64,000 nt of DNA from Archangium sp. (lineage in GTDB: Bacteria > Myxococcota > Myxococcia > Myxococcales > Myxococcaceae), in NCBI GenBank assembly GCA_030695565.1, contig JAUYRZ010000058.1, positions 1-64,000 on the forward strand, in the 5' to 3' direction. A model generated the notes under the pieces. That model did no database searches and was not told where the DNA came from. It saw nothing but the letters and a program-made list of their open reading frames with translations. This document shows, piece after piece, positions 1 through 64,000 of this stretch; positions within the stretch are counted from its first letter, which is position 1; each line of letters begins with the position of its first letter. Made by a program: the position numbers and the translations under genes.

Positions 1-1
1 C

Positions 2-1110
2 CTCGACGTGGGCGGCAACTTGAGGCCGATGACCGAGGCCACCGAGCTCCTGCGCGACAGCGGCGAGATCCAGCGCGTGCTCGCCGGCGAGCTGGCGTCC
101 AGCCAGGTGCTCTTCGAGGGCACCGACGGGCAGCTCTACAAGACGGGCTACGCGCCGCTGCGCTCCGACGGCAAGGTGGTGGGGGTGATCGCGATCGAGG
201 GAGCGCCGCGTTCTTCGGGCCGCTCACCCGCCTGCTCAACGCGTTCGTCGGGCTGGCGGTGTTCACCTTGCTGTTGCTGGCGCTCGTGGCGTCGATCTCC
301 GCGCGCGGCTTGTCCACTCCGCTCGAGCGGCTGGTGTCCGCGGCGCTGCGCATCGGCGGCGGCGACCTCAGCACCCCGGTCGCCGATGAAGGCACGCTGG
401 AGATCGGCATCCTCGCGCGGGAGCTGGAGGCGATGCGCCAGGCGCTGGACAGCCGCGATCGTCAGCTCAAGTTGATGCTCGGCGGCGTCGCGCACGAGGT
501 GAAGAACCCGTTGGGCGGCATCGAGCTCTTCGCGGGCCTGCTCGACGAGGAGCTGGCCGGCGCCAAGCCCGACGTCACCGAAGCGCGCGCCCACGTGGGG
601 AAGATTCGCCGCGAGCTGAACTACCTCAAGCGCATCGTCGAAGACTTCCTCCCCTTCGCGAAGGAGCAGAAGCTCAACGTCGCGCCGCTCGACGCGAAGG
701 CGCTCCTCGACTCGGCCGCGCAGCACCTCGCGGGCGAAGCCGAGGGGAAATCGGTCGTCCTCGACGTCGACGCCGAGGCCGCCACGGTGCCCGGCGACGT
801 GAGCCTGCTCACCAGCGCGATCGTGAACCTGGTAAAAAACGCGGTGCAGATCTCCAACGCCGGCCAGCGGGTGAGCCTGCGCGGGAGAAAGGGAGACGGC
901 CGCTACACCTTCGAGGTGCGTGACGAAGGTCCGGGCATCGCCGCCGACTTGCAGGCGCGGATCTTCGAGCCGTTCTTCACCACGCGGGAGAAGGGCACGG
1001 GCTTAGGACTGCCGCTGGCGCGCAAGTTGGTGGAAGCGCATCGCGGCACGCTCACCATCGAGTCGAAGCCCGGCGAGACGTTGTTCAGAATTGTCATCCC
1101 CTCGCAGTGA
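2..1110 (+). CDS. Sensor histidine kinase, 5'-truncated by window, apparent frameshift near 200
   Basis: Membrane sensor kinase that would autophosphorylate a His and pass phosphate to a response regulator not seen here. Reading frame 2 is open from base 2 and encodes the end of an extracellular sensor domain up to about base 200. The protein then continues in frame 1 with a hydrophobic helix (about 240-300), a HAMP-like segment, the H-box GGVAHEVKNP (His codon near 493), the N-box NLVKNAVQ, the G1 box DEGPGI, FEPFFTT and the G2 box KGTGLGLP. One extra G in the GGG run at 199-201 would join the two frames, so this is either a sequence error or a recent mutation. The N-terminus lies outside the window. 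Family assignment is secure; the ligand is unknown. Confidence 0.85.
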   Translation, partial: RRGRQLEADDRGHRAPARQRRDPARARRRAGVQPGALRGHRRAALQDGLRAAALRRQGGGGDRDRGSAAFFGPLTRLLNAFVGLAVFTLLLLALVASISARGLSTPLERLVSAALRIGGGDLSTPVADEGTLEIGILARELEAMRQALDSRDRQLKLMLGGVAHEVKNPLGGIELFAGLLDEELAGAKPDVTEARAHVGKIRRELNYLKRIVEDFLPFAKEQKLNVAPLDAKALLDSAAQHLAGEAEGKSVVLDVDAEAATVPGDVSLLTSAIVNLVKNAVQISNAGQRVSLRGRKGDGRYTFEVRDEGPGIAADLQARIFEPFFTTREKGTGLGLPLARKLVEAHRGTLTIESKPGETLFRIVIPSQ

Positions 1111-1142
1111 CTTCGCGGGGCAACTGTGGTGAGGCCCCGCGC

Positions 1143-2507
1143 ATGCGCCCTCTCGCCCTCGTGCTGTTCCTCGCTGCCAGCGCCGTGGTGTCCGGCTGCG
1201 GTCCCACGGTGAAGTGCGGCCCCGGCAGCTGCAGCGGGTGCTGCGATTCCAGCGGGGTGTGCCAATCAGGGAACGCCAACACCGCGTGCGGCACGGGCGG
1301 GCTCATCTGTGGCGCCTGCTTCGTGGGTCAGAGCTGCAACTTCGGGCTGTGCTCCAGTGCGGGCACTGGCGGCGGCTCCAGTGGCGGCACGGGCGGCGGT
1401 TTCGGTGGCGGCACGGGCGGCGGTCTTGGTGGAGGCACGGGCGGCGGCACAGGCGGCGGTTTCGGGGGCGGCACCGGCGGCGGCAGCGGCTCGGCCTACG
1501 AGACGTGGTGCTCCACCAGCTACGTCCCCGACATCTGCGACATGGCCGTGCGCTGCGGCATCTACCAGGACGCGTCAGTCTGCCGCCTCGTCTCGAACTC
1601 CTACGCCGGCTGCGCCACGACGCCTGCCACCCGCGATGGGCGCACCACGTTCGACAGCAACGCCGCGGCGAGCTGTCTGTCGCTGATCAACAGCAGCGGC
1701 GCATGTGACACCTACGACTATACGGCTTGCGCCGGAGCCCAGCGAGGCACCGGCACTCTCAACTCGGCCTGTTACGGCGCGTTCGAGTGCGAGAGCGGCC
1801 TCTACTGCTCGCTCGGAACGACCTGTCCAGGCGTGTGCCGGCCGGTCACGCCGGTGGGCCAGACGAACCCGACAGGTGCCATGTGCGCAGACGGCAGCTT
1901 CCCCTACGGCACCGTCTGCACGGAGTTCGTGCCCGCCGGCCAGTCGTGCGCTCCCGCGAACGGGCAGAGCGTCGACCGCCAGTGCGTCTCGTCGGCCTAC
2001 TGCTCGACGACGAAGGTCTGCACCCCCAAGAAGCTGTCCGGCCAGGCGTGCTCACAGTCGTATGTGGAGTGCGCCGGGCTGCTGCAGTGCATCGGCGGCG
2101 TGTGTGGCGGCATGGGCGCGCTCAACGCGCCCTGCGATACGACGCGCCGCTGCCGCTTCGATCTCGTGTGCAGCACCGCAAACGTCTGCGTCCCCGCCGG
2201 CACCGTCAATTCGCCCTGCACGGCTGGCTACGGCCAGTGCCGCCCCGATCTGATCTGCGACATCCCCATGGGCACGAGCAGCGGCACCTGCCAGGTCACT
2301 CGTGGACTCGGCGGGTCGTGCACGTACACCGGCTACCAGTGCGGCATCCTCAGCCAGACGCTCTATTGCACTGCCACCTCGTCGAACATGAGCGGGGTCT
2401 GCGCGCTCAAGAAGGGCAATGGCGCGGCCTGCGCGAGCAGCACCGAGTGCGTGGGCGGCACCTGCACCAACTCGATGTGCGGCGGCTGCGTCGACCCGAC
2501 GCCCTGA
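1143..2507 (+). CDS. Cysteine-rich lipoprotein with Gly/Thr-rich linker
   Basis: Predicted lipoprotein of about 454 residues. The ATG at 1143 gives a short signal peptide with lipobox VSGC (lipid Cys19); an in-frame GTG at 1107 only adds a hydrophilic extension, so 1143 is preferred. After a small Cys-rich domain comes a linker made of GGGTGGG-type repeats (DNA about 1365-1490), then a long domain with many C-x-n-C pairs resembling the disulphide-rich surface proteins common in myxobacteria. No catalytic motif is visible. It starts 33 bases after the kinase and may be co-transcribed with it, but a functional link is only inferred. Confidence 0.8.
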   Translation: MRPLALVLFLAASAVVSGCGPTVKCGPGSCSGCCDSSGVCQSGNANTACGTGGLICGACFVGQSCNFGLCSSAGTGGGSSGGTGGGFGGGTGGGLGGGTGGGTGGGFGGGTGGGSGSAYETWCSTSYVPDICDMAVRCGIYQDASVCRLVSNSYAGCATTPATRDGRTTFDSNAAASCLSLINSSGACDTYDYTACAGAQRGTGTLNSACYGAFECESGLYCSLGTTCPGVCRPVTPVGQTNPTGAMCADGSFPYGTVCTEFVPAGQSCAPANGQSVDRQCVSSAYCSTTKVCTPKKLSGQACSQSYVECAGLLQCIGGVCGGMGALNAPCDTTRRCRFDLVCSTANVCVPAGTVNSPCTAGYGQCRPDLICDIPMGTSSGTCQVTRGLGGSCTYTGYQCGILSQTLYCTATSSNMSGVCALKKGNGAACASSTECVGGTCTNSMCGGCVDPTP

Positions 2508-2522
2508 GCTGAGAATCAGCTC
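2506..2522. terminator. Perfect palindrome overlapping two convergent stop codons
   Basis: GAGCTGA-GAA-TCAGCTC is a 7-bp perfect stem with a 3-base loop. It contains the TGA of the upstream lipoprotein gene on one arm and the TGA of the convergent peptidase gene on the other. There is no T-tract on either side, so intrinsic termination is only a possibility. Confidence 0.35.
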
Positions 2523-3415
2523 CGGTAGGTCCAGTGCCAGGGCTCGCCAGCGACGTCGTTCACGAAGCCGTAGCGGCGCGCGTTGTTCTGCAGCCAGCGA
2601 TAGGTCGAGCTGCCGTAGCCGCCGGGCACGCTGATGTCGGCCGAGATGCCGCTCTGGTGATTCGAGTACCCCGGGCGCGCCGCGAGGTTGCCGCGGCCCT
2701 GGAGGTAGAGGTTGTAGAGGTACTGCTGCTCCGCCATCGTGCGGAAGCCCGAGACCACCGAGAGGTTGATGCCTGCGCGCGCGGCGTCGGCCCTCATGCG
2801 GTTGAACGCGTTGGCCGCGTCGGTGCGCAGGAACTTCCCGTTGCCCACGCTGGAGACCGTGATGGGGACCGCGCGGCCGTTGATGTAGCCATTGACCCGC
2901 GCGCCGCCGGTGGCAGGAGGCGGGGCCGCTCCGGGAGTTCCGTTCAGCCGCGCCCAGGTGTTCGGTCCCACGACGCCGTCGACGCCGAGGCCCTTCGCGC
3001 GCTGGAAGGAGCGCACCGCGGCGGCCGTGCGAGGCCCGAAGTCACCGTCGACCGAGACGTTGTAGCCGTGCGCGCGCAGCCGGTTCTGCAGGTTGCTCAC
3101 GGCGGCACCGCGCGCACCCTGGCGCAGCGTGGGCGTCGCACCGCTCGAAGGCGGCGGCGCCGAGGCCGCGTTCAGCTTCGCCCAAGTGTTCGGCCCGACC
3201 ACGCCATCGACGCTCAGCCCGCGCGACTGTTGGAACGCGCGCACCGCCGCGGCCGTCTTCGGCCCGAAGTCACCATCGACCGAGACGTTGAAGCCCTTTG
3301 CCTTGAGCTTCGACTGAAGCTGGCTGACCGCTGGCCCTCGCGCGCCCTGGCGCAGCGTCGGGGTGGAGCTGAGTGAGCGGGTCTGCGTCGAGCGGACTGC
3401 GGTGATCGCCGGCAT
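2516..3415 (-). CDS. VanY-type M15 peptidase with two peptidoglycan-binding domains
   Basis: Predicted zinc D,D-carboxypeptidase or endopeptidase acting on peptidoglycan, 299 residues. Residues about 20-85 and 97-160 are two nearly identical PG_binding_1 domains (each with VDGDFGP.TAAAVR.FQ and VDGVVGPNTWA.LN). The C-terminal M15B domain has SNHQSGISAD (His253, Asp260) and EPWHW (Glu291, His294), the expected zinc and catalytic residues. The start at 3415 is preferred to the in-frame ATG at 3442 because GGAGG sits 5-6 bases before it. No classical signal peptide is evident, so export may use another route or the enzyme may be released by lysis. It converges on the lipoprotein gene with only 8 bases between stops. 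Confidence 0.88.
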   Translation of the reverse strand: MPAITAVRSTQTRSLSSTPTLRQGARGPAVSQLQSKLKAKGFNVSVDGDFGPKTAAAVRAFQQSRGLSVDGVVGPNTWAKLNAASAPPPSSGATPTLRQGARGAAVSNLQNRLRAHGYNVSVDGDFGPRTAAAVRSFQRAKGLGVDGVVGPNTWARLNGTPGAAPPPATGGARVNGYINGRAVPITVSSVGNGKFLRTDAANAFNRMRADAARAGINLSVVSGFRTMAEQQYLYNLYLQGRGNLAARPGYSNHQSGISADISVPGGYGSSTYRWLQNNARRYGFVNDVAGEPWHWTYRS

Positions 3416-3529
3416 GTGTGCCTCCAGAATCCCTTTGTGCACTCATTCTCACCTGATGAATTTTCCGAGTTGCCTCGGGAAAACGGCGTGAGTGAGCGTG
3501 TTTGGAATTGAAGACGATTTACATGCCTT

Positions 3530-4771
3530 TCAGTTGATCTCCGGAATGCCTGCGTCCGAGGGCCAGGCGAAGCCGCCATCGCTGGTCTCCACGATGCCCG
3601 CGTCGAGCGAACCGCCGGGGCCGCGCTCGGTGAGTCCATCATCGGGGCAGCCGTAGATGATCGACACGCGCGCACCGGGGCGCTGGCTGACGATGTCGCA
3701 CGCCGGGCCGTAGAGCGTCACCCGGTTGCCGGCGGCCTGGTAGTCCCAGCCCGCGATGCGCGCGGGATCGCGAGGGAAGAACTGCCCGTCGATCGCGACG
3801 TAGAGCTTGGAAGCGTCTGGCGGAGTCGAGGTCAGCGTGAAGTCACAGCTCGCCGCGCCCGACGCGATGGCCGCCAGCGCCGCCTCGAGATCCGTCGGGC
3901 TGTCGGCCTGGAAGTAGCGCGGCGTGCTGGCGCGCGCGGTGCCTCCACGAATCGCCATCTGCGTCAGCCGCGTCTCGTCGACGTCGCTGCCGAAGCCCAC
4001 GCTGTAGGTCCGCACTCCGCGAGAGAAGAGCCCTTCGACCTCGGTCACCGGGGCGCCGTTGCAGTTCTCCATGCCGTCGGCGAGCAGCAGCACGTAGTTG
4101 GCGCGGGTGGCGTCGGTGAGCTGGCCCGAGTTCGCCGCCACGCTCAGCGCGGCACCGATCGGCGTGGTGTTGCCTTCTGCGTTCGCGGGGAGCGCGTTGG
4201 AGATCGCGTTCATCGTCGAAGGACCGACCGGCACGTCGATGCGCCCGGGGTTGCACATCGAGGGCTGCAGCGAGAAGAGCTGGAGCCCGAAGCGCAGCTT
4301 GGCGTTGCCCGTGTTCTGCGAGGTGACGTTGCGCACGGCGGCGGTGGCGATCTCCCACTTCGAGCGGCTGCCCGCGATCAGCTCCTGCATCGAGCAGGAG
4401 TGATCGAGCACGATGAGGATGTTCGCCTCGGTCGCGGTGGACCCGAACTTCTGGCCGCCGCAGCTCACCGGGCCCGCGTCGACCATGCTGGTGCCGCCGG
4501 TCATGCACATGCCGCCCGGCGCGCAGATCTGCCCCGCGGCACAGTCGGTCGAGACTGCGCAGCCCGTCGCGCCGCTCACGCAGACGCCGCGCGGATTGCA
4601 AACCTGCTCGTCTCCGCACTGCGCCGCCGTCTGGCACGCGGTGAGGCAGATGCCCGAAGGCACGCAGACCTGGCTCGATGCGCACTGCGAGTTTTCGGTG
4701 CAACGGGCCTGGCTGCAGGCAGAGAGCGACAGTGCCGCACCAGCGGCGAACACAAACAGGAGAGCGCGCAT
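3530..4771 (-). CDS. Lipoprotein with Cys-rich repeats and von Willebrand A domain
   Basis: Predicted surface lipoprotein of 413 residues. The ATG at 4771 is chosen because it begins a clean signal peptide with lipobox LSAC (lipid Cys19); upstream in-frame sequence is basic and unlike a leader. Residues about 24-90 hold three short C-x5-C-x5-C-x5-C modules (such as SSQVCVPSGIC). A vWA domain follows, with MIDAS motif DHSCS at Asp123, a conserved internal Thr region and an Asp in LLADGMENC. Such domains bind metal and protein ligands. The ligand here is unknown. It lies just downstream of the broken kinase tail at 4782-5124, 10 bases away, and might originally have been in the same transcript. 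Confidence 0.82.
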   Translation of the reverse strand: MRALLFVFAAGAALSLSACSQARCTENSQCASSQVCVPSGICLTACQTAAQCGDEQVCNPRGVCVSGATGCAVSTDCAAGQICAPGGMCMTGGTSMVDAGPVSCGGQKFGSTATEANILIVLDHSCSMQELIAGSRSKWEIATAAVRNVTSQNTGNAKLRFGLQLFSLQPSMCNPGRIDVPVGPSTMNAISNALPANAEGNTTPIGAALSVAANSGQLTDATRANYVLLLADGMENCNGAPVTEVEGLFSRGVRTYSVGFGSDVDETRLTQMAIRGGTARASTPRYFQADSPTDLEAALAAIASGAASCDFTLTSTPPDASKLYVAIDGQFFPRDPARIAGWDYQAAGNRVTLYGPACDIVSQRPGARVSIIYGCPDDGLTERGPGGSLDAGIVETSDGGFAWPSDAGIPEIN

Positions 4772-4781
4772 GGGTTGTGCC

Positions 4782-5124
4782 TTAGAGCTGCGTGGCCATC
4801 GTGAAGGCGATGACGCAGAAGGCGCAGGCGGCGACCGCCCACATGTCGAAGCGCAGGGGACCTGGAGCGGCGTCCTCTTCCACTTCATCCTCTTCCTCCT
4901 CCTCATCATCATCCACGGCCACCACGTCTTCATCGGCCAGCACCACCACGTAGCTGGGCTTGTGCTGCACTGGCGCGGGGACCACGGCGAGCTTCGGGGC
5001 GATCGCGGCCCAGCGCTGAATGGCGGCGCGCGAGGGCTCGAGCTCGAGCGACTCGCAGACGTCGGCGAGCAGACCTTCGATCACGCGCAGCGAGTGCGGG
5101 CGGCGAGCGGGGTTCTTGTCGAGC
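4782..5124 (-). pseudogene. C-terminal remnant of a Ser/Thr protein kinase
   Basis: The frame on the minus strand reads LDKNPARRPHSL, the end of a Hanks-type kinase domain (subdomain XI, usually preceded by Cys), followed by a helical stretch, an acidic run of Asp/Glu and a final membrane helix ending TMATQL. This arrangement is common in myxobacterial Ser/Thr kinases. Everything upstream of subdomain XI is missing. The break coincides with the start of the IS91-like fragment at about 5122, so the kinase was interrupted by that element or by a rearrangement involving it. About 12 residues encoded by the element are fused to the front of the open frame. Confidence 0.7.
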
Positions 5125-5477
5125 TGCCTCCGCCCAACAGACACCTCACCAGCTTCCACGGCGTCTACGGCCCCAACTCCCGCCTCCGCCCCATCGTGAT
5201 GACGCGGCCCACGCCGCCCACGGCCCCGACACCGTCGACGACTCCGGCGCCGTCAGCCCCCAGGCACCTGCGCAGGCGCATCGACTGGGCCACCTTGCAC
5301 CGCCGCACCTTCGGCACCGACGTGCTGCAGTGTCCCTGCGGTGGGCGCCGCAAAGTCACCGCCCTCCACTCCACCCGCAAGGCCGCCGAGGAGCGCCTCG
5401 TCGAGCTGGGTCTGCCCTGCCGCTCGCGCCTGCTCCCGCCGCAGACAGCCCCGCCTCAGCGCGAGCTCGCGGTGTAG
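5122..5477 (+). pseudogene. IS91-family transposase C-terminal fragment (copy 1)
   Basis: The frame LPPPNRHLTSFHGVYGPNSR is the typical start of the C-terminal part of IS91/Y2 transposases, followed by a Pro/Thr-rich linker and RRIDWATLHRRTFGTDVLQ, then CPCGGRR and a terminal segment. The HUH and Tyr catalytic region upstream is missing, so the product cannot be active. It is almost the same as 7010-7347 with a handful of substitutions. The upstream edge abuts the kinase remnant on the opposite strand. Confidence 0.75.
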
Positions 5478-5651
5478 CGCCCCGGAGTCTCCGCGCCCGA
5501 CTCGCAGGGCACCCGTGCGTCTGCCCTCGCGCACACAGCCCCTCCGCGAGTTCCCTGGCCGGCTCCCAACGTCTCCTCGCCCACTCTCTCTCCGTGGACT
5601 TCGCGAGGTCTCTCGCGTGCCCTCTCGGATTTACCCGGGTTGTTTCACTTG
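5122..5651 (+). mobile_element. IS91-like element, 3'-end copy 1
   Basis: Contains the last 118 codons of an IS91-type transposase (5122-5477) plus about 170 bases of 3' non-coding sequence ending GGGTTGTTTCACTTG at 5651. The same sequence recurs at 7010-7523 and its last 117 bases at 9162-9278. All three copies end at the same CTTG. IS91-family elements are known to sit next to CTTG or GTTC tetranucleotides, which agrees with this being the origin end. The 5' part of the element is absent. Confidence 0.75.
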
Positions 5652-5766
5652 TCCGTCGTCACCATACCGGTGCGGCGCGATGATGGGCTCCCTCGCCGAA
5701 CGAGGCTGCGTGCTTCGTCGGGTCACACCAACGCACGATGCGCGTTGTCGTGCGGGCGAACTCGCG

Positions 5767-6465
5767 TCACCAGCCGATGGCGCACCGAAGCCGACGCACC
5801 CATCGCTTCGGGCCGAACGGCATGGACTGCGCTGCCTCGAGTTCCTGATCAAGGCAGCGGCTGAGGCGCTGAAGGCGCTCATCGAGCGAGCGGGTCTCGA
5901 GGCAGATCTGCTGCTGCAGGAGAGGACAGAAGTTCGCGGCGAGCAGATCCGCGACGTGGGCTGCGGGGTACCCTCGTCTTCGCAGCTGTCGCAGAAGGTC
6001 GTTCGCCACCATGGGAATGTCGGGCCGTTCACGCAGCAGCGCGGCGGCGCGGTCGATGAGCACCAGCGAGTGTTCGGCCGCTTCCACCGAGAGGCCACGC
6101 ACGTGGTCTTCCGGCAGGGGCTCGCCGCGAGCCTCGAGAAAGGCCGCGTCGGTGAGGAAGGACTCCACACGCACGCGCTCCAGCCCCATGACGACGAAAT
6201 CCCAACGATCGGGCGAACGCTTGAGCTCGGTGACTCTGGCCAGCACACCGACGGCGGCGAGATCATGCGGGCGTGGGTCTTCGGTCTCCCAACGGTGTTG
6301 CCGCACGACGAAGACATTGCCCCGCGCGACTGCTGCTTCCACCACTGCGAACCCGCGCGGTCCCACCGCCAGGGGCATCACAGCTGCGGGAAAGAGCACG
6401 GCGTTGCGGAGCGGGAGCACCGGCAGCGCTCGTTCCAGCTGAACCGCGTGCTCGGACATGTTCAT
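5767..6465 (-). CDS. Stand-alone LON N-terminal (substrate-binding) domain protein
   Basis: About 232 residues matching the Lon protease N-terminal domain only: LPVLPLRNAVLFPAAVMPL at the start, then VVMGLERVRVESFL, and a helical second half ending in LEAAQ. No AAA+ or Ser-Lys protease domain follows. Stand-alone LON domain proteins exist in many bacteria with poorly known roles, so this could be a natural short protein. It could also be a Lon gene cut after the N-domain, because IS91-like ends lie on both sides (5651 and 7010). The start could be ATG 6465 or 6459; both precede the conserved domain. Confidence 0.7.
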   Translation of the reverse strand: MNMSEHAVQLERALPVLPLRNAVLFPAAVMPLAVGPRGFAVVEAAVARGNVFVVRQHRWETEDPRPHDLAAVGVLARVTELKRSPDRWDFVVMGLERVRVESFLTDAAFLEARGEPLPEDHVRGLSVEAAEHSLVLIDRAAALLRERPDIPMVANDLLRQLRRRGYPAAHVADLLAANFCPLLQQQICLETRSLDERLQRLSRCLDQELEAAQSMPFGPKRWVRRLRCAIGW

Positions 6466-6788
6466 CGGCTTCCCGCGGGCAAGACTCAATGTCAACACGA
6501 GCCGACCGCTCAGCGGTGCGAACTCGCGGTGTTCATGCCGGGAGCGCTACGGAGCCGACTTCGCTCGGGCACAGGGCCTGGAGGGCAGTCGTGGCGAGTT
6601 GACGACGCCGTGCTCGATCAGGGCAGCCCCTCGCCTCGGGCAAGGGTCTTCACCTTTTGTCCGCGAGGTGAGGGGCTCGTGCGTCGTTTGGCACGACGAC
6701 GGTCATTCGCGTGCCCTTCACCCTTTGAGCCTGCAGCGCCTCGCGATGAGCGCAACGCGCTTTCCCTGAGGTGTTAGCAGCCGTGCGC
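6466..6788. other. Intergenic segment without a convincing gene
   Basis: About 320 bases between the divergent LON-domain gene and the small ORF at 6789. Only low-quality frames overlap here and none has a recognisable domain or ribosome binding site. It presumably carries the promoters of the two flanking genes. Confidence 0.4.
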
Positions 6789-7010
6789 ATGAGCCTGCCC
6801 CGGAACGTGCTGCAGGAGATTGAGTCGTTGGCGGCGTGCGGGTTCGACAACCGCGACTCGCTCTACTTCCGCATCTTCGAGACGATGGGTGAAAGCCTCG
6901 AGCTGCCGGATGATCTCACGCACATCGACCAGGTCGACGCGGAAACTCGGACTGAGCTTCAGGCGGCGATCGAAGAGGCCTTTTCACGAAGAGAAAGAGA
7001 GATGCAGTAG
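6789..7010 (+). CDS. Hypothetical small acidic protein, possibly 3'-truncated by IS91-like copy 2
   Basis: 73 residues starting MSLPRNVLQEIESLAACGFD with balanced, protein-like composition and an amphipathic C-terminal helix (ELQAAIEEAFSRREREMQ). I do not recognise the family. The stop codon TAG is created exactly where the IS91-like copy 2 begins (AGACACCTC at about 7009), so the native protein may have been longer. The ATG at 6789 is preferred to an upstream in-frame start at 6771; no strong Shine-Dalgarno sequence is visible. Confidence 0.5.
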   Translation: MSLPRNVLQEIESLAACGFDNRDSLYFRIFETMGESLELPDDLTHIDQVDAETRTELQAAIEEAFSRREREMQ

Positions 7011-7347
7011 ACACCTCACCAGCTTCCACGGCGTCTACGGCCCCAACTCCCGCCTTCGCCCCATCGTGATGACGCGGCCCACGCCGCCCACGGCCCCGAC
7101 ACCGTCGACGACTCCGGTGCCGTCAGCCCCCAGGCACCTGCGCAGGCGCATCGACTGGGCCACCTTGCACCGCCGCACCTTCGGCACCGACGTGCTGCAG
7201 TGTCCCTGCGGTGGGCGACGCACAGTCACCGCCCTCCACTCCACCCGCAAGGCCGCCGAGGAGCGCCTCGTCGAGCTGGGTCTGCCCTGCCGCTCGCTGC
7301 TCCTCCCGCCGCAGACAGCCCCGCCTCAGCGCGAGCTCGCGGTCTAG
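7010..7347 (+). pseudogene. IS91-family transposase C-terminal fragment (copy 2)
   Basis: Reads RHLTSFHGVYGPNSRLRP onward to QTAPPQRELAV, with the same CPCGGRR motif as copy 1. The catalytic part is absent. The frame is fused at its front end to the unrelated small ORF region. Confidence 0.72.
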
Positions 7348-7523
7348 TGCGCCGGAGGCCCCGCGCCCGACTCGCGGGGCGCCCGTGCGTCTGCCCTCGC
7401 GGCACACAGCCCCTCCGAGAGTTTCATGGCCGGCTCCCAACGTCTTCTCGGCCACCCTCACACCCCAGGACTTCGCGAGCTCTCTGGCGTGCCCTCTCGG
7501 ATTTGCCCGGGTTGTTTCACTTG
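7010..7523 (+). mobile_element. IS91-like element, 3'-end copy 2
   Basis: Second copy of the 3' end, nearly identical to 5137-5651 and ending at the same CTTG (7520-7523). It starts about 15 bases further into the transposase than copy 1, so the two 5' breakpoints differ while the 3' end is fixed. This is what one-ended or repeated rolling-circle events, or recombination between ends, would leave behind. Confidence 0.75.
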
Positions 7524-8033
7524 CCCGTGGCGGGCCAGCCGGCGGTTGAGCTGGTGAATCGTCACCCAGTGCAGCAGCCAGAGCGCCAGCGCGGTGACGC
7601 TCGCGATTTCGCCCCACACCGAGGGCCACAAGGCAAGGGCCTGCCCGGAACACCACCCCAGGCCCGTGAAGCGGCCGAAGTGGCGCACGGAGCCGAGCCT
7701 GGGGTCGATTCGGGCCTGGGCTTCGAGTGAGCGCGTGACGGCCTCGATGATGAAGAAGTCTTCGACGATGTTGAAGAACGGCACGTACATGAACCAGACA
7801 GACGCCGGCTTCATCGCGCGCAGCCCGGGCGTCACGAGGGTGAGCGCGCGCTCCAACGAGGAGCAGTAGAGCGCGACGGCGGCGAAGAAGACGGCGGTGC
7901 AGAACAGAGCGGGCAACACTCCGAACGAACGCACGGTCTCGATCACCCCGTCGCCGTCGACGAACCAGGGCCGCAGCATCAAGACGGTCACCACCGCGGT
8001 GCCGGCCCCCTTGACGAGCCAGACCTTCTTCAT
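7458..8033 (-). CDS. DUF4328-like membrane protein with element-derived C-terminus
   Basis: Integral membrane protein, 191 residues, with four or five hydrophobic helices and the conserved-looking segment FMYVPFFNIVEDFFIIEAV, which resembles DUF4328-type proteins. The native sequence ends near LARHG (about 7524). The last ~22 residues, GQVKQPGQIREGTPE and following, are translated from the reverse complement of IS91-like copy 2, so the gene has been cut at its 3' end and read into the element. Loss of the natural C-terminus probably impairs or alters the protein. It lies 6 bases downstream of the AraC-type gene and is likely co-transcribed with it. Confidence 0.6.
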   Translation of the reverse strand: MKKVWLVKGAGTAVVTVLMLRPWFVDGDGVIETVRSFGVLPALFCTAVFFAAVALYCSSLERALTLVTPGLRAMKPASVWFMYVPFFNIVEDFFIIEAVTRSLEAQARIDPRLGSVRHFGRFTGLGWCSGQALALWPSVWGEIASVTALALWLLHWVTIHQLNRRLARHGQVKQPGQIREGTPESSRSPGV

Positions 8034-8039
8034 GGGAAT

Positions 8040-8924
8040 TCACCGGCGCCGAACGGGCAACGACAACAGCACCTCGAACGGCGTCGGGCTCTCAAAGTTG
8101 GGGCGGGCCGCGAAGCGCTCCTCGCCGGGCGCGTCCTCCAACTCGCAGCCGCTGCCGGGCAGCCACTCTGCGAAGAGCCGTGTCCACCCGCGGTCGATAT
8201 CCTCGGGGCCGCCCTGCACTTCGAGCTCAGCGCGCAGACTCGCCCGCACCGTACGGGTGTGCACGCGCCCTGCACCGCGGGCACTTGCTGGCACCTCGAG
8301 CCCGAGCTGGTAGCGGCAGAGCTCAGGCGCGGTGACGAAGGGGTCATCGCTCGAGCTGCCCCACCACGGGCCGCTCGCCAACTCATTGTGTGCGCGCCAG
8401 TCGTCCAGCGCGCGCGTGGCACCGAGCAGCACGCCTGGCGCGAAACAGTCAGTGACCGAGACGAAGGCGATCCGGCGTTCCACGCGGGAGACGAGGCGAA
8501 CGACGAGCGGAGGAGCATGGCCAAGACGGTAGGCAGTGACCGCGGGCCACTCTTGTGGGTTCTTGCGAATCTTGCTGTGCCGGAACTTCGAGGGTGAACA
8601 CCCTGTGTGCGCGCGGAAAGCACGGGAGAACTCCGCCGATGAGGAGAAGCCCAGCTCGAGCGCGAGGTCGGTGAGACGACGCCGGGAGGCGCCGCGCCCC
8701 AGCAGAAGCATGGCTCTCTCCACCCGCTTTCGGGCCACGAAGGCGCGCACGGTCTGGCCGGTCTGCGCCTGAAACACCCTGTGAAAGTGAAACGGTGAAA
8801 AGGCCCCGACGCGTGCGAGCCTGGCCAGCGGCAGGTCGTCGGCCAGATGCTCGGTGATGAAGTCCAGGACGCGGAGGACGCGGTCTGACCATTCCCGCTC
8901 GGTGCTCGGTCTGCGCGACTTCAT
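8040..8924 (-). CDS. AraC-family regulator with GyrI-like effector domain
   Basis: Transcription factor of about 294 residues. The N-terminal AraC domain has two helix-turn-helix motifs (LARLARVGAFSPFHFHRVFQ and LTDLALELGFSSSAEFSRAF). The C-terminal half, from about residue 130, resembles the AraC-effector/GyrI-like (BmrR-type) small-molecule binding fold, ending FEVLLSLPVRR. The ATG at 8924 is chosen because the HTH domain begins soon after; an in-frame ATG at 8981 would add 19 unrelated residues. It appears intact although it lies in the IS91-scrambled region. It may control the adjacent membrane gene. Confidence 0.85.
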   Translation of the reverse strand: MKSRRPSTEREWSDRVLRVLDFITEHLADDLPLARLARVGAFSPFHFHRVFQAQTGQTVRAFVARKRVERAMLLLGRGASRRRLTDLALELGFSSSAEFSRAFRAHTGCSPSKFRHSKIRKNPQEWPAVTAYRLGHAPPLVVRLVSRVERRIAFVSVTDCFAPGVLLGATRALDDWRAHNELASGPWWGSSSDDPFVTAPELCRYQLGLEVPASARGAGRVHTRTVRASLRAELEVQGGPEDIDRGWTRLFAEWLPGSGCELEDAPGEERFAARPNFESPTPFEVLLSLPVRRR

Positions 8925-8940
8925 CGCCGGGCAGTTTGCC

Positions 8941-9161
8941 TCAGGACGTTCGCAGCTCGGGAATGTCGCCGGTGACTTCACCCAGCTGATCCGTGTTCAG
9001 GCCGACCGCCTTCATGGCCGTCACGATCACGTTCGCAGGATGTTTCCCCGCGGCCACCACGTGCTGCCCCGGAGACAACCCACCCGCGCGGCCCGCGAGC
9101 ATGCACGCCATGTTCTCCGTCGAGTGCGAGCTGTTGTCGCGCAGCCCTTCGGGATCCCAGC
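8941..9161 (-). pseudogene. C-terminal fragment of a DUF1552 protein
   Basis: The minus frame reads LRDNSSHSTENMACMLAG, then RAGGLSPGQHVVAAGKHPAN and MKAVGLNTDQLGEVTGDIPE, which matches the end of DUF1552 proteins (secreted proteins common in Myxococcota and Planctomycetes, often beside DUF1592 proteins). The front of the gene is gone; the break coincides with IS91-like copy 3 at 9162. The open frame continues into the element and gains a non-native start. No function is expected. Confidence 0.6.
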
Positions 9162-9278
9162 CAGCCCCTCCGCGAGTTCCATGGCCGGCTCCCAACGTCT
9201 TCTCGGCCACCCTCACACCCCGGGACTTCGCGAGCTCTCTGGCGTGCCCTCTCGGATTTACCCGGGTTGTTTCACTTG
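9162..9278 (+). mobile_element. IS91-like element, solo 3' end (copy 3)
   Basis: Only the last 117 bases of the repeat: CAGCCCCTCCGCGAG through GGTTGTTTCACTTG at 9278. It is closer to copy 2 than to copy 1 in the middle part (CTTCTCGGCCACCCTCACACC). It carries no transposase sequence and separates the DUF1552 remnant from the CopD-like remnant. Confidence 0.72.
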
Positions 9279-9575
9279 TCCGTGCATCGGCATTCCGGCG
9301 CTGGTGACGCAGATCATCACCGGTGCGTGGCTCGCATTGGGTTTGCTGCCAGCCGCGAGCTGGTTCGACACGAGTTCACCCATCGCCCGCGCGGTGATGC
9401 TCAAGCTGGGCCTGCTGGCGTGCACCGCGTTGTTGGCCGTCGACGCGCGGCTGCGCATCATTCCGCGGCTGACGCCCGAGCGCCCGGGGGCCTCGCGCTC
9501 CACATCATTCCGGTGACGGTGTTCTCGGTGCTGTTCGTGCTGGCCGGCGTGTTGTTGCGTTTCGGCGGACTGTGA
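9279..9575 (+). pseudogene. CopD-like membrane protein, 5'-truncated and frameshifted
   Basis: Frame 1 from 9280 reads IPALVTQIITGAWLALGLLP and VMLKLGLLACTALLAVDAR, then RIIPRLTPERP; frame 3 continues GLALHIIPVTVFSVLFVL and ends LLRFGGL. Together they resemble the last membrane helices of CopD-family or putative copper-export proteins. The join falls in a GGGGG run near 9487, so a one-base indel or sequencing error is involved. The 5' part is missing where IS91-like copy 3 ends. Non-functional on present evidence. Confidence 0.5.
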
Positions 9576-9644
9576 GGCTCGGCTGCGTCGCGGTCAGCCG
9601 ATCGAGCCCGCTGACGCTCTTCGCGATGAAGCTGCGGGGAGTCG

Positions 9645-9995
9645 TCAGAAGTCGAAGCCATGAAGGTCACCCTTCTTCGGTGTGTACCGGTACCGGCCGT
9701 CCTCCAACTTCTCGAGTCGGCGCTCCGACACCGGCCCTCGCGCGCAGTACCGTGTCAGACGCTCGAGGCCTGCCCTGTCATGGCCATGCACGGCCGTGTT
9801 CGCGTGGAGCGAGAAGCCGTCACGCACCGCGAGCCGTCGCGCGGGCTGGTGGAGCGCCGGCGCTTCGACGAAACCCAGGCGCTCCTGAATGGCAAGCTGC
9901 TGCAGCTCCTCGGACTCGTCTTGCGGCCAGGCCGCCTCGAGCGAAGCCCAGTCCTTCTTCGCCGCGCGCGGCACGCGAGCCAGAATGCGAGCCAC
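9645..9995 (-). pseudogene. IS91-family transposase central fragment, opposite orientation
   Basis: The minus frame contains GFSLHANTAVHGHDRAGLER, LTRYCARGPVSERRLEKLED and GRYRYTPKKG, the part of IS91/Y2 transposases just upstream of the catalytic region (typically GFSLHA...DRA.LERLCRY..RP). It stops soon after at DLHGFDF, so the C-terminal half is missing. That is the half preserved in the copies at 5122 and 7010, but here the orientation is reversed. It may be another part of the same broken element or a related one. Confidence 0.65.
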
Positions 9996-10141
9996 GTCGT
10001 CACCACCTTCGGGAGCGCCACGAGCCTGGCCTCGGTGCGGTCATCGACAGGAGCCCCCGCGGGAGTCTGTTGACCACCGCGCGGGCAGAAGGCGACCTGG
10101 TGAAGCTCTTGCCGGCCGTCTCTGAGGAGAAGTCGCTGGGC

Positions 10142-13100
10142 TCAGCGGCGCTTGATCACCTTGGCGAGATCGATCACCCGGGTGCCTTCGGCGTCCTTCA
10201 TGGCGCCTGCGATGGGCAGCGCCGCTTCGGACACGTAGTCGAGCGGCCGGCAGGTGAGCACCACCACCTGCGTCTTCGCGGCGGTGTTCGCCAGCGCTTC
10301 GCGGAACCAGGCCAGGCGAGTGACGTCGGAGTGCACCAGGTGATCGTCGAGCACGATGGTGCTCTGCAGCTGCAGCGCGATGGCCAGGCGCACCAGGGTG
10401 GCCAGGTGATCCCGCGTGCCCACCGAGAGCACGTTCAAGAGCTCGTCCTTCTCCGACTGCGTGCCCTCGATGCCCGAGAGCTGGAGCGCGGCATCGAACT
10501 TCACCGACGGATAGCGGCCCTTCGTCAGCTCGGCGAAGCGTTGGGTGACGGGAACCGCGAGCGCGCTGCCCAGGCTGGAGCTGTCTTCTTTCTCCGCCTC
10601 GCGCACTGCTTCGACCAACAGCCGCCACGCGGCCGCGTCGACTTCGATCAGCTGCTCACGCGCCTTCGCGACCAGCACTGCTTCTTCCAACTGCCGCACC
10701 TGTTCGCGCGCTTGTGGACCTCCGACCTTGCTCAGTGCGCCTTCCGCGTTGGCGAAGTCGTGCCGCGCCTGTTCGGCGGTCACCCGGGTGAGCTCGACGG
10801 AGCGTTCGCGAGCGGTGAATTGTTCGGCCGTCAGCACCTCGACGTCGGCGAAGGTGGCCAGCTGTTTCTTCGCAGCCTCGACGCGCGCGGCGACGGCCTC
10901 TCGATGGGCGGCCTTCAGCTGCGCGGCGGTTCCATCCCGTTCACCCTGCCGCGCGCTCTGGGTCGCCCGGGCTGCGTTCAAGGCATCACTCGCGACGTTC
11001 ACCGCGGTCTCCAGTTGGGCGAGCTGCTGCTGCGCCTGTTCCAGCCGGGCCTCCGTCTGCTTCTTCGCGCCGGTGCCTTCCTGCTCGAGCTGTTTGAGCC
11101 GCTCGGCGCCTTTCTCCAGCGAACGCTCGAGCGTCTCGAGGCTCTGCGTGAGTTGGGTCACGTCTTCCACCGTGCCGGGCGCCTTCTCGGAGAGATCGGC
11201 GAGGCGGGCGTCGGTCAGCTTGAGGTCACCTTCGAGTGAAGCGGCGAGCTTCGAGGCCTGCGTCAAGGCAGCGCTCTTCAGCTCGTTGAGCGGCCGCGCC
11301 TGGCTCTCCCATTGGGAGCCCAGGCCCGCGAACAACTTCTCCAGCGCCTCGAGTGGGTACCCGATCGCCGCGCGTTTCTCGTCGAGCTGCTCGGTGCTCG
11401 GGGTGCCTGCCGCCTTCTCGTCGAGCATCTTCGCGCGGTCTCGCAGGGTCTCTGCTTCACGTTCTGACTGGAGAGCGGTCGCACGCAGCGTCTTCACGCG
11501 TTCGAGTTGCTCGCTCAGCTCCGTGAAGACTTCGTCGAGTTCGGACAGCGTACGAACGCCCGCGCGCTCGAACGCCGGCAGCGCGTCCGTCTTCCACTTC
11601 TTGCGCAGGTGCTCCGCATCTTTGCGCTTCTCTGCAGCACCGGTGACCACCTCGATGTCGACGAGATCGCCGATGCTGAGCTGCACGCGGCGGTCGGCTT
11701 CGATCGACAGTTCTTTGGCGACCTTCTTCTCTTCGACGGAGTTTTCGTCGGCCGTGCTGCGCAGCAGGAGCGGGCTGCGCGGCTTGACCACCACCGTCAC
11801 GCCCCCTCCGAGCGCGGCTTCGGCGAGGTCGATGTCGCGGCGCAACTTCGCCAGCGCTCCGCGCGCCTTGTCGTCAGGCAGCGTCTCGCGCCGTGCAGCG
11901 ATCTCGTCTTCGAGGGTCTTCGCGTTCTGCTGCACCTTGAGCGCCGTGGTGGACTTCGAGAGCGCATCGGCGCGCACGGTCTTCGCTTCGCTGCGCCACT
12001 TCTCGGCCGACTGCGCGACTTCACTCGCGGTGCGCCACTGGCCGTAGTTCATCAGCGCGCCGGCCATGGCCGCTTCTTCCGTTGCCTCAGCCAGCTGCGT
12101 GCGAGCGGGGCCGAGCTGTTCATTCAGCTTCTTGCGCGTGTCGTTGAGCTTCTTCAGTTCATCCGCGACGCGTGCGGCCGCCTTCGCCTTCTCGAGCCGC
12201 GAGGTGAGCTCAGCGCGGCTCACCGAGTGTTTCGCCAGCTCTTCCTTCAGTGTCGCGCGCGCCACCGCCCGCTCTGCTTCGCCATCAGCGCTGCTCGCCT
12301 TGCGGTGCACTTCTTCCGCTTCTCGAACGGCGAGCGCCGCCGCCTTCGCTGCCTGCTGTGCAGATTGCAGCGCGGCTTCCTGTGTCTTCACCTCCAACGC
12401 GTTCGCCGCGATGTCGGCTTCGAGCACCTGAACACGCGCGGCCAGCACGTCGACCTGGGCGAGCGCCTGCTGCTCTGCGGCCAGCTTCTGCTCAGCGACC
12501 TGCTTCTCACTCGAACGTTTGAGCCCGGCCTGGGCCCGCTTGAGTGACTGCTCGGCGACCTCGACCTTCTGCTGCGCATCGAGCCAGAGGTCGTGCAGCC
12601 GCTTCGCGTCTTCTTCGAGCGCGACGGATTGGGAGAGCGTGTGCTGCAGCGACACCAGTTCGTCGGTGAGCTTCTTCACCGCCTCCGAGGCCTGGGTGAG
12701 CGGCGCGTTGAGGCCGCTTTTTCGCCGGCCGGTGACTGTGAAGTGTTGCTCATGCTCCTTCTGCGCGGCGTCGAGAACGTGGCGCACGAGCGGGTCCTGA
12801 GCGAGGGCTGAGAGGGCCTCGGTCAGCTTCAATTTTCCACCCGTGTCGGGGTCCTTCACGAGCCCGTCGCGCAGAATGCCTTCTACGTCGGTCTGCGCGG
12901 CCAGCAGCGCGTTCGCGATGAAGCTCTCAGGCATGCCTCGAGGACCACCGCGACCTCCCGGCGAGGTGATGCCCCACCCCAGCAGCTTGCGGAGCTTCTC
13001 GTCGACCGCGCGCTCGTGGGAGTCGACGCTGAACTCCTTGCCGTCTTTCGAGAACGACAAGGTCGCGTCGTTCTCGGTGAAGCGCTTCACCACCCGCCAA

Positions 13101-13342
13101 TGTTTGGCCTCGTCGGTGAGGAAGGTGAGGGTGACGACGGGTGAGACGGGCTGCTGCCACGGCACGTACTCGCTCGCGGTCGCCGAGGTGGTGGGGAGCA
13201 GCAGCGCCGCACGCAGCGCGACTCCGAGCGTCGACTTGCCGAGATCGTTCGGGCCGTAGAGCACGTTGAGGCCCGGGCCCAGCTCGAGCTCCGCCGAGAC
13301 GATGGCCATGAAGTTCTCGATCTGCAGCTTCGAGAAACGCAT
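10142..13342 (-). CDS. SbcC/Rad50-like coiled-coil ATPase
   Basis: SMC-type DNA repair ATPase of 1066 residues. Walker A is GPNDLGKST (residues 30-38). The N- and C-terminal ATPase halves are separated by some 800 residues of Ala/Glu/Gln/Lys-rich coiled coil. The C-terminal half has STIVLDDHLVHSD as Walker B and a weak signature region SVGTRDHLATLVRLAIALQL. No clear zinc-hook CxxC was found in the middle, unlike canonical Rad50/SbcC. Its ATG overlaps the stop of the phosphoesterase gene by one base (TGATG), so the two are translationally coupled. Rad50-Mre11 partners process DNA ends. Here the pair is linked to an SNF2-type helicase. Confidence 0.82.
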   Translation of the reverse strand: MRFSKLQIENFMAIVSAELELGPGLNVLYGPNDLGKSTLGVALRAALLLPTTSATASEYVPWQQPVSPVVTLTFLTDEAKHWRVVKRFTENDATLSFSKDGKEFSVDSHERAVDEKLRKLLGWGITSPGGRGGPRGMPESFIANALLAAQTDVEGILRDGLVKDPDTGGKLKLTEALSALAQDPLVRHVLDAAQKEHEQHFTVTGRRKSGLNAPLTQASEAVKKLTDELVSLQHTLSQSVALEEDAKRLHDLWLDAQQKVEVAEQSLKRAQAGLKRSSEKQVAEQKLAAEQQALAQVDVLAARVQVLEADIAANALEVKTQEAALQSAQQAAKAAALAVREAEEVHRKASSADGEAERAVARATLKEELAKHSVSRAELTSRLEKAKAAARVADELKKLNDTRKKLNEQLGPARTQLAEATEEAAMAGALMNYGQWRTASEVAQSAEKWRSEAKTVRADALSKSTTALKVQQNAKTLEDEIAARRETLPDDKARGALAKLRRDIDLAEAALGGGVTVVVKPRSPLLLRSTADENSVEEKKVAKELSIEADRRVQLSIGDLVDIEVVTGAAEKRKDAEHLRKKWKTDALPAFERAGVRTLSELDEVFTELSEQLERVKTLRATALQSEREAETLRDRAKMLDEKAAGTPSTEQLDEKRAAIGYPLEALEKLFAGLGSQWESQARPLNELKSAALTQASKLAASLEGDLKLTDARLADLSEKAPGTVEDVTQLTQSLETLERSLEKGAERLKQLEQEGTGAKKQTEARLEQAQQQLAQLETAVNVASDALNAARATQSARQGERDGTAAQLKAAHREAVAARVEAAKKQLATFADVEVLTAEQFTARERSVELTRVTAEQARHDFANAEGALSKVGGPQAREQVRQLEEAVLVAKAREQLIEVDAAAWRLLVEAVREAEKEDSSSLGSALAVPVTQRFAELTKGRYPSVKFDAALQLSGIEGTQSEKDELLNVLSVGTRDHLATLVRLAIALQLQSTIVLDDHLVHSDVTRLAWFREALANTAAKTQVVVLTCRPLDYVSEAALPIAGAMKDAEGTRVIDLAKVIKRR

Positions 13343-14493
13343 CAGGACGCCTTCGCCAACGAGAACAGGTGAAACAGCGCGCGTTCAGCAGCCGCACGCT
13401 GGGCGGGATCTTCGGATTGAACCTTGAGCCGTTTCGCCGCGGCCTGCAGCACCGGAGGCAGACCCGCACTCAAGGCGTCGAGGTTGGTGAGATCGAGGCG
13501 CAGCCGTTCGCGATCGAGCTCGAGCACACCCACCCGCGCATGCGTGGAGGCCGAACCCTGCAGCTTGCCCAGGATCGTTTCGACCTCCTGATACTCCGGC
13601 GCGGTGACTCGCAGCTCGAGCGTGAGCCGCAACACCCGGGCCGCGAGATCCGTTCTCATCGCGAGCAGGCGCAGCTCCTCCATCGACTTGACGGTGAGCT
13701 CCTCCCACTTCCACTGGCCGACGGCTCGCTTCTGCACCATCGCCTGACGGGAGCGGTTGATGAACACCAGCGCGACGTTGCCTGCGTCCTGCTCGTCGAA
13801 GGCGGTCTGCTCGGGCGTGCCCGGGTAGATGGTGGGCGGCACCTTGCGGTCGGGCGGCACGAAGCGGAAGCCGTGCGTATCTCCGATGGCGAGGTAGTCG
13901 AGGCCGCGTTCGAGCGCCGCGTCTTTGGAGATGGGGAAGTTCGTCTTCCAGTCGCCCGCGTCGAAGGTCGAGCCATGCACCAGGCCCACGCGCACGCGAG
14001 TATCGCCGTCGGCACGAAGGGGAATCAGCGCGGTCGGATCTCTCTGGCCTGCACGCGACAGACACGGCACCGCGAAGAGCACGCAGTCATTCGGGAGCGC
14101 GACCTCGAGCAACTCTTGATCGACCACGTGCACGAAGTCCGGCAGCGCTTTGCGAAACGAGGGCTCTCTCCACACCGACTCGGCGACGAGGGGATCGTGA
14201 TTTCCCGGCAGGAGAAAGACAGGGCGGTTCTTCCACTTCAGGCGGGTGAGCACCTGCAGCAGCGCGCTCTTGAAGTCTTCATCGGGTTGCGGCGTGTCGA
14301 AGAGATCGCCCGCGCAGAGCACGGCGTCGACCTGGCTGCGCTCGGCTTCGAGGAAGATTCGTTCGAGCACGTCGCGGCGGGCGCGCGAGAGCGTCTTGCC
14401 GGCCTCGATGCCGAAGCGGGGAAACCTGCGGCCCAGGTGCCAGTCGGCGGTGTGGAGCAGCTTGAGCACGATGTCGTCCTCCGTGCGTTTCAT
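13342..14493 (-). CDS. SbcD/Mre11-like metallophosphoesterase
   Basis: Predicted Mn-dependent nuclease of 383 residues. The calcineurin-type metal motifs are all present: HTADWHLG (Asp17, His19), AGDLFDT, GNHDP, GLVHGS and GDTHG. The C-terminal region (about 250-383) is a capping or partner-binding part. The ATG overlaps the helicase stop codon as ATGA (14490-14493) and the stop overlaps the SbcC-like start, so all three genes form one operon in the order helicase, nuclease, ATPase. The expected role is DNA end or hairpin processing together with the downstream ATPase. Whether it works in general repair or in defence is not shown by sequence. Confidence 0.85.
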   Translation of the reverse strand: MKRTEDDIVLKLLHTADWHLGRRFPRFGIEAGKTLSRARRDVLERIFLEAERSQVDAVLCAGDLFDTPQPDEDFKSALLQVLTRLKWKNRPVFLLPGNHDPLVAESVWREPSFRKALPDFVHVVDQELLEVALPNDCVLFAVPCLSRAGQRDPTALIPLRADGDTRVRVGLVHGSTFDAGDWKTNFPISKDAALERGLDYLAIGDTHGFRFVPPDRKVPPTIYPGTPEQTAFDEQDAGNVALVFINRSRQAMVQKRAVGQWKWEELTVKSMEELRLLAMRTDLAARVLRLTLELRVTAPEYQEVETILGKLQGSASTHARVGVLELDRERLRLDLTNLDALSAGLPPVLQAAAKRLKVQSEDPAQRAAAERALFHLFSLAKAS

Positions 14494-17351
14494 TCGATGA
14501 CCAGGTCGAGATCGAACAGCGTCTCGAGGCGGGGTGGGGCGTAGCGGCGCTCTTGAATGTGCGCCTGGTGCTTCTGAAAGCGGGGGTCGTCGCGGCGGGC
14601 GAGGCGCTCGAGCTCTTCTTCGAGGCCGTCGAGTTGAAGTTGAAGTCCCGTGCGCACGCGCTCGGCGTCTTCGCGCGCTTCGGAGCCGGTGGAACCATCG
14701 CGGCGCTGCGTGGCGAGGTCGAACCGTTCGTTCAAGGCCGCGCGGCGCTTGCGCAACACCAACAGCCGGTCTTCCACGAAACGTTCGCCCTGAATCACGG
14801 CGCGTTCGAAGCGGTGATGTTCGGCCGCGTCGATGCCGGCCTGCGCAAAGAAGACGGCTTGCTCGACCGCGTCGTCGAGCACGCTCGCCGCAGGGCCGCC
14901 GATGACGGCTTCGCTTTCCACGAAGCTCGAGCGCAGCAACGCGTGCGCGGCGCTCGACTCGAGCAGCTCACCATCGCTCGTGACGACGACAGGAAGAAGG
15001 TGCTCGACGCGCTCGAAGCCGTCGACGCCCAGCTTCACTAGGCGAAGCCGCGCGGGACCCTTCTTCACGCCCGGCGCCTTCACGCGAACCGGAGCCCAGG
15101 CGTGGGGCTCCCGCGCGCTGCTCACGGCGGCGACCACCAGAGGGTGAGAGAGGTGCAGCGGGCCGTGCACCTCGCCATCGAACTCCAGCAGCGCACCGGC
15201 TTCGGCAGGCGGCGCCTTCCACTGGACCCCACGCGCGTCGAGGTCGCTGGTCACCAGCTTGAGCAGATCCGCGTCGAGCTCGGCGAGCGCTTTGGGCAGC
15301 TGTGCCTGGTGGCGGCGGAAGACCCTCTGCACGTCTTCATCGAAGCGTTCGGCGAGCACGCTGGCGGTGCGCGCGGTGGTCTCTTCGAAACGGCGCCGTT
15401 CGTCGGCCACGCGATCTCGCAGCGCCCGCAGCTCGTCGTGCACCTCGTCGACGGTGCGCGCGCGTTCGTAGATGCGGCGCAGCTCGCCTTCGAACTCCGC
15501 GCCGATGGCGCTGACCAGCACCTCGCCGGAAGCGCCGCCCGAGCGGTGCAGCACCTGATCGCTCGCGTCGAGCACTGTGCCGAACAGCTCGAGCTTCTGG
15601 CTCAAGATGTCGAAGGTGAGACGCTGGGTCTCGTTGTCCTTCGCGATGAAGTTGATCACGGTCACGTCGTGCTGCTGGCCGTAGCGGTGACAGCGGCCGA
15701 TGCGCTGCTCGATGCGCTGCGGGTTCCACGGCAGGTCGTAGTTCACCACCGTGTTGCAGAACTGCAGGTTGAGGCCCTTCGCGCCTGCTTCGGTGCTGAT
15801 GAACACGCGCGAGCGCGTCTTGAACTCGTGCACCAGGGCGAGGCGCACGGCGATCTCGGTGCTCGGTGCTTCGCCTTCGTGACCGACCTCCTGCTGCCAC
15901 CGGGCGAGCGCGGCTTTCGCGCGGGGTGAATCGTTCTGGCCGCTGAGCAGGGTGATCTCTTCGTCGGCCAACATGCCGCTGCTGATCAACCGCTCGCGCA
16001 ACGAGGCCTGCGTGACGAGTGACTCGGTGAAGATGACCACGCGGTCACTGCCCTGACCTGCGCGCGCGCGGCCGGAAACAAAGGTGAGCGCGCTGCGAAG
16101 CGCGAGGAACTTGCTGTCATCTTTCGCGATGCGACGGGCCCGCTCGACGAAGCCGAGCACCCGGTTCATCTCGGCGCTGATCTGACCAGCACTCGCACTC
16201 GCTGCCTCCCTCTGCCCCGGGGGGGAGCGGGTCGGGGAGAGGGCTTGCACCTCTACCTCCTCCTCCTCTTCAAGATCGCCGAGGTCGGCCGCGTCGACCT
16301 TCTCTCCCGCCAACATCTTCTTCAGCCTCTCGACCACCCGCTCCAGGCTCGCCTGAAGTGCGCGCGTCGAGCTGGCCATGCGCCGATGAAACCCAATCAA
16401 CAACAACTGCCGATGCCGCCCCTGAAACGCGATGATCCCCGGCTCGAGAATGTACGCCGTGACGTCGTCGTAGAGCGCCTTCTCCTCTTCGCTCATCGCG
16501 TACTCGAACAGCCGCGCCTCGCGGCTGACGAACGGCTTCTCGAGGAAGCTCTGCGCTTGCCGCCGCAACGTGCGCTGCAGCACCTGCTTGAGCCGCGAAC
16601 GCAGCTCGTCTTCCTGCCCCGGGGCGACCTGGCGATCATCCGGCCCGCAGAACACCTCGCGGAAGGTCGGCAGATCACCCAGCAACGTGCCGAGCGGATC
16701 GACGTACTGCACCAACCCCCACAGCTCAGCGAGGTTGTTCTGAATCGGCGTCGCGGTGAGCAGCAACACCGGCGTGCTGCCCAGCACGTCTCTGACCCGC
16801 CCGGCGGTGCGCGCGTGTTCGGAGTCGGGGTTGTAGTCGCCCGCCTGCGTGTAGCGTTTGTAGATGCCCGCGAAGACCTCGTGCGCTTCGTCGATGACGC
16901 AGAGCTCGAACGGCGCGGCGTTCTGGAGCGCGCGGTGGCCGTTCTCCGAGCCCGCGGCCTCGCGGTTGATCAGGAACACGCCGTCACCGTCGAGCTTGCC
17001 GGGTTTCGCTTCGCGCGCTTCGAGATCGAAGAGCTGGAAGAGCTCCTGGCGCCACTGGCCGAGCAGCGACTTGGGGGCGATCAACAGAATCCGCCTCGCT
17101 CCTTCCGCTCTGAGCTGCGCGATGACCAGGCCCGCTTCGATGGTTTTTCCCAGGCCCACTTCATCCGCGAGAATGCAGCCGCCTTCGCGGAGACGGGCCA
17201 GCGCGAAGATGACCGCTTCGATCTGATGCGGGTTGGGATCGACCTTGGCCGCGCGCTGCGGAGAGGTGGCGCGCCTCGCTTCGTCTGATCTGCGCAGACG
17301 GACCAGGTCCTCAGCGAGGTAACGGCGCTGAGCTGGGTGGAGCGGGGGCAC
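14490..17351 (-). CDS. SNF2/RapA-type helicase, first gene of SbcCD-like operon
   Basis: Superfamily 2 ATPase of 953 residues. Walker A is DEVGLGKT (Lys69), the DEAH box is VIDEAHE, motif III is LLTATPIQNN, and the C-terminal RecA domain has STEAGAKGLNLQ and RIEQRIGRCHRYGQ. Such SNF2-like proteins (RapA, DrmD and others) translocate on double-stranded DNA. The last ~350 residues are a helical family-specific tail. A spacer around residues 365-385 (Glu-rich, then SPTRSPPGQRE) is encoded by a palindromic repeat of the class scattered between genes in this window. The gene heads the operon with the nuclease and SMC-type ATPase. Start: ATG 17351, directly before a well-formed domain. Confidence 0.85.
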   Translation of the reverse strand: MPPLHPAQRRYLAEDLVRLRRSDEARRATSPQRAAKVDPNPHQIEAVIFALARLREGGCILADEVGLGKTIEAGLVIAQLRAEGARRILLIAPKSLLGQWRQELFQLFDLEAREAKPGKLDGDGVFLINREAAGSENGHRALQNAAPFELCVIDEAHEVFAGIYKRYTQAGDYNPDSEHARTAGRVRDVLGSTPVLLLTATPIQNNLAELWGLVQYVDPLGTLLGDLPTFREVFCGPDDRQVAPGQEDELRSRLKQVLQRTLRRQAQSFLEKPFVSREARLFEYAMSEEEKALYDDVTAYILEPGIIAFQGRHRQLLLIGFHRRMASSTRALQASLERVVERLKKMLAGEKVDAADLGDLEEEEEVEVQALSPTRSPPGQREAASASAGQISAEMNRVLGFVERARRIAKDDSKFLALRSALTFVSGRARAGQGSDRVVIFTESLVTQASLRERLISSGMLADEEITLLSGQNDSPRAKAALARWQQEVGHEGEAPSTEIAVRLALVHEFKTRSRVFISTEAGAKGLNLQFCNTVVNYDLPWNPQRIEQRIGRCHRYGQQHDVTVINFIAKDNETQRLTFDILSQKLELFGTVLDASDQVLHRSGGASGEVLVSAIGAEFEGELRRIYERARTVDEVHDELRALRDRVADERRRFEETTARTASVLAERFDEDVQRVFRRHQAQLPKALAELDADLLKLVTSDLDARGVQWKAPPAEAGALLEFDGEVHGPLHLSHPLVVAAVSSAREPHAWAPVRVKAPGVKKGPARLRLVKLGVDGFERVEHLLPVVVTSDGELLESSAAHALLRSSFVESEAVIGGPAASVLDDAVEQAVFFAQAGIDAAEHHRFERAVIQGERFVEDRLLVLRKRRAALNERFDLATQRRDGSTGSEAREDAERVRTGLQLQLDGLEEELERLARRDDPRFQKHQAHIQERRYAPPRLETLFDLDLVIE
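16206..16243. repeat. Intergenic-type palindromic repeat inside the helicase gene
   Basis: CTCCCTCTGCCCCGGGGGGG then AGCGGGTCGGGGAGAGGG. It belongs to the same family as the copies at 17397, 29664, 35703 and 36661. Here it lies in frame within the coding sequence and encodes the linker SPTRSPPGQRE. Confidence 0.6.
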
Positions 17352-17396
17352 GGGTTCTGTCTACTCGAAGGTCATGCGCAGGTGACGGATGTTAGG

Positions 17397-17426
17397 CCCT
17401 CACCCCGACCCTTGAAGGGAGAGGGA
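17397..17426. repeat. Palindromic intergenic repeat
   Basis: CCCTCACCCCGACCC-TTGAA-GGGAGAGGGA, in the short gap between the helicase start and the ElyC-like gene's 3' end. Copies of the same CCCTCACCCCGACCCTCTCCC class occur elsewhere in the window and are widespread in high-GC genomes. Confidence 0.6.
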
Positions 17427-17436
17427 GGCACCTCTT

Positions 17437-18204
17437 TCATTTGGTGTAGCCGAGCACCCGATAGACCAACCGGCCGAGCCACTCTCGCAACGCCCTCGTG
17501 GTTTGCCCGAGGTACTCACCTCGCGGCGCGATGTGTGGATCTGCCGCGGGGTTTCGCACCCGGTAGTCCACCGGCAACACGTCGGCCTCCACGCCCACCG
17601 CGCGAAAGCAGCCCACCGAACGCGGAATGTGATGCGCGCTCGTCACCAGCAGCACCTTCTTCGCGCCCAGTTGCTCCAGCAGCAGCTTGCTCTCGGTGGC
17701 GTTCTCTCTGGTGTTGTTGGCTTTGCGTTCGATGATCACCTGCTCCTTCGGCACCCCCAGGAGGACCAACTCTTCCGCCAGATAGTCGGCCTCGGTGCGC
17801 AGCGCGCCGCCCAGTTTGCCTCCACTCACGATGGCCACCTTCGCGCGGCCGGTCATCAGCAACTGCCGCACTTCCAGCAGCCGCTCCACGTTGTCGTTGA
17901 ACGCCGGTGCGTTGGGCAGGCTGCCCGCGGGTGAGACCACCCCGCCCAACAACACCACCGCGTCGTAGGTGACGCCGTCTTCCATCGTCGAAACCACGTC
18001 GTGCTCGAGCGACGCCCACAGCCGGTTCGAGACCAGGGGCGTGGAGCACAAGAACAACCCGGCCAGGCCGAAGCTCACCAGGCCCACCGCGAGGCGGCGG
18101 CGTTTTTCACGCGCCAGCAGCACCACGCCCAGCACCAACGGCACGCCCGACCACCACAAAGGGTCGATCACGATGTCGAGCAACTTGGAGAGAAGGAAGA
18201 ACAC
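17437..18204 (-). CDS. ElyC/SanA/YdcF-family DUF218 membrane protein
   Basis: About 255 residues: two N-terminal membrane helices (FLLSKLLDIVIDPLWWSGVP and a second near residue 40), then a DUF218 domain with YDAVVLLGG, VSGGKLGG, ERKANNTREN and VTSAHHIPRS. The family includes ElyC and SanA, which affect cell-envelope integrity and peptidoglycan precursor supply. The frame is open further upstream, but that sequence overlaps the divergent lipoprotein gene and looks non-coding. A GTG at 18204 just before the first helix is the most reasonable start, though the ribosome binding site is weak. Confidence 0.8.
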   Translation of the reverse strand: MFFLLSKLLDIVIDPLWWSGVPLVLGVVLLAREKRRRLAVGLVSFGLAGLFLCSTPLVSNRLWASLEHDVVSTMEDGVTYDAVVLLGGVVSPAGSLPNAPAFNDNVERLLEVRQLLMTGRAKVAIVSGGKLGGALRTEADYLAEELVLLGVPKEQVIIERKANNTRENATESKLLLEQLGAKKVLLVTSAHHIPRSVGCFRAVGVEADVLPVDYRVRNPAADPHIAPRGEYLGQTTRALREWLGRLVYRVLGYTK

Positions 18205-18337
18205 GTGAAACCCGTGGGTAGCACGCGGTGTGCTCGCTGGGCCCACATTGATTCTCGGCAGGAGGGCTGGCTGCGGTACGCTGCGTGTCGCTGTGCTCCC
18301 CGTCGCCGGGCCCCACAGGAGCACGAGGTTCACCACC

Positions 18338-21300
18338 ATGGAACGTCTCCGCCTCCTGACTTTCACGTCACTCGCGGTGTTGAGCGCCTGTGCTCCTCCC
18401 GACAGCGCTCTGCGCGTCAACGTCACCGTGCGCATGGTCGGCACGACGCGCGTGCGGGCCGACTGCATCCGGCTCACCATCTCCAGCGACACGCAGGAGC
18501 TCAAGTCGCTCACCATCAAGCGCCCGGCCGACGACACCGCGGTCTTCGGCGTGCGCCGTGGCAGCGACTTGCCCGCGTCGGTGAAGGTGCAGGCCAGCGG
18601 CTACCTCGGCTCGAATTGCAGCGACGACTCGACCCTCAAGTTGAACGCGCAGGGTGAAGCGGTCACCGGTGCCTTCCCCGAATCGGGTGTCAGCGAGCTC
18701 GCCGTCAACCTCGATCCGCCCAGCTCGGCGCTCGATGGCGATCGGGACGGCTTCGTGGGCGCGGCCCGCGGTGGGCTCGACTGCAAAGACGACGACAACA
18801 CCATCTTTCCTGGCGCCGGGCAGATCTGCGCCAGCACCGCCGACACCGACTGCGACGGGCAGACCGGCTGCGACGACTCGGAGTGCGGCAGCGCGAGCGT
18901 CTGCGCTGATCCGCCCGATCGCGTGGTGATCACCAGCACCATCGCCACCATGCTCCGCTACGAGTGCCGCGGCCCATTCCGCGTCGAGCTCCACAACGTC
19001 AACGGCGTGCGCACCGCGATTCGCAACACCGACGTCGCGCTCGCCACCTCGTTGCCTGGCGTCACCGTGCACGGCGTGGCCACCTGCAACGACGCGCCTC
19101 AGACCTCGTTGCCCATTCCGTACGGGGCATCGTTCTTCGAGGTGTACCTGAAGGCCGATGGCCAGGCGTTCGGCCTCAACACCCTGACCGCCGCCGCGAG
19201 GCTGGTGACCACTCCCGGAAGCACGGTGGTCGAGGTGCACCCGCAGCCCATCGATCACCTGGAGTTCACCTCGCCGGTGCGCACGGTGAGCGCCGGCGCG
19301 TGCAGCACCGAGACGGTCAACGTCGAGTTCCGCGACATGCAGAATCGCCGCACCGACGTCGACGTGCCCACCACCATCTCGCTCTCCTCCACGCCCGGTG
19401 ACATCGGCAACGCCAACATCTTCTTCGACGACGCCAGCTGCATGGCCGACGGCTCGGTGCAGCAGCTGCTGCCGGGGCAGGGCGCGGTGGCGGTGCACGT
19501 CAACGCGGCGCGCGCGGGCGTCTTCAGCTTGCGGGCCACTTCGGATCTGCTGGTGGCCACCCAGAACTTGAACGTGCAGTCGGCCACCGCCAGCAAGCTC
19601 GCGTTCACCAACGGCCCGGTGGTCTTGAGCACCACGCAGATGTGCTCCGCGGCGCTGTTCACCGTGCAGCTGCAGGATCAGTTCGACAACCCGGTCACCG
19701 CGGTGGCCGACGTGCCGGTGCGCCTGTCGGTCACCGGCCTGGTCGCGGTCTCGCTGTTCGAAGACAACGGCTGCACCAGTGCCGCGCAGACCGACTTCGT
19801 CATTCCCGCAGGCTCCGCCTCGGTCTCCTTTCGCGCGAGGGGCATGACCGCCCCGCCGAACCAGGGCGACATTCGCGCCAACGTGCTCAATGGCGCGGCC
19901 ATCGCCGATGCCACCCAGATGCTGCGCGTCTCCGCCGGCATGGCCACCCGCTTCGCGATGACCGGCAGCGCGCAGAGCCCGCTGGCCAGCGTGTGCAGCG
20001 CCAACCCCTTCAGCGTCGACATTCAAGACAGCGCGGGCAACCCGGCTTCGAGCCCGACGCCCCTGACCATCACGTTGAGCACCAGCCCCGCGGCCGACCC
20101 CAGCTTCCGCTTCTTCAGCGGGGCCGGTTGCCAGACCGACTTGAACGGCTCGGTGACGGTGCCGCCCGGTCAATCGAGCGCCACCTTCTATTACCGGGGC
20201 AACAAGACCTTCCCGTCATTCGAGATCCGCGGGGCGAGCGGCACGTTGAGCGCGCCTTCGACGTTCCTGCCGGGCAACTCCATTCGCCCGAACGTGCCGG
20301 CCAAGCTGGTCTTCGTGGCGCCCTTCACCCAGACCGCGCAAGCGGGCACCTGTTCGCCCAGCCCGTACCTGGCCAACGTGCTCGACCTCTTCGACAACCC
20401 CACCAGCTACACCACCGCGCAGACCGCCACCGTGGCGGCCAGCCCCGTTCAGCCCGGCTTCACCGCGGGCGGCGCGGCGTGCAACGTGGGCAACTCGGTG
20501 CCCCTGGGGGCAGGCGCCAACCAGCTCAGCTTCATCGCGCAGCACACGGTGGCCGCGCCCTTCGGGTTGACCGCCACCCTCAACGGTTTCTCCACCGCGG
20601 TGCCGGCGACCTTCAACGTCACGCCCGGACCCTCGATGTTGAGCGTGGAGACGCCCGTGAACGGCAGCGCCACGGTGGCCGCCGGTGGCTGTCAGCGCGT
20701 CACCTTGAACCGGCGCGATCAGTACCAGAACAACGCGCCCACCAGCGGGGTCACCCCGGTGGCCCTGCAGTTCCCCGCGTCGACCACGTGGGTCGTCTAC
20801 TCGAGCGTCGACTGCACCACCGGCGCGAACGCCACCATCAGCATGAACAGCACGCACACCGTGAGCTTCTCGGTGAGCCCTCGCACCGCGGGCGCGCACC
20901 TGATGACGGCGTCGATCCTCTCCGGCTCGCAATCGGCCGTGGTGAACTTCCAGGTCAACCCGGGCTCGGCGTCGTTCGTCTTCACCGACCCCGCGACCGG
21001 CACCAACGCCGCGACCGCTTCACAAGTGGCCGGTGGGTGTACCCCGGTCAGCCTCATTCGCCGCGACGCGTTCATGAACGACGTGCCGCTGGGCACGGCG
21101 AACAGCCTCATGTTCTCCCTCGCGATGGGCACCACCGTTCACAGCGGCACGCCGTGCTCCGGCGCCAACGTCATCGGTTCGTTGCCGATGGCCGCGACCG
21201 AAGCGCGTGCCACGGTCTACGTGCGCGCCACCAAGAGCAGCATGACCGGAGGCCCGCAGGCCCAGAACGTGGGCTTCACGCTCGCCTCTCAGAGCGCCAA

Positions 21301-24300
21301 CCTCACCCTCACGGTGAGCCCCGCCGCGCCCACCTTGTCCATCCTCTTGCCGGTCGGCGGCGCAGCCACGCTCGCTGCCCGCCAGTGCCAGCGCGTCAAC
21401 GTCGAGCGCCGCGACGTTCACATGAACCTGGTGCCCGCGGCCGGCCCCAACCTCACCGTCACGCCCACCGCAAACCTCGAGGCGTTCGGCTCGACGGATT
21501 GTTCGGGCACGGCCATCACCAACATTCCGGTGACCGCGGGCACCTCGACGCGCGACTTCAGCGTGCGCAGCGATCTGGCCAGCACCACGCCGCGCGCGTT
21601 GACCGTGACGCTCGATGGCCAGACGGCGCCGCTCACGCTCACCATCAACCCGGGGCCGACCTCGGTGCTGGCCGTGCTGGGGCTGCCGACCAGCATGGTC
21701 TCCGGGGGCTGCGTGGGGCCGCTCACCTTGCGTCGGCGAGACGCGTACGGCAACGACGTGCTCGCCGGCGGCGTCAACGCCACGATGACCTCTTCCGAGT
21801 TCACCTTCTCTTCCGCGTCGGACTGCTCGAGCGCGTCGAACAACCTGATGGTGGCCATCGCTGACGGCTCCGCGGTCTCGGGCAATTTCTTCGCCACCGC
21901 CACCGTGGCAGGCCCCGCCACCATGACCGCGACGCTCGGTGCGGTGGTGGGCACCGGCAACCTCACCGTCAACGCGGGCCCGCCCAACCAGCTCGCCTTC
22001 ACCACGCCGGCGCGTTCGTTCATCGCGGGCTTGTGTGGCGGCGCGTCGAACGTCATCACCGTGCAGGCGCGTGACGCGGCGGGCAACCCCACCAACGCGC
22101 TCGCGGGCGGTCTCAATTTCACCGCGGTCTCCACCTCGGGCACGGGCACCTGGTTCACCAACAACACCTGCGCCACCACGGCGAACGGCGGCAACTTCAC
22201 GATTCCGCAGGGCAGCAACTCGGTCTCTCTGTTCTACCGCGACAGCACCATCGGCACGCCGTCGGTGACCCTCACCTCGGCGCTGGTGAACCCCAACGCG
22301 CAGACGCACTCGGTGATGGTGGGCCCGCCGGCGCGGCTGTTCTTCACCACGGTGCCGCGCACCTTCACCGCCGCCGAGTGTCCCGGCGCTGCGAACGTCA
22401 TCACGGTGCAGCTGCAGGACATCGTGGGCAACCCGGTCAACGCGGGCCCGGGTGGCCAGGCGTTCACGGCCACCACCACCTCGGCAGGTCCGGTGACCTG
22501 GTTCACCGACGACCTCTGCGCCTCCACCGCGGCCGCGGGCGCCTTCACCATTCCGCAAGGCAGCAACAGCGTGTCGCTCTACTACCGCGACGCGCGCGCG
22601 GGTTCGCCCTCGGTGCAGTTGACCAACGGTTCGGGCCTGATGAACCCCACCGCGCAGGTGCACACGGTCAATGCAGGCCCGCCCTCGCAGCTGGTGTTCA
22701 CCTCAGGGGTGCAGAACCTCCCGGCGCTCACCTGCTCCGCGGCCACCGTCGTCACCGCGCAGGATGTCGGGGGCAACACGGTCAACGCGGGCATGAACCG
22801 GGTGATCACCCTCTCGGCGGCGCCCGGGCCGGCGAACACCGTCTTCTATTCGAACTCCGGCTGCACGACGGCGCTGGCCTCGAGTCAGATCACCATGAGC
22901 AGCGGCAACTCGGCGGTCACCGTCTACTTCCGCGCGGAGAACCCGGCCTCGCTCACGCTGACCGCCGACAGCCCTGCGCTCACCTCGGGCACGCAGGCCG
23001 CCACCATCACCGCCGCCATGCCCACCAAGCTGGTGATCCCCACCGCGGGCACCACGGTGGAGGCCGGCTTCTGTCACCCCGTGGCCGTCGAGCGGCGTGA
23101 CGCGCTCGATCGCCTCGCCACGCCCGCGGTGGCCACGGTCATCACGCCGGTCATGGCCCCCACCACGGGCGCGCTGCTCTTCACCGACGCGGCGTGCACC
23201 GTGGCCGCGGGCGCGACGGTCTCCATCGCCTCGGGGCAGAGCAGCACCACCCTGTACCTCAAGGGCATCAGCGGCAGCCTCTCGGGCATCATTCCGGGCA
23301 ATCAGGCCTACACCCTGACGCTCAACTCGGGCTCGCTCACCAGCGACAACACCATCGTCACGGTGCAGCCGATGGTCAGGCGGCGCAGTGGCGCCTGCAC
23401 CCTGGGCAACCTCACCGTCACCTGCCCGCTGACCCCGACGCTCGCCGACATCACCCGCACGATGTTGTTCTTCCAGGCGGCGCCCACGGGCACCGACGAC
23501 AACCCTTCGGATGACAACGTCACCTGCCGGCTCAACCCCAACGCGGGCGTGGCGGAGGTGGTCTGCGAGCGCAACGCCAACGGCGCCAACGTCACCATCG
23601 AGTTCCAGACCCTGAGCTTCCCCTACCCCGCCACGGCGGGAGGCGTCACGGTGCAACACCTCACCGGCGGGTGCACCGCGGCCGCCACCACGGCGATGCC
23701 GCTGAACCTCACCGTGCCCATCAGCGCCAACCCGGCGAACAGCTTCGTGTTGTTCAGCAGCCGCAGCGTGGGCACGCAGAACGACGCCGACCACTTCTTC
23801 ACCGGCCAGCTCACCTCGGCCACCAACCTGCGTTTCTCGCAGGCGGCCGCGTCGACCACGTGCACCAGCACCGTCGACTTCGTGGCGCAGGTGGTGACCT
23901 GGGCGGGGGCCACGGTCAGCCGCGGCCTGCAGGCGGGCGGCTCGGGGCTCAGCTTCACCGCGCCGGTGACGGGCGCCACGGGCGGCTTTCTCGTCTATTC
24001 GACCCGCGCGGTGGCCGCCGACACCAGCAACAGCAACATCTGCCGGCGCCGGGCGCGGGGTGAAATCACCAACGCCACCACGCTGACCTTTACCCGGGGC
24101 TGCAACAGCGCCGACCTCCAGGACATCTCGTGGGAGCTGGTGAAGTTGCCCACGGGCGGTGGCGCGGTGCAGCAGGTGAACGGCGCGACGACGGCCGGCA
24201 ATGCCGCTACGGCCAGCCTCTCCTTCAGCTCGGTCGACCTCACCCGCTCGGTGATGTTCCTGGGGGGCCAGGGCCCGGGCGGCAGCGCCACCGGCAGCAC

Positions 24301-24436
24301 CAGCTCGCCCACCGACAGGGTCGGGACGGGGTTGGCCACGGTGAACGTGAGCTCGTCGACCGCGATGACCTACGTGCGTGGCAACAGTGACCAGGTGGGC
24401 TCGTTCACCGGGTACGTGATGCAGGTGAACCCCTGA
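18338..24436 (+). CDS. Giant lipoprotein with MopE-type motif and ~13 two-Cys Ig-like modules
   Basis: Predicted surface lipoprotein of 2032 residues. The ATG at 18338 has GAGG about 9 bases upstream and a signal peptide with lipobox LSAC (lipid Cys18). Residues about 145-190 form a Cys/Asp-rich stretch (DRDGFVGA...DCKDDDN...DTDCDGQTGCDD) typical of MopE-like metal-binding motifs. From about residue 195 to 1690 come roughly 13 modules of 110-130 residues. Each opens with a strand like KLVFTTP, has a Cys near position 15 and a second Cys near 70, and includes phrases such as QLQDQFDNP and IPQGSNSVSLYYRD. The last ~320 residues are different and lack these repeats. It resembles Big/filamin-like adhesin arrays. 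The binding partner is unknown. Confidence 0.82.
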   Translation: MERLRLLTFTSLAVLSACAPPDSALRVNVTVRMVGTTRVRADCIRLTISSDTQELKSLTIKRPADDTAVFGVRRGSDLPASVKVQASGYLGSNCSDDSTLKLNAQGEAVTGAFPESGVSELAVNLDPPSSALDGDRDGFVGAARGGLDCKDDDNTIFPGAGQICASTADTDCDGQTGCDDSECGSASVCADPPDRVVITSTIATMLRYECRGPFRVELHNVNGVRTAIRNTDVALATSLPGVTVHGVATCNDAPQTSLPIPYGASFFEVYLKADGQAFGLNTLTAAARLVTTPGSTVVEVHPQPIDHLEFTSPVRTVSAGACSTETVNVEFRDMQNRRTDVDVPTTISLSSTPGDIGNANIFFDDASCMADGSVQQLLPGQGAVAVHVNAARAGVFSLRATSDLLVATQNLNVQSATASKLAFTNGPVVLSTTQMCSAALFTVQLQDQFDNPVTAVADVPVRLSVTGLVAVSLFEDNGCTSAAQTDFVIPAGSASVSFRARGMTAPPNQGDIRANVLNGAAIADATQMLRVSAGMATRFAMTGSAQSPLASVCSANPFSVDIQDSAGNPASSPTPLTITLSTSPAADPSFRFFSGAGCQTDLNGSVTVPPGQSSATFYYRGNKTFPSFEIRGASGTLSAPSTFLPGNSIRPNVPAKLVFVAPFTQTAQAGTCSPSPYLANVLDLFDNPTSYTTAQTATVAASPVQPGFTAGGAACNVGNSVPLGAGANQLSFIAQHTVAAPFGLTATLNGFSTAVPATFNVTPGPSMLSVETPVNGSATVAAGGCQRVTLNRRDQYQNNAPTSGVTPVALQFPASTTWVVYSSVDCTTGANATISMNSTHTVSFSVSPRTAGAHLMTASILSGSQSAVVNFQVNPGSASFVFTDPATGTNAATASQVAGGCTPVSLIRRDAFMNDVPLGTANSLMFSLAMGTTVHSGTPCSGANVIGSLPMAATEARATVYVRATKSSMTGGPQAQNVGFTLASQSANLTLTVSPAAPTLSILLPVGGAATLAARQCQRVNVERRDVHMNLVPAAGPNLTVTPTANLEAFGSTDCSGTAITNIPVTAGTSTRDFSVRSDLASTTPRALTVTLDGQTAPLTLTINPGPTSVLAVLGLPTSMVSGGCVGPLTLRRRDAYGNDVLAGGVNATMTSSEFTFSSASDCSSASNNLMVAIADGSAVSGNFFATATVAGPATMTATLGAVVGTGNLTVNAGPPNQLAFTTPARSFIAGLCGGASNVITVQARDAAGNPTNALAGGLNFTAVSTSGTGTWFTNNTCATTANGGNFTIPQGSNSVSLFYRDSTIGTPSVTLTSALVNPNAQTHSVMVGPPARLFFTTVPRTFTAAECPGAANVITVQLQDIVGNPVNAGPGGQAFTATTTSAGPVTWFTDDLCASTAAAGAFTIPQGSNSVSLYYRDARAGSPSVQLTNGSGLMNPTAQVHTVNAGPPSQLVFTSGVQNLPALTCSAATVVTAQDVGGNTVNAGMNRVITLSAAPGPANTVFYSNSGCTTALASSQITMSSGNSAVTVYFRAENPASLTLTADSPALTSGTQAATITAAMPTKLVIPTAGTTVEAGFCHPVAVERRDALDRLATPAVATVITPVMAPTTGALLFTDAACTVAAGATVSIASGQSSTTLYLKGISGSLSGIIPGNQAYTLTLNSGSLTSDNTIVTVQPMVRRRSGACTLGNLTVTCPLTPTLADITRTMLFFQAAPTGTDDNPSDDNVTCRLNPNAGVAEVVCERNANGANVTIEFQTLSFPYPATAGGVTVQHLTGGCTAAATTAMPLNLTVPISANPANSFVLFSSRSVGTQNDADHFFTGQLTSATNLRFSQAAASTTCTSTVDFVAQVVTWAGATVSRGLQAGGSGLSFTAPVTGATGGFLVYSTRAVAADTSNSNICRRRARGEITNATTLTFTRGCNSADLQDISWELVKLPTGGGAVQQVNGATTAGNAATASLSFSSVDLTRSVMFLGGQGPGGSATGSTSSPTDRVGTGLATVNVSSSTAMTYVRGNSDQVGSFTGYVMQVNP

Positions 24437-24437
24437 G

Positions 24438-24470
24438 AACGCGGAGGTGACGGCAACGCGGAGGTGACGG
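24438..24470 (+). repeat. Tandem 16-bp direct repeat
   Basis: AACGCGGAGGTGACGG occurs at 24438-24453 and again at 24455-24470 in the 64-base gap between the giant lipoprotein gene and the MoxR gene. Confidence 0.6.
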
Positions 24471-24472
24471 CT

Positions 24473-24498
24473 CGGAGCGCGGGAGTTACAACGCTCCG
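24473..24498 (+). promoter_or_regulatory. Hairpin directly upstream of MoxR start
   Basis: CGGAGCG (24473-24479) pairs with CGCTCCG (24492-24498) around a 12-base loop containing GGGAG, the only Shine-Dalgarno-like sequence near the ATG at 24501. A role in translation control or termination is possible but unproven. Confidence 0.3.
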
Positions 24499-24500
24499 AC

Positions 24501-25505
<1,005 letters not shown>

Positions 25506-25508
25506 TCG

Positions 25509-25856
25509 ATGGCCCCCAAGGCGCGGTCACGACCAGCCCCCAGCGCGAGTGGTGCGCACGCGTTTTTAGCGCAGCTGGGCATGAAGAAGCCGCCCCCGGT
25601 GGTGAAGTTCTGCGTGCGTTTTCGCGCGCCGAAACAAGGGAACTACCAGCCGCCGGACTACGAGCTGGTGATCGACTCCACCCAGGAGAGCTGGTGCACC
25701 TACCGCAACTACAACATCGCGCCGCGCCCCATCGAACCGTCCGGGGTGAACATACCGGTGGAGATGACCCGCTTCGTGGTGCTCAAGGTCAGTAGAGGAA
25801 TTGACCGGACCAAGGTGGAAGCCTGGGCCCGCTCCCTGCTTTCTCACGCGGACTGA
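25509..25856 (+). CDS. Hypothetical protein coupled to MoxR
   Basis: 115 residues, basic N-terminus (MAPKARSRPAPSASG) followed by a compact domain with KFCVRFRAPKQGNYQPPDYE and STQESWCTYRNYNI. I do not recognise the family. No signal peptide or membrane helix. The gene starts 3 bases after the MoxR stop codon, so it is very probably in the same transcript and may be a partner or substrate of the ATPase; that is inference. Confidence 0.7.
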   Translation: MAPKARSRPAPSASGAHAFLAQLGMKKPPPVVKFCVRFRAPKQGNYQPPDYELVIDSTQESWCTYRNYNIAPRPIEPSGVNIPVEMTRFVVLKVSRGIDRTKVEAWARSLLSHAD

Positions 25857-25906
25857 CCAACAGACTGCTTGGCAGCGGGCTCTGTGGCAAAGAGACTGCC
25901 AACGCC

Positions 25907-27733
25907 ATGTCCACTGCTCACCACTACAAGCCCAACGTCCGCGACACCCTCTTCAACCTCTTCGAGTTTCTGGAGATCCAGAAGACCTCGCTGGGCAAAG
26001 CACCCTTCGGCGACATCGACGAAGCGACGGTGCGGCAGACCATCGACACCATGATTCCGGTGTGCACCGGCATCATGTCGGAGGCCTTCACCGAGGGTGA
26101 CCGCATCCCCCTGGACTTCAACCCGAAGACGGGCGCGGTCACCATGCCGCCCCTGATGCAGAAGGCGTTCGCGTCGTACTTCGAGACGGGCATGCACCTG
26201 CTCGATCTGCCTTCGCACCTGGGCGGGCTGGGCGCGCCCCCGACGCTCGCGTGGGGCAGCTTCGAGTTCGTCATCGGCGCGAACCCCGCGGCGGCCTTCT
26301 CGTTCTTAGGCAACGTGCTGGCGCGCATCATCGACACCATGGCCACCGAGGAGCAGAAGAAGCGCTTCGTGGGGCCGATGCTGGAGAAGCACTGGGGCGG
26401 CAGCATGGTGCTCACCGAGCCCGACGCCGGCAGTGACGTGGGCGCGGCGCGCGCGAAGGCGAAGCTGGTCAAAGACGACCTCTGGCACATCGAAGGCGTG
26501 AAACGTTTCATCACCAACGGCGACATCGGCGAGGTGGTGGAGAACACCATTCACCTCGTGCTGGCGCGGCCCGAAGGCGCGGGGCCGGGCACCAAGGGCC
26601 TCTCGATGTTCATCGTGCCCAAGTTCCTGGTGAACGCAGACGGCTCGTTGGGTGAACGCAACGGCGTCTACTGCACCAACCTCGAGAAGAAGATGGGCCT
26701 CAAGGCCTCGGCCACCTGCGAGATGACCTTCGGCGACAGCAAGCCCGCGGTCGGTTGGCTGGTGGGCAACGTGCACGACGGCATGCGCCAGATGTTCCAC
26801 GTCATCGAACACGCGCGCATGGCGGTGGGGCTCAAGTCGATGGCCACCTTGTCGACCGCGTACCTGAACGCGCTCTCCTACGTGAAGGAGCGCAAGCAGG
26901 GCGCCGACTTGAAGAGCGCCCGCGACAAGAACGCGCCGCGCGTCACGGTCATCCACCACCCCGAAGTTCGCCGCATGCTGATGATGCAGAAGTCGCACGC
27001 CGAAGGCATGCGCGCGCTCATTCTGTTCAACGCCTCGTTGCAGGATCAGGTGGAGCTGCTGGGTGGCCACAAGGCGCCCGAAGCCGCCGAGCCGAACGCG
27101 CTCAACGATCTCATCCTCCCGCTGATCAAGGGCTACTGCAGTGAGAAGGTGTACGACCTCTTGAGCCTCTCGCTGCAGTGCTACGGCGGCTCGGGCTACC
27201 TGCAGGATTACCCGGCAGAGCAGTACATCCGCGATCAGAAGATCGACTCGCTCTACGAAGGCACCACCGCCATCCAGGCGCTCGACCTGCTGATGCGCAA
27301 GGTCGCGAAGGACGGCGGCGCGACGTTGCAGGGCCTGATGGGCCGCATCTCGCAGACGCTGGAGACCAACGAAGGCGGCGACGAATTGAAGGCCGAACGC
27401 GCTTCACTGGGCGAGGCGTTGGGTCACCTGCAGGCCGGCCTGGGCTCGTTGATGGAGAAGCTGGGCGACTCCGTCTACCACGTGGGTCTGCAGGGCAATC
27501 GGGTGCTGTATTCGTTGGCCGAGGTGACCATCGGCTGGTTGCTGGTGCGTCACGCGGCGGTGGCGGTGCAGAAGGTGAAGACGGCGACGGGCCCTGACGT
27601 GGCGTTCTACGAAGGCAAGATCGCCTCGGCGCGTTTCTTCTGCGCAGAGGTGTTGCCGCAGACCGGCTTCGCCATGCAGCAGGTGCAGAAGAGCTCGTTG
27701 GCTATCATGGAGCTCTCAGAAGAAGCGTTCTGA
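25907..27733 (+). CDS. Acyl-CoA dehydrogenase, long form
   Basis: FAD-dependent enzyme of fatty-acid beta-oxidation, 608 residues. The middle domain has MVLTEPDAGSDVGAARAKA and the C-terminal helical domain has LSLQCYGGSGYLQDYPAEQY and SLYEGTTAIQ; Glu451 in YEGT is the expected catalytic base. A further ~130-residue C-terminal extension (after GRISQTLETN) places it with the 600-residue FadE-like group that has an added domain. It stands alone, 50 bases after the previous gene, without other beta-oxidation genes in the window. Confidence 0.92.
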   Translation: MSTAHHYKPNVRDTLFNLFEFLEIQKTSLGKAPFGDIDEATVRQTIDTMIPVCTGIMSEAFTEGDRIPLDFNPKTGAVTMPPLMQKAFASYFETGMHLLDLPSHLGGLGAPPTLAWGSFEFVIGANPAAAFSFLGNVLARIIDTMATEEQKKRFVGPMLEKHWGGSMVLTEPDAGSDVGAARAKAKLVKDDLWHIEGVKRFITNGDIGEVVENTIHLVLARPEGAGPGTKGLSMFIVPKFLVNADGSLGERNGVYCTNLEKKMGLKASATCEMTFGDSKPAVGWLVGNVHDGMRQMFHVIEHARMAVGLKSMATLSTAYLNALSYVKERKQGADLKSARDKNAPRVTVIHHPEVRRMLMMQKSHAEGMRALILFNASLQDQVELLGGHKAPEAAEPNALNDLILPLIKGYCSEKVYDLLSLSLQCYGGSGYLQDYPAEQYIRDQKIDSLYEGTTAIQALDLLMRKVAKDGGATLQGLMGRISQTLETNEGGDELKAERASLGEALGHLQAGLGSLMEKLGDSVYHVGLQGNRVLYSLAEVTIGWLLVRHAAVAVQKVKTATGPDVAFYEGKIASARFFCAEVLPQTGFAMQQVQKSSLAIMELSEEAF

Positions 27734-27871
27734 GCCTCCCTGACTCGAAGCCCATCAGCACGAACTGGCAGGCGGGGCAGTTGAAGATGCCCCGCTGCGC
27801 ACCGGTGAACGCGGAGCGGCGGGGCAGTCTGGAGACGCCGCTGCCGACGTGGCCCGGCGTCTCGTTTCTGA

Positions 27872-29557
27872 CTACTTCTTCTGGCGCTTCGTCCTGGGCT
27901 TCGACGTGTCTTCACGCAGCGCAGCGTTGAGGAGGTCGACCATCGGTTGATCGTATTCGGCGTCTTTCTCGCTGAACTCGCCGACCTTCGACTTGAAGTC
28001 GTAGTTGAAGAACACCTCGGCCGAGTCGTTGGGCCCCTCGAAGAAGAGCTTGGTCGCGACCCATGAGCCCTTGCCCGAGAAGCCGCCCTGTCTGCTGCGC
28101 GCGAGGCCCTGCCCCAGCACCGCGGTGTTGATGGTGAGCGGTGCCTTCACGGCGCCCCTTCGCAGCGTCGGCGTCTCGACCGAGAAGTCACTCGAGAGCG
28201 TGCTGACGAGACAGTCGGCCGAGGCACCGTCGGGCACAGAGAGCGCCATCTTGCCGAAGCCGAACCCACCCGCGTCTTTGGTGGGCGAGACGCCCACGGT
28301 GAAGACGCACGACTCGTCTTCCTCGAGCGCGGCCTCGAAGTACGTCCAGTCGCCGCCCGCCGTGTGGAACGGCGCGGTGTCGGAGGCCTGCTGGTTCTTG
28401 AAGACGTTGGTGATGAGGAAACCCGTGCGCGGCGTCTTCGAGGGGTCGCCTCCGAGCTGCGCCTGCACCAGGGGCCCGTCGTCATCAGGTTTGGGAGCCT
28501 TCGACTTCTTCACCACAGCCTCCTCTTGGGGAGGAGGCGGCGCGAAGAGGGCGATCGCCCCCAGGATGCCGAGCAGCACCAGCGACGCGATGGACAGGAC
28601 GAGCGCCGCGAGCGTGGTGCCGGGCGGCTCGACGTTGGCCTTCTTCGCTTCGGCGCGGGTGTGCAGCGCGAGGCCGCCACCGACGAGGCCCAGCGGGAGG
28701 CAGCAGGTCGGCAAGGCGATGATGGAGAGCACGAGCGCGGTGGTGCCGCGGGTGCGGAAGCGCTCTTGCGGTGAGGGCGGCACCGCCGCGATGACGCCCG
28801 GCGCGGAGCCCATGCCGAGGTTCGGTTGCGCCGCCAGCAGCGGGCTGACGCGATCGGCCCAGCACTGCTCGACGACCCCTTCAGGCGCCTCGGGGAACGC
28901 GGCGAGGTTGGCGAGCACCACGAACGCCGCGTCGACCTTCTTCAGGAACACGTCGACGCCAAACCGCGTGAAGAGAATGCCGACACGGCCTGACTGCATG
29001 AGCAGCCGGCTCTGGCCGGGCCCCGAGGGTACGAGCTGCAACGTCCACCCGAGCTTCCAGAGGTAGTTGCCAGGCAGCTCGCAGTTCCACTCGATACCGC
29101 TCGAGACGTTGGCGCTCTCGAGCTGGGCGCAGAGCTGCTGACCGGCCGTAGGGTCCGAGCCGAGCGAAGGCACCCAGTTGCCCAGGCCCCAGCTGCCCAT
29201 CGCGCCGCGGGCGAGCAGTGCGCCAGCCGGCGCGCGCACGTTGAGGCGCAACGAGAACTGCGGCGCGAGCGTGTCTTTGCCCGAGAACGGCACTGCGATC
29301 TCGAGCGTGCCGCTGGCCGTGGGCACCGCGGTGTAGAGCACGCGGTCGACGCGAAGCTTCCCGCTGCCGATGAGGGTGCGCAGGCTCTCGGTCATCGCTT
29401 CGCCCGAGCTCATGAGCTGCCCGACGGGCACCAGCCGCCACGCGAACGGGGCGGTGGCGACAGGCCGGAGCTCTTTGTCGAGCTGGGCGCGGGCGTCGTT
29501 CACCACGCCTTCGTGCGAGGCGACCATGTCGTGAATGAGACGGCTGAGAATCGACAT
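27872..29557 (-). CDS. Hypothetical two-helix membrane protein
   Basis: 561 residues, no family recognised with confidence. Residues about 1-265 are a soluble domain with many beta-like strands; about 275-345 contain two hydrophobic helices with a DUF4190-like look (TALVLSIIALPTCCLPLGLV and LAALVLSIASLVLLGILGAI); after a Pro-rich, Lys-rich linker comes a C-terminal soluble domain with three Cys. The layout suggests two cytoplasmic or two external domains joined by a membrane hairpin. The last residues are very basic (KPRTKRQKK). It seems to be transcribed alone. Confidence 0.65.
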   Translation of the reverse strand: MSILSRLIHDMVASHEGVVNDARAQLDKELRPVATAPFAWRLVPVGQLMSSGEAMTESLRTLIGSGKLRVDRVLYTAVPTASGTLEIAVPFSGKDTLAPQFSLRLNVRAPAGALLARGAMGSWGLGNWVPSLGSDPTAGQQLCAQLESANVSSGIEWNCELPGNYLWKLGWTLQLVPSGPGQSRLLMQSGRVGILFTRFGVDVFLKKVDAAFVVLANLAAFPEAPEGVVEQCWADRVSPLLAAQPNLGMGSAPGVIAAVPPSPQERFRTRGTTALVLSIIALPTCCLPLGLVGGGLALHTRAEAKKANVEPPGTTLAALVLSIASLVLLGILGAIALFAPPPPQEEAVVKKSKAPKPDDDGPLVQAQLGGDPSKTPRTGFLITNVFKNQQASDTAPFHTAGGDWTYFEAALEEDESCVFTVGVSPTKDAGGFGFGKMALSVPDGASADCLVSTLSSDFSVETPTLRRGAVKAPLTINTAVLGQGLARSRQGGFSGKGSWVATKLFFEGPNDSAEVFFNYDFKSKVGEFSEKDAEYDQPMVDLLNAALREDTSKPRTKRQKK

Positions 29558-29647
29558 GCCAGCGAGACCCGGTGGTCGCGTCTGAAGTGCAGAGGACTTG
29601 TGCGCTCGTCAGAAAGAGTCGCAGCGCAAGGTTCTGACCCACCGCTT

Positions 29648-31153
29648 TCACCGGTCTCTCAAGCCCTCACCCAGCCTACGGCCGACCTCTCCCGCTCGCG
29701 CAGGGAGAGGTGGGAGTACGCCTTCATGAGCGAGCAACCACGCCTCAAAGCAAGGCGCCCAGCGATGCAGAAATCGCCAGTGCTCGACGAAGCGGGCCAC
29801 GATCTGATCCGGTGAAAGGGTGCTGATCAACTCGCAGCTGCGGCTGACCGCCTGCTCGTGAGTGCGAACACAGCCCGCCGCCGCCGTACCCACCGTCCGC
29901 TCCAACGCCTCCATCAACGCGCGCTCGGGAAAACCCTCCACCCCGGGATCCTGAATCATCAGCGGAAACTCGACGCTGCGATCCGCACACGTCACGCGCA
30001 CCGAGCCCTCCACCCGCTGCCCGCGCAGTGAACTCTCCAGCTCGAACGTGCGCATGGCCGAGTCGTCCTTCCGCTTCTCCGAAGCCGGCGACTCACACCG
30101 CCCCGTCACCATCGCGCTCAACCCGGCGGCCAACGCAGGCATCTCGGGCGGAGGCGTCTTGCACCGCCACCGCGGTGGCTCCCAGCGGCCCACGCCCCCG
30201 AGCTCCGGCGCTTCCGGGCCGCCGAACTCTGCTGCCAGCTCTCGATGCAGCCATTCACTCCCGGCCGGAGCACCTTTCGCGCGCGCGAGATGATGGGCCT
30301 GCGCCGCGTCGCGCAGCTTCTCCACCTGCGCACTCACCGCCGGCAGCCCGAGAAACAGACTGGCCACCTGCGCCGCGTGGCCCCGCTTCTTCGCAGCGAC
30401 GGCTGCCTCGACCTGGGGCCACAACTGCGTGCGCAACGTCTCGAGCATCAAGCGCGCTTCCGTGCGAGCGGGGCCGGGTGAAGCAGGCAGCAACGAGAGC
30501 ACCCCTGCCGCGCGCCGAGCCCGTTCAGCCGGCTCGAACGTCGCCGCTTCATCGAGACACGCGCGAGCCGCGGCATCAGGCGACGCGGGAGGATGCTCGA
30601 GCACGCACCGCAGTTGCGCGCAGGGGCTGTGTTCATCGCACATCGTGGTGGGGGATTCAGGAGCGGTGCCCATCGCGTCGGGCGCTTCGACCTTCAGCTT
30701 GTCCCGCTCCAATTCATCCCTGCGTTGCGCGCTCTGCGAGCCACCCTGCCGGGTCGCCCGCACGCGCGCCTCCGCGAGCAAGGGCTCGAGCTGAACGACC
30801 TCGTCACCCAGCGCCGCGCTCATCAGCGCACGGAGCTCATCGGATCGATACGTCGCGCTCAGGGCGTTCAACTCCTGCTGCACCGCTTCGATGCCGCGCT
30901 CTTCCCGCAGCGTCAGCAAGCCGGAGATCACCTTGCGAGCACAGCTGCGCCGCGCCGCATTGAGCCGCGACGACTCGCGCACCAACGTCTCGCCCGGAGC
31001 CCGTAAGAGCAGCGCGTCGAGCTCACCACGAACCCGCGCGTCGAACTCCGCGAACGAGTCACACTGCTCGGCGTCGCGCTGAAGCTGCGCGCTGGTGCTC
31101 ACGCAGCCCGAGGCGAGGAGCGCAACCAGCACCATGTGCAGCGGGCCTCTCAA
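29648..31153 (-). CDS. Hypothetical lipoprotein, helical
   Basis: 501 residues. The signal peptide has lipobox LASGC (lipid Cys17). The rest is rich in Ala, Arg and Glu and predicted to be largely helical, with several Cys pairs (CEHPP-like regions, CKTPPPE, CADRS). I recognise no family. The last ~17 codons (ARAGEVGRRLGEGLRDR) are encoded by a palindromic intergenic-type repeat at 29664-29713, so the native C-terminus may have been replaced when the repeat inserted. The gene is divergent from the DUF4178 gene at 31245. Confidence 0.65.
   Translation of the reverse strand: MRGPLHMVLVALLASGCVSTSAQLQRDAEQCDSFAEFDARVRGELDALLLRAPGETLVRESSRLNAARRSCARKVISGLLTLREERGIEAVQQELNALSATYRSDELRALMSAALGDEVVQLEPLLAEARVRATRQGGSQSAQRRDELERDKLKVEAPDAMGTAPESPTTMCDEHSPCAQLRCVLEHPPASPDAAARACLDEAATFEPAERARRAAGVLSLLPASPGPARTEARLMLETLRTQLWPQVEAAVAAKKRGHAAQVASLFLGLPAVSAQVEKLRDAAQAHHLARAKGAPAGSEWLHRELAAEFGGPEAPELGGVGRWEPPRWRCKTPPPEMPALAAGLSAMVTGRCESPASEKRKDDSAMRTFELESSLRGQRVEGSVRVTCADRSVEFPLMIQDPGVEGFPERALMEALERTVGTAAAGCVRTHEQAVSRSCELISTLSPDQIVARFVEHWRFLHRWAPCFEAWLLAHEGVLPPLPARAGEVGRRLGEGLRDR
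29664..29713. repeat. Palindromic repeat at the 3' end of a lipoprotein gene
   Basis: CCCTCACCCAGCCTACGGCC then GACCTCTCCC, GCTCGCGCA and GGGAGAGGTGGGA. A diverged member of the family also found at 17397, 35703 and 36661. It provides the last codons of the minus-strand lipoprotein. Confidence 0.5.
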
Positions 31154-31244
31154 CTTCGCGCGAGTGTGCCACGGCCGCCTCCTGCACAGGCCACCTCAGA
31201 AATGAGCGCCACCGGGGCGTGGGCATGATGAAATCCCCCCACTC

Positions 31245-33200
31245 ATGAAGGTCGGTGACTGCCCCTCATGCCGTGCCCCTGTCGAGTTCCGCCCGGGTGC
31301 GGGGCAGATCAAGATCTGCGAGTTCTGCCAGACGGTGGTCTTCCGCGGCGAAGTGAGCCTGGAGTCCCTGGGCAAGGTCTCGCAGCTGGTGGACACCGAG
31401 TCGCCGCTCAAGGTGGGGTTGTCGGGCCGTTACTCCGGTACGCCCTTCACCATCGCGGGGCGGGTGCAGAAGTCGAACCCCACCGGCACGTGGGACGAGT
31501 GGTTTCTGCAGTTCGAAGACGAACGCGAGGGGTGGCTGGCCGAGTCGGAAGGTGACTGGAAGCTGCTCTTCCCGCTCACCAACGTGGCTGCGCCGCAGGT
31601 CAGCCAGATGGAGGTGCTGGGCGCCTTCACCCTGCGCGACAAGACCTTCGTGGTGGAGGAGCGCAACGAAGCGTCCACCGTGTCCGCCGAGGGGCAGCTG
31701 CCCGCGTACAACCGCACCCACGCCTACGTCGACGCCACGGGACCCAAAGGCGTGTTCTGCACGCTCGATGAAGCCGCAGGGGTGACCGAAGCGTTCGTGG
31801 GCAGCTTCGTCACGTTGCAGGCGCTCGGCTTCGATCCGTCAGAGCTCGAGCCCACGCCGAGACGCGCGGCGCTCAAGGCCGCGCGCTGTACCCAGTGCAA
31901 TGGCCCGCTCGAGCTCAAAGCACCCGACGCCGCCAAGCGGGTGGCCTGCCCGTATTGCGGCGCGCTGCTGGAGGTGCAGGGTGGGGCGCTGAATTTTCTC
32001 GAGATGCTCGAGAAGCCGCCCTTCGAGCCGCGCATTCCCCTGGGGGCGACGGGCAAGCTGCACGATCCCACCGACGACAAGCCCCAAGGCGCCCCGCCGG
32101 AGTGGACCTGCCTCGCGTTCCTCGTGCGCAGCTGCGACGTCGAAGGCACGCGGTACCCGTGGGACGAGTACCTGCTGTGGAACAAGACCGAAGGCTTCCG
32201 CTGGTTGATGCACAGCAACGGTCACTGGACCTGGCTCAAGCCGATCCCCGCGGGGGAAGTGGGGTTGAGCTTCCGGCAGGCGAAGTACGCCTCGACGACC
32301 TTCCGCGGCTATCAAGAGGTCTACGCGGTCACCGACTACGTGGCAGGCGAGTGTTACTGGCAGGTCACCGCCGGAGAACGGGCGGTGGCGCGCGAGTACA
32401 TCGAGCCGCCGAAGTCGATCAACGTCGACCAGACCAGCACCGAGGCCACCCTCACGCTGGGCGTGATGATCGAAGGTGACCTGGTCGCCAAGACCTTCGG
32501 CCTGAAGCAGAAGCTCAACCCCGCGGTGGGCATCGCACCCGCGCAGGTCAACCCCTTCTCGAAGAAGGCCGCCGAAGCGTGGACCTTCGCCGGCATCTGG
32601 GGCGCGGTGTTGCTGCTGCTCGTCATCGCGTTCTCGGCGATGGGCACCACCGAGACGTACTGGTCTGGCAGCTTCTCCGTGCCTCACGGCGCGGCTCCGG
32701 CCAGCCCCGAGGCCCAACGTTTCAGCCCGCCTTTCGAAGTGAAAGACTCGGTGCCGCTCGAGGTGACCGTCACGGGGCAGGGCCTCTCGAACAACTGGCT
32801 GGGTGTCTCCATCGATCTGGTCAACGAGAAGACCAACGAGGTCATCTCCGTGTACGCCGAGCCCAGCTACTACTCGGGCACCACCGACGGAGAGCGCTGG
32901 TCGGAGGGCAGCATGTCGCAGTCGAAGTCGACCGACGTGGTGGAGAAGGGCATGTACGTGCTGCGCACCACGCCGAGCTACGAGCCTTCGCGGCAGACGG
33001 ACTACAGCGTGACGGTGGCAGCCGATGACGGGGCAGGGCTGGGCTGCCCGCTGTTTCTGTTCTTCCTGCTGGTGGTCTTGCCGCTCTACTACTCACTGCG
33101 GGCCAACGCCTTCGAGACGAGCAAGTGGAACGACGCCGTGTTCCAGTCTTCGCCGGGCGTCAGTGTGTTCCCCTACGCGAAGAACGATGACGATGATTGA
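31245..33200 (+). CDS. DUF4178 membrane protein with two zinc ribbons
   Basis: 651 residues. An N-terminal zinc ribbon (CPSC at 6-9, CEFC at 25-28) is followed by a DUF4178 domain (SPLKVGLSGRYSGTPFTIAG ... WDEWFLQF). A second ribbon (CTQCNGP ... CPYCG) precedes a second DUF4178 domain (GTRYPWDEYLLW). Then come a membrane helix near 445-465, an extracytoplasmic beta domain, a second helix near 605-625 and a short acidic tail. DUF4178 genes often neighbour DUF350 genes, as here (33374). The function of the pair is not established; membrane stress or polyamine links have been suggested from gene neighbourhoods. Confidence 0.8.
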   Translation: MKVGDCPSCRAPVEFRPGAGQIKICEFCQTVVFRGEVSLESLGKVSQLVDTESPLKVGLSGRYSGTPFTIAGRVQKSNPTGTWDEWFLQFEDEREGWLAESEGDWKLLFPLTNVAAPQVSQMEVLGAFTLRDKTFVVEERNEASTVSAEGQLPAYNRTHAYVDATGPKGVFCTLDEAAGVTEAFVGSFVTLQALGFDPSELEPTPRRAALKAARCTQCNGPLELKAPDAAKRVACPYCGALLEVQGGALNFLEMLEKPPFEPRIPLGATGKLHDPTDDKPQGAPPEWTCLAFLVRSCDVEGTRYPWDEYLLWNKTEGFRWLMHSNGHWTWLKPIPAGEVGLSFRQAKYASTTFRGYQEVYAVTDYVAGECYWQVTAGERAVAREYIEPPKSINVDQTSTEATLTLGVMIEGDLVAKTFGLKQKLNPAVGIAPAQVNPFSKKAAEAWTFAGIWGAVLLLLVIAFSAMGTTETYWSGSFSVPHGAAPASPEAQRFSPPFEVKDSVPLEVTVTGQGLSNNWLGVSIDLVNEKTNEVISVYAEPSYYSGTTDGERWSEGSMSQSKSTDVVEKGMYVLRTTPSYEPSRQTDYSVTVAADDGAGLGCPLFLFFLLVVLPLYYSLRANAFETSKWNDAVFQSSPGVSVFPYAKNDDDD

Positions 33201-33212
33201 CGGGAGGACGCC

Positions 33213-33374
33213 ATGAAATACTTCGGAGGCATTCTGGTGCTGGCCTACGCGGGCCTTCACACGCTGCGCATGGATCGTTTCCCCGACGAAGAGCGCGGTG
33301 AGCTGCCGGCTTCGGTTCGCACGGCGCCGGGCGGAATCTTGATGTGGCATTCGGGCTTCATGGGAGGCAAGTGA
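33213..33374 (+). CDS. 53-residue hydrophobic small protein between DUF4178 and DUF350 genes
   Basis: ATG at 33213, preceded by GGGAGG with 6-base spacing; stop TGA at 33372-33374 overlaps the next ATG by one base (TGATG). Sequence begins MKYFGGILVLAYAGLHTLRM and ends MWHSGFMGGK. It has one short hydrophobic segment at the start. Good ribosome binding site, coupling to both neighbours and even composition support a real gene although it is short. Function unknown. Confidence 0.7.
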   Translation: MKYFGGILVLAYAGLHTLRMDRFPDEERGELPASVRTAPGGILMWHSGFMGGK

Positions 33375-33595
33375 TGTTGAACCTCGACGCACTCATCCGC
33401 GGCGCAGTCGCCTCGTTGTTGTTCTCCGTCATCGGCATCCTGGTGTTCGTGGCCGGGTTCTTCGTGGTGCGCAAGCTCCTGCCGTTCGACGTGCACAAGG
33501 AGCTGGAGGTCGACCAGAACACCGCGGTGGGCCTGGTGGTGGCCAGCTTCATTCTCGGCCTGGCTTTCATCGTGGGCATGTCGATTCACGGCTGA
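33374..33595 (+). CDS. DUF350 family membrane protein
   Basis: 73 residues with two membrane helices (LLFSVIGILVFVAGFFVV and TAVGLVVASFILGLAFIVGM) joined by a short charged loop containing the typical E-x-D-Q-N-T-A-x-G pattern. DUF350 proteins are often duplicated units; this is a single unit. The start at 33374 is set by the TGATG overlap with the small gene upstream. An in-frame ATG at 33344 would overlap that gene and lacks support. It is the third member of the DUF4178 cluster. Confidence 0.82.
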   Translation: MLNLDALIRGAVASLLFSVIGILVFVAGFFVVRKLLPFDVHKELEVDQNTAVGLVVASFILGLAFIVGMSIHG

Positions 33596-33635
33596 GCCCC
33601 GCAACTTTCCTGCCGGCCCCGGGTTGAAGCGTCAC

Positions 33636-34658
33636 GTGCGCCGGCTTGCGCTCTTGTTCTTCGTGGTGGCGGCCCCGTGCCAGGCCCACGACCTGTCCGT
33701 CGACGTGAGCGGCACGGGCACGGTGTCGAGCGCCGACAACCCGCGCACCGGCTCGGTGGGCCTCGGCGCGTCGGGCTCGTACGACTTCAACGACGCGTGG
33801 TCGCTCATGGCGATGGCCGTCTACACGCGCGATCTCGCCACCCGCACGCCGGAGTCCTTCAGCCCCGGCAGCAACGTCTTCCTCTTCAGTCTCGGCGCGA
33901 TGTGGCTGCCCACCGATTCGTTGATGACCATGCTCACGGTGAGCGGCAGCCCGCCGGTGGATCAGTCGAACGCCACCTCGGTCACCGGCCCCTTCGGCCG
34001 CAGCACCGACGTGACCATCAACAGCCGCACCTCCAGCTTCGGGGCGATGTGGAGCGGGCTGTGGAGCTCGAGCGGCCTCTCGAACTTCGAGCACACCGTC
34101 GACGTGACGCTGGGCTTCAACCGCTACAACGTCATCCAGCGGCTCGCGTTGCCTGATTCGTTCGCCGGCAACGCGCTCCGCCAGGCCTGCGCAGAAGACC
34201 GCCCGCTGGAGATCTGCCCCCTGGTGGAGGGCAGGGCGTCGCCGCTGTGGCAGGGGCGTTTCGGCGCTGGCTACACCGCCACGCTCTTCACGCGCACCGA
34301 CGTGGGGCTCGAGGCGACGTACTTTCTGTACGACCAGCCGCCCAGTGAGGTGGGCTACTTCTCCCTCGTCTCGCTGGGGCGTGAGCTGGGCAACGGGGTG
34401 CCGGTGTTGCCGATGCGGCTCTCGGTGCGGCCGCACGTGGCGCAGCGTTTCGGGCCGGTGACCGTGAAGCTCGCCTATCACTACGGGCTCTACACGGAGT
34501 CCCTCGGCGCCCTGCACGCGCTGACGGCACGCGCGAGCTGGAAGGTGACCAAAGCGTGGAGGCTCTCGCTCTCCGTCACCGGCCAACTCGACGCCTCGTT
34601 CGGCGCGGTGAGCAATCGCGGCGGGCAGGCGTTGCTGGGCGTGCTCTACGCGTGGTGA
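33636..34658 (+). CDS. Outer-membrane beta-barrel protein, unknown substrate
   Basis: About 340 residues with a signal peptide (LALLFFVVAAPCQA, cleavage before HDLSV) and then alternating hydrophobic/polar strands ending in YAW, the aromatic terminal residue expected for BamA substrates. The length suits a 12-14 strand barrel. Two Cys (AEDRPLEICPLVEG region) could form a loop disulphide. Start codon is uncertain: GTG 33636 or TTG 33624 both precede the leader. It follows the DUF350 gene by about 40 bases and could share its transcript. Confidence 0.7.
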   Translation: MRRLALLFFVVAAPCQAHDLSVDVSGTGTVSSADNPRTGSVGLGASGSYDFNDAWSLMAMAVYTRDLATRTPESFSPGSNVFLFSLGAMWLPTDSLMTMLTVSGSPPVDQSNATSVTGPFGRSTDVTINSRTSSFGAMWSGLWSSSGLSNFEHTVDVTLGFNRYNVIQRLALPDSFAGNALRQACAEDRPLEICPLVEGRASPLWQGRFGAGYTATLFTRTDVGLEATYFLYDQPPSEVGYFSLVSLGRELGNGVPVLPMRLSVRPHVAQRFGPVTVKLAYHYGLYTESLGALHALTARASWKVTKAWRLSLSVTGQLDASFGAVSNRGGQALLGVLYAW

Positions 34659-34674
34659 GCGGCCATGATGGGCC

Positions 34675-35271
34675 ATGCTCGACTTCTGGTTCGACTTCGC
34701 CAGCACCTATTCCTACGTGGCCTCGCAGCGGGTCGAGGCATTGTGTGAAGCGGCGGGCGTGAAGCTGCGCTGGCGGCCCTTCTTGTTGGGGCCCATTTTC
34801 ACCAGTCAGCTGGGAATCAAAGACTCGCCCTTCAACACCTGGCCGGTGCGTGGGCAGTACATGTGGAGGGATCTCGAGCGGCTCTGCGAGAAGTACGAGC
34901 TGCCGTTCAAGCGGCCGGAGCTCTTCCCCGCACGCAGCATCCTCGCGGCGCGGGTGGCGTGCGTGGCGGTCGACAAGCCGTGGTGTGGCGACTTCGTGCG
35001 AGGCGTGTTCCGCGCGAACTTCGCCTTGAACAAGGACATCTCGACGCACGCGGTGCTGGGTGACGTGTTGTCTTCGCTCGGGGTGGACCCGGCGCAGATC
35101 TTCCCGTTGGCGGAGAGTGATCCCGGCAAGAGGCAGCTGCGCGCGTTCACTGATGAAGCGCAGACGCTGGGCATCTTCGGAGCGCCCAACGCCGTCATCG
35201 GCAAGGAGCTCTTCTTCGGTCAGGACCGGCTGGAAGACGCGGTGGCCTGGGCGAAACGTTCAGCTTCCTGA
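34675..35271 (+). CDS. 2-hydroxychromene-2-carboxylate isomerase family (DsbA-like)
   Basis: 198 residues of the HCCA isomerase/kappa-GST family: MLDFWFDFASTYSYVA at the start (glutathione-site Ser region), RPFLLGPIF, NTWPVRGQYMWRDLER and IFGAPNAVIGKELFFGQDRL near the end. Members isomerise hydroxychromene carboxylates in aromatic degradation or act as glutathione-dependent isomerases. No other aromatic catabolism genes are nearby, so the physiological substrate is open. Its 3' end overlaps the convergent gene at 35260 by 12 bases. Confidence 0.85.
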   Translation: MLDFWFDFASTYSYVASQRVEALCEAAGVKLRWRPFLLGPIFTSQLGIKDSPFNTWPVRGQYMWRDLERLCEKYELPFKRPELFPARSILAARVACVAVDKPWCGDFVRGVFRANFALNKDISTHAVLGDVLSSLGVDPAQIFPLAESDPGKRQLRAFTDEAQTLGIFGAPNAVIGKELFFGQDRLEDAVAWAKRSAS

Positions 35272-35694
35272 CTGACACGCTTCCTGAACGCTCTGCATCA
35301 GCCGTGAGCAGTCCTGGTCTCCGGTCTTGCCTTTGGCAGCGCAGCGCTCCACGGCCCACTGGGCGAACGCCATGATCTCGGAGCGCGGCGGCACGCTGGT
35401 GCAGAAGCCAGGCGAGCGCGCTGCCTTCTCGAGGCAGGCCTTGAGGAAGAGCTTGTGTTCGGCCTGGTCGATGATGCCCGAGCGCGCCGACAGTCTCCTC
35501 AGCGCTTCATCGAGACACGCTTCGTCGTCGTGGTTGAACGCGAACGCGGCGCCTTCTTTCTTCGCGCGTTCACTGACGCCCTTGAGCTTGTCCTTGTTGG
35601 CCCCGTACCAGGACCAGGCACCCAGGCCAGAGACCCCGCACAGGAAGATCATCACCCCGAGTACGATCAACACGATCTTGAGCCACTTCGGCAC
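35260..35694 (-). CDS. Small membrane-anchored Cys-containing protein
   Basis: 144 residues beginning MPKWLKIVLIVLGVMIFLCG (GTG start at 35694, GGGAG just upstream), one membrane helix, then a helical domain with six Cys, for example DDEACLDEALRRL, FLKACLEKAA and DQDCSRLMQSVQEACQ. I do not recognise the family. The frame is open further upstream but that part runs through the palindromic repeat at 35703 and is not believable as protein. Confidence 0.65.
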   Translation of the reverse strand: MPKWLKIVLIVLGVMIFLCGVSGLGAWSWYGANKDKLKGVSERAKKEGAAFAFNHDDEACLDEALRRLSARSGIIDQAEHKLFLKACLEKAARSPGFCTSVPPRSEIMAFAQWAVERCAAKGKTGDQDCSRLMQSVQEACQSGS

Positions 35695-35702
35695 ACTGCG
35701 CT

Positions 35703-35738
35703 CCCTCTCCCCGCGGGGGAGAGGGTCGGGGAGAGGGT
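35703..35738. repeat. Palindromic intergenic repeat
   Basis: CCCTCTCC-CCGCGG-GGGAGAGGG followed by TCGGGGAGAGGGT, located between divergent genes. Same family as 36661 and others. Confidence 0.65.
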
Positions 35739-35755
35739 TAGAGTAGTTTCCTCTC

Positions 35756-36649
35756 ATGACCGACGCACTCACCTTGAAGTGGAGAGCCATCGCCTGGGTG
35801 GAGGCGCTGACCGCGCCGAAGACCCGGCTTTCTCCCGTGGAAGCCAGGGCCGCGATGAAGAAGACGACCGCGGGGCCTTCCTTCGTGATGGGAAGCCACG
35901 CCGGCCTCGCCTCGGTCAAAGACGAACACCTCGCCGGAGTGAAAGTGCGCCGCTACCTGCCGCACGCCGCGAAGCCGGGAGCACTGGTCTACTTCCACGG
36001 CGGTGGTTGGGTGCTGGGCGACACCGATTCGCACGACAGCCCTGCGCGAGGGTTGTCGCTCGCCACGCAACGCGAGGTGATCTCCGTCGACTACCGGCTC
36101 GCGCCGGAACACCGCTATCCCGCGGCAGTCGACGACTCACTCGCCGTCACGCGAGCCCTCGCCGCGCAGCATCGCGTGGTGGTGGTGGGCGACAGCGCGG
36201 GAGGAAACCTGGCGGCCGTGGTGGCCAATCGCTGCGCGGCCGATCGACTCGACCTGGTCGCACAGGTGCTGGTGTACCCGGTGACCGACTGCGCGGCCGA
36301 GGCGCCGTCGTACGAGCGCTTCGCCTCGGGCCATCTGCTCTCGCGAGACTCGATGCGCTACTACCGCGCGGAGTACGTGCCCGACGAAGCGCGGCGGCAC
36401 GAGCCCGACTGTTCTCCGCTCCGGGCCGTTTCACTCAAAGGGGTGGCGCCCAGCTACACGTTGTTGGCGGGTTGCGACGTGTTGCGCGACGAAGGCCGCG
36501 CGTACGCGAGACGGTTGAAAGACGAAGGCGTGGAGAGCCACCTGGACGAAGTGCCCGGAGTGCTGCACGGCTTCTTCAGTTTGCAGGGTTTGAGCGAAGC
36601 GAAGTCGGCCACGAACCGGGTCGCTCAGTGGCTGGCCCCGCGCTGGTGA
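35756..36649 (+). CDS. Alpha/beta hydrolase, hormone-sensitive lipase (HSL) family
   Basis: Esterase/lipase of 297 residues. Oxyanion motif is YFHGGGW, nucleophile elbow VVGDSAGG, and the triad is completed by Asp in LLAGCDVLRDEG and His in GVLHGFF. VSVDYRLAPEHRYPAAVDD is the standard segment after the HGGG loop. The natural ester is unknown. No signal peptide, so probably cytoplasmic. The start ATG at 35756 lies 18 bases after a palindromic repeat that probably sits in its 5' leader. Confidence 0.9.
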   Translation: MTDALTLKWRAIAWVEALTAPKTRLSPVEARAAMKKTTAGPSFVMGSHAGLASVKDEHLAGVKVRRYLPHAAKPGALVYFHGGGWVLGDTDSHDSPARGLSLATQREVISVDYRLAPEHRYPAAVDDSLAVTRALAAQHRVVVVGDSAGGNLAAVVANRCAADRLDLVAQVLVYPVTDCAAEAPSYERFASGHLLSRDSMRYYRAEYVPDEARRHEPDCSPLRAVSLKGVAPSYTLLAGCDVLRDEGRAYARRLKDEGVESHLDEVPGVLHGFFSLQGLSEAKSATNRVAQWLAPRW

Positions 36650-36660
36650 TGAAATGAACT

Positions 36661-36692
36661 CCCTCTCCCTTCGGGAGAGGGTCGGGTGAGGG
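36661..36692. repeat. Palindromic intergenic repeat
   Basis: CCCTCTCCC-TTC-GGGAGAGGG followed by TCGGGTGAGGG, between convergent stops at 36649 and 36695. The 9-bp perfect stem could act as a bidirectional terminator. Confidence 0.65.
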
Positions 36693-36694
36693 CA

Positions 36695-36904
36695 CTACTT
36701 CTTGTGCTGCCGGGGAAGTTCCGCGAGCCGCTTCGTGATGAGCGCCTTGGGAAGCATGGACGGCCGCAGCTCGAGCACCGCCGCGAAGTACCGGGCCTGT
36801 GCCTCACTCGCGTAGCTCAGCTCTGCCGACTCGCCGGCCGAAGACTCGACCTGCACCGTCCATTGCTTCTGCTTGCGAACGACTGCGGTGGACGTCCAGT
36901 TCAT
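36695..36904 (-). CDS. Hypothetical 69-residue basic protein
   Basis: Starts MNWTSTAVVRKQKQWTVQVE; the ATG at 36904 has AGGAGG 6 bases upstream, a strong signal that fixes the start. Beta-rich first half, helical second half ending LAELPRQHKK. No family recognised. The frame extends upstream but is non-coding in character beyond the ribosome binding site. Confidence 0.7.
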   Translation of the reverse strand: MNWTSTAVVRKQKQWTVQVESSAGESAELSYASEAQARYFAAVLELRPSMLPKALITKRLAELPRQHKK

Positions 36905-36969
36905 GAAGCGCCTCCTTCGGTGAAGAGCGCGCATCATGCCTGTAGCAGTCGACTGCGAAAGTTTTCGGC

Positions 36970-37164
36970 TCACGGTGACGCGGAGGGCCCGCCAGGCAAT
37001 TTCGCGCGCGCGGTGGCGAGGTCGGCGAAACCGCACACGGTGCAGGGGCTGACGGCCTCGATGCTGTAGGCGACGATGCCGTCGTCGTTGACGCTGACTT
37101 CGACGATGAGGGTGCCGCGGCGGCAGATGCACGGGACCTTCTCGGTTGCGACTGGGTTGAGCAT
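36970..37164 (-). CDS. Hypothetical 64-residue protein with CxC and CxxC
   Basis: Begins MLNPVATEKVPCICRRGTL and contains SPCTVCGFADLATARAK. The CIC plus CTVC arrangement could bind one zinc ion or form disulphides. No strong ribosome binding site before the ATG at 37164. Family unknown; distinct composition supports a real gene moderately well. Confidence 0.5.
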   Translation of the reverse strand: MLNPVATEKVPCICRRGTLIVEVSVNDDGIVAYSIEAVSPCTVCGFADLATARAKLPGGPSASP

Positions 37165-37292
37165 GGCTGCATCTCTAGGAAGACCTTCACCCGAGCGACG
37201 CAACCGGTTTTGGTGAGATCCGAGTCCGTATCGTCTCGACCTCAGCGGGGATCCCCGTTTCCGGGATCTCCCCTCACCAGAACGAGGGCCTT

Positions 37293-37937
37293 TCAGCGCG
37301 CGAGTGCGGGGAGCAGGGCGGAGAGATTCGGCAGGACCTCGACCCCACACTTCGCGAGGCGCTCGGCGGCTTGATGGCCACTGGGCACCAGCAGGCAGTG
37401 CACCCCGAGCGCGCGCGCCACCTCGAAGTCGTGATCGGTGTCGCCAATCAAGACCGTGCGCTGCGGGTCGACGTCACTCTGCTCCATCCAGCGGAGGCCG
37501 ACGTCGATCTTCCCGGCGGCGTAGTGGTCATCGAGGCCGACGAGCGCCTCGAAGTGCACGTGCACCTCGTGACGGCGCGCCTGCGCCTCGAGCCGCGTCT
37601 GCTGGCTGGCGGAGAGAACGGATTGCCGCAGTCCGAGCGCGGCGAGGCCCTCGAGGGTGTGGCGGGCATCGCTGCGCAGCGTGCAGTTCGCTTCGCGCGC
37701 GGAGTACCCCTCGATGAACTCGGTGCCGATGAGCTCGAAGGCTTCACGGTCGAAGTCGAAGCCGAGGTCGCGGTAGTAGTCCCGCACGGGAAAGCGGAAC
37801 GCGGCGGCGTAGGTCTCGGCGGTGAGCGGGGTGAGCTTGCGGCGGGTGAGCACGTCGTTCATCACTTCGACGCAGAGCTCCGCGTCGTCGAGCAGCGTGC
37901 CGTTCCAGTCCCAGATGACGTGGGCGATGCGTTTCAC
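37293..37937 (-). CDS. HAD-superfamily phosphatase
   Basis: 214 residues. Motif I is VIWDWNGTLLDD (nucleophile Asp10), motif II is the Ser in SVLSASQQ, motif III Lys in AAGKIDVG, motif IV GDTDHDFEVA. It resembles the phosphoglycolate-phosphatase-like subgroup. The residue two after the nucleophile is Asn12, not the Asp that usually serves as general acid/base, as seen in a subset of these proteins. Substrate unknown. It lies 10 bases before the 3' end of the EutQ-like gene and is probably in the same transcript. Confidence 0.85.
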   Translation of the reverse strand: MKRIAHVIWDWNGTLLDDAELCVEVMNDVLTRRKLTPLTAETYAAAFRFPVRDYYRDLGFDFDREAFELIGTEFIEGYSAREANCTLRSDARHTLEGLAALGLRQSVLSASQQTRLEAQARRHEVHVHFEALVGLDDHYAAGKIDVGLRWMEQSDVDPQRTVLIGDTDHDFEVARALGVHCLLVPSGHQAAERLAKCGVEVLPNLSALLPALAR

Positions 37938-37947
37938 GGTGCGTAAC

Positions 37948-38532
37948 TTACTTCTGCGGGCGTGCAGGCGCGGTCGAAGCCGCGGCCCAGTCAGCGGGGT
38001 ACGTCACGTAGAACACCTTCGTGCGCCACGGCGTGCCGAACAGGATCTTGCTGCCCTTGGGAATGTAGAAGACGTCGCCTGCGCGCCCTTCGAGCGTGCG
38101 GCCGCCGATGGTGATCTGCAGCACGCCTTCGAGCACCAGATCGACCTCGTCGTAGTCGAGCGTCCACGGGAAGGAATCGGCGCGGCCCCAGCTCATGATG
38201 CCTGCGGTCATCGGCGAACCATCGCGCCCGCTGATCACATCGGCCAGGCCCACGTTGCGATCGGGCCCGGCGCCGGGAAACCGCGCCAGCTTCACGGTGT
38301 CGCCGCGCACCAGCACCAGCCCCGACGGGTCCACCACGCGTTCGGCGTTGGGCTGTTCGACGGCAGCAGGCGCGGCCACCGGCGCAGCGCTCTGATCGAA
38401 CGTCACGCCGAGTTCATGCCCCTGCGTCCACGCTTCAGGCGTGATGATCGTCGACTCGCGGGGAGCGGAGATCGTCTTCCGCCCCGCCGCGAACTCCGAG
38501 GCGACGAACTCACCTGTGATCAGCCTCTTCAT
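37948..38532 (-). CDS. EutQ-like cupin protein
   Basis: 194 residues. The C-terminal 110 residues match the EutQ cupin: YDEVDLVLEGVLQITIGGRT, GRAGDVFYIPKGSKILFGTP and RTKVFYVTYPADW. The N-terminal part (MKRLITGEFVASEFAAGRKT) resembles the EutQ leader; the middle is Ala/Pro-rich. EutQ works in ethanolamine use as an acetate kinase in enteric bacteria, but no other eut gene or microcompartment gene is nearby, so the role may differ. Confidence 0.75.
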   Translation of the reverse strand: MKRLITGEFVASEFAAGRKTISAPRESTIITPEAWTQGHELGVTFDQSAAPVAAPAAVEQPNAERVVDPSGLVLVRGDTVKLARFPGAGPDRNVGLADVISGRDGSPMTAGIMSWGRADSFPWTLDYDEVDLVLEGVLQITIGGRTLEGRAGDVFYIPKGSKILFGTPWRTKVFYVTYPADWAAASTAPARPQK

Positions 38533-38565
38533 CGAGGCGAGATCGGTACCACACTTCGTCCTGCT

Positions 38566-39282
38566 TCACTCGTTGATGAACGAGACCTGCGACCCGCTGT
38601 CCGCGTCGATGTTCCGGTCGAGCGGATTCCCCGACACGGTGACCACGGAGTCGCCCGACGCGTCGACCTCGATCGACCGCTGCGCGTTCACGTTCACCAG
38701 CGACTGCCGCGTGGCCACCACCTTCACGGTCTGGGCATCGAGCCCGTCGGCGTTCACCGCCGATTGGCTCCGGCTCTCGACGCGCAGCTGGGTCGCTTCA
38801 CCGAACACGTCGACCCGGCTCTCATCGGTCGCCTCGAGGATCAGCTCCGACGTCTGGATGCGCGAGACCGTGGCGCTGCTCCTGTCTTTGACGATGAGGC
38901 GAAATTCGCCAGCCTGCGTCGCATCGGCGCTCACCTGCGCCCCGTTGCGAACCTCCAGCCTCTCCATTCGTTCAGTCTGGATGTCGACGAACACCGCGCC
39001 GGTGGGGCGGAGCTTGAAGTTCGACATCTCTTTGATCTTCAGGGTCTCGCCATCGACGTCGATTTCATAGAAAGAGGTGAGGTTCTCATCGGTGCTGATG
39101 GTGACGCGGGTCGGTCCCCTGCTGATCGACACCTGGATGGCGTCCTGGACTTCGACCTTCGAGAAGGCGGGCACCTGGCGCTCCTGCGTCGTGATGACGC
39201 CGTTGCCTGTCTCCGACATGCATGACGAGGCGAGCGCGAGTGCGCCAGTACAGATCAGTACTGAACGATTGAGGGGCGACAT
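38566..39282 (-). CDS. DUF2807 lipoprotein (beta-helical auto-adhesin-like)
   Basis: 238 residues. ATG at 39282 has GGAGGT close upstream and starts a signal peptide with lipobox ASSC (lipid Cys21). The body begins RQVPAFSKVEVQDAIQVSIS and consists of short parallel-strand repeats (LEVRNGAQVSADATQAG, LILEATDESRVDVFGEATQ), the pattern of DUF2807 'head GIN' domains. Probably a periplasmic or outer-membrane protein; binding function unknown. Confidence 0.85.
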   Translation of the reverse strand: MSPLNRSVLICTGALALASSCMSETGNGVITTQERQVPAFSKVEVQDAIQVSISRGPTRVTISTDENLTSFYEIDVDGETLKIKEMSNFKLRPTGAVFVDIQTERMERLEVRNGAQVSADATQAGEFRLIVKDRSSATVSRIQTSELILEATDESRVDVFGEATQLRVESRSQSAVNADGLDAQTVKVVATRQSLVNVNAQRSIEVDASGDSVVTVSGNPLDRNIDADSGSQVSFINE

Positions 39283-39351
39283 ACGACCTCCGATGACTTC
39301 GATGAGATGTGAAGCCCGGAGTTGCAAGAGCGAAGCCCTGACCCTCGGCGC

Positions 39352-40548
39352 TCAGTAGACGCGCAGCAGCTTCGCGCGGAACTCGTAACCGAAGCCCTGC
39401 GTCGCACCGGGGATGAGCTTGGTGAGCGGCACGCCCATCAAGCCGCTCTCCGGCAGGTAGGTCATCGTCTTGTCGAGCGGGGTCTGGCCCGGCCAGCCTT
39501 CGATCTCCCAGACGCTGCGCAGCTCACTGGTGCGATACGCGTCGTCCGGGGGCGCGCCGGCCTTGGCAATGCTCAGCGGCCACGCCTCGAGCACGAACTG
39601 GTCGAAGGAGGGATCGACCGACGCCTTGATGATGGTGGTCTTCGACTCGGTGGTCTTCGACTGGCGGAACTCGAGCGTCAGGGTGAGCAGCGGCTTGTTG
39701 TGCGTCAGGTCGGACCACATCTCGGTGGCCTGCGCGAGGGCACGCATCGCCTGCTGCTCGGGGTGTTGGGCGAGCTTCTCTGAGAGGCGGGGCGCCTGGC
39801 CGGGAGCGCCCAGCTTCGGGTCGCCGCCTTTGCCGTAGCTCTCCACCGCGCTGGAGTACCGCTGCGCGAGGATCTTTCCGGCGAGCTCACCCGATGCGCG
39901 CACGCCGCGCTCCTTGGCGAGCTTGGTGAGGCCGGTCTTGCCTGCGTCCCGCAACGCCATCAGGTACGGGTGGGGCAGGCCGTTCTGCGCGCGGGCATCG
40001 GCGAGTTGATCTTCGGCCCAGCCGTCGACGCGCGCTTTCACGAGCTGCTTCTCTTTGGCGGCGATGACGTCTTTGTCGAAGCGCGGATCGTCGGGGTGGA
40101 TGGTCTCACCGCGCGAAGGCTCGACGGCGATGGTGCCGCGCTCCGAGAGCGTGGGCAGGGTGGGCGTCAGGGTGAGCGCGCGGGGTGCATCGGCGCGAGG
40201 CATATCGCTGCTGGGTGGCGCAGCGGCGGTGGGCGCATCGCTGCCGGTGGGCGGCTTCTTCGTGGTCTCCCGCACCGCCGTCTTCGGGAGCGTCTTCTTC
40301 ACCGCCGGTGCGGGATCGTCCTTCTTCGCTTCGGGGGGCGTGGGGGCCGGGGGCGGCTCAGGCTCGGGCTCTTCGAACCAGATTTCACCCGGCTGGGGCG
40401 GGGGAGCGACGGGAGCACGCGCAGCGTTGATCACCATCCACGCGCCGAAGACGAGGTGCAGCAGCAACGACGCCGCGACGCCGAGCCTCATGCTCGAGCG
40501 CGACAGCCATTGGTAGGCACGACCTGCACTGTTCATCGGAACGGACAC
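39352..40548 (-). CDS. TonB-like energy transducer protein
   Basis: 398 residues: one N-terminal membrane helix (about residues 22-42), a long Pro/Glu-rich then Pro/Lys periplasmic spacer (EEPEPEPPPAPTPPEAKKDD), a helical middle region and a C-terminal domain of about 110 residues with TonB_C-like strand order. This matches TonB/TolA-type proteins that link the inner membrane proton gradient to outer-membrane transporters. No exbB/exbD pair is in the window. It could instead be a motility- or gliding-related TonB-like protein. Substrate unknown. Confidence 0.65.
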   Translation of the reverse strand: MSVPMNSAGRAYQWLSRSSMRLGVAASLLLHLVFGAWMVINAARAPVAPPPQPGEIWFEEPEPEPPPAPTPPEAKKDDPAPAVKKTLPKTAVRETTKKPPTGSDAPTAAAPPSSDMPRADAPRALTLTPTLPTLSERGTIAVEPSRGETIHPDDPRFDKDVIAAKEKQLVKARVDGWAEDQLADARAQNGLPHPYLMALRDAGKTGLTKLAKERGVRASGELAGKILAQRYSSAVESYGKGGDPKLGAPGQAPRLSEKLAQHPEQQAMRALAQATEMWSDLTHNKPLLTLTLEFRQSKTTESKTTIIKASVDPSFDQFVLEAWPLSIAKAGAPPDDAYRTSELRSVWEIEGWPGQTPLDKTMTYLPESGLMGVPLTKLIPGATQGFGYEFRAKLLRVY

Positions 40549-40567
40549 CAGCCTTGCACACGTGATG

Positions 40568-40788
40568 TCACAGGATTGGCCCGCGCACCTTCTCTGGATG
40601 GTGCTTGAGGGCCTCCCGTTTGGTCAGGCCGCGCGGCAGATCTTTCTGCCCTCCGCGTTGGAGAGGCCCCAGAAAGGCATGGTGGTCTTCATGTAGGCCT
40701 GCTGGCTCTTCGCGCGCGTGGGGTCGCCCTCGGCTCGGAAGCGGGCGACGAGCGCTGAACGCACGGCTTCTGGGTCGATTGCGGCCAT
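40568..40788 (-). pseudogene. DNA alkylation repair (AlkD-like) N-terminal fragment
   Basis: From ATG 40788 the frame reads AEGDPTRAKSQQAYMKTTMP and FWGLSNAEGRKICRAA, the conserved start of AlkD-type HEAT-repeat glycosylases (D-P-x-R-A...Y-M-K-S-x-x-P-F-x-G). It hits a stop after about 54 residues; the next frame continues LTKREALKHHPEKVRGPIL and stops at 40568. An AlkD is normally over 220 residues, so this is a decayed remnant with a frameshift (a GCC run) and loss of the C-terminal three quarters. Confidence 0.6.
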
Positions 40789-41309
40789 GCGAGCGCTGAC
40801 TACCACCGTTCAACTCGAGGGCAGTCGAGGGGTCACTTGCTGCCGCAGCGTTGGGGGCTGAGGCGATCCCGCGTCGGTGGCTCGAATCCGTGCGTCAGCG
40901 CGCCTCACCGCGGCCCGCGGAATACCAGTGCAACGACCTCTCAGCCGTTGCGGCCGGTCTGCTGGACACACACGGCAAGTAGGCCCTGGTCGCCTTGAGG
41001 GAAGGCAGTGTCGATCGTGGCAGCCCTGCGATTGACGCGGGCTGGCCTCTCGGCTGCGGGCGAAGATCCTCAGGTGGTCCGGTGGCGCATTCTGAGTCGT
41101 AACAACCCTGTAGTGATGCGTGACTACAGGGTTGTTACGGCTGGGAAAGTCGCCCCGGCCGCACCTGGTCACGTGAGGATCCACGCCAGAAGTCGAGAGG
41201 CCTGTTCGCGCCGGGCAACGCCGCGATCACCCGCAGCCCCCCGCGCTTCAAGGCTGCCTTTCGAGTGCGCCCTCGACTGCACTCGGCAGGACCAGTAGTT
41301 CCACGCGAC
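40789..41309. other. Gene-free region with nested inverted homology
   Basis: About 520 bases without a believable gene. Its centre is the long palindrome at 41036-41210. Sequence near 40822 (GCAGTCGAGGGGTCACTTG) also resembles the reverse complement of sequence near 41260-41290 (GCAGTCGAGGGCGCACTCG), so the inverted homology probably spans most of the region. The aldolase promoter must lie here. Confidence 0.5.
41036..41210. repeat. Long imperfect palindrome with perfect 17-bp core stem
   Basis: Core arms CGTAACAACCCTGTAGT (41098-41114) and ACTACAGGGTTGTTACG (41123-41139) are perfectly complementary around the loop GATGCGTG. Outside them the arms keep pairing with gaps: GGCG near 41083 with CGCC near 41151, GATCCTCA (41065-41072) with TGAGGATC (41174-41181), and GGCCTCTCG (41044-41052) with CGAGAGGCC (41194-41202). 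No coding or T-tract is associated. Could be a MITE-like element, a structured RNA or a recombination site. Confidence 0.7.
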
Positions 41310-41939
41310 ATGGAGCACGCCCTTCGCGAAGACATCGTCCGGCATTGCCGCTTCTTGCATCAGCGCGGCTATCTCGCGGCGAACGACGGCAACGTCTCCG
41401 TGCGCCTCGACGCGAAGCGGCTCCTGGTCACCCCCTCCGGCGTGCACAAAGGTTTCCTCGAACCCGACGATCTCGTGATGGTCGACCTGCGGGGAAAGAA
41501 GCTCAGCGGCAAAGGCCAACCCACCGGCGAGCTCTCCCTTCACCTGCGCACGCTGGCGCAGCGGCCCGACATGTCCGCCGTCGTACACGCGCATCCACCC
41601 GTGGCCATCGCCATGTCGCTCACGAAGAGGCGGCTCGATGGAATCCTCCCCGAAGTGACGCTCTCGCTCGGCAAGCTCCAGGTCGTGCCCTACGCGAGAC
41701 CGCTCTCTGATCAGCTCGCGCGCAACGTCGCTCACGCGCTCTCTCACTTCAACGCGGCGATCCTCGAACGTCATGGAACGGTCGCCCTCGGCCGCACGGT
41801 CGCAGAAGCCTACGGACTGACCGAACGGGTCGAGCACGCCTCGCAGGTGTTGTGGTCTGCCTACGCGGTCAGCACCCCGAAGCCCGTGCCCGCGAAAGAA
41901 CACCGCGCGCTCCTGCGCATGTACGAGGAGAGCCGATGA
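41310..41939 (+). CDS. Class II aldolase, FucA-like; probable methylthioribulose-phosphate aldolase
   Basis: About 209 residues of the zinc class II aldolase/adducin family. Motifs: ANDGNVSVR, VTPSG, the Glu in TGELSLH (catalytic), zinc His pair VVHAHPPVA and third His in LERHGTVALG. It overlaps mtnA by ATGA (41936-41939), so the two are translationally coupled. MtnA makes 5-methylthioribulose 1-phosphate. The partner could be a dehydratase (MtnB) or the Ald2-type aldolase giving DHAP and a methylthio-aldehyde. Closer resemblance to FucA and the absence of mtnC/D/E nearby favour the aldolase. The ATG at 41310 is preferred over upstream in-frame starts. Confidence 0.78.
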   Translation: MEHALREDIVRHCRFLHQRGYLAANDGNVSVRLDAKRLLVTPSGVHKGFLEPDDLVMVDLRGKKLSGKGQPTGELSLHLRTLAQRPDMSAVVHAHPPVAIAMSLTKRRLDGILPEVTLSLGKLQVVPYARPLSDQLARNVAHALSHFNAAILERHGTVALGRTVAEAYGLTERVEHASQVLWSAYAVSTPKPVPAKEHRALLRMYEESR

Positions 41940-42952
41940 CTCCACTCGAGTGGCACCACGACGAGCTGCGCATGATCGATCAGCGGCTGCTGCCCACCGA
42001 GCTGATCTGGGTCACCTGCAATCACGCCTCGGAGGTCGCCACACGGATCCGGAACATGACCATCCGTGGTGCGCCCGCGATCGGCCTCGCCGCTGCATAC
42101 GGCATGGTGCTCGCTTCACAAGAGGCCGACGGCCAGTCACTCAAAGGCGACGCGCGCCGCGTCTTCCTGCAGAAGGCCCGCGCCGAGCTCGCGGCCACCC
42201 GCCCCACGGCGGTCAATCTCTTCTGGGCCCTCGAACGCTGCGACGTGGCCGCCGACACGGGCGAGTTGCTGGCCATCGCGAAGCAGCTCCACGTCGATGA
42301 TGCACAAGGCAACCGCCGCATCGGAGAAGACGGCGCCGCGCTCATCACACCTGGCATGGGCATCCTCACGCACTGCAACGCCGGCGCGCTCGCCACGGGT
42401 GGCTGGGGCACCGGCCTCGCGCCACTCTTCGTCGCGCACGAACGTGGCATCCCCTTCCACGTGTTCGTCGACGAGACGCGGCCCCGGCTCCAGGGCGCGC
42501 GGCTGACAGCGTGGGAGCTCGCGCGAGCGGGAATCCCGCACACGCTCATCTGCGACAACATGGCTCCGTCGTTGATGCGTGAGGGGAAGATCCAGCTCTG
42601 CCTCACCGGCGCCGATCGCATCGCGGCCAACGGAGACGTCGCCAACAAGATCGGCACCTACGGCGTGGCCGTCGCCGCCCGACACCACCAGCTCGTGATG
42701 GCGGTGGCTGCACCTCGATCGACCTTCGACCTGCGCATCGCCTCGGGTACAGACATTCCCATCGAACAGCGCTCGCAAGATGAGGTGACGCGGTGGGGCG
42801 TCGAGCGCATCTGCCCCGACGCGACGACTGCCTTCAACCCGTCCTTCGACGTGACCCCCGCTCAGCTGGTGAGTCTATTGCTCACCGACTGCGGCGTGAT
42901 TTCCCCGGTGAACGAAGAACGCATCACCGCCGTGCTCACTCGCTCTCGCTGA
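41936..42952 (+). CDS. mtnA: S-methyl-5-thioribose-1-phosphate isomerase
   Basis: 338 residues, eIF2B-like fold. Diagnostic segments: IRGAPAIGLAAAYGM, the catalytic Cys region ILTHCNAGALATGGWGT, VDETRPRLQGARLTAWEL and the catalytic Asp region GADRIAANGDVANKIGTY. Converts 5-methylthioribose 1-phosphate to 5-methylthioribulose 1-phosphate in methylthioadenosine salvage. Start ATG 41936 lies inside the stop of the aldolase gene. The 3' end overlaps the convergent ABC permease by 17 bases. mtnP and apt are 2-3 kb away on the other strand. Confidence 0.93.
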   Translation: MTPLEWHHDELRMIDQRLLPTELIWVTCNHASEVATRIRNMTIRGAPAIGLAAAYGMVLASQEADGQSLKGDARRVFLQKARAELAATRPTAVNLFWALERCDVAADTGELLAIAKQLHVDDAQGNRRIGEDGAALITPGMGILTHCNAGALATGGWGTGLAPLFVAHERGIPFHVFVDETRPRLQGARLTAWELARAGIPHTLICDNMAPSLMREGKIQLCLTGADRIAANGDVANKIGTYGVAVAARHHQLVMAVAAPRSTFDLRIASGTDIPIEQRSQDEVTRWGVERICPDATTAFNPSFDVTPAQLVSLLLTDCGVISPVNEERITAVLTRSR

Positions 42953-43754
42953 GCACGTCGCGCCGCTCGAAGTGCCAGAACGCTCCGACGAGGGGCAGTA
43001 CCAGCCAGGCCAGCAGCACCATCACGCAGGCCAGCGAACCGAACGAGGCGCCGACGAGGCGATCCGCTGCCTCCGCCGCGCCGGGCGCCTCACTGAGCCG
43101 CAGCACCAGCGCATCGGAGGTGAACACGGGCGTGAGCCGGTTGAGTGAGGGCTCCTGCCACAGCGCGGTCAGGTTCACCGCGAGCGGTGCGAGCACGCCG
43201 GTCAACGAGCCGACCAACGTGCCGTTGCTCCGTGCGAGCAGGGTCAGCAACATGATGGAAGGAGCCAGACTGATCACCCGCAGCACCGAGCCGAGCACTT
43301 GGTAGAGGTGAGGGCTGAGTTCGATGGTGGGATCGGGCGGCACCGGGAGCACCCAACCCAGCGCGGTGGCCAGGCCGCTCCACACCACGAAGGTCGAGGC
43401 GAGCAGCAGCACCAACCAGAGTCCGGCGACCAGCAGCTTCGCGAACAGCACGTCGCGGCGCGGACTGTGGCGCGTGAGCACCATCTTCCAGGTGTCGTGG
43501 CTCTGCTCGAGACCGGTACCCCACGCGACGAAGGTGAGCGGCACGAACGCGAGGATCCCCGACAGCAGGCCCGCCCACAGCTGCACGCCGGGCAACCAGC
43601 CGAAGCTCTGCCGGGTGGAAATCACGTCACCGGCGTCGAGGCCCGCCATCACGAAGATCACCATCGCCCCACCGAGCACCACCACCGCGAGCATCGAACG
43701 CGCGAACACCAGGCCCCGCTGCTTGCGCCACTCCGCGACGAACAGGCTCATCAC
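42936..43754 (-). CDS. ABC-2 type permease
   Basis: 272 residues with about six membrane helices (MLAVVVLGGAMVIFVMAGLD, LLSGILAFVPLTFVAWGTGL and others); resembles ABC-2/NatB-like permeases. The start overlaps the stop of the ATPase gene at 43751-43754, showing a coupled exporter pair. Substrate unknown. The C-terminus overlaps the end of mtnA on the other strand. Confidence 0.82.
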   Translation of the reverse strand: MMSLFVAEWRKQRGLVFARSMLAVVVLGGAMVIFVMAGLDAGDVISTRQSFGWLPGVQLWAGLLSGILAFVPLTFVAWGTGLEQSHDTWKMVLTRHSPRRDVLFAKLLVAGLWLVLLLASTFVVWSGLATALGWVLPVPPDPTIELSPHLYQVLGSVLRVISLAPSIMLLTLLARSNGTLVGSLTGVLAPLAVNLTALWQEPSLNRLTPVFTSDALVLRLSEAPGAAEAADRLVGASFGSLACVMVLLAWLVLPLVGAFWHFERRDVLSESE

Positions 43755-44665
43755 GGTTTGCCCGTGAGCTGAAGGAACAGGCGCTCGAGATCCGCCGCCT
43801 GGGTGGCCACGCTGAACACCTGCACGTCTGCGTTCACCAGCAGCTTCACCAGGTCAGCGCTCAGCTGATCAGCCGAAGCATCCCGGGGGACCTGCACGGA
43901 CAGCTCCATGCCTTCACCGACGGTCAGCTGAGGCCGTTCACGGCGCACCAACGCGATCGCCGCGGCGGGGTCGTTCACCTTGAAGACCACCCGGCTGCCG
44001 GCTCGAAGCAGCTCGGCCACCTTGCCCTCGGTCACCTTGCGGCCCCGGTCCACGATGATCAGCTCCGTGCAGGTCTGCTCGACGTCGCGCAGCAGATGAC
44101 TGGAGACGAACACCGTATGCCCCTCGTTCGGCAACGCCTTGAGCAGCTCGCGCATGTCGGCCTGCCCCTGCGGGTCGAGCCCATTGGTCGGCTCATCGAG
44201 GAACAACACCTTCGGCGACTGCATCAACACCGAAGCGACGCCCAGGCGCTGCTTCATGCCCAACGAGAAACCGCGCACCGGCTCGTGACCCCGGCCCGCA
44301 AGGCCCAGCCGCTCGAGCTGTTTCTCCAACTGGGCCTGGCTCAGCCGCAGGCCCGCGGTGAGCGAGAGCACGCGCAGGTTCTCGATCGCGCTGAGCGCTC
44401 CGTAGAACGCGGGCGTCTCCACGATGGCGGCGACCTGCTGCGGCCGCGCGCTCTGGCCGAAGATGACGGGCTGGCCGCACACCCGCACGCTGCCCGCGGT
44501 CGGATGCACCAGGCCCAACAGCATGCGGATGGTGGTGGTCTTGCCCGCGCCGTTGGGCCCGAGGAACCCGGTGACCGAACCCTCGCGCACGTCGAGGTCG
44601 AGACCCTCCACTGCGGTGACCGCGCCGTATTTCCGGGTCAGCCCCGTCGCTTCGATGATGCCCAT
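43751..44665 (-). CDS. ABC transporter ATP-binding protein
   Basis: 304 residues. Walker A GPNGAGKTTT, signature FSLGMKQRLGVA, Walker B VLFLDEPTNGLDP, H-loop VSSHLL. The C-terminal ~80 residues are an accessory domain typical of CcmA/NatA/drug-exporter ATPases. It begins one base after the mtnP stop codon (TGACATG), so it is read from the same message as apt and mtnP. A role in export linked to nucleoside salvage is only a guess. Confidence 0.9.
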   Translation of the reverse strand: MGIIEATGLTRKYGAVTAVEGLDLDVREGSVTGFLGPNGAGKTTTIRMLLGLVHPTAGSVRVCGQPVIFGQSARPQQVAAIVETPAFYGALSAIENLRVLSLTAGLRLSQAQLEKQLERLGLAGRGHEPVRGFSLGMKQRLGVASVLMQSPKVLFLDEPTNGLDPQGQADMRELLKALPNEGHTVFVSSHLLRDVEQTCTELIIVDRGRKVTEGKVAELLRAGSRVVFKVNDPAAAIALVRRERPQLTVGEGMELSVQVPRDASADQLSADLVKLLVNADVQVFSVATQAADLERLFLQLTGKP

Positions 44666-44666
44666 G

Positions 44667-45545
44667 TCAGAAGAGCCGGCCGATGAGCGGCGCGAGCTTC
44701 GCGCGGGTCTCCGCGGAGATCTTCGACTTGTCCGTCCACACCCCGAGGTCGAGCGCGTGCTGGCAGCTGCAGTCGCCGGTGCCTCGTTCGGCCACCAGCG
44801 CGACCGCCTTGCGCAACGTCTCGAGCGCCAGCGCGGTGGCCGCTTCCAGGTTGCCCACGATCTCCTTGAGCAGCTCGTGTTGATCGAGCTTGGCGGGGTG
44901 CGGGCGCCAGCAGTCGTAGTCGGTGGGCAGCGACAGGTACGCGCAGCAGAACTCGGCCTCCCGAGCCAGCTTCGCTTCCGGCATCGCGGTCATGCCGATG
45001 AGGTGGGCGCCCCAGCTGCGGTGCAGCTCGCTCTCCGCGCGGGTGGAGAACTGAGGGCCTTCCATCACCACCAGCGTGCCGCCGTCGTGCACCTTCGCCT
45101 TCGTGGTGCGCGCGCACTCCAGCAGGATTCCGCGCAGCGTCGAGCAGAACGGGTTGGCCAGCTCGGCGTGCACGGCGAACTCGTCGAAGAAGGTCGACTC
45201 GCGGCGGAACGTCTTGTCGATCAGTTGATCAGGCACCACCAGATCGCGCGGTGCGATCTCCTCGCGCAGGCTGCCCACCGCGGTGCTGCACAGCAGGTGC
45301 GTCACCCCGAGCGTCTTGAGCGCGAAGAGGTTCGCCCGATACGGCACGTGCGTGGGGCTGTGCACGTGACCCGGGCCATGGCGGGGGAGCAGCGCGATCG
45401 GCACGCCGCCCAGCTCACCGGTGACCACCGGGCCGGACGGTGTGCCGAAGGGCGTGTCGACCGAGTGTTCTTTGCCGTGCGTCAGTTGGCCGAGCGCCTG
45501 GCCCAGCCCGCTGCCGCCGATGATCCCCACCCGTCGAAACGCCAT
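44667..45545 (-). CDS. mtnP: S-methyl-5'-thioadenosine phosphorylase
   Basis: 292 residues of the PNP/MTAP family: VGIIGGSGLGQAL (phosphate site), PRHGPGHVHSPTHVPYRAN, STAVGSLREEIAPRDLVVPD, VMEGPQFSTRAESELHR and GMTAMPEAKLAREAEFCCA. Splits methylthioadenosine with phosphate into adenine and 5-methylthioribose 1-phosphate. Its ATG directly abuts the apt stop codon (TAAATG), and Apt reuses the adenine. MtnA at 41936 takes the sugar phosphate. Somewhat longer than average at the C-terminus (CSCQHALDLG tail is family-typical). Confidence 0.93.
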   Translation of the reverse strand: MAFRRVGIIGGSGLGQALGQLTHGKEHSVDTPFGTPSGPVVTGELGGVPIALLPRHGPGHVHSPTHVPYRANLFALKTLGVTHLLCSTAVGSLREEIAPRDLVVPDQLIDKTFRRESTFFDEFAVHAELANPFCSTLRGILLECARTTKAKVHDGGTLVVMEGPQFSTRAESELHRSWGAHLIGMTAMPEAKLAREAEFCCAYLSLPTDYDCWRPHPAKLDQHELLKEIVGNLEAATALALETLRKAVALVAERGTGDCSCQHALDLGVWTDKSKISAETRAKLAPLIGRLF

Positions 45546-46067
45546 TTAGTACCGCACCAGGGCCTTCGAGGTCGGGCCCAGGCGCTTGCCGCCGTCGAGA
45601 AAACCCAGCTCGATGACGAACTGGTAGCCGGCGACCACCGCGCCTTGCCGGCCGACCAGCTTCGCCGTCGCGTCAGCGGTGCCACCGGTGGCGAGCAAGT
45701 CGTCGACGATGAGCACCCGCTGCCCCGACTTCAGGGCGTCGGTGTGCAGCTCGAGCACCGCTTCTCCGTACTCGAGCGCGTAGGCCTCGCGGATGGTGGT
45801 GTACGGCAGCTTGCCTGCCTTGCGCACCAGCACCAGCGAGCTCGAGAGCCGCTCGGCCAGACCCGCGCCGAAGAGGAACCCGCGCGACTCGATCGCGACC
45901 ACCGCGTCGATTCTCTCCGTCTTCCACGGTGCGGCGAGTGCGTCGAGCGTGCGTGCGAAGAGCCCGGAGTTCATCAGCACCGGCGTGATGTCTTTGAAGA
46001 GGATGCCCGGCTTGGGGAAGTCGGGCACGTCACGAATGGTGCGCTGCAGCTCGAGCGTGAGGGTCAC
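45546..46067 (-). CDS. apt: Adenine phosphoribosyltransferase
   Basis: 173 residues. [19 protein letters not shown] at the N-terminus, [24 protein letters not shown] and the PRPP loop [16 protein letters not shown] are all present. Converts adenine and PRPP to AMP. Placed immediately before mtnP, consistent with recycling adenine from methylthioadenosine. Four bases separate it from the cyclophilin gene upstream, suggesting one operon. Confidence 0.95.
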
Positions 46068-46071
46068 GAAC

Positions 46072-46581
46072 TCAGGCCCCGGTGACGGTGACCTTGATGA
46101 CCTGCACCGGCGTGTTGGGGCGATCGTCCGAGGTCGGCGTGGTCTCGATCTTCTTCACCACGTCCTGGCCCGAGGTCACCTTCCCGAACACCGGGTGGCG
46201 CGACTGACCGGGCGAGAACCAGTCGAGGAAGGCGTTGTGCACGGTGTTGATGAAGAACTGGCTGCCACCCGAGTTGGGCTGGCCGGTGTTCGCCATCGAG
46301 AGCGTCATCGGCTCGTTGGAGATCTTCGCGGTGAACTCGTCTTTGATCTCACCCGACGGCGGGCCGCCGGTGCCTGCGCGGTTGCTCTTGGGATCCTTCG
46401 AGTACGGGCACCCGAACTGGATCATGAAGTTCTTGATGACGCGGTGGAAGTGGAGGCCGTCGTAGAAGCCGCTCTTGGCCAGGCTCAAGAAGTTGCCGGC
46501 CGTGATCGGCATCTGGTCCTGAAAGAGCTCGACGGTGAAGTTGCCGAGGGAGGTCTCGAACGTCGCAGTGGGGTTGGGCAT
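46072..46581 (-). CDS. Cyclophilin-type peptidyl-prolyl cis-trans isomerase
   Basis: 169 residues, single cyclophilin domain without signal peptide, so cytoplasmic PpiB-like. Active-site segments [15 protein letters not shown] (Arg), [17 protein letters not shown] and [14 protein letters not shown]. First gene of the cluster cyclophilin-apt-mtnP-ABC on the minus strand. General folding catalyst. Confidence 0.92.
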
Positions 46582-46635
46582 GGGCCGAAACCTACTGCGC
46601 TGTCAGGCGCGTGGCACGGTGATCTGGCCGCGCTC

Positions 46636-47148
46636 TCAAGAGGCGACCGCGGCTGCGATTTGAGTCGGCTGCCCCGTCTCGATCACGCCCACCACCCGTT
46701 GAGGGTTGAGCAACACGTCATCGAACGAATGGGCATTCGCCTCGGCCCACACCCGAACGGCTGTGTGCTGCAGGTGAATGAAGCCGGTGCTGTTGTCCAT
46801 GAAGTCGGACAGGCGCAGCCGGGTGGGCAACTGCACCACGCCATCCACCGCGCCGTGGGTGAGCACGAAGCGCGCGTCTTGAGGCCGGGCGCCGCTGGAA
46901 AAAGAAGGCGGCGGCCGCGTGGCCGGGGCGATCACCACCAGGACCGTCTCGGCCCGCGAGAGCTGGAAGAACGGCAGCGCGCCCACCTTCTCCATCACCA
47001 CTTCGGTCAGGGGGTACCAGGCGTTCCTGGAAAGGTACTGAGAGAGCCCGTGCAGCTGGGCGAGGTGAAAGTGGCCCTCCAACCAGCCGGCGCCGGTCAG
47101 CACGCGGGCCCGAACCTGGTGCTGCAGATGCTTCAGGAGCGTGGTCAT
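46636..47148 (-). CDS. Hypothetical protein, beta-rich
   Basis: 170 residues from ATG 47148 (MTTLLKHLQHQVRARVLTGA). Alternating strands, for example WLEGHFHLAQLHGLSQYLSR and ETVLVVIAPATRPP, with no recognised motif; two parts look like a duplicated small barrel. It is divergent from the universal stress protein gene, sharing a 141-base upstream region, so the two may be co-regulated. The frame extends far upstream but that part is antisense to the stress protein gene. Confidence 0.65.
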   Translation of the reverse strand: MTTLLKHLQHQVRARVLTGAGWLEGHFHLAQLHGLSQYLSRNAWYPLTEVVMEKVGALPFFQLSRAETVLVVIAPATRPPPSFSSGARPQDARFVLTHGAVDGVVQLPTRLRLSDFMDNSTGFIHLQHTAVRVWAEANAHSFDDVLLNPQRVVGVIETGQPTQIAAAVAS

Positions 47149-47289
47149 GGCTGATTCTTCACAGCCCGCCTCTTCGGCCGCTCGCGCGACGTTTGCCGTC
47201 ACCCACGCAGCGGCTGCGCGTTGCCAGCGGGTCACGCCCCTTGACTGCGGTGGATCGAGAAATGCGTGAGCCAATGCCAGGAGGTCTTC

Positions 47290-48234
47290 ATGACCATCGT
47301 GTGCGCGACGCATTTTACTGCTTCTTCTTCGGACGCCGTCATCGTCGCAGCGCAGTTGGCGCGGCGAACCAGGCAGACGCTTTGGCTGGTGACCGTCCTC
47401 CCAGGGGGGCGTTTGAGCACCACCGCCCCCACCGAACGGGAACAGGCGGTTCACGACGCGCTCCACCAGGAAGCGCGGGTCTTGCGCGAGCAAGGTCTCG
47501 AGCTGGAGGTCGCCGTGCTGCACGGCCGGGTGGAGCAGGTGCTCGGCACGTTGTGCAACGAGGTGAACGCGAAGCTGCTGGTGGTGGGCGACAGCCATCA
47601 CAAACCGGCGCTCTTCGCGACGCCCGTCGATCGCATCGCTTCGGGCGTCTCGGTGCCGCTGCTGGTGGTGCGCAGCATGCGGCCCTTCGAGGCGTGGTCG
47701 AAAGGTGAGCAGCCGCTCAAGGTGATGCTGGCCATCGACCACACCTGGAGCTCGGCCCTGGCGCGCGATTGGCTGACCGGCCTCTCCGAATATGGACCGC
47801 TCGACGTGGTGGCCACGCACCTGTGGAGCCCCGCCGAAGAACACGCCCGGCGCCGCGGTGCCGACGCAGCGCAGACGCCAGTCGACGAAGGTGCGCTCGC
47901 CGAAGAGCTGACCCGCGAAGCCGAAGCCGCCTTCCGGGTGATGCCCGCGAACATCAAGACCCGGGTGCAGCTCGAGCTCGGTGAGGGGCACCTGGGTGAC
48001 CTGCTCCTTCAACTGGCCGACCGCGAGCAAGTCGACATGCTGGTGTTGGGGACGCACCCCAGGGAAAAGGGGCTGCTGGCCCGCCTCACCGCGCCCTCCA
48101 CTTCGCACGAGGTGCTCGCTCATGGGCTGATGTCGGTGGCCCTGGTGCCCGGTGAAGCGCCCCCGCCGCCGTTGCGCCGCAGTACGCCCACTTCGCCGCG
48201 CAGCCTGAAGGAGCGCGCGCGCCGCGGGCCTTGA
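47290..48234 (+). CDS. Tandem universal stress protein (UspA family)
   Basis: 314 residues with two Usp domains: about 1-140 (MTIVCATHFTASSSDAVIVA ... KLLVVGDSHH) and about 150-300 (LKVMLAIDHTWSSALARDWL ... VDMLVLGTHPREKG). The second has a partial ATP-loop G-x2-G-like pattern. The ATG at 47290 has AGGAGG 6 bases upstream. Usp proteins help survival under starvation and stress. The C-terminal ~20 residues are Pro/Arg-rich. Confidence 0.87.
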   Translation: MTIVCATHFTASSSDAVIVAAQLARRTRQTLWLVTVLPGGRLSTTAPTEREQAVHDALHQEARVLREQGLELEVAVLHGRVEQVLGTLCNEVNAKLLVVGDSHHKPALFATPVDRIASGVSVPLLVVRSMRPFEAWSKGEQPLKVMLAIDHTWSSALARDWLTGLSEYGPLDVVATHLWSPAEEHARRRGADAAQTPVDEGALAEELTREAEAAFRVMPANIKTRVQLELGEGHLGDLLLQLADREQVDMLVLGTHPREKGLLARLTAPSTSHEVLAHGLMSVALVPGEAPPPPLRRSTPTSPRSLKERARRGP

Positions 48235-48300
48235 CCCCCCCCCCTGCGTCGGGTCTGACTCGTTGCCGGGTTGAAGCGAGCGGCGTTAGGCGATCGGGTG

Positions 48301-50001
48301 ATGTCTCGTTGGCTCGAGTGCCTCGTCCCTCCCTCGCTTCCTGAAGAAGCTCGCCCCAAGGCGCGGGCCTTCGTGGGCATCGTCACTTTTGCGGCGGGCA
48401 TGACGGCGTTCTCGGCGGTGCTGGCCGCGGCGTCGGGGTTGAGCGTGTTGTGCGGCTTGACCGCGTGCGCGGCCCTCGCGTCCGTGAGCGTGTTGATCAG
48501 GTTCAGGGGTGGGCGTGATCCGGCCGCGACCGTGCGAGCCTTTCTCTGGTTCTTCATTCCCTTCCTCTGCTTCGCCGCGCTGGCCACCACGCCGGTCGAC
48601 CCCACCATGCTGGGCTACCTCTTCGTGATGCCGCTGGTCGCCGCGACGATGCTGGAGCGCAAGCACATCAAGGTCTGGGTCATCCGGGCGTTGGTCGGCG
48701 TCACCGTCACGTTGATCGCAGGCCACCTGGGGCTCCGCGCGGCGGAGGTCGACCCCTTCCCGCTCGCCAATGCCATCTTGAACTTCGCAGGCACCTTCGT
48801 GGGCGCGACCGCGCTGCTCAACACGCTGGCGGTGGAGAGCGAACGTTCGATGGAGCGTCTCAAAGAAGCGGAGCGGGCCAAGAGCGCGTTCCTCGCCAAC
48901 ATCGGTCACGAGATCCGCACGCCCATGAACGGCGTGTTGGGCATGACCGACGCGTTGCTCGGCGCCGAGCTGGGCCCGCGGGAACGCGAGATGGCCACCA
49001 CCATCCGCTCGAGCGGCCAGCTGATGATGGCGTTGATCGACGACCTGCTGGATCTCTCCAAGCTCGAAGCCCGAAGGCTGGTGCTCAGCGCGCATCCCTT
49101 CTCGCTGACGCAGTTCGCCGCGGCGCTGCGCCTGTCGTGGACTCCGTTGGCCGAGCGCAAACGCCTGAAGCTGACGGTCGTGCTCGATGCCTCGCTGCCC
49201 GCGGCCATCACCCTCGATGAGCTGCGCTTCAAACAGATCGTCGGCAACCTGCTCAACAACGCGCTCAAGTTCACCGAGCAGGGGGCTGTCTCGTTGCTGC
49301 TCTCGACGCAAGGCGCGTTCTTGTGCTGCGTGGTGGAGGACACCGGCATCGGCATCACGCCCGCGCAACAGGAGCGGTTGTTCTCGCGCTTCGCGCAGGC
49401 CGACGAACAGATCTCCCGCCGCTATCAAGGCACCGGGCTGGGCCTCGCCCTCTCTCGCGAGCTGGCCCTTCACATGGGCGGCACGCTGGAGGTCGAGTCG
49501 GTCTTCGGCCAGGGCAGCCGCTTCATCTGCAGGCTGCCGCTGGTCGCCGCCGTGTTGCCCGAGACCATCGCCGCGCCCGTGCAGTCGCTCAGCGCCGGGG
49601 TGCGCGTGCTGGTGGTCGATGACAACGCGGTGAACCGCCTGGTGGCGCAGCGGCTGCTCGAGCGCAGCGCGTGCGTGGTCGAGGTCGCGGTGGACGGCAA
49701 GGGGGCGCTGGAGGCGCTCTCGCGCGCGCAGTTCGACGTGGTGCTGATGGACGTGCACATGCCCGAGCTCGACGGCCTTGAAGTGACCCGGCGCATCCGC
49801 GCGGGCGGTGATGATCGACTCCCCATCATCGGCGTCTCTGCCTCGGCTGCGACGGAAGACATCGAAGGCTGCAGGCAGGCCGGCATGAACGATTTCCTCT
49901 CCAAACCCATGACGCACGAGCGCCTGGTGGCGACCTTGCTGCGCAACCTCGCGCCGCGACTGGGGCAGGTCATCAGCCTGCGTGCCGCAGGGGCGAACTG
50001 A
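48301..50001 (+). CDS. Hybrid histidine kinase with C-terminal receiver domain
   Basis: 566 residues. Five or six N-terminal membrane helices (about 22-175), then HisKA with NIGHEIRTPMNGVLGMTD (His203), HATPase with GNLLNNALKF, VEDTGIGI, FSRFAQAD and GTGLGLALS, and a receiver domain with VLVVDDNAVNR, phospho-acceptor Asp484 in VLMDVHMPELDG and FLSKPMT. It would need a downstream phosphotransfer partner not seen here. It lies 145 bases upstream of pstS on the same strand, but its architecture is unlike PhoR, so control of the pst operon is only a hypothesis. Confidence 0.92.
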   Translation: MSRWLECLVPPSLPEEARPKARAFVGIVTFAAGMTAFSAVLAAASGLSVLCGLTACAALASVSVLIRFRGGRDPAATVRAFLWFFIPFLCFAALATTPVDPTMLGYLFVMPLVAATMLERKHIKVWVIRALVGVTVTLIAGHLGLRAAEVDPFPLANAILNFAGTFVGATALLNTLAVESERSMERLKEAERAKSAFLANIGHEIRTPMNGVLGMTDALLGAELGPREREMATTIRSSGQLMMALIDDLLDLSKLEARRLVLSAHPFSLTQFAAALRLSWTPLAERKRLKLTVVLDASLPAAITLDELRFKQIVGNLLNNALKFTEQGAVSLLLSTQGAFLCCVVEDTGIGITPAQQERLFSRFAQADEQISRRYQGTGLGLALSRELALHMGGTLEVESVFGQGSRFICRLPLVAAVLPETIAAPVQSLSAGVRVLVVDDNAVNRLVAQRLLERSACVVEVAVDGKGALEALSRAQFDVVLMDVHMPELDGLEVTRRIRAGGDDRLPIIGVSASAATEDIEGCRQAGMNDFLSKPMTHERLVATLLRNLAPRLGQVISLRAAGAN

Positions 50002-50146
50002 CCCGACGAGCGCGGCCACGGCGGAGTCGACGACGGCACCGAGGCGCTGATGCGCTTCGAGTGGACGCCCTGAAGCCTGTCCGGAGGAGCAGGGGGAGCG
50101 GGGCTTGGCGTCGAACCTGCACATGAAGCGGGCGACGGGGTCTCGC

Positions 50147-50962
50147 ATGAAACGTCTCCCGCTGGTCCTCGCACTGTCGTTTCTCGCGCCCCTCGCCGCG
50201 GCGGCAGGCCCGCTGACCGTGAAGGGCTCGGACACCATGGTGGTGCTCACCCAGCGGTGGGCGGAGGAATACAGAAAGACGCACCCTGAGGCGAAGGTGC
50301 AGGTGACGGGCGGGGGTTCGGGCACCGGCCTGTCGGCGTTGATCAACGGCACCACCGAGATCGCGCTCTCCAGCCGGCCCTTGAAGGAAGCTGAACGCGA
50401 ACAACTGCGCGCCCGCCACGGCTCCACCGGGTACCAGCTGGCCGTCGCGAAAGATGGCGTCACCTTCTACGTCAACGAGAAGAACCCGCTGAGCGCGTTG
50501 ACCCTCGACCAGCTCAAACGCATCTACGTGGGCGAGGTCACCAACTGGAAAGAGGTGGGCGGCCCCGATGCGCCGATCGTCCTCTACTCGCGAGAGAACT
50601 CGTCGGGCACCTACGTCTTCGTGAAGGACCAGCTGCTGGGCGGCGAGGACTTCGCCGCCGCGGCCCAGACGCTCCCCGGCACCGCCGCGGTGGTGAACGC
50701 CGTGGCCAAAGAGCGCCACGGCATCGGGTACGGAGGCCTGGGCTACGCCAGAGGCGTCAAGGCGCTCGAGCTTGGGGTCGGCGCCGACGTGCTGGCGCCC
50801 ACCGCGGAGAACGTGAAGAGCGGCAAGTACCCGCTCTCGCGTGACCTCTTCTTCTATCTGCGCAGCGAGCCCCGGGGTTCCGCGCAGGGCTTCATCGACT
50901 TCTGCCTGTCTGAGGCAGGGCAGCGCCTGGTGAGTCAGGTTGGCTACTCCCCCGTCAAGTGA
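50147..50962 (+). CDS. pstS: Phosphate ABC transporter substrate-binding protein
   Basis: About 271 residues with a signal peptide (LVLALSFLAPLAAAAG). The phosphate-binding fold is shown by LTVKGSDTMVVLTQRWAEEY, GGGSGTGLSALINGTTEIAL, NPLSALTLDQLKRIYVGEVT and RENSSGTYVFVKD. Binds inorganic phosphate in the periplasm for PstCAB. The ATG at 50147 is chosen because it gives a compact leader; in-frame ATGs at 50105 and 50123 are possible. Clear Pho-box sequences were not seen in the 145 bases upstream. Confidence 0.93.
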   Translation: MKRLPLVLALSFLAPLAAAAGPLTVKGSDTMVVLTQRWAEEYRKTHPEAKVQVTGGGSGTGLSALINGTTEIALSSRPLKEAEREQLRARHGSTGYQLAVAKDGVTFYVNEKNPLSALTLDQLKRIYVGEVTNWKEVGGPDAPIVLYSRENSSGTYVFVKDQLLGGEDFAAAAQTLPGTAAVVNAVAKERHGIGYGGLGYARGVKALELGVGADVLAPTAENVKSGKYPLSRDLFFYLRSEPRGSAQGFIDFCLSEAGQRLVSQVGYSPVK

Positions 50963-50968
50963 CGACCC

Positions 50969-51907
50969 GTGAGCGCCTCGAGCCGCCGGCAGCGCAAGGA
51001 GCGGATGATCGCGCTGACGATACAGGCCGTCGGCCTGTCGGGCATCGCCGCGGTGCTGCTCATCGTCATCTTCGTGGGACGCGAGGCGCTTCCGATTCTG
51101 AGGGGCGACGGCGAGGCGGGCTTCGACACGCTCTTCCTCCCGCAGCCGCTGCGGCCGGGAAAGCCGCCGGGCTTCATGTGGCAACCGGTGGGCGAGGTGC
51201 CCAAGCTCTCGATGATTCCGTTGTTGCTGGGCACCCTCAAGGTCACCCTGGTGGCGATGGTGGTGGCCGTGCCGGTCGCCCTCGCAGCGGCCCTCTTCAC
51301 CTCGGAGTTCGCACCTCGCCGGCTTCGGGAGCTGCTCAAGCCCGTCATCGAGCTGCTCGCCTCGATTCCTTCGGTGGTGTTGGGCTTCTTCGCCTTGATG
51401 ACGCTCGCGGGCTGGGCGCAGTCGACCTTCGGCCTGCCTTCGCGTTTGAGCGCGCTGGTGGCGGGCCTCGCGATGGCCATCGCCATCGTGCCGGTGGTGT
51501 TCACCGTCGCCGAAGATGCACTCACCGCGGTGCCCCGCAGCTACCGGGAGGCCTCCCTCGCCCTGGGCGCGACCCCGTGGGAAACGGCGTGGCGGGTGGT
51601 GTTGCCCGCGGCCGCGCCCGGCGTGTTCGCGGCCTGCGTGCTCGGCTTCGGCCGCGCCATCGGCGAGACGATGATCGTGCTGATGGCCTCGGGGAACGCG
51701 GCCATCGTCTCGCTCTCGTTGAGCGACTCCACGCGCACCATGTCCGCCACCATCGCCGCCGAGATGGGTGAGGTGGTCTTCGGAGGCACCCACTGGTCGG
51801 TGCTCTTCTTCATCGGCCTGCAGTTGTTCGCGCTCACCCTGGCGCTCAATTGGGTGGCGGGGGCCTTCGTGCGCCGCACCCTTCGCCGCCTGGGTGGCAC
51901 CGCGTGA
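50969..51907 (+). CDS. pstC: Phosphate ABC transporter permease
   Basis: 312 residues, GTG start at 50969, six membrane helices. The inner-membrane signature [20 protein letters not shown] and the IGETMIVLMASGNAA segment identify PstC. It pairs with PstA to form the channel. Six bases separate it from pstS. Its stop overlaps the pstA start as GTGA. Confidence 0.93.
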   Translation: MSASSRRQRKERMIALTIQAVGLSGIAAVLLIVIFVGREALPILRGDGEAGFDTLFLPQPLRPGKPPGFMWQPVGEVPKLSMIPLLLGTLKVTLVAMVVAVPVALAAALFTSEFAPRRLRELLKPVIELLASIPSVVLGFFALMTLAGWAQSTFGLPSRLSALVAGLAMAIAIVPVVFTVAEDALTAVPRSYREASLALGATPWETAWRVVLPAAAPGVFAACVLGFGRAIGETMIVLMASGNAAIVSLSLSDSTRTMSATIAAEMGEVVFGGTHWSVLFFIGLQLFALTLALNWVAGAFVRRTLRRLGGTA

Positions 51908-52800
51908 GCCCGCGCCAGACGAGGTCGAAGCTCTTCTCGGGCCTCACCGGCGTGGCCGTCGCGTTGCTGGTGGGCATCTTGCTGGTCATCGTGGGAGACG
52001 CCGTGCGCGGCGGGTGGACTCGCCTCTCCTGGGAATTCCTGAGCACCGCACCTCAGGAGGGAATGACGGCGGGCGGCATCTTCCCTGCCCTCTGGGGCAC
52101 CACGGTGCTCACGCTCCTGATGACCATCGCGGTGATGCCGGTGGGGGTGATCACCGCCATCTATCTCTCGGAGTACGCCCCTGAAGGTTCCCGCCTGGCA
52201 GCGGTGGTGCGGGTCGCCGTGCAGAACCTCGCCGGTGTTCCTTCCGTGGTCTTCGGGTTGTTCGGGCTGGGCTTCTTCGTGCGCTTCGTCGGCGAACGCA
52301 TGGATGCGGCGCTGGGGGGCGAGCTGAAGTGGGGCCAACCGGGTCTGTTGTGGGCGTCGTTGACCCTGGCGGTGCTCACGTTGCCCGTGGTGATCGTCGC
52401 CACCGAAGAGGCGCTGCGCACGGTGCCCGCAGACCTGCGCTCGGCCAGCCTCGCCCTGGGGGCCACGAAGTCACAGACGTTGTGGCGCGTGGTGCTGCCG
52501 GGCGCGGTGCCGGGCATTCTCACCGGCGCCATCCTCGCGGTCTCCAGAGGCGCGGGCGAAGTGGCGCCGATTCTGCTCACCGGAGCGGCCTACTACCTGC
52601 CTGACCTGCCGCGGTCGCTCTCGTCGCAGTTCATGCACCTCGGCTACCACACGTACGTGATGGCCACGCAGTCGCCCGACGTCGATGCGACTCGCCCGCT
52701 GCTCTACGCCACGGTGTTGGTGTTGTTGGCGCTGACCTTCACCCTCAACCTGGTGGCCATCGTGATCCGCTCGCGATCGCGCAAGCTGGCGTCGTCGTGA
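51904..52800 (+). CDS. pstA: Phosphate ABC transporter permease
   Basis: 298 residues with six membrane helices; GTG at 51904 overlaps the pstC stop. The EAA-type loop [20 protein letters not shown] and segments [20 protein letters not shown]-like ([16 protein letters not shown]) match PstA. The stop overlaps the pstB start as GTGA, so all four transporter genes are coupled. Confidence 0.93.
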
Positions 52801-53558
52801 GTGCTCAGCCCAAGGTGAAGGTGCGAAGGCTCTCGATTCATTACCGGGACAAGACCGCGGTGAAGAACCTCGACCTCGACATCGCCGAGCGGCAGGTGCT
52901 GGCGCTCATCGGCCCTTCGGGGTGCGGCAAGTCGACCTTCCTGCGGGCGCTCAATCGTATGAACGACCTCATTCCGGGCGCGCGCCAGGAGGGCGAAGTG
53001 TTGCTCGATGGCCAGGACATCAACGGGCGGGAGATCGACGTGGTCGACCTGCGCCGCCGCGTGGGCATGGTGTTCCAGAAGTCGAACCCCTTCCCCAAGT
53101 CCATCTTCGAGAACGTCGCTTTCGGCCTGCGCATCGCCGGTCTGCGCGACAAGGCCGAGCTGACGGCGCGGGTCGAAGCAAGCCTGCACCACGCGGCGCT
53201 CTGGGATGAGGTGAAGGACCGCCTGGCCGAGTCGGCCCTCTCGCTCTCCGGTGGGCAACAGCAGCGCCTGTGCATCGCCCGCGCGCTCGCCATCGAACCC
53301 GAGGTGGTGCTGATGGATGAGCCCGCCAGCGCGCTCGACCCGCTCTCCACCGCGAAGATCGAGGAGCTGATGCACGAGCTCAAGAGCCGCTACACCATCG
53401 TGATCGTCACCCACAACATGCAGCAGGCGGCCCGCGTCTCGGACCAGACCGCGTTCTTCTACATGGGCGAGTTGATCGAGGTCGGCTCGACCGCGCACCT
53501 CTTCACCAACCCCGGTGTGAAGCGCACCGAGGACTACGTCACCGGAAAGTTCGGGTGA
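52797..53558 (+). CDS. pstB: Phosphate ABC transporter ATP-binding protein
   Basis: 253 residues, GTG start. Walker [21 protein letters not shown]-loop [20 protein letters not shown], signature [16 protein letters not shown], Walker [15 protein letters not shown]-loop [13 protein letters not shown]. The NPFPKSI segment is typical of PstB. Drives phosphate import through PstCA. Its stop overlaps the phoU start. Confidence 0.96.
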
Positions 53559-54241
53559 ACATGACGACCCACACCGACCGCGCCTACGAACGAGACCTGA
53601 ACAACCTGCGAGAGCGGCTGCTCGTGATGGGCAAACGGGTGCAGGCGATGATCGCGGAGTCCGTGCTCGCGCTGACGGCCCGCGACTCGAAGCTCGCCGA
53701 GCACGTGCTGAAGAGCGATCTAGCGGTCAACCGGCTCGAGCTGGAGATCGACGATCTCTGCCGCAAGATCATCGCCCTGAGGCAACCGGCGGCCAGCGAC
53801 CTGCGGCTGATCACCACCGCGGTGAAGATCGTCACCGACCTGGAGCGGGTGGGGGATCTCGCGGTGAACATCGCCGAGCGGGCGACCGACCTGAACAAGG
53901 CCGAGCCCCTGCCGAGCTACGACGACCTGCCCCGGCTGGCAGAGCTGGCCCAGAGCCAGCTGCGCAATGCGCTCGAGTCGTTCGTGAAGAGAGACGTGGT
54001 GCAGGCAGAGCGCGTGCTCACCAGCGACGACTTCCTCGATGCGCTGTTCGTGAAGCTCTTCAACGAGCTGCTGCAGCTCATGATGGAGGAGTCGAAGACC
54101 ATCCGCCGCGCGACCAGCCTGTTGTTCGTCGCCAAACACCTCGAGCGCATCGGCGACCACGCCACCAACGTGGCCGAGATGGTCATCTACCTGGTGAAGG
54201 GCACCGACGTGAGGCACCCCACCAGCCGCACCGGAGGTTGA
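53555..54241 (+). CDS. phoU: Phosphate uptake regulator
   Basis: 228 residues, two PhoU three-helix repeats with [35 protein letters not shown] in the first and [20 protein letters not shown] in the second (metal-binding E/D positions). PhoU links the transporter to the PhoR/PhoB kinase system and limits phosphate uptake. GTG 53555 overlaps the pstB stop; an ATG two codons later is also possible. Last gene of the operon; its stop abuts the convergent permease stop at 54242. Confidence 0.95.
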
Positions 54242-55549
54242 TCAGCCCGCGTGCTGCATCGCGCTGACCGGCTTGAGCCGCGCGGCGATGAACGAGGGGA
54301 TGACCGAGATGAAGGTCACCACACCGGTGATGAACAACACCGTGGCGAGCACCCACTGCGCGGTGGGCAACATCACCAGCTTGTCGGAGAGCAGCACGAA
54401 CTGAACGCCGACCGGCAGGGGGATGTGCGCCGAGTTGAGAATGACGGAGATCAACACCCCGGCGACCGCGCCACCGAGCGTGGCCAGCAGCCCGAGCAGG
54501 AAACCTTCGGTGAGGAACATCAGCAGCACCGAGGTCTGCTGCATGCCGATGGCGCGCAGGGTGCCGATCTCCCGGGTGCGCTCGCGAATGCTGATCCACA
54601 TCACGATCATGATGCCCACGCCGATGACGGCGAGGAGCACGGTGCCCAGGAAGAACGAGATGAAGCTCATCAGGTCGACCGTCCACGCCACGAAGCTCAC
54701 CTCGTCGTGCCAGTTGGTGAGATCGAGCCGCTGACCCACCCACGGCTCACGCGAGACGTTCTCGAACTTGAACCAGAAGGCGCGCGGGTCTTCGTCCATC
54801 ATGGTGTAGCCGGCCTTGGAGAGCCCTTCGCGCAGCCGTGACTGCACCTTCTTGATCTCGCCGAGGTCGGAGGTGGTCAGGTAGATCTGCAGCGCGCCGG
54901 TGGTGTCGTCTTTGAGCTGGTACAGCTGGCGCAGCGTCGCCTCGTTCATGAAGCACGAGAACTGACTCATCATGCCCATGCCCTTCACGATGGCCACCAC
55001 CACCACGTCGACGGTGTTGTTGGTGCCGCGCGCGGTGGGCGCCGAGATGGTCAGCGCATCACCCACGCGCACGTTGAGCGTCGCCGCCTGCTCTTCGAAC
55101 AACATGATCGAGCCGGGCCTGGCGAGATCCTCCAGCTTGCCTTCTTTCACCTTGAGCGCCTTCAGCAGGCCCTGCTCCTGGGTGATGTCGATGCCGCCCA
55201 GGCCGATCATGGTGCTGTTCGTCTCGCTCACCACCTTGGCCCAGCCGCGGCCGCGCGACGCCACGTAGGTCAGCTCGGGCACTTCCTTTCGAATGGTCGC
55301 GAGCACGTCTTGCGCCTTGGTCACCACCGGCGCGGCCTGGCCTGCGGTGACCTTGAAGAAGCCGGCCACGTTGATGTGCCCGCTCATCAGGGTGGTGGAG
55401 GTCTCCACCAGCGAGCGGTTCATGCCTTCGCCGATGCCCAGCATCATCACCATCAACGCGGTGACCATGCCGATGGCGACCATCAACACGCCGGTGCGGC
55501 GGCGGTGCTGCCAGAGAGAGAGGAACGCGATTCTCAGGAGCATGCTCAT
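54242..55549 (-). CDS. FtsX/LolC-type ABC permease
   Basis: 435 residues with one N-terminal helix (TGVLMVAIGMVTALMVMMLG), a large periplasmic MacB_PCD-like domain (about 50-290) and three C-terminal helices of the FtsX domain (LGTVLLAVIGVGIMIVMWIS, REIGTLRAIGMQQTSV motif, and two more). Such proteins transmit ATP energy to periplasmic lipoprotein sorting or efflux. The cognate ATPase gene is not adjacent on either side. It follows the larger permease by three bases. Confidence 0.85.
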   Translation of the reverse strand: MSMLLRIAFLSLWQHRRRTGVLMVAIGMVTALMVMMLGIGEGMNRSLVETSTTLMSGHINVAGFFKVTAGQAAPVVTKAQDVLATIRKEVPELTYVASRGRGWAKVVSETNSTMIGLGGIDITQEQGLLKALKVKEGKLEDLARPGSIMLFEEQAATLNVRVGDALTISAPTARGTNNTVDVVVVAIVKGMGMMSQFSCFMNEATLRQLYQLKDDTTGALQIYLTTSDLGEIKKVQSRLREGLSKAGYTMMDEDPRAFWFKFENVSREPWVGQRLDLTNWHDEVSFVAWTVDLMSFISFFLGTVLLAVIGVGIMIVMWISIRERTREIGTLRAIGMQQTSVLLMFLTEGFLLGLLATLGGAVAGVLISVILNSAHIPLPVGVQFVLLSDKLVMLPTAQWVLATVLFITGVVTFISVIPSFIAARLKPVSAMQHAG

Positions 55550-55552
55550 TCT

Positions 55553-57916
55553 CTATGACTCCGAGGCCTGCATGGCGACGATGGGTTGAATGCGCGTCGC
55601 CAGCACCAGCGGGAAGATGACCGCGATGACGCTGACGATGAGCGTGACGAAGATGGCCAAGACGATGCCGCCGCCGGTCAGCTCGGGCCGCAACACCGGG
55701 CCCGAGAAGAAGAAGTAGAGCTCGTCGCGGAAGGCCGGAATGCCGGTGTCGTGCAGGTATTTGACGGCGAGCGACCCCACCACCGCGCCGAGGGCGCCGA
55801 AGCTGAGCGCCAACATCACGGTCTCCGTCATCACCATGCCCATCACGAAGGGCCGCTGCGCTCCGATGGCGCGCATGGTGCCGATGGTGGTGGTGCGCTG
55901 CAGGGTGGCGATGGTCATGCCGATGGTCACCACGATGAGCGCGAAGAACGCGAAGGCGCCCACGATGGCCACCAGCAGCAGGCGGAAGAAGTCGATGAAC
56001 TTGCCGAGGAAGCCGGCGGCCGAGCTCCAGCCCACCACGAAGGTCTTCGGCTTCGCGCCCTCCAGCAGCGCTTCGATGGGAGCGATCTGTTCGGCGGCGA
56101 GGGTGGGGCGTTCGGCCTTGAGCGCGTCCTGCAGCGCGAGCAGCGCGCTCACCGAAGGCTTGAACTCGCCCTTGGCACGGCTCTCTTCGAGGCCGACCAC
56201 TTCGGAGAGCGCCATGCCCAACATGCCCGGCAACTTCTTCGAGTCGACCAACGTCTTCGCGGCGGCGATGCGCGAGGCGTCGGGAGGCGACGCATCGGTG
56301 GAGAGCAACTTCTCGATCTCTTCCTGGGTCGCGGCCTGCGCCTGCGCCGAGCCGTCTTTGAGCAACACGGCCGCGTGCATCACCACGCCGTCGTCGATCT
56401 CGTCGGGCGAGAAGGTGTCGCCCAGCCGGCGCGCCTTCGCGGTGGGGCCGGTCTCGCCGGTGAAGCCGTCGTCGAAGGCCTTCGCCTGCACCTCCTGCAC
56501 GACCTCCTCATCGCCGCCGAAGAGGTCGGCTTCGGCGCTCTCACGGTTGACCTGCCTGGCGCCGGTCTCCTTCTTCATCGCGTCCTGCTCGGCCTTCTTC
56601 TCGTTGGTCAAGAAGCCGTACAGCTCGCGGAAGGTGATCATGTCGACCAGCGCGTTGGCGCCGGCCAGCGGCGACTTCTCCAGGCCTTTGAGCTCGAACA
56701 CGCCGTACACCTTCACCAGCGCGGTCTGCAGCGAGCCCGAGCGGCCGAAGCTGCGCAGGGTCATCGTGTCGCCCACCTTCACCCGGTAGAGCGAGAGCAT
56801 GGGGGCCAGCTCCTTGTAGAAGAACTGGTAGCGGCCTTCGAAGTCTTCGTCGGTGACGGTGAAGAAGAGGGTGAGCAGGGTGGCCAGGTCTTTCTCCTGC
56901 GTGCCCATGAAGCCCTGCAGTTTGGAGATCGCCGCCTGGGTCCCCAGCCCATCGAGCTGGAGCACGATCTCCCGGGTCTGTGCCTGGTTCTCCTTCACGA
57001 AGCGCTGCAGCTCCTTGTCGGTCTGGTCGGAGAGCTTTCGGCCGGCAGCCAGCGCGTCGCGGATCTTGTCGAGGCGGCGGGCGTTCTTCAGCTTGAGCAG
57101 CTCTTCAGTGAAGAAGCGGGGGAGCAGGATGCCGCGATGCCCGGAAGGAACCTTGGTGCCCTCCACGATGGTCATGCGATCGAAGGTGTCCTGGTAGGCG
57201 TCGAGGTCGGTGCCCAGGTAGCGAATGAAGAGCAGGTCGCTGTCGGAGACGATGGGCGCGAGCCGGTTCTCCAGGAACTCGAGGTGATCGAACGGGCTCA
57301 TATCGAAGTCGGCCCAGAAGGCGTCTGAGCCCGCCTTCGCCAGCGTCTCGCGCGCCCGGAGATCGAGATCCTTCTCGGCGGTCAGCTCCTTCTCGCGCTC
57401 GAGATCCTTGCCCAGCACCGAGACCATGTTGCGCACGTGGCTGATCAGGCTGGCCTTGCGCGTCTGAAATTCAGGCTCGGGCTTCTTGGTGCTCTCTTCG
57501 TTCTGCTGGCTGATCAGCTTGCGCAGCCGCTCGAGCGTCACGTCGACGGTGTTGCCCGAGCCCACGATGCTGGTGGCCGCGCCCATGGGCACCACCTTCG
57601 CCACGTTGGGCACCGAGAGCAGCTTGGCCTTGACCGTCTTGAAGTCGTCGATGGGCGCCAGGGAGGAGTCGGTGCCGTCCATGCGGCCGTAGATCTCGAG
57701 CGGATCCTTCGAGCGCGCGCCGTACACCTGCATGTGGCCGGTGATGCTGCCGATGATGCTCTTGCTGAGCGCGTCATCGAGCGTCGAGAAGATCGACCCA
57801 CCCACCACGAGGAGCGCCGCGCCGAACAGGAGCACCAACCCAACGAAGACGTTGAGCATGCTCGAGATGATGTTGGCGAACGCGATTCGAACGAGGACGA
57901 GAGCCTTCGAGAACAT
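55553..57916 (-). CDS. Large FtsX-type ABC permease with extended periplasmic domain
   Basis: 787 residues. N-terminal helix MLNVFVGLVLLFGAALLVVG, then about 600 residues outside the membrane, far larger than usual (LolC/MacB domains are near 200-250). It includes charged helical stretches (EEVVQEVQAKAFDDGF, SADLFGGDEE-like) and ends with three helices and the FtsX-typical TTTIGTMRAIGAQRPFVMGM. Probably forms a heterodimer with the downstream permease at 54242. No ATPase is encoded next to it. The substrate may be a lipoprotein or surface component. Confidence 0.82.
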   Translation of the reverse strand: MFSKALVLVRIAFANIISSMLNVFVGLVLLFGAALLVVGGSIFSTLDDALSKSIIGSITGHMQVYGARSKDPLEIYGRMDGTDSSLAPIDDFKTVKAKLLSVPNVAKVVPMGAATSIVGSGNTVDVTLERLRKLISQQNEESTKKPEPEFQTRKASLISHVRNMVSVLGKDLEREKELTAEKDLDLRARETLAKAGSDAFWADFDMSPFDHLEFLENRLAPIVSDSDLLFIRYLGTDLDAYQDTFDRMTIVEGTKVPSGHRGILLPRFFTEELLKLKNARRLDKIRDALAAGRKLSDQTDKELQRFVKENQAQTREIVLQLDGLGTQAAISKLQGFMGTQEKDLATLLTLFFTVTDEDFEGRYQFFYKELAPMLSLYRVKVGDTMTLRSFGRSGSLQTALVKVYGVFELKGLEKSPLAGANALVDMITFRELYGFLTNEKKAEQDAMKKETGARQVNRESAEADLFGGDEEVVQEVQAKAFDDGFTGETGPTAKARRLGDTFSPDEIDDGVVMHAAVLLKDGSAQAQAATQEEIEKLLSTDASPPDASRIAAAKTLVDSKKLPGMLGMALSEVVGLEESRAKGEFKPSVSALLALQDALKAERPTLAAEQIAPIEALLEGAKPKTFVVGWSSAAGFLGKFIDFFRLLLVAIVGAFAFFALIVVTIGMTIATLQRTTTIGTMRAIGAQRPFVMGMVMTETVMLALSFGALGAVVGSLAVKYLHDTGIPAFRDELYFFFSGPVLRPELTGGGIVLAIFVTLIVSVIAVIFPLVLATRIQPIVAMQASES

Positions 57917-57976
57917 GGCGAGGCGTCGTTACTGCATCGGCCGGCGTGCCGCTCGCGATTCCTGCCTTCGGAGGTG

Positions 57977-58315
57977 TCAGAAGAGGGCTGAAGGGCGATG
58001 AACGCTCGCGCGCCGACGCTTCGGTTCCGAGACGAAGCTGACGGTTTTCTTGGCTGCTTGTGCGAGAGCAATGAGGGTTCGATAGGTGGGATTGGCTTGC
58101 CCCCGTTCGATGCGACTGATCTCGCTCTGTTGGACGCCGGAGGCCTTTGCCAGTTGCTGCTGGGTCCAGCGCTGGCTCCTTCTCAGTTGAATGACCTCGA
58201 GTGCGAGTCGGAAGTGCTCGCCGTAGGCAGCGAAGGCCTCCGCCCTTCCGGCCTCGGTGCTCTCCTTCTCAACTTCCTTCATGAACTCATCGAAGTCGTT
58301 CTTGCGCTTGCTCAC
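57977..58315 (-). CDS. XRE-family antitoxin (HigA-type)
   Basis: 112 residues. A helical N-terminus, then the HTH_3 domain at about 40-95 (RRSQRWTQQQLAKASGVQQS, SEISRIERGQANPTYRTLIA). Second gene after the RelE/HigB-like toxin, as in HigBA systems. The GTG start at 58315 has GGAGG 7 bases upstream. A promoter with perfect -35 TTGACA and a palindrome lies directly upstream (58337-58361), so it can be made independently and probably represses its own promoter. Basic C-terminus (KRRRASVHRPSALF). Confidence 0.85.
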   Translation of the reverse strand: MSKRKNDFDEFMKEVEKESTEAGRAEAFAAYGEHFRLALEVIQLRRSQRWTQQQLAKASGVQQSEISRIERGQANPTYRTLIALAQAAKKTVSFVSEPKRRRASVHRPSALF

Positions 58316-58336
58316 GGCGATCCTCCGATCCGAGGA

Positions 58337-58361
58337 TTATGGGTAGAGCCCATAATGTCAA
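58337..58361 (-). promoter_or_regulatory. Antitoxin promoter with palindromic operator
   Basis: Read on the minus strand: TTGACA (58361-58356, consensus -35) directly followed by the perfect inverted repeat TTATGGG-CTCTA-CCCATAA (58355-58337). The palindrome contains an AT-rich -10-like CATAAT, though the spacing is short. Placement in the 58-base gap between toxin and antitoxin genes suggests autoregulation by the XRE protein. Confidence 0.55.
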
Positions 58362-58373
58362 GGCGAACACCAA

Positions 58374-58847
58374 CTAGTCCGCCTGACGTGACCTCCACTT
58401 GGCGAGGCGGGCCCTCGCCTCGCCAATCTCACGATCCTGCCGCTTCTTGCTGGTGTCCTCGCCCTTGTCGTATCCACCAAGGAGCAGGATCAGCTTCTTC
58501 CCGTGGGCGTGGCAGAACACCCGGAGCAGGAGCTCCTCAGGAGGCAGCTTCTTGCCGCCCTTCTCGGCACCAATGTCGCCGGGCTTGTGACGAAGCCTGA
58601 ACTCAAACAGTCCCTTGCCGAGCTGTTTGCCGAACTCCGTCGCGCAGACGTCGATTCCGAGTGTCTGCAGGATCTCGTTCATCGCCTGACCCAGCACCTG
58701 CTTCTTGGTGAGGCTCAGGCCTCGAAGCCATTCGAGGACGAGCTGCTTACCGTCATCATCGACATAGAACTCGAGCTCGAAGCGACTCTTCGGGTCCGAA
58801 ACCTCTACCTTCCCGGATTTTGTCACCGCGGTCTTCTTGGCCACCAT
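58374..58847 (-). CDS. RelE/HigB-type toxin (phage-derived Gp49-like family)
   Basis: 157 residues. FELEFYVDDDGKQLVLEWLR opens the fold; LGKGLFEFRLRHKPGD and LLLRVFCHAHGKKLILLLGG contain the conserved strands and basic residues of Gp49-like/HigB mRNA interferases, ending DREIGEARARLAKW. It has a ~20-residue insertion (KPGDIGAEKGGKKLPPEE) between the last two strand pairs compared with short HigB proteins. Toxin-first gene order with the XRE antitoxin supports a HigBA module. Expected activity: ribosome-dependent mRNA cleavage. Confidence 0.82.
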   Translation of the reverse strand: MVAKKTAVTKSGKVEVSDPKSRFELEFYVDDDGKQLVLEWLRGLSLTKKQVLGQAMNEILQTLGIDVCATEFGKQLGKGLFEFRLRHKPGDIGAEKGGKKLPPEELLLRVFCHAHGKKLILLLGGYDKGEDTSKKRQDREIGEARARLAKWRSRQAD

Positions 58848-58866
58848 TCCCCTCCGTTGAAGTTGC

Positions 58867-58893
58867 AGGATCCTCGATCCTTCCCGGCGGGAA
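58867..58893. promoter_or_regulatory. Two adjacent small palindromes before the toxin gene
   Basis: AGGATC-CTC-GATCCT (58867-58881) and TTCCC-GGC-GGGAA (58881-58893) fill the 48-base gap between the HEPN gene stop and the toxin start. They may be operator sites for the toxin promoter or a terminator for the upstream operon; no T-tract is present. Confidence 0.35.
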
Positions 58894-58895
58894 AC

Positions 58896-59633
58896 TCACA
58901 GGAGCTTCAGCACGACGTTCTGCACGAGGTCGTCGATGTGTGCCTCCGCCTGTGCCTGGCCGAACACGATCGCCGAGGGGTGCGCCGCCGAGTTCCGCTT
59001 GTCGAGCTTCTCGTCGAGCATCTTCTTGAGGTCTGCCCCGATGAACCCGGCTGCGCGACAGACCTGAATGATGTGCGCCTCCTTCGCGTCAGCGAAGTCC
59101 TCTCGGTTGAACACCACGAACGGCTTCTTGAACGTCGTCGGCCACGCTGCGTTGAACGCCGCCAGATGATTCTTGAGGACCCACTGCAGCAGGTGGTCGT
59201 ACGCAAGATTCCAGCTCATGACGATCGCCGCACGATACGCCCCAGCGCCGAAACACTTGATGGTCTCGTCGAGGAACGCCCGCTCGGCCACATGGGGCAC
59301 CTTCGCGGGCAGCTCCTGGAGCAGCTTGGTGACGCTGATCGCCGTCGGGCGCTGCCCATACTTCGCGTCGAACTCCAACCGCAGCCTCCGATCGAGTGAG
59401 AGCTTCTTCGCCTTCCTGATCAGCTGCTTCTGTTCGACGAGTTGGGTCACAAGCTGCGAGATGTTCGAGGGCGGGGTGAGGTTGAGGCGCTCGTAAGCGC
59501 GCCGGAACTCGCCGACCTCGTAGTCCGGCCGTGCGTCGAGCGCGTGGTAGTACCAGCCAATAAAGCGGATCCGCTGGGTGTGACCCCAGCCCTCGAACTC
59601 CGGCACCTGCCGAACGAATTCCTCGATGGCCAC
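58896..59633 (-). CDS. HEPN-type putative ribonuclease, second gene of coupled pair
   Basis: 245 residues from GTG 59633. Residues about 1-95 look like tandem winged-helix segments (FRRAYERLNLTPPSNISQLV). The C-terminal half (about 115-245) is helical with CFGAGAYRAAIVMSWNLAYD and then KRNSAAHPS, in which Arg213 and His218 form the RX4H motif of HEPN RNases. HEPN domains act in toxin-antitoxin, abortive infection and RNA processing systems. The gene starts 2 bases after the stop of 59636-60277, so the two are tightly coupled. The longer open frame upstream is antisense noise. Family assignment is by motif and fold pattern only. Confidence 0.6.
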   Translation of the reverse strand: MAIEEFVRQVPEFEGWGHTQRIRFIGWYYHALDARPDYEVGEFRRAYERLNLTPPSNISQLVTQLVEQKQLIRKAKKLSLDRRLRLEFDAKYGQRPTAISVTKLLQELPAKVPHVAERAFLDETIKCFGAGAYRAAIVMSWNLAYDHLLQWVLKNHLAAFNAAWPTTFKKPFVVFNREDFADAKEAHIIQVCRAAGFIGADLKKMLDEKLDKRNSAAHPSAIVFGQAQAEAHIDDLVQNVVLKLL

Positions 59634-59635
59634 GG

Positions 59636-60277
59636 TCAGTCCCTCTGCGGCAGGCGAGCGACGCACTGTTCGCCGTTGCTGTGCAGCTCCCAATCCCCGG
59701 CGGGGTTCTGTACGAACTGCTTGTTCTTCATATTGCGGAGGGGCTGCCCGACATCCTTGGGGACCTTCCACTCGAGGGCAGTGAAGCAGCTGTAGAGGTG
59801 GTCGTTCGTCAGGGCCTTGATGCCGAGCTCCTTCCTGAGCCACGACGCGCACACCATGTACTTCTCGTTGTTCGACTCCGGTCGCTTGGCCTCTGCGAAG
59901 ACACGCAGGTTCGGAGTTCCCTTCTCGAGGTCGAGGCCTTCAACCAGCTTGCAGTTCGGATAGGACCGCTTCTGCCTGGTCCTCGAGACTTCCACTTCGG
60001 ACTCGACCTTCGCTTCGCTCGGAGCAGCGCCTTCGGCCTCTTCGGGAGCGACGACTTCGTCGAAGAGGTCACCGTTCTTGGGCGCGAGTGGCTTGGCCTG
60101 CACATCCGGTGCGATAGCGCGCGGCTGAGGAGCGCCATTCACGATCCTCACGTGGTCCTTCGAGAACGCCGCGGTGACGGTGCGGAGGCCCTCGAGGATC
60201 GCGCTGCTTCCGCCTTCGACGTCGATCTCCATGTAGCGGACCTTCACGCGGCCGCGGTCGTTGGTTTGAGGCTTCAT
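59636..60277 (-). CDS. Hypothetical partner protein of the HEPN gene
   Basis: 213 residues, ATG at 60277 with AGGAG upstream. Layout: N-terminal ~45-residue domain (KVRYMEIDVEGGSSAILEGL), an acidic Pro/Ala/Glu-rich linker (about 65-105) and a C-terminal domain with ASWLRKELGIKALTNDHLYS and FTALEWKVPKD that may be a winged helix similar to the first part of the HEPN protein. No catalytic motif. It is the first gene of a two-gene unit and could be an RNA/DNA-sensing or neutralising partner. Function not recognised. Confidence 0.6.
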   Translation of the reverse strand: MKPQTNDRGRVKVRYMEIDVEGGSSAILEGLRTVTAAFSKDHVRIVNGAPQPRAIAPDVQAKPLAPKNGDLFDEVVAPEEAEGAAPSEAKVESEVEVSRTRQKRSYPNCKLVEGLDLEKGTPNLRVFAEAKRPESNNEKYMVCASWLRKELGIKALTNDHLYSCFTALEWKVPKDVGQPLRNMKNKQFVQNPAGDWELHSNGEQCVARLPQRD

Positions 60278-60415
60278 GTGGTGCTCCTTGCGTTTGGGTG
60301 ATGTGATCCGAACCGCGAGGCTGACACCCGGCCCCGTGCGGTCTGACGGATTTGATCTCGATCCGGTTCGTCACCGGAAACACCCTACCGGCCACCACTG
60401 ACATTCAAGGGGGCA
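60278..60415. other. Short upstream region shared by HEPN operon and IS
   Basis: 138 bases holding the promoter of the HEPN pair on the minus strand. No palindrome or strong promoter match was found. The left end of the ISKra4-type element begins near 60416. Confidence 0.4.
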
Positions 60416-62012
60416 CTCGGCCCAGGGGGTGCACGACCAGATTGAGGGAAGCCCGCAATTCTGAGGGGATCGACAAGGGCGCAAGCGGCGTGATCTACGC
60501 GGCGCATGAGCCGACGCCGGAAGCCCTACACGCCCGCGACCAGCACCACGCCGCCCAACGATGGAACCCCGCTGGGTGGCCTCAGCGACGCCGACCTTCT
60601 GCGAGAGGTCGCACGTCGACGCCTGACCAAGGGGACGTTCGACATCGACGCCATCGCGGAACTCGCCACGGCCGCGCAACGCGACCTGGGAGAAGAGACG
60701 TTGGCTGCGGCGATCGCCGCGCTGCCGCCTGAAGACGACAAGCCCAAGGCGTGTCCGAAGTGCCTGCAGCTGGTGCCCGTGAAGGCGAAGAATCGGCTGC
60801 GCCACATCCTGACGACTGCGGGGGAGCTGCGCCTGACGCGGAACTACCACTACTGCAGCGACTGCGGCCGTGGCTTCGCGCCGCGCGACGCAGAGCTCAA
60901 TCTGCCCGAGGAAGGGGAAGTCTCGAGCGCGATGGAGAGGCGCATTCTCGACTTCGGCGTCAATGACACCTTCGAGTCCGTCGCTGAGCGATGGAGCATC
61001 CACTTCCCGACGAGCATCTCGTCGAACCTGGTGCGGCGGGTGGTGGACCGCGTCGGCCTGCGCTGTGAGTCAGCGTACAGCGATGAGGCGCTGCAGATGG
61101 CCTGCCGCGAGAAGCCGGAAGAGCCGCCCTCAATGCTGACGGTGGCGACGGACGGCAGCATGTTGCTGACGCGCGAAGCGAACTGGAAAGAGGTGAAGGT
61201 GGGCGTTGTCGCTCGGGGAGGATTCATCCCGCCGGGCGAGGAGCGACAGCGCCGACGCATCGAAGATGCGCGCTATGTCGCGGTGCTGGGCGGCCAGCCT
61301 GAATTCAAGAAGGGTATGGCGGCGGCGCTCGCAGTCGAACGCGCAGATGAGGTCGGCACCGTCGTCTGGCTCGGTGATGGTGCGCGTGAGAACTGGACCC
61401 TCGCCACTGAACTTTGCCCACTCGCCATTCAGGTGCTCGACGTGCCGCACGCGGTGCACTGGGGAATGCTCTGCGGCAAGGTGCTGCTTGGCGAAGGGCA
61501 CTGCCTGCTTCCGCAATGGGAGGCGCGAATCCACGAGCTGCTCGACGCCGACTCGCCAGAGTCAGCCATCGGGGAGCTGATGGACTGTCTAGAATTCGCG
61601 ACGACTGCCGAGCACCTCGCCGCACTCGATGATGTCGTCGGCTATTACCGCTCGAACGAGAAGCGCATGCAGTACCGAACCTTCCGGAGCATGGGTCTTC
61701 CGGTCGGCTCAGGCATCGTCGAGAGCGCACATCGCCACGTGCTTCAGGTGCGAATGAAGCGAGCGGGCCAGCGATGGGGATTGGTGCGCGCCCGCCGCAT
61801 GGTCCGCCTTCGTGCCGTCTACCGCACCGCTGGGGCGGTCCGTTTCCACTGGGCCATCAGGGAGGGCCTCAACGCCTCCACGGCGAAGCACAAGAACCAG
61901 CTGCTACCCAACGCGCCACGCCGCGCGAAGCACCGCTACACCCCAAGTCGATTCAGCTCGCGCAACCGGGCAGCTGCCGCCTCAAAGTGATCCTGCACCC
62001 CGGCCCAGGATC
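60416..62012 (+). mobile_element. ISKra4-family insertion sequence
   Basis: About 1.6 kb containing one transposase gene. Candidate imperfect terminal inverted repeats: GGCCCAGGGGGTGCACGA (60419-60436) and, as the reverse complement of 61990-62009, CCTGGGCCGGGGTGCAGGAT; GGGGTGCA is shared exactly. Exact ends and a target duplication could not be fixed. The transposase is intact, so the element may be active. Confidence 0.7.
60506..61990 (+). CDS. ISKra4-family transposase
   Basis: 494 residues, full length for the family. A zinc-binding N-terminal part (CPKCLQLVPVKAK ... YCSDCGRGFAPRDAE) is followed by a DDE catalytic core: TVATDGSM (Asp), VVWLGDGARENW (Asp) and PVGSGIVESAHRHVLQVRMK (Glu). 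The C-terminus is basic. The start ATG at 60506 is about 85 bases inside the left end. No frameshift or truncation is seen. It inserted between the HEPN pair and a lipoprotein gene. Confidence 0.92.
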   Translation: MSRRRKPYTPATSTTPPNDGTPLGGLSDADLLREVARRRLTKGTFDIDAIAELATAAQRDLGEETLAAAIAALPPEDDKPKACPKCLQLVPVKAKNRLRHILTTAGELRLTRNYHYCSDCGRGFAPRDAELNLPEEGEVSSAMERRILDFGVNDTFESVAERWSIHFPTSISSNLVRRVVDRVGLRCESAYSDEALQMACREKPEEPPSMLTVATDGSMLLTREANWKEVKVGVVARGGFIPPGEERQRRRIEDARYVAVLGGQPEFKKGMAAALAVERADEVGTVVWLGDGARENWTLATELCPLAIQVLDVPHAVHWGMLCGKVLLGEGHCLLPQWEARIHELLDADSPESAIGELMDCLEFATTAEHLAALDDVVGYYRSNEKRMQYRTFRSMGLPVGSGIVESAHRHVLQVRMKRAGQRWGLVRARRMVRLRAVYRTAGAVRFHWAIREGLNASTAKHKNQLLPNAPRRAKHRYTPSRFSSRNRAAAASK

Positions 62013-62082
62013 GCTAGACTGCGACCTCACCAGTCAAAGTCGAGCTTGAGTTTGGGAGCAGGGAACTCACTTGGGAGGCGTC

Positions 62083-63273
62083 TTGAGGAACTTGGTTTGG
62101 GTCGGCATGGTGTTGGTCAGTCTGCTGTCAGGATGCAGCGCAGAATCTGAGATCAGGAAGAAGGTAGACTTCGCCTGCAGACACGTGTCGCTGCAGAGCC
62201 CAACACTGATCGGGCTCCCGGAGGGCGCGAAGGCGGAACAGGTTCTTCGAAAGGAGGACCTTCAGTTCCTGCAGGACAAGGAGAGGTCTGACGACGCAGG
62301 CTTTGCCGCCGCGATGAAGGTCGCTCTGTTGCCGGCGATGAGGGCAATCGCCGAAGCGCGCGCCGTGGTGACGACGTGCGAGATGACGGGTCTCACTCAG
62401 ACAGAGGGGCGCGCGACGGTGACGGTTAAGGAGACGACGCCGAAGCCACCGGCTGAGAATCTGGCAGGTAGCCTCGAGCGGTTGGGTGAGATCAGCAAGC
62501 TCGATACCCACGCCGCGCGCGTGGCGAAGGCGAAGGAGTGGTTTGCACAGTCCACTGACAAGGTGGTGATCGAGCACTCGGTGACAGTCTTGAAGACTGA
62601 GTCGGGTTGGCGAGTGGACCTGCAGCTCCCGGAGAAGGCAAAGGAGGTGGCCGACAGGAAGTCGCGCGAGGCGATGGTGGAGAAGCTTCTGAAGGGCGCG
62701 TTCGAAGTGCTGCAGGACTGCGACCTTGCCCGTGCGCGCGCGAGGGTCGACGAAGCCGAGAAGCTGATGCCGGGAGCTCCCGCCCTGGCCACCGCCCGGG
62801 AAACAATCGAAGAACGAGCAACGGGATGCATTGGAGGCAAGTGGTACCGGACCTCCAAGAAGGACCCGATGACGGACGACATGAACGTGACTGTGATTCT
62901 CAGCTCTGAGAATGAGCTAGCGGGAAGCTACAAGTCATCGAAAGCGGCGCTGGTGGGCCGATGCGTTGAGACGCGGCTTGAGCTGTACATCTCGACTGAT
63001 CTCCACCTCGACGACACGTTCCAAGTGGGCGTCGAGGGCAGGTATCGCTTCGGCACCGTAAAGGCCGAGCGCATCGTGTTCACTCGATCGACGGATGGAA
63101 ACGCGGCCTTCTTCCGCAACACCGGCGTGTGGCTGACGACGCTTGGCGCCAAGAAGGACGAGGTGCTTGCGGTTGAGCTTCCGGTCTACGGCAAGCTGGC
63201 TGCGGTTGCACAATTCAACCTCGCGGGTGCCGACAAGGCAATCGCCGAACTCATTTCAGCCTGTGGGCGCTGA
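62083..63273 (+). CDS. Hypothetical lipoprotein
   Basis: About 396 residues; TTG at 62083 with GGGAGG 4 bases upstream is the best start (TTG 62071 and ATG 62107 are alternatives). Signal peptide with lipobox LLSGC (lipid Cys18). Residues about 60-230 are helical with Lys/Glu repeats; the C-terminal ~140 residues are beta-rich (CIGGKWYRTSKKDPMTDDMN ... IVFTRSTDGNAAFF). No family recognised. Base composition looks slightly less GC-biased than the core genes, in keeping with an accessory region. Confidence 0.7.
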   Translation: MRNLVWVGMVLVSLLSGCSAESEIRKKVDFACRHVSLQSPTLIGLPEGAKAEQVLRKEDLQFLQDKERSDDAGFAAAMKVALLPAMRAIAEARAVVTTCEMTGLTQTEGRATVTVKETTPKPPAENLAGSLERLGEISKLDTHAARVAKAKEWFAQSTDKVVIEHSVTVLKTESGWRVDLQLPEKAKEVADRKSREAMVEKLLKGAFEVLQDCDLARARARVDEAEKLMPGAPALATARETIEERATGCIGGKWYRTSKKDPMTDDMNVTVILSSENELAGSYKSSKAALVGRCVETRLELYISTDLHLDDTFQVGVEGRYRFGTVKAERIVFTRSTDGNAAFFRNTGVWLTTLGAKKDEVLAVELPVYGKLAAVAQFNLAGADKAIAELISACGR

Positions 63274-63630
63274 CTAACCACGCCATCGCTTCCCTTTCGA
63301 TCCGTGCGGTAGGCCCTGACGAACCTCACGATGCAGGCGCGAACAAGATACCTAGGCTTCGAGAAAAATCGAACAGCTCGGTCGATGGCTGGCTAGTGGT
63401 CGCTGGGTGGATGGGGTCGGGGGTGCAATGAAGATTAATCTGATACCGAACAGGTTGGCGGATGAGTCGAAGCGCTGCGCCGCGAGACCATTGCGGCGCT
63501 CGGCCGTCGACCGGCTCAAAGCGTGGCTCGGCGTCAGGCTGCTTCCTCTGCGGCGTGCTGTTGCGTTCGATGGCAACAATGGGCCGCTCAGCAAAGGCCT
63601 CCGCACTCCCTCTGAGAAAGGAACTCAGCC
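63274..63630. other. Intergenic region without recognised gene
   Basis: About 357 bases. A frame at 63407-63634 could encode 75 basic residues but has no domain or ribosome binding site and overlaps the start of the PHP gene. Local composition is less GC-rich (ACAAGATACCTAGGCTTCGA, AGATTAATCTGATACC), so promoters for the next gene are likely here. Confidence 0.45.
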
Positions 63631-64000
63631 ATGACCACGAGCGCTATCGATTGGAATTGGCCAGGGGCGCGCTGGTGGAGGTTCGATCTTCATGTCCATT
63701 CGCCGCAGTCGAGTGACTGGCGGGGCGACGCTTCGGCGACCCCTCAACAGTGGGTCGAGGCCGCCGTTGCTGCTCGCCTGCACGCAGTAGCCCTTACCGA
63801 TCACAACAGCTCCGGCTGGGTGGACAGAGTGAAGGCGGCAGCCGCAGGTCGCTTGGCTGTCTTCCCGGGAGCGGAGATTACAACCGACAGCGGGGCTCAC
63901 CTCCTCGTTATCCTTCCCGAAGAGGCGGACGGCGGGCGGGTTGCCGGAGTCCTGGGTGCTTGCGGCGTAGACCTTGCCCACCCGCAGAACGCACAAGCGC
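63631..64000 (+). CDS. PHP-domain protein, 3'-truncated by window end
   Basis: The first 123 codons of an open frame. ATG 63631 is preceded by AAAGGA. Metal motifs of the PHP phosphoesterase fold are present: FDLHVHSP (HxH), ALTDHNSSGW (DH), PGAEITT (E) and LAHPQN. The opening GARWWRFDLHVHSPQSSDW with TPQQWVEAA resembles PHP domains fused to AAA/SMC-like ATPases in defence-type proteins, but the rest of the gene is outside the window. A plain PHP phosphatase is also possible. Confidence 0.75.
   Translation, partial: MTTSAIDWNWPGARWWRFDLHVHSPQSSDWRGDASATPQQWVEAAVAARLHAVALTDHNSSGWVDRVKAAAAGRLAVFPGAEITTDSGAHLLVILPEEADGGRVAGVLGACGVDLAHPQNAQA

Follow-up and report, generated by a model that had tools for sequence, protein, structure and literature searches.

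A palindrome in an Archangium genome is probably a gene-less copy of a dispersed element that encodes a MarR-like protein

The palindrome at 41036–41210 of the window (the whole 64,000-nucleotide stretch of Archangium sp. contig JAUYRZ010000058.1 that was analyzed) is probably a gene-less, MITE-like copy of a mobile element that encodes a MarR-like protein, and its core is probably the operator pair of that protein. The original prediction had described a 175-base imperfect palindrome with a perfect 17-bp stem, an 8-base loop and no T-tract, and all of these features were found: the outer arms of the inverted repeat (41036–41084 and 41162–41210) are 49 nt long and 76% complementary, the inner arms (41079–41114 and 41123–41158) are 36 nt long, 78% complementary and contain the perfect stem and the loop, and a scan of the palindrome for a T-tract terminator returned none. 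The 206 bases at 41020–41225 fold with z-scores of -9.27 and -10.35 on the two strands, which none of 200 shuffled sequences equaled; the palindrome is beyond chance, and it is not solitary. It sits in the interior of a 263-bp unit at 40992–41254 that belongs to a dispersed family and has the ends GCC...GGC. We take this unit, which is larger than the 175 bp first described, as the window element on the basis of arm-model matches, arm pairing and an edge of conservation at the GCC. Its left arm (40992–41084, forward strand), a conserved terminal inverted repeat of about 93 bp, matches the arm model at 56.9 bits (E = 1.2e-14), and its right arm (41162–41255, reverse strand), also a conserved terminal inverted repeat, matches at 68.9 bits (E = 2.0e-18). 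The core palindrome, with the 17-bp stem and 8-base loop, was placed at 41098–41139 by inverted-repeat search and dyad analysis. The outward extension to 40820/41290 that had been suggested proved to be a separate 22-nt match of 86% outside the unit, which we took for chance. The region had also been called gene-free; the codon-usage gene caller indeed placed no gene within the unit, although two mechanical ORFs (96 and 124 aa) cross it.

Related elements are dispersed through the genus, for which we compared six genomes (G000–G005), G000 (8.5 Mb in 134 contigs) being that of the window. BLAST of G000 with 41020–41225 gave 60 matches, counting the self-match and both-strand duplicates. A sequence-only arm model, built from 63 arms of G000, G001 and G003, was run within the genus at E up to 0.01 on the best 150 candidates per genome, all counts being lower bounds; it matched at least 97 arms in G000, 99 in G001, 39 in G002, 150 in G003 and 43 in G004, and none in G005, so that arms are present in five of the six genomes. 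At E up to 0.001, 25 arms were found in G002 and 24 in G004, and in a reversed-sequence control comprising the window and 40 loci the best arm-profile match had an E of 0.54. The wider family was covered by whole-element BLAST of 59 genomes (best 12 candidates each), which gave matches in four, three of this genus and one outside it with a single weak match; by these searches, the element appears so far to be known from one genus. The palindromic MITE of the original prediction was right in kind, the element being short and dispersed, with inverted arms and many copies, and the converse possibility of a palindrome with no other copy falls because copies are many in its own and related genomes. 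The window also holds a second, much degraded family member at 6574–6767, with a left arm at 16.7 bits (E = 3e-4) and, by eye, an inverted counterpart about 190 bp further on, and a 29-nt fragment at 31140–31168 that resembles the arm where it is most conserved (11.9 bits, E = 0.0097) and is possibly a chance match.

Conserved inverted arms of about 93 bp with GCC ends enclose cores that vary. When we profiled the ends (54 arms from G000, 61 from G003 and 22 from G001), conservation rose in all three genomes from about 0 bits just outside the element to 1.7–1.9 bits where the terminal GCC begins, with a weak residual bias of up to 0.36 bits over the 9 bases outside; this profile favors conserved first bases because the arms were chosen for matching from the first five model positions. 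Copy-to-copy BLAST, which is free of that selection, starts 4 bp outside the GCC in the pairs L140/L152, L146/L147 and L202/L210, and in L103/L111 and L134/L135/L154 the likeness reaches further out. Target duplications, which had been proposed as a check, were not seen: none of 2–9 bp was present at 33 well-ended pairs, and no length exceeded 95% of 200 shuffled pairings. A mobility enzyme was likewise not found, PF01797 being the transposase family covered. The two arms of one element are no likelier to be alike than arms taken across elements, with a left–right likeness of 0.597 within versus 0.588 between elements in G000 (31 pairs; 1759 of 10,000 permutations as high) and of 0.652 versus 0.681 in G003 (16 pairs; 9882 of 10,000). 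Arm pairing looks inherited, without upkeep by compensation.

The interiors between the arms differ strongly from copy to copy. From 121 interiors of G000, G003 and G001 we obtained 29 distinct cores with a long palindrome, which are not independent because few types cover them. Across these 29, half-dyad self-complementarity averages 0.76 at a spacing of 21 bp and 0.14–0.38 at the other spacings between 10 and 43; 17 are clear dyad pairs (which reach 0.83), every one centered 21 bp apart, and the remaining 12 are weaker or built otherwise. The 21-bp geometry is common to three dissimilar classes, namely a CAAC type (O1, O4 and O5), GTMATGGNCCATKAC (O2) and GTACACCSGGTGTAC (O3), of which there are two cores, at 1.0 and 0.67. 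Type O1 is that of the window core, which contains two operator-like dyads, both putative sites: GTAACAACCCTGTAGTGAT at 41099–41117, with two mismatches against GTRACWACNNNGTWGTYAC, was located by O1 pattern search, and GTGACTACAGGGTTGTTAC at 41120–41138, with no mismatch, by pattern search and dyad analysis. Their centers, 41108 and 41129, are 21 bp apart, and the dyads are themselves imperfect (self-complementarity 0.67 at 21 bp). Genome-wide in G000, the O1 pattern occurs at 32 sites with up to two mismatches, compared with four for a backwards control. By coordinates and fetched loci, 27 of the 32 lie inside 18 elements (two of which have one detected arm), and this holds for all 14 sites with at most one mismatch; the five sites outside elements all have two mismatches and no arm nearby (best E = 0.21). 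Seventeen gene-less elements of G000 keep O1 sites. The O1 pair is present in fewer than half of the copies in this genome (18 O1-holding elements versus at least 97 arm matches), others being of a type of about 110 bp, of a 657-bp type or built on further cores.

The distribution of operator types was surveyed, at up to one mismatch, in fetched loci that had been picked for their arms rather than genome-wide. O1 occurred in 10 of 41 G000 loci and was absent from all 40 of G003, all 20 of G001 and all 20 of G002/G004; O2 in 14 of 40 G003 loci, 4 of 20 from G001 and none from G000; O3 in 5 of 40 G003 loci only; O4 in 4 of 20 G001 loci; O5 in 5 of 40 G003 loci and 1 of 41 from G000; and O6 in 3 of 41, 5 of 40 and 1 of 20 loci of three genomes. 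None of O1–O6 was found in the 20 G002/G004 loci at this threshold. Operator type tracks the presence of a MarR gene in four of the five paired types, with one stray site; no cognate MarR gene was found for O4 in G001, which is a fragmented draft, or for the single-dyad O6 in its three genomes. Cores with a single GTACAGCSSGCTGTAC-like dyad, again with no cognate MarR found, occur in three genomes (L137, L140, L152, L194, L202, L204, L210 and L213). A palindromic sequence of about 110 bp (GTTGCGGATTGTACAATCGATG ..., often with a central CCGTACGG) is seen by eye in the middle of many elements (L129, L131, L133, L130 and L145), sometimes twice, perhaps as a separate mobile repeat nested within them. 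The copies at L134:2538–3195 and L135:2514–3170 are 657–658 bp long, about 94% alike with a likeness that runs into a flank, and rich in CTCTTTTAGAG-like dyads; a cargo ORF was considered for them, and no convincing gene was seen.

Some long copies contain an ORF of 157–171 codons between an arm and the core. All four intact proteins match the Pfam domain MarR_2 (PF12802) at or above its cut-off, one of them barely (27.5 versus 27), and a profile search matched MarR chains of the PDB (best E = 2.4e-6). From a 4-sequence alignment, AlphaFold2 returned five models, the best with a mean pLDDT of 77.4 and pTM of 0.65 and the others with values from 68.7 to 37.5; Foldseek matched the best model to MarR-family structures (best E = 2.8e-7, TM about 0.55–0.70). 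The encoded protein is, as modeled, a MarR-like winged-helix protein. Strong homologs (E below 1e-50) in the six genomes number five: one in G000, one in G001 and three in G003, of which one has a premature stop. Four of the genes lie between two clear arms and the fifth, at a contig end, has one clear and one weak arm; each adjoins a core. The cores beside the MarR genes of their respective genomes are O1, O2, O3 and O5, and it is O1, the core type of the window, that adjoins the gene of G000 (C108:196859–197329); the intact G003 proteins go with O2 and O5. Because the core follows the 3′ end of the gene instead of occupying its promoter, and because the five genes have a similar upstream block in common whatever the core, the core is unlikely to serve in promoter autoregulation. 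In six of six protein pairs the largest differences are at third codon positions (0.22, 0.24 and 0.39 by position in the closest pair), a modest excess, as expected of a protein that may be under selection. Similarity of the recognition helices correlates with similarity of the cores among five proteins with a Mantel r of 0.62 (6 of 120 permutations as high), which is no more than suggestive.

More distant relatives of the gene are scattered. Six weaker homologs comprise four with weak arm matches (E from 1e-5 to 0.006) and two without. No strong homolog was found outside the genus in 96 genomes of the family, where a weaker one in a second genus (G006, E = 6.8e-22) has no arms; comparison of the protein with plasmids gave no match, and comparison with PHROGs gave weak matches only. 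In G004, L220 has a distant MarR-like gene whose 3′ side carries a palindrome, GCGTCATCAAAATTGACAAC...GTTGTCAATTTTGATGACGC, followed by a weak arm match, and its core is by eye closely like those of L157, L161, L167 and L171 in the same genome. At L222 (G000 contig 125, 41304–41678), a distant MarR-like gene lies beside repeated TTTGTAAACAAA dyads without arms, possibly a second MarR–palindrome family. In G003, a contig end carries another distant MarR-like gene, and immediately next to it is a perfect palindrome whose arms measure 23 bases (L226:1–56), with a weak arm match nearby.

To describe where copies sit, we scored 50 elements of G000 and G003 with both neighbors within 400 bp, using genes called with a simple custom codon-usage caller; this set does not include the window copy. 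Convergent genes flank 26 of these elements, tandem genes 14 and divergent genes 10, compared with 25 convergent among 193 background pairs (Fisher p = 2.3e-8). Neighboring 3′ ends overlap an element or come within 15 bp of it in 30 of 55 instances, 5′ ends in 1 of 27, and in four cases the stop codon lies inside the terminal GCCYTGA of the element, an overlap of 7. At L148 (G000 contig 22), an element whose core is of the 110-bp kind rather than O1 is inserted between convergent genes. Their stop codons have 278 bp between them in G000, versus 3 bp in G004 and roughly 28–46 bp in G001, G002 and G003 (by eye). Hairpin-like repeats are visible by eye at this site in G001 and G003, and G005 has one of the two flanking genes. 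The window copy lies upstream of a class II aldolase gene (41310–41939, forward strand; Pfam PF00596) and beside a gene remnant, both outside the element; the remnant is an 81-aa ORF at 40571–40813 on the reverse strand, taken from the ORF list and without a Pfam match, which by eye appears to derive from a longer gene of the relative G003. Since G001 and G003 hold about 950 bp of other sequence, coding by eye, at the place of the window copy, there is no clean empty site for it. The remnant, together with the loss of these roughly 950 bp as judged by eye, indicates that the element sits in a decayed stretch.

Beyond what was first noticed in the palindrome, the full-length relatives encode a MarR-like protein, and the stem is best read as paired putative protein-binding dyads. 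We infer that two MarR-like dimers bind these dyads, whose spacing of 21 bp, two helical turns, would place both dimers on one face of the DNA. Such binding would mark the element's own copies, gene-less ones included, for copying or insertion, with catalysis supplied by host enzymes or by a transposase encoded elsewhere, or it would alternatively protect the palindrome; that the protein acts in specificity or in protection is plausible, though we would stop short of calling it probable. The cis-acting parts would be the arms and core, which is why gene-less copies would retain them. Movement of the element is itself something we infer. A wider and more tentative proposal is that the family exemplifies a class of selfish bacterial element whose sole gene encodes a sequence-specific DNA-binding protein, in which MarR and paired operators spaced by 21 bp may diversify together into parallel groups of specificity; each protein would serve the gene-less copies of its own group, with catalysis borrowed from the host.

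These observations could also be those of an ordinary MITE family, moved by an unlinked IS transposase, in which the MarR gene rides along as a passenger of a few copies and the dyads of the core have no part. The inverted arms with defined ends, the far greater number of gene-less than of gene-bearing copies and the many copies with other cores agree with this account, but we consider it rather unlikely, given that all five strong MarR genes are in elements, that 17 gene-less elements of G000 retain O1 sites, that one 21-bp geometry is common to three dissimilar core classes (the third of two cores only), and that 2–9 bp target duplications are absent. With one transposase family searched, PF01797, of which G000 has none, the account keeps some probability. 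If the element were instead a domesticated bidirectional terminator or insulator, core-bound MarR dimers would form a roadblock to read-through between convergent genes, which suits the excess of convergent gaps, the concentration of neighboring 3′ rather than 5′ ends at elements and the hairpin-like repeats of relatives at L148 (by eye). It is an unlikely account nonetheless, as 24 of the 50 elements lie outside convergent gaps, the window copy is itself placed upstream of a gene, a genome with several parallel operator types fits selfish elements better than it fits a role for the host, and survival of harmless insertions only could also produce the convergent enrichment. Over roadblock termination and passenger cargo we favor a specificity or architectural role for the protein, a preference that we hold with some reserve.

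Two further readings are very improbable. An operator-like sequence together with a MarR protein could mean that the dyads are decoys or part of a chromosomal MarR regulon; for O1, however, a regulon is disfavored by the location of all the best sites in elements, and the five outside sites, with their two mismatches, are close in number to the four of the control. The structured RNA named in the original prediction, or a plain transcription terminator, would agree with the very stable predicted hairpin, but it is hardly credible without a T-tract or co-variation of left and right arms. A structured RNA in particular is unsupported because the arms show no extra left–right likeness and the palindrome matches no Rfam family at gathering score; the best-scoring candidate, mir-1329 (E = 0.083 and 0.22), lies far under that score and was judged chance.

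Candidate trans-acting proteins, together with putative sites that match them in three genomes, make the spread of transposase-less palindromic repeats in bacteria a testable question; the same family provides a natural series of MarR proteins with differing apparent specificities and one operator geometry. Palindromic MITE-like repeats are a known kind, and the MarR-and-operator design appears to be the new part; titles and abstract openings among the best matches listed from the open PubMed Central library yielded no description of MarR-encoding palindromic elements. Like a MITE, the window copy is short, belongs to a dispersed family, has inverted ends and contains no called gene; it differs in having no target site duplication of 2–9 bp. 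The autonomous relative of a MITE would encode a transposase and share its ends; the full-length relatives known here encode a MarR-like protein. That protein resembles the MarR regulators MexR, MepR and SlyA in its MarR_2 domain, predicted MarR fold and dyad-symmetric putative sites, but its gene lies inside a dispersed element, and the putative sites lie past its 3′ end and in other copies, at no known promoter. Integron attC sites, a candidate comparison because copies lie after stop codons, are characterized by conserved core boxes and an integron integrase.

YPAL, ERIC, RUP, Correia and similar elements are, according to PMC2229807, short intergenic and mostly palindromic mobile repeats, for most of which, RUP excepted, that paper reports no matching insertion sequence. 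The present family is likewise one of short intergenic palindromic repeats, and it departs from them in its variable core of paired dyads, its full-length relatives with a MarR gene and the absence of a 2–9 bp duplication. YPAL, a Yersinia palindrome of about 168 bp with target duplications of 3–26 bp (PMC2229807), is set apart by description from the window element, which has 263 bp and no duplication of 2–9 bp. REP, BIME and REPIN sequences, as described in PMC3733652, are dispersed intergenic palindromes in which inverted pairs form the unit, and in both respects our element is like them. REP units are 20–40 bp long and bear an unpaired GTAG or CGTC tag (same source), whereas the arms here are about 93 bp long and end in GCC; some cores begin with GCGTC, whose bases are by eye paired, unlike the REP tag. 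A RAYT-type protein (PF01797, IS200-like) is absent from five of the six genomes, including G000, and occurs once in G003, and identity with the REP/RAYT system is unsupported for G000 because it has no PF01797 protein. A further parallel with REP/RAYT, as outlined in the same source, is that gene-less copies may be served in trans by the protein of a few full copies, with a MarR-like protein here in place of the transposase.

Follow-up and report, generated by a model that had tools for sequence, protein, structure and literature searches.

Two adjacent genes of Archangium sp. probably, though with some reservation, form a two-gene anti-phage module of an abortive-infection or toxin-antitoxin-like type, in which a predicted HEPN RNase is controlled by a winged-helix (wH) partner protein. 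In prokaryotic immunity, HEPN RNases commonly serve as the executioner, and how they are controlled is in many cases not known. The controlling partner in the present pair would represent an uncharacterised winged-helix family that has no model in the libraries searched; its winged helix is homologous to one found within the effector protein, and it is common to proteins that precede other nucleases. The unit is small, and it can therefore be tested directly in laboratory strains.

The pair is located in the window, i.e., the whole stretch of 64,000 nucleotides that was analysed, and its features are listed in Table 1. The sequence-only reading that drew attention to it had described two open reading frames, a HEPN gene starting 2 bases after the stop of its partner, and a KRNSAAHPS stretch with Arg213 and His218. 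Both frames were found on the minus strand, the open reading frames of the window confirm the 2-nt spacing between partner stop and HEPN start, and the motif is present.

Table 1. Features of the gene pair and of its surroundings in the window.
Feature	Position	Strand	Basis or remark
wH-HEPN protein gene	58896..59633	minus	GTG start, 245 aa
Partner gene	59636..60277	minus	ATG start, 213 aa; immediately precedes the HEPN gene
HEPN protein, winged-helix domain (residues 12-93)	59355..59600	minus	AF2 model; VIA-align: DtxR/MntR/PadR-type winged helices
HEPN domain (residues 110-245)	58899..59306	minus	VIA-align; Dandelion HEPN profile match
RX4H motif, R213-N-S-A-A-H218	58980..58997	minus	No variation at R213, N214, H218 and P219 among 23 homologues
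Partner, N-terminal beta/helix element (about residues 11-40)	60158..60247	minus	Alignment; AF2 pLDDT about 71-82, helix 24-39
Partner, acidic, mostly disordered linker (about residues 44-110)	59948..60148	minus	Sequence; AF2 pLDDT about 40-51 (residues 41-90)
Partner, C-terminal winged helix (residues 124-213)	59639..59908	minus	hhalign; AF2 pLDDT >90 over most; VIA-align
HigBA-like toxin-antitoxin genes (flanking, same island, outside the two-gene unit)	57977..58847	minus	Profile matches
ISKra4-family transposase (flanking)	60506..61990	plus	Profile match
Ppl/TrlF-type PHP-ABC anti-phage ATPase, start only	63631..64000	plus	Gene extends beyond the window; truncated at 64862, where the contig ends

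The AlphaFold2 (AF2) model of the HEPN protein, built from an alignment of 22 homologues, has a mean pLDDT of 90 and comprises two domains. The C-terminal one is an all-helical bundle whose best match among solved structures is the HEPN protein 2hsb (Z 11.8, 111 residues, rmsd 2.7; VIA-align); further HEPN chains rank near the top, including the HEPN domains of Csm6', AbiA and MntA-HepT. The N-terminal one matches the winged helices of DtxR, MntR and PadR. The model of the partner is less uniform (mean pLDDT 76), with a confident C-terminal winged helix, a disordered acidic middle part, and an N-terminal helix that is likely preceded by a strand. When the two winged helices were compared, hhalign gave a probability of 96.7 and an E-value of 3.6e-10, and control comparisons of other domain pairs gave no signal, which indicates that the C-terminal winged helix of the partner and the N-terminal winged helix of the HEPN protein are homologous. 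Thus, the HEPN-type bundle, the acidic linker and the likeness between the two proteins that had been suspected from the sequence were all borne out. Foldseek searches of the PDB with either full model returned wH or unspecific matches alone (E >0.03), probably owing to the multidomain nature of both models, whereas VIA-align resolved both domains of the HEPN protein as well as the winged helix of the partner.

A first scan with the HEPN protein as a single query gave no match in the genome collection. Matches in Hyalangium, Anaeromyxobacter and an Ochrobactrum plasmid were obtained from a search of 195 Myxococcota genomes and of plasmids, and the alignment of these three sequences with that of the window recovered 20 loci when 84,980 species genomes were searched, together with one viral contig. 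Altogether 30 HEPN homologues were found, in Myxococcota, Cyanobacteria, Gemmatimonadota, Alphaproteobacteria and IMG/VR contigs, a set that includes the later loci L063, L065, L070 and L083-L086; there was no match in the E. coli genomes searched or in the INPHARED phages. The pattern R-N-x3-H-P is kept in 30/30 of them, and the RX4-6H motif that marks the HEPN superfamily occurs in all homologues, distant ones included. Since R213, N214, H218 and P219 are invariant in the 23 homologues that were aligned, down to 27% identity, the RX4H motif is not a chance occurrence.

The association of the two genes is equally constant. In the loci recovered with the HEPN gene alone as bait, the partner was found directly upstream wherever the contig reaches the upstream side, at junctions ranging from -14 to +11 nt, i.e., adjacent or overlapping in the manner of type II toxin-antitoxin modules in general. 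Once the later loci are added, the partner is present in 29/29 loci that allow a check. The conserved pairing that a survey of genome neighbourhoods was expected to reveal is therefore present, and homologues lacking either the RX4H residues or the partner were not found. Conversely, the partner was matched in 19/20 source genomes, in each at a single place, beside the HEPN gene; the match of L019 consists of two pieces. In this locus of Bradyrhizobium forestalis (7392-8005), the partner is split by a frameshift and the HEPN gene looks intact. Among 397 Hyphomicrobiales genomes, the five with a full-length match to the HEPN profile also match the partner profile. The distance matrices of the two proteins are strongly correlated (Mantel r 0.90, no shuffle as high). 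The full pair is sporadic, being present in 3/195 Myxococcota genomes and about 5/397 Hyphomicrobiales genomes. One cyanobacterial partner (L013, 7118-7993) carries an N-terminal double zinc ribbon.

Attempts to name the proteins through Pfam, NCBIfam, PADLOC and PHROGs yielded weak or sub-threshold matches only, and neither protein has a convincing counterpart among the models of Pfam, NCBIfam or PADLOC. The best PHROGs match, phrog_27609 (E 1.8e-6, function unknown), is restricted to the HEPN region. PF18735 (RiboL-PSP-HEPN) and DUF4145 (PF13643) each match the HEPN domain weakly in 8/23 members, with best E-values of 1.6e-4 and 0.017, respectively; the window protein is not among the eight for PF18735, and it scores 13.9 bits with DUF4145 against a gathering cut-off of 23.1. 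These families share with the pair weak sequence similarity in the HEPN domain, and they differ in that the proteins described here have no endoRNase L-PSP fusion and possess a distinct wH fusion and a partner. The HEPN domain is also detectably related to those of Dandelion (PDB 9wx2, 9wxf; profile E 0.0011, HEPN region only) and PD-T7-3 (PADLOC; E 0.004, 38 residues only), and neither match extends over the full length. Dandelion (460 aa) and PD-T7-3 (a model of 432 positions) are larger, were matched only N-terminally, and no winged helix was matched there.

The closest parallel in organization is the HEPN-MNT (HepT-MntA) system, which likewise consists of two genes, with a putative antitoxin upstream of a RX4-6H HEPN protein, and whose HepT structures 6m6u and 5yep match the HEPN fold with Z 8.7-8.8. 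In contrast to that system, the partner here is modelled as a winged helix and has no meaningful Pfam, NCBIfam or PADLOC match, to a nucleotidyltransferase or otherwise, and the HEPN protein has an N-terminal winged helix of its own; as there is no minimal nucleotidyltransferase, filing under HEPN-MNT was rejected. The 2013 HEPN survey describes wH fusions in EC042_2821 and MTES_1575, and MNT or ParA partners (PMC3710099). According to the same survey, the EC042_2821 family similarly fuses a winged helix to HEPN and occurs in restriction-modification (R-M) contexts, and its proteins combine wH, HEPN and restriction-endonuclease domains, whereas the pair has neither endonuclease nor zinc ribbon and has a separate partner gene (PMC3710099). 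A wH partner with a wH-HEPN protein is not described in the sections of the survey consulted (PMC3710099), and no earlier description was found in the open literature, a search that covered few of the subscription papers and preprints.

The genomic setting is one of mobile elements and defence genes. In the window, the pair is flanked on one side by a HigA-like HTH gene (HTH_3, 2e-14) and a Gp49/HigB-like gene (6e-5, just under cut-off), and on the other by the ISKra4-family transposase gene (4.6e-60; 203.9 bits against a cut-off of 205). The PHP gene at 63631 corresponds to the N-terminal 410 aa of a TrlF/Ppl anti-phage PHP-ABC ATPase (L010, 3632-4861), cut by the contig end, and makes the end of the window a defence island. 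The position between HigBA and an insertion sequence, with a PHP gene nearby, had been read correctly from the sequence. The GC content of the pair is 62.8%, below that of every 1382-nt segment sampled in positions 1-57000 (mean 67.3, sd 1.6). Rfam and tRNA scans of the window found nothing.

Elsewhere, with gene calls made by a simple script, neighbours of the pair include a type I R-M system (L014), Hma (L029), DRT UG17 with SLATT (L021), DUF4238 (L006) and an N6/N4 DNA methylase (L028), in addition to the Ppl/TrlF gene of the window. Its carriers are plasmids (L006; L013, near a ParA gene), five IMG/VR contigs of 33-45 kb and, in L016, a region that resembles a prophage and contains a terminase gene. 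The occurrence of the pair on mobile elements and in defence islands was recorded locus by locus. In L084, L085 and L086 the pair occupies the same site, on the strand opposite to terminase, portal and, judging by sequence, prohead protease genes. Defence genes carried as cargo by temperate phages are typically placed in this manner, on the opposite strand beside terminase and portal genes, and we infer that the placement in these three loci is that of such cargo. The fixed phage site beside the terminase suggests that the pair arms lysogens against competitors. Because the pair is conserved and travels on prophages, plasmids and defence islands, a role in anti-phage suicide or as a toxin-antitoxin system is the likeliest, and this mobile, defence-related setting supports the toxin-antitoxin or anti-phage interpretation given in the sequence-only reading.

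A conserved element precedes the pair in eight rhizobial-type loci (L015, L017, L019, L022, L024, L025, L027 and L070). It reads GAAC-N7-(A/C)AAC and is situated 83-105 nt upstream of the partner start, immediately 5' to a CTTG box, and its background frequency is 0.014 per 200 nt; L019 and L023 also contain a perfect GAACN7GAAC about 150 nt upstream. The element resembles the alphaproteobacterial LexA site, the consensus in Caulobacter being (T/A)TGTTC(N6)TGTTC (PMC13384398). Its second half is imperfect, and it could therefore equally be the partner's own operator.

The HEPN fold, the invariant RX4H residues, the constant pairing, the correlated distances and the homologous winged helices all argue for an anti-phage module, as do carriage by phages and plasmids, the defence neighbours, the sporadic distribution and the low GC content; against it, the winged helices may have no role beyond regulating transcription, and the frameshifted partner next to an intact HEPN gene in L019 is hard to reconcile with a HEPN toxin that kills constitutively unless an essential antitoxin is present. 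In the mechanism proposed, the partner would be made first and would bind the HEPN protein, with the homologous winged helices providing at least part of the contact, and in this complex the RNase would be neutralised or held poised. A phage signal (DNA or a protein) perceived by the winged helices, or else disappearance of the partner, would then free or activate a toxic HEPN dimer, which would cut RNA through R213/H218, so that growth would stop before the phage multiplies, thereby conferring protection. By analogy, the pair is considered to work like HEPN-based toxin-antitoxin and Abi systems. The antitoxin-first gene order and the disordered linker favour an inhibitory role for the partner, and the frameshifted partner of L019 beside an intact HEPN gene, together with the shared winged helix, favours a role as sensor. 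It is possible, if doubtful, that the module operates strictly in the latter way, the HEPN protein being inactive alone and switched on by the partner together with invader nucleic acid. The relationship of the two winged helices would suggest a joint nucleic-acid-binding platform, a frameshifted partner would be harmless, three-gene variants bring in yet another wH protein, and pP_pnuc_1 nucleases, too, have a wH protein resembling the partner upstream. Nevertheless, the antitoxin-first order is typical of toxin-antitoxin systems, and inhibition is also compatible with the data.

The same gene order, along with the tight coupling of the genes and a partner that joins a disordered acidic linker to a DNA-binding-type domain, would also be expected of a plain type II addiction pair, whose partner neutralises the HEPN protein and represses the operon via its winged helix, and which stabilises prophages and plasmids with no specific anti-phage role. 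Carriage by plasmids and phages and the conserved promoter-proximal element of the rhizobial loci are in keeping with such a pair. We nevertheless regard it as unlikely, given that the HEPN protein has the same winged helix, which is unusual for a bare toxin, and that other defence systems are found as neighbours. In addition, the frameshifted partner and intact HEPN gene of L019 argue mildly against neutralisation by the partner. Finally, the HEPN protein might bind or process RNA as a non-toxic regulator, in an ordinary accessory operon under the control of the wH partner. Some HEPN families may act without catalysis, according to the 2013 survey (PMC3710099), and the wH domains do resemble transcription regulators; yet the HEPN domains regarded as non-catalytic lack the motif, which here is invariant in every homologue, and the distribution is strongly mobile and sporadic, making this role very improbable.

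More distant loci show related arrangements. Three-gene units with an extra upstream wH-like protein occur in L064, L068 and L078, and L079 has a partner-like gene followed by a wH-HEPN gene. In L066 (2246-3777) and L067 (6288-7603), the gene directly upstream of a predicted pP_pnuc_1 (PF18165) nuclease (E 1e-12 and 2.5e-11) codes for a protein whose winged helix is related to that of the partner. This unit is likely a parallel system; unlike in the pair, its effector showed no similarity to the HEPN profile and its wH protein has a helical N-terminus. In L069 a wH protein precedes a gene with an RNYIHPH motif, and L081 has an HTH-like protein upstream of a short HEPN. Single-sequence hhalign of the L069 and L066 effectors against the HEPN profile gave no informative signal, and because of this the second gene of L069 is called HEPN-like from its motif only. 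Tentatively, the pair might found a modular phage-borne class in which two or three homologous wH proteins sense an invader and switch interchangeable RNA- or DNA-cutting effectors (HEPN, pP_pnuc_1 and others).

The surroundings of several loci hold further features. Units lie beside uvrA in L024, L070 and L064, and beside nrdJ, for a B12-dependent ribonucleotide reductase, in L019 and L066; these sites are possible integration hotspots common to the pair, the three-gene form and the wH + pP_pnuc_1 form. In L021, a small HEPN-like protein with the motif RNLIAHN (9083-9529) adjoins the pair and the DRT UG17/SLATT system. L009 (4839-7689, G060) encodes a 500-aa protein with an N-terminal HEPN domain, preceded by a gene that appears DUF3800-like by eye from its YLDESGNTGD motif; NCBIfam has no model for either gene, and the two possibly constitute another HEPN pair.
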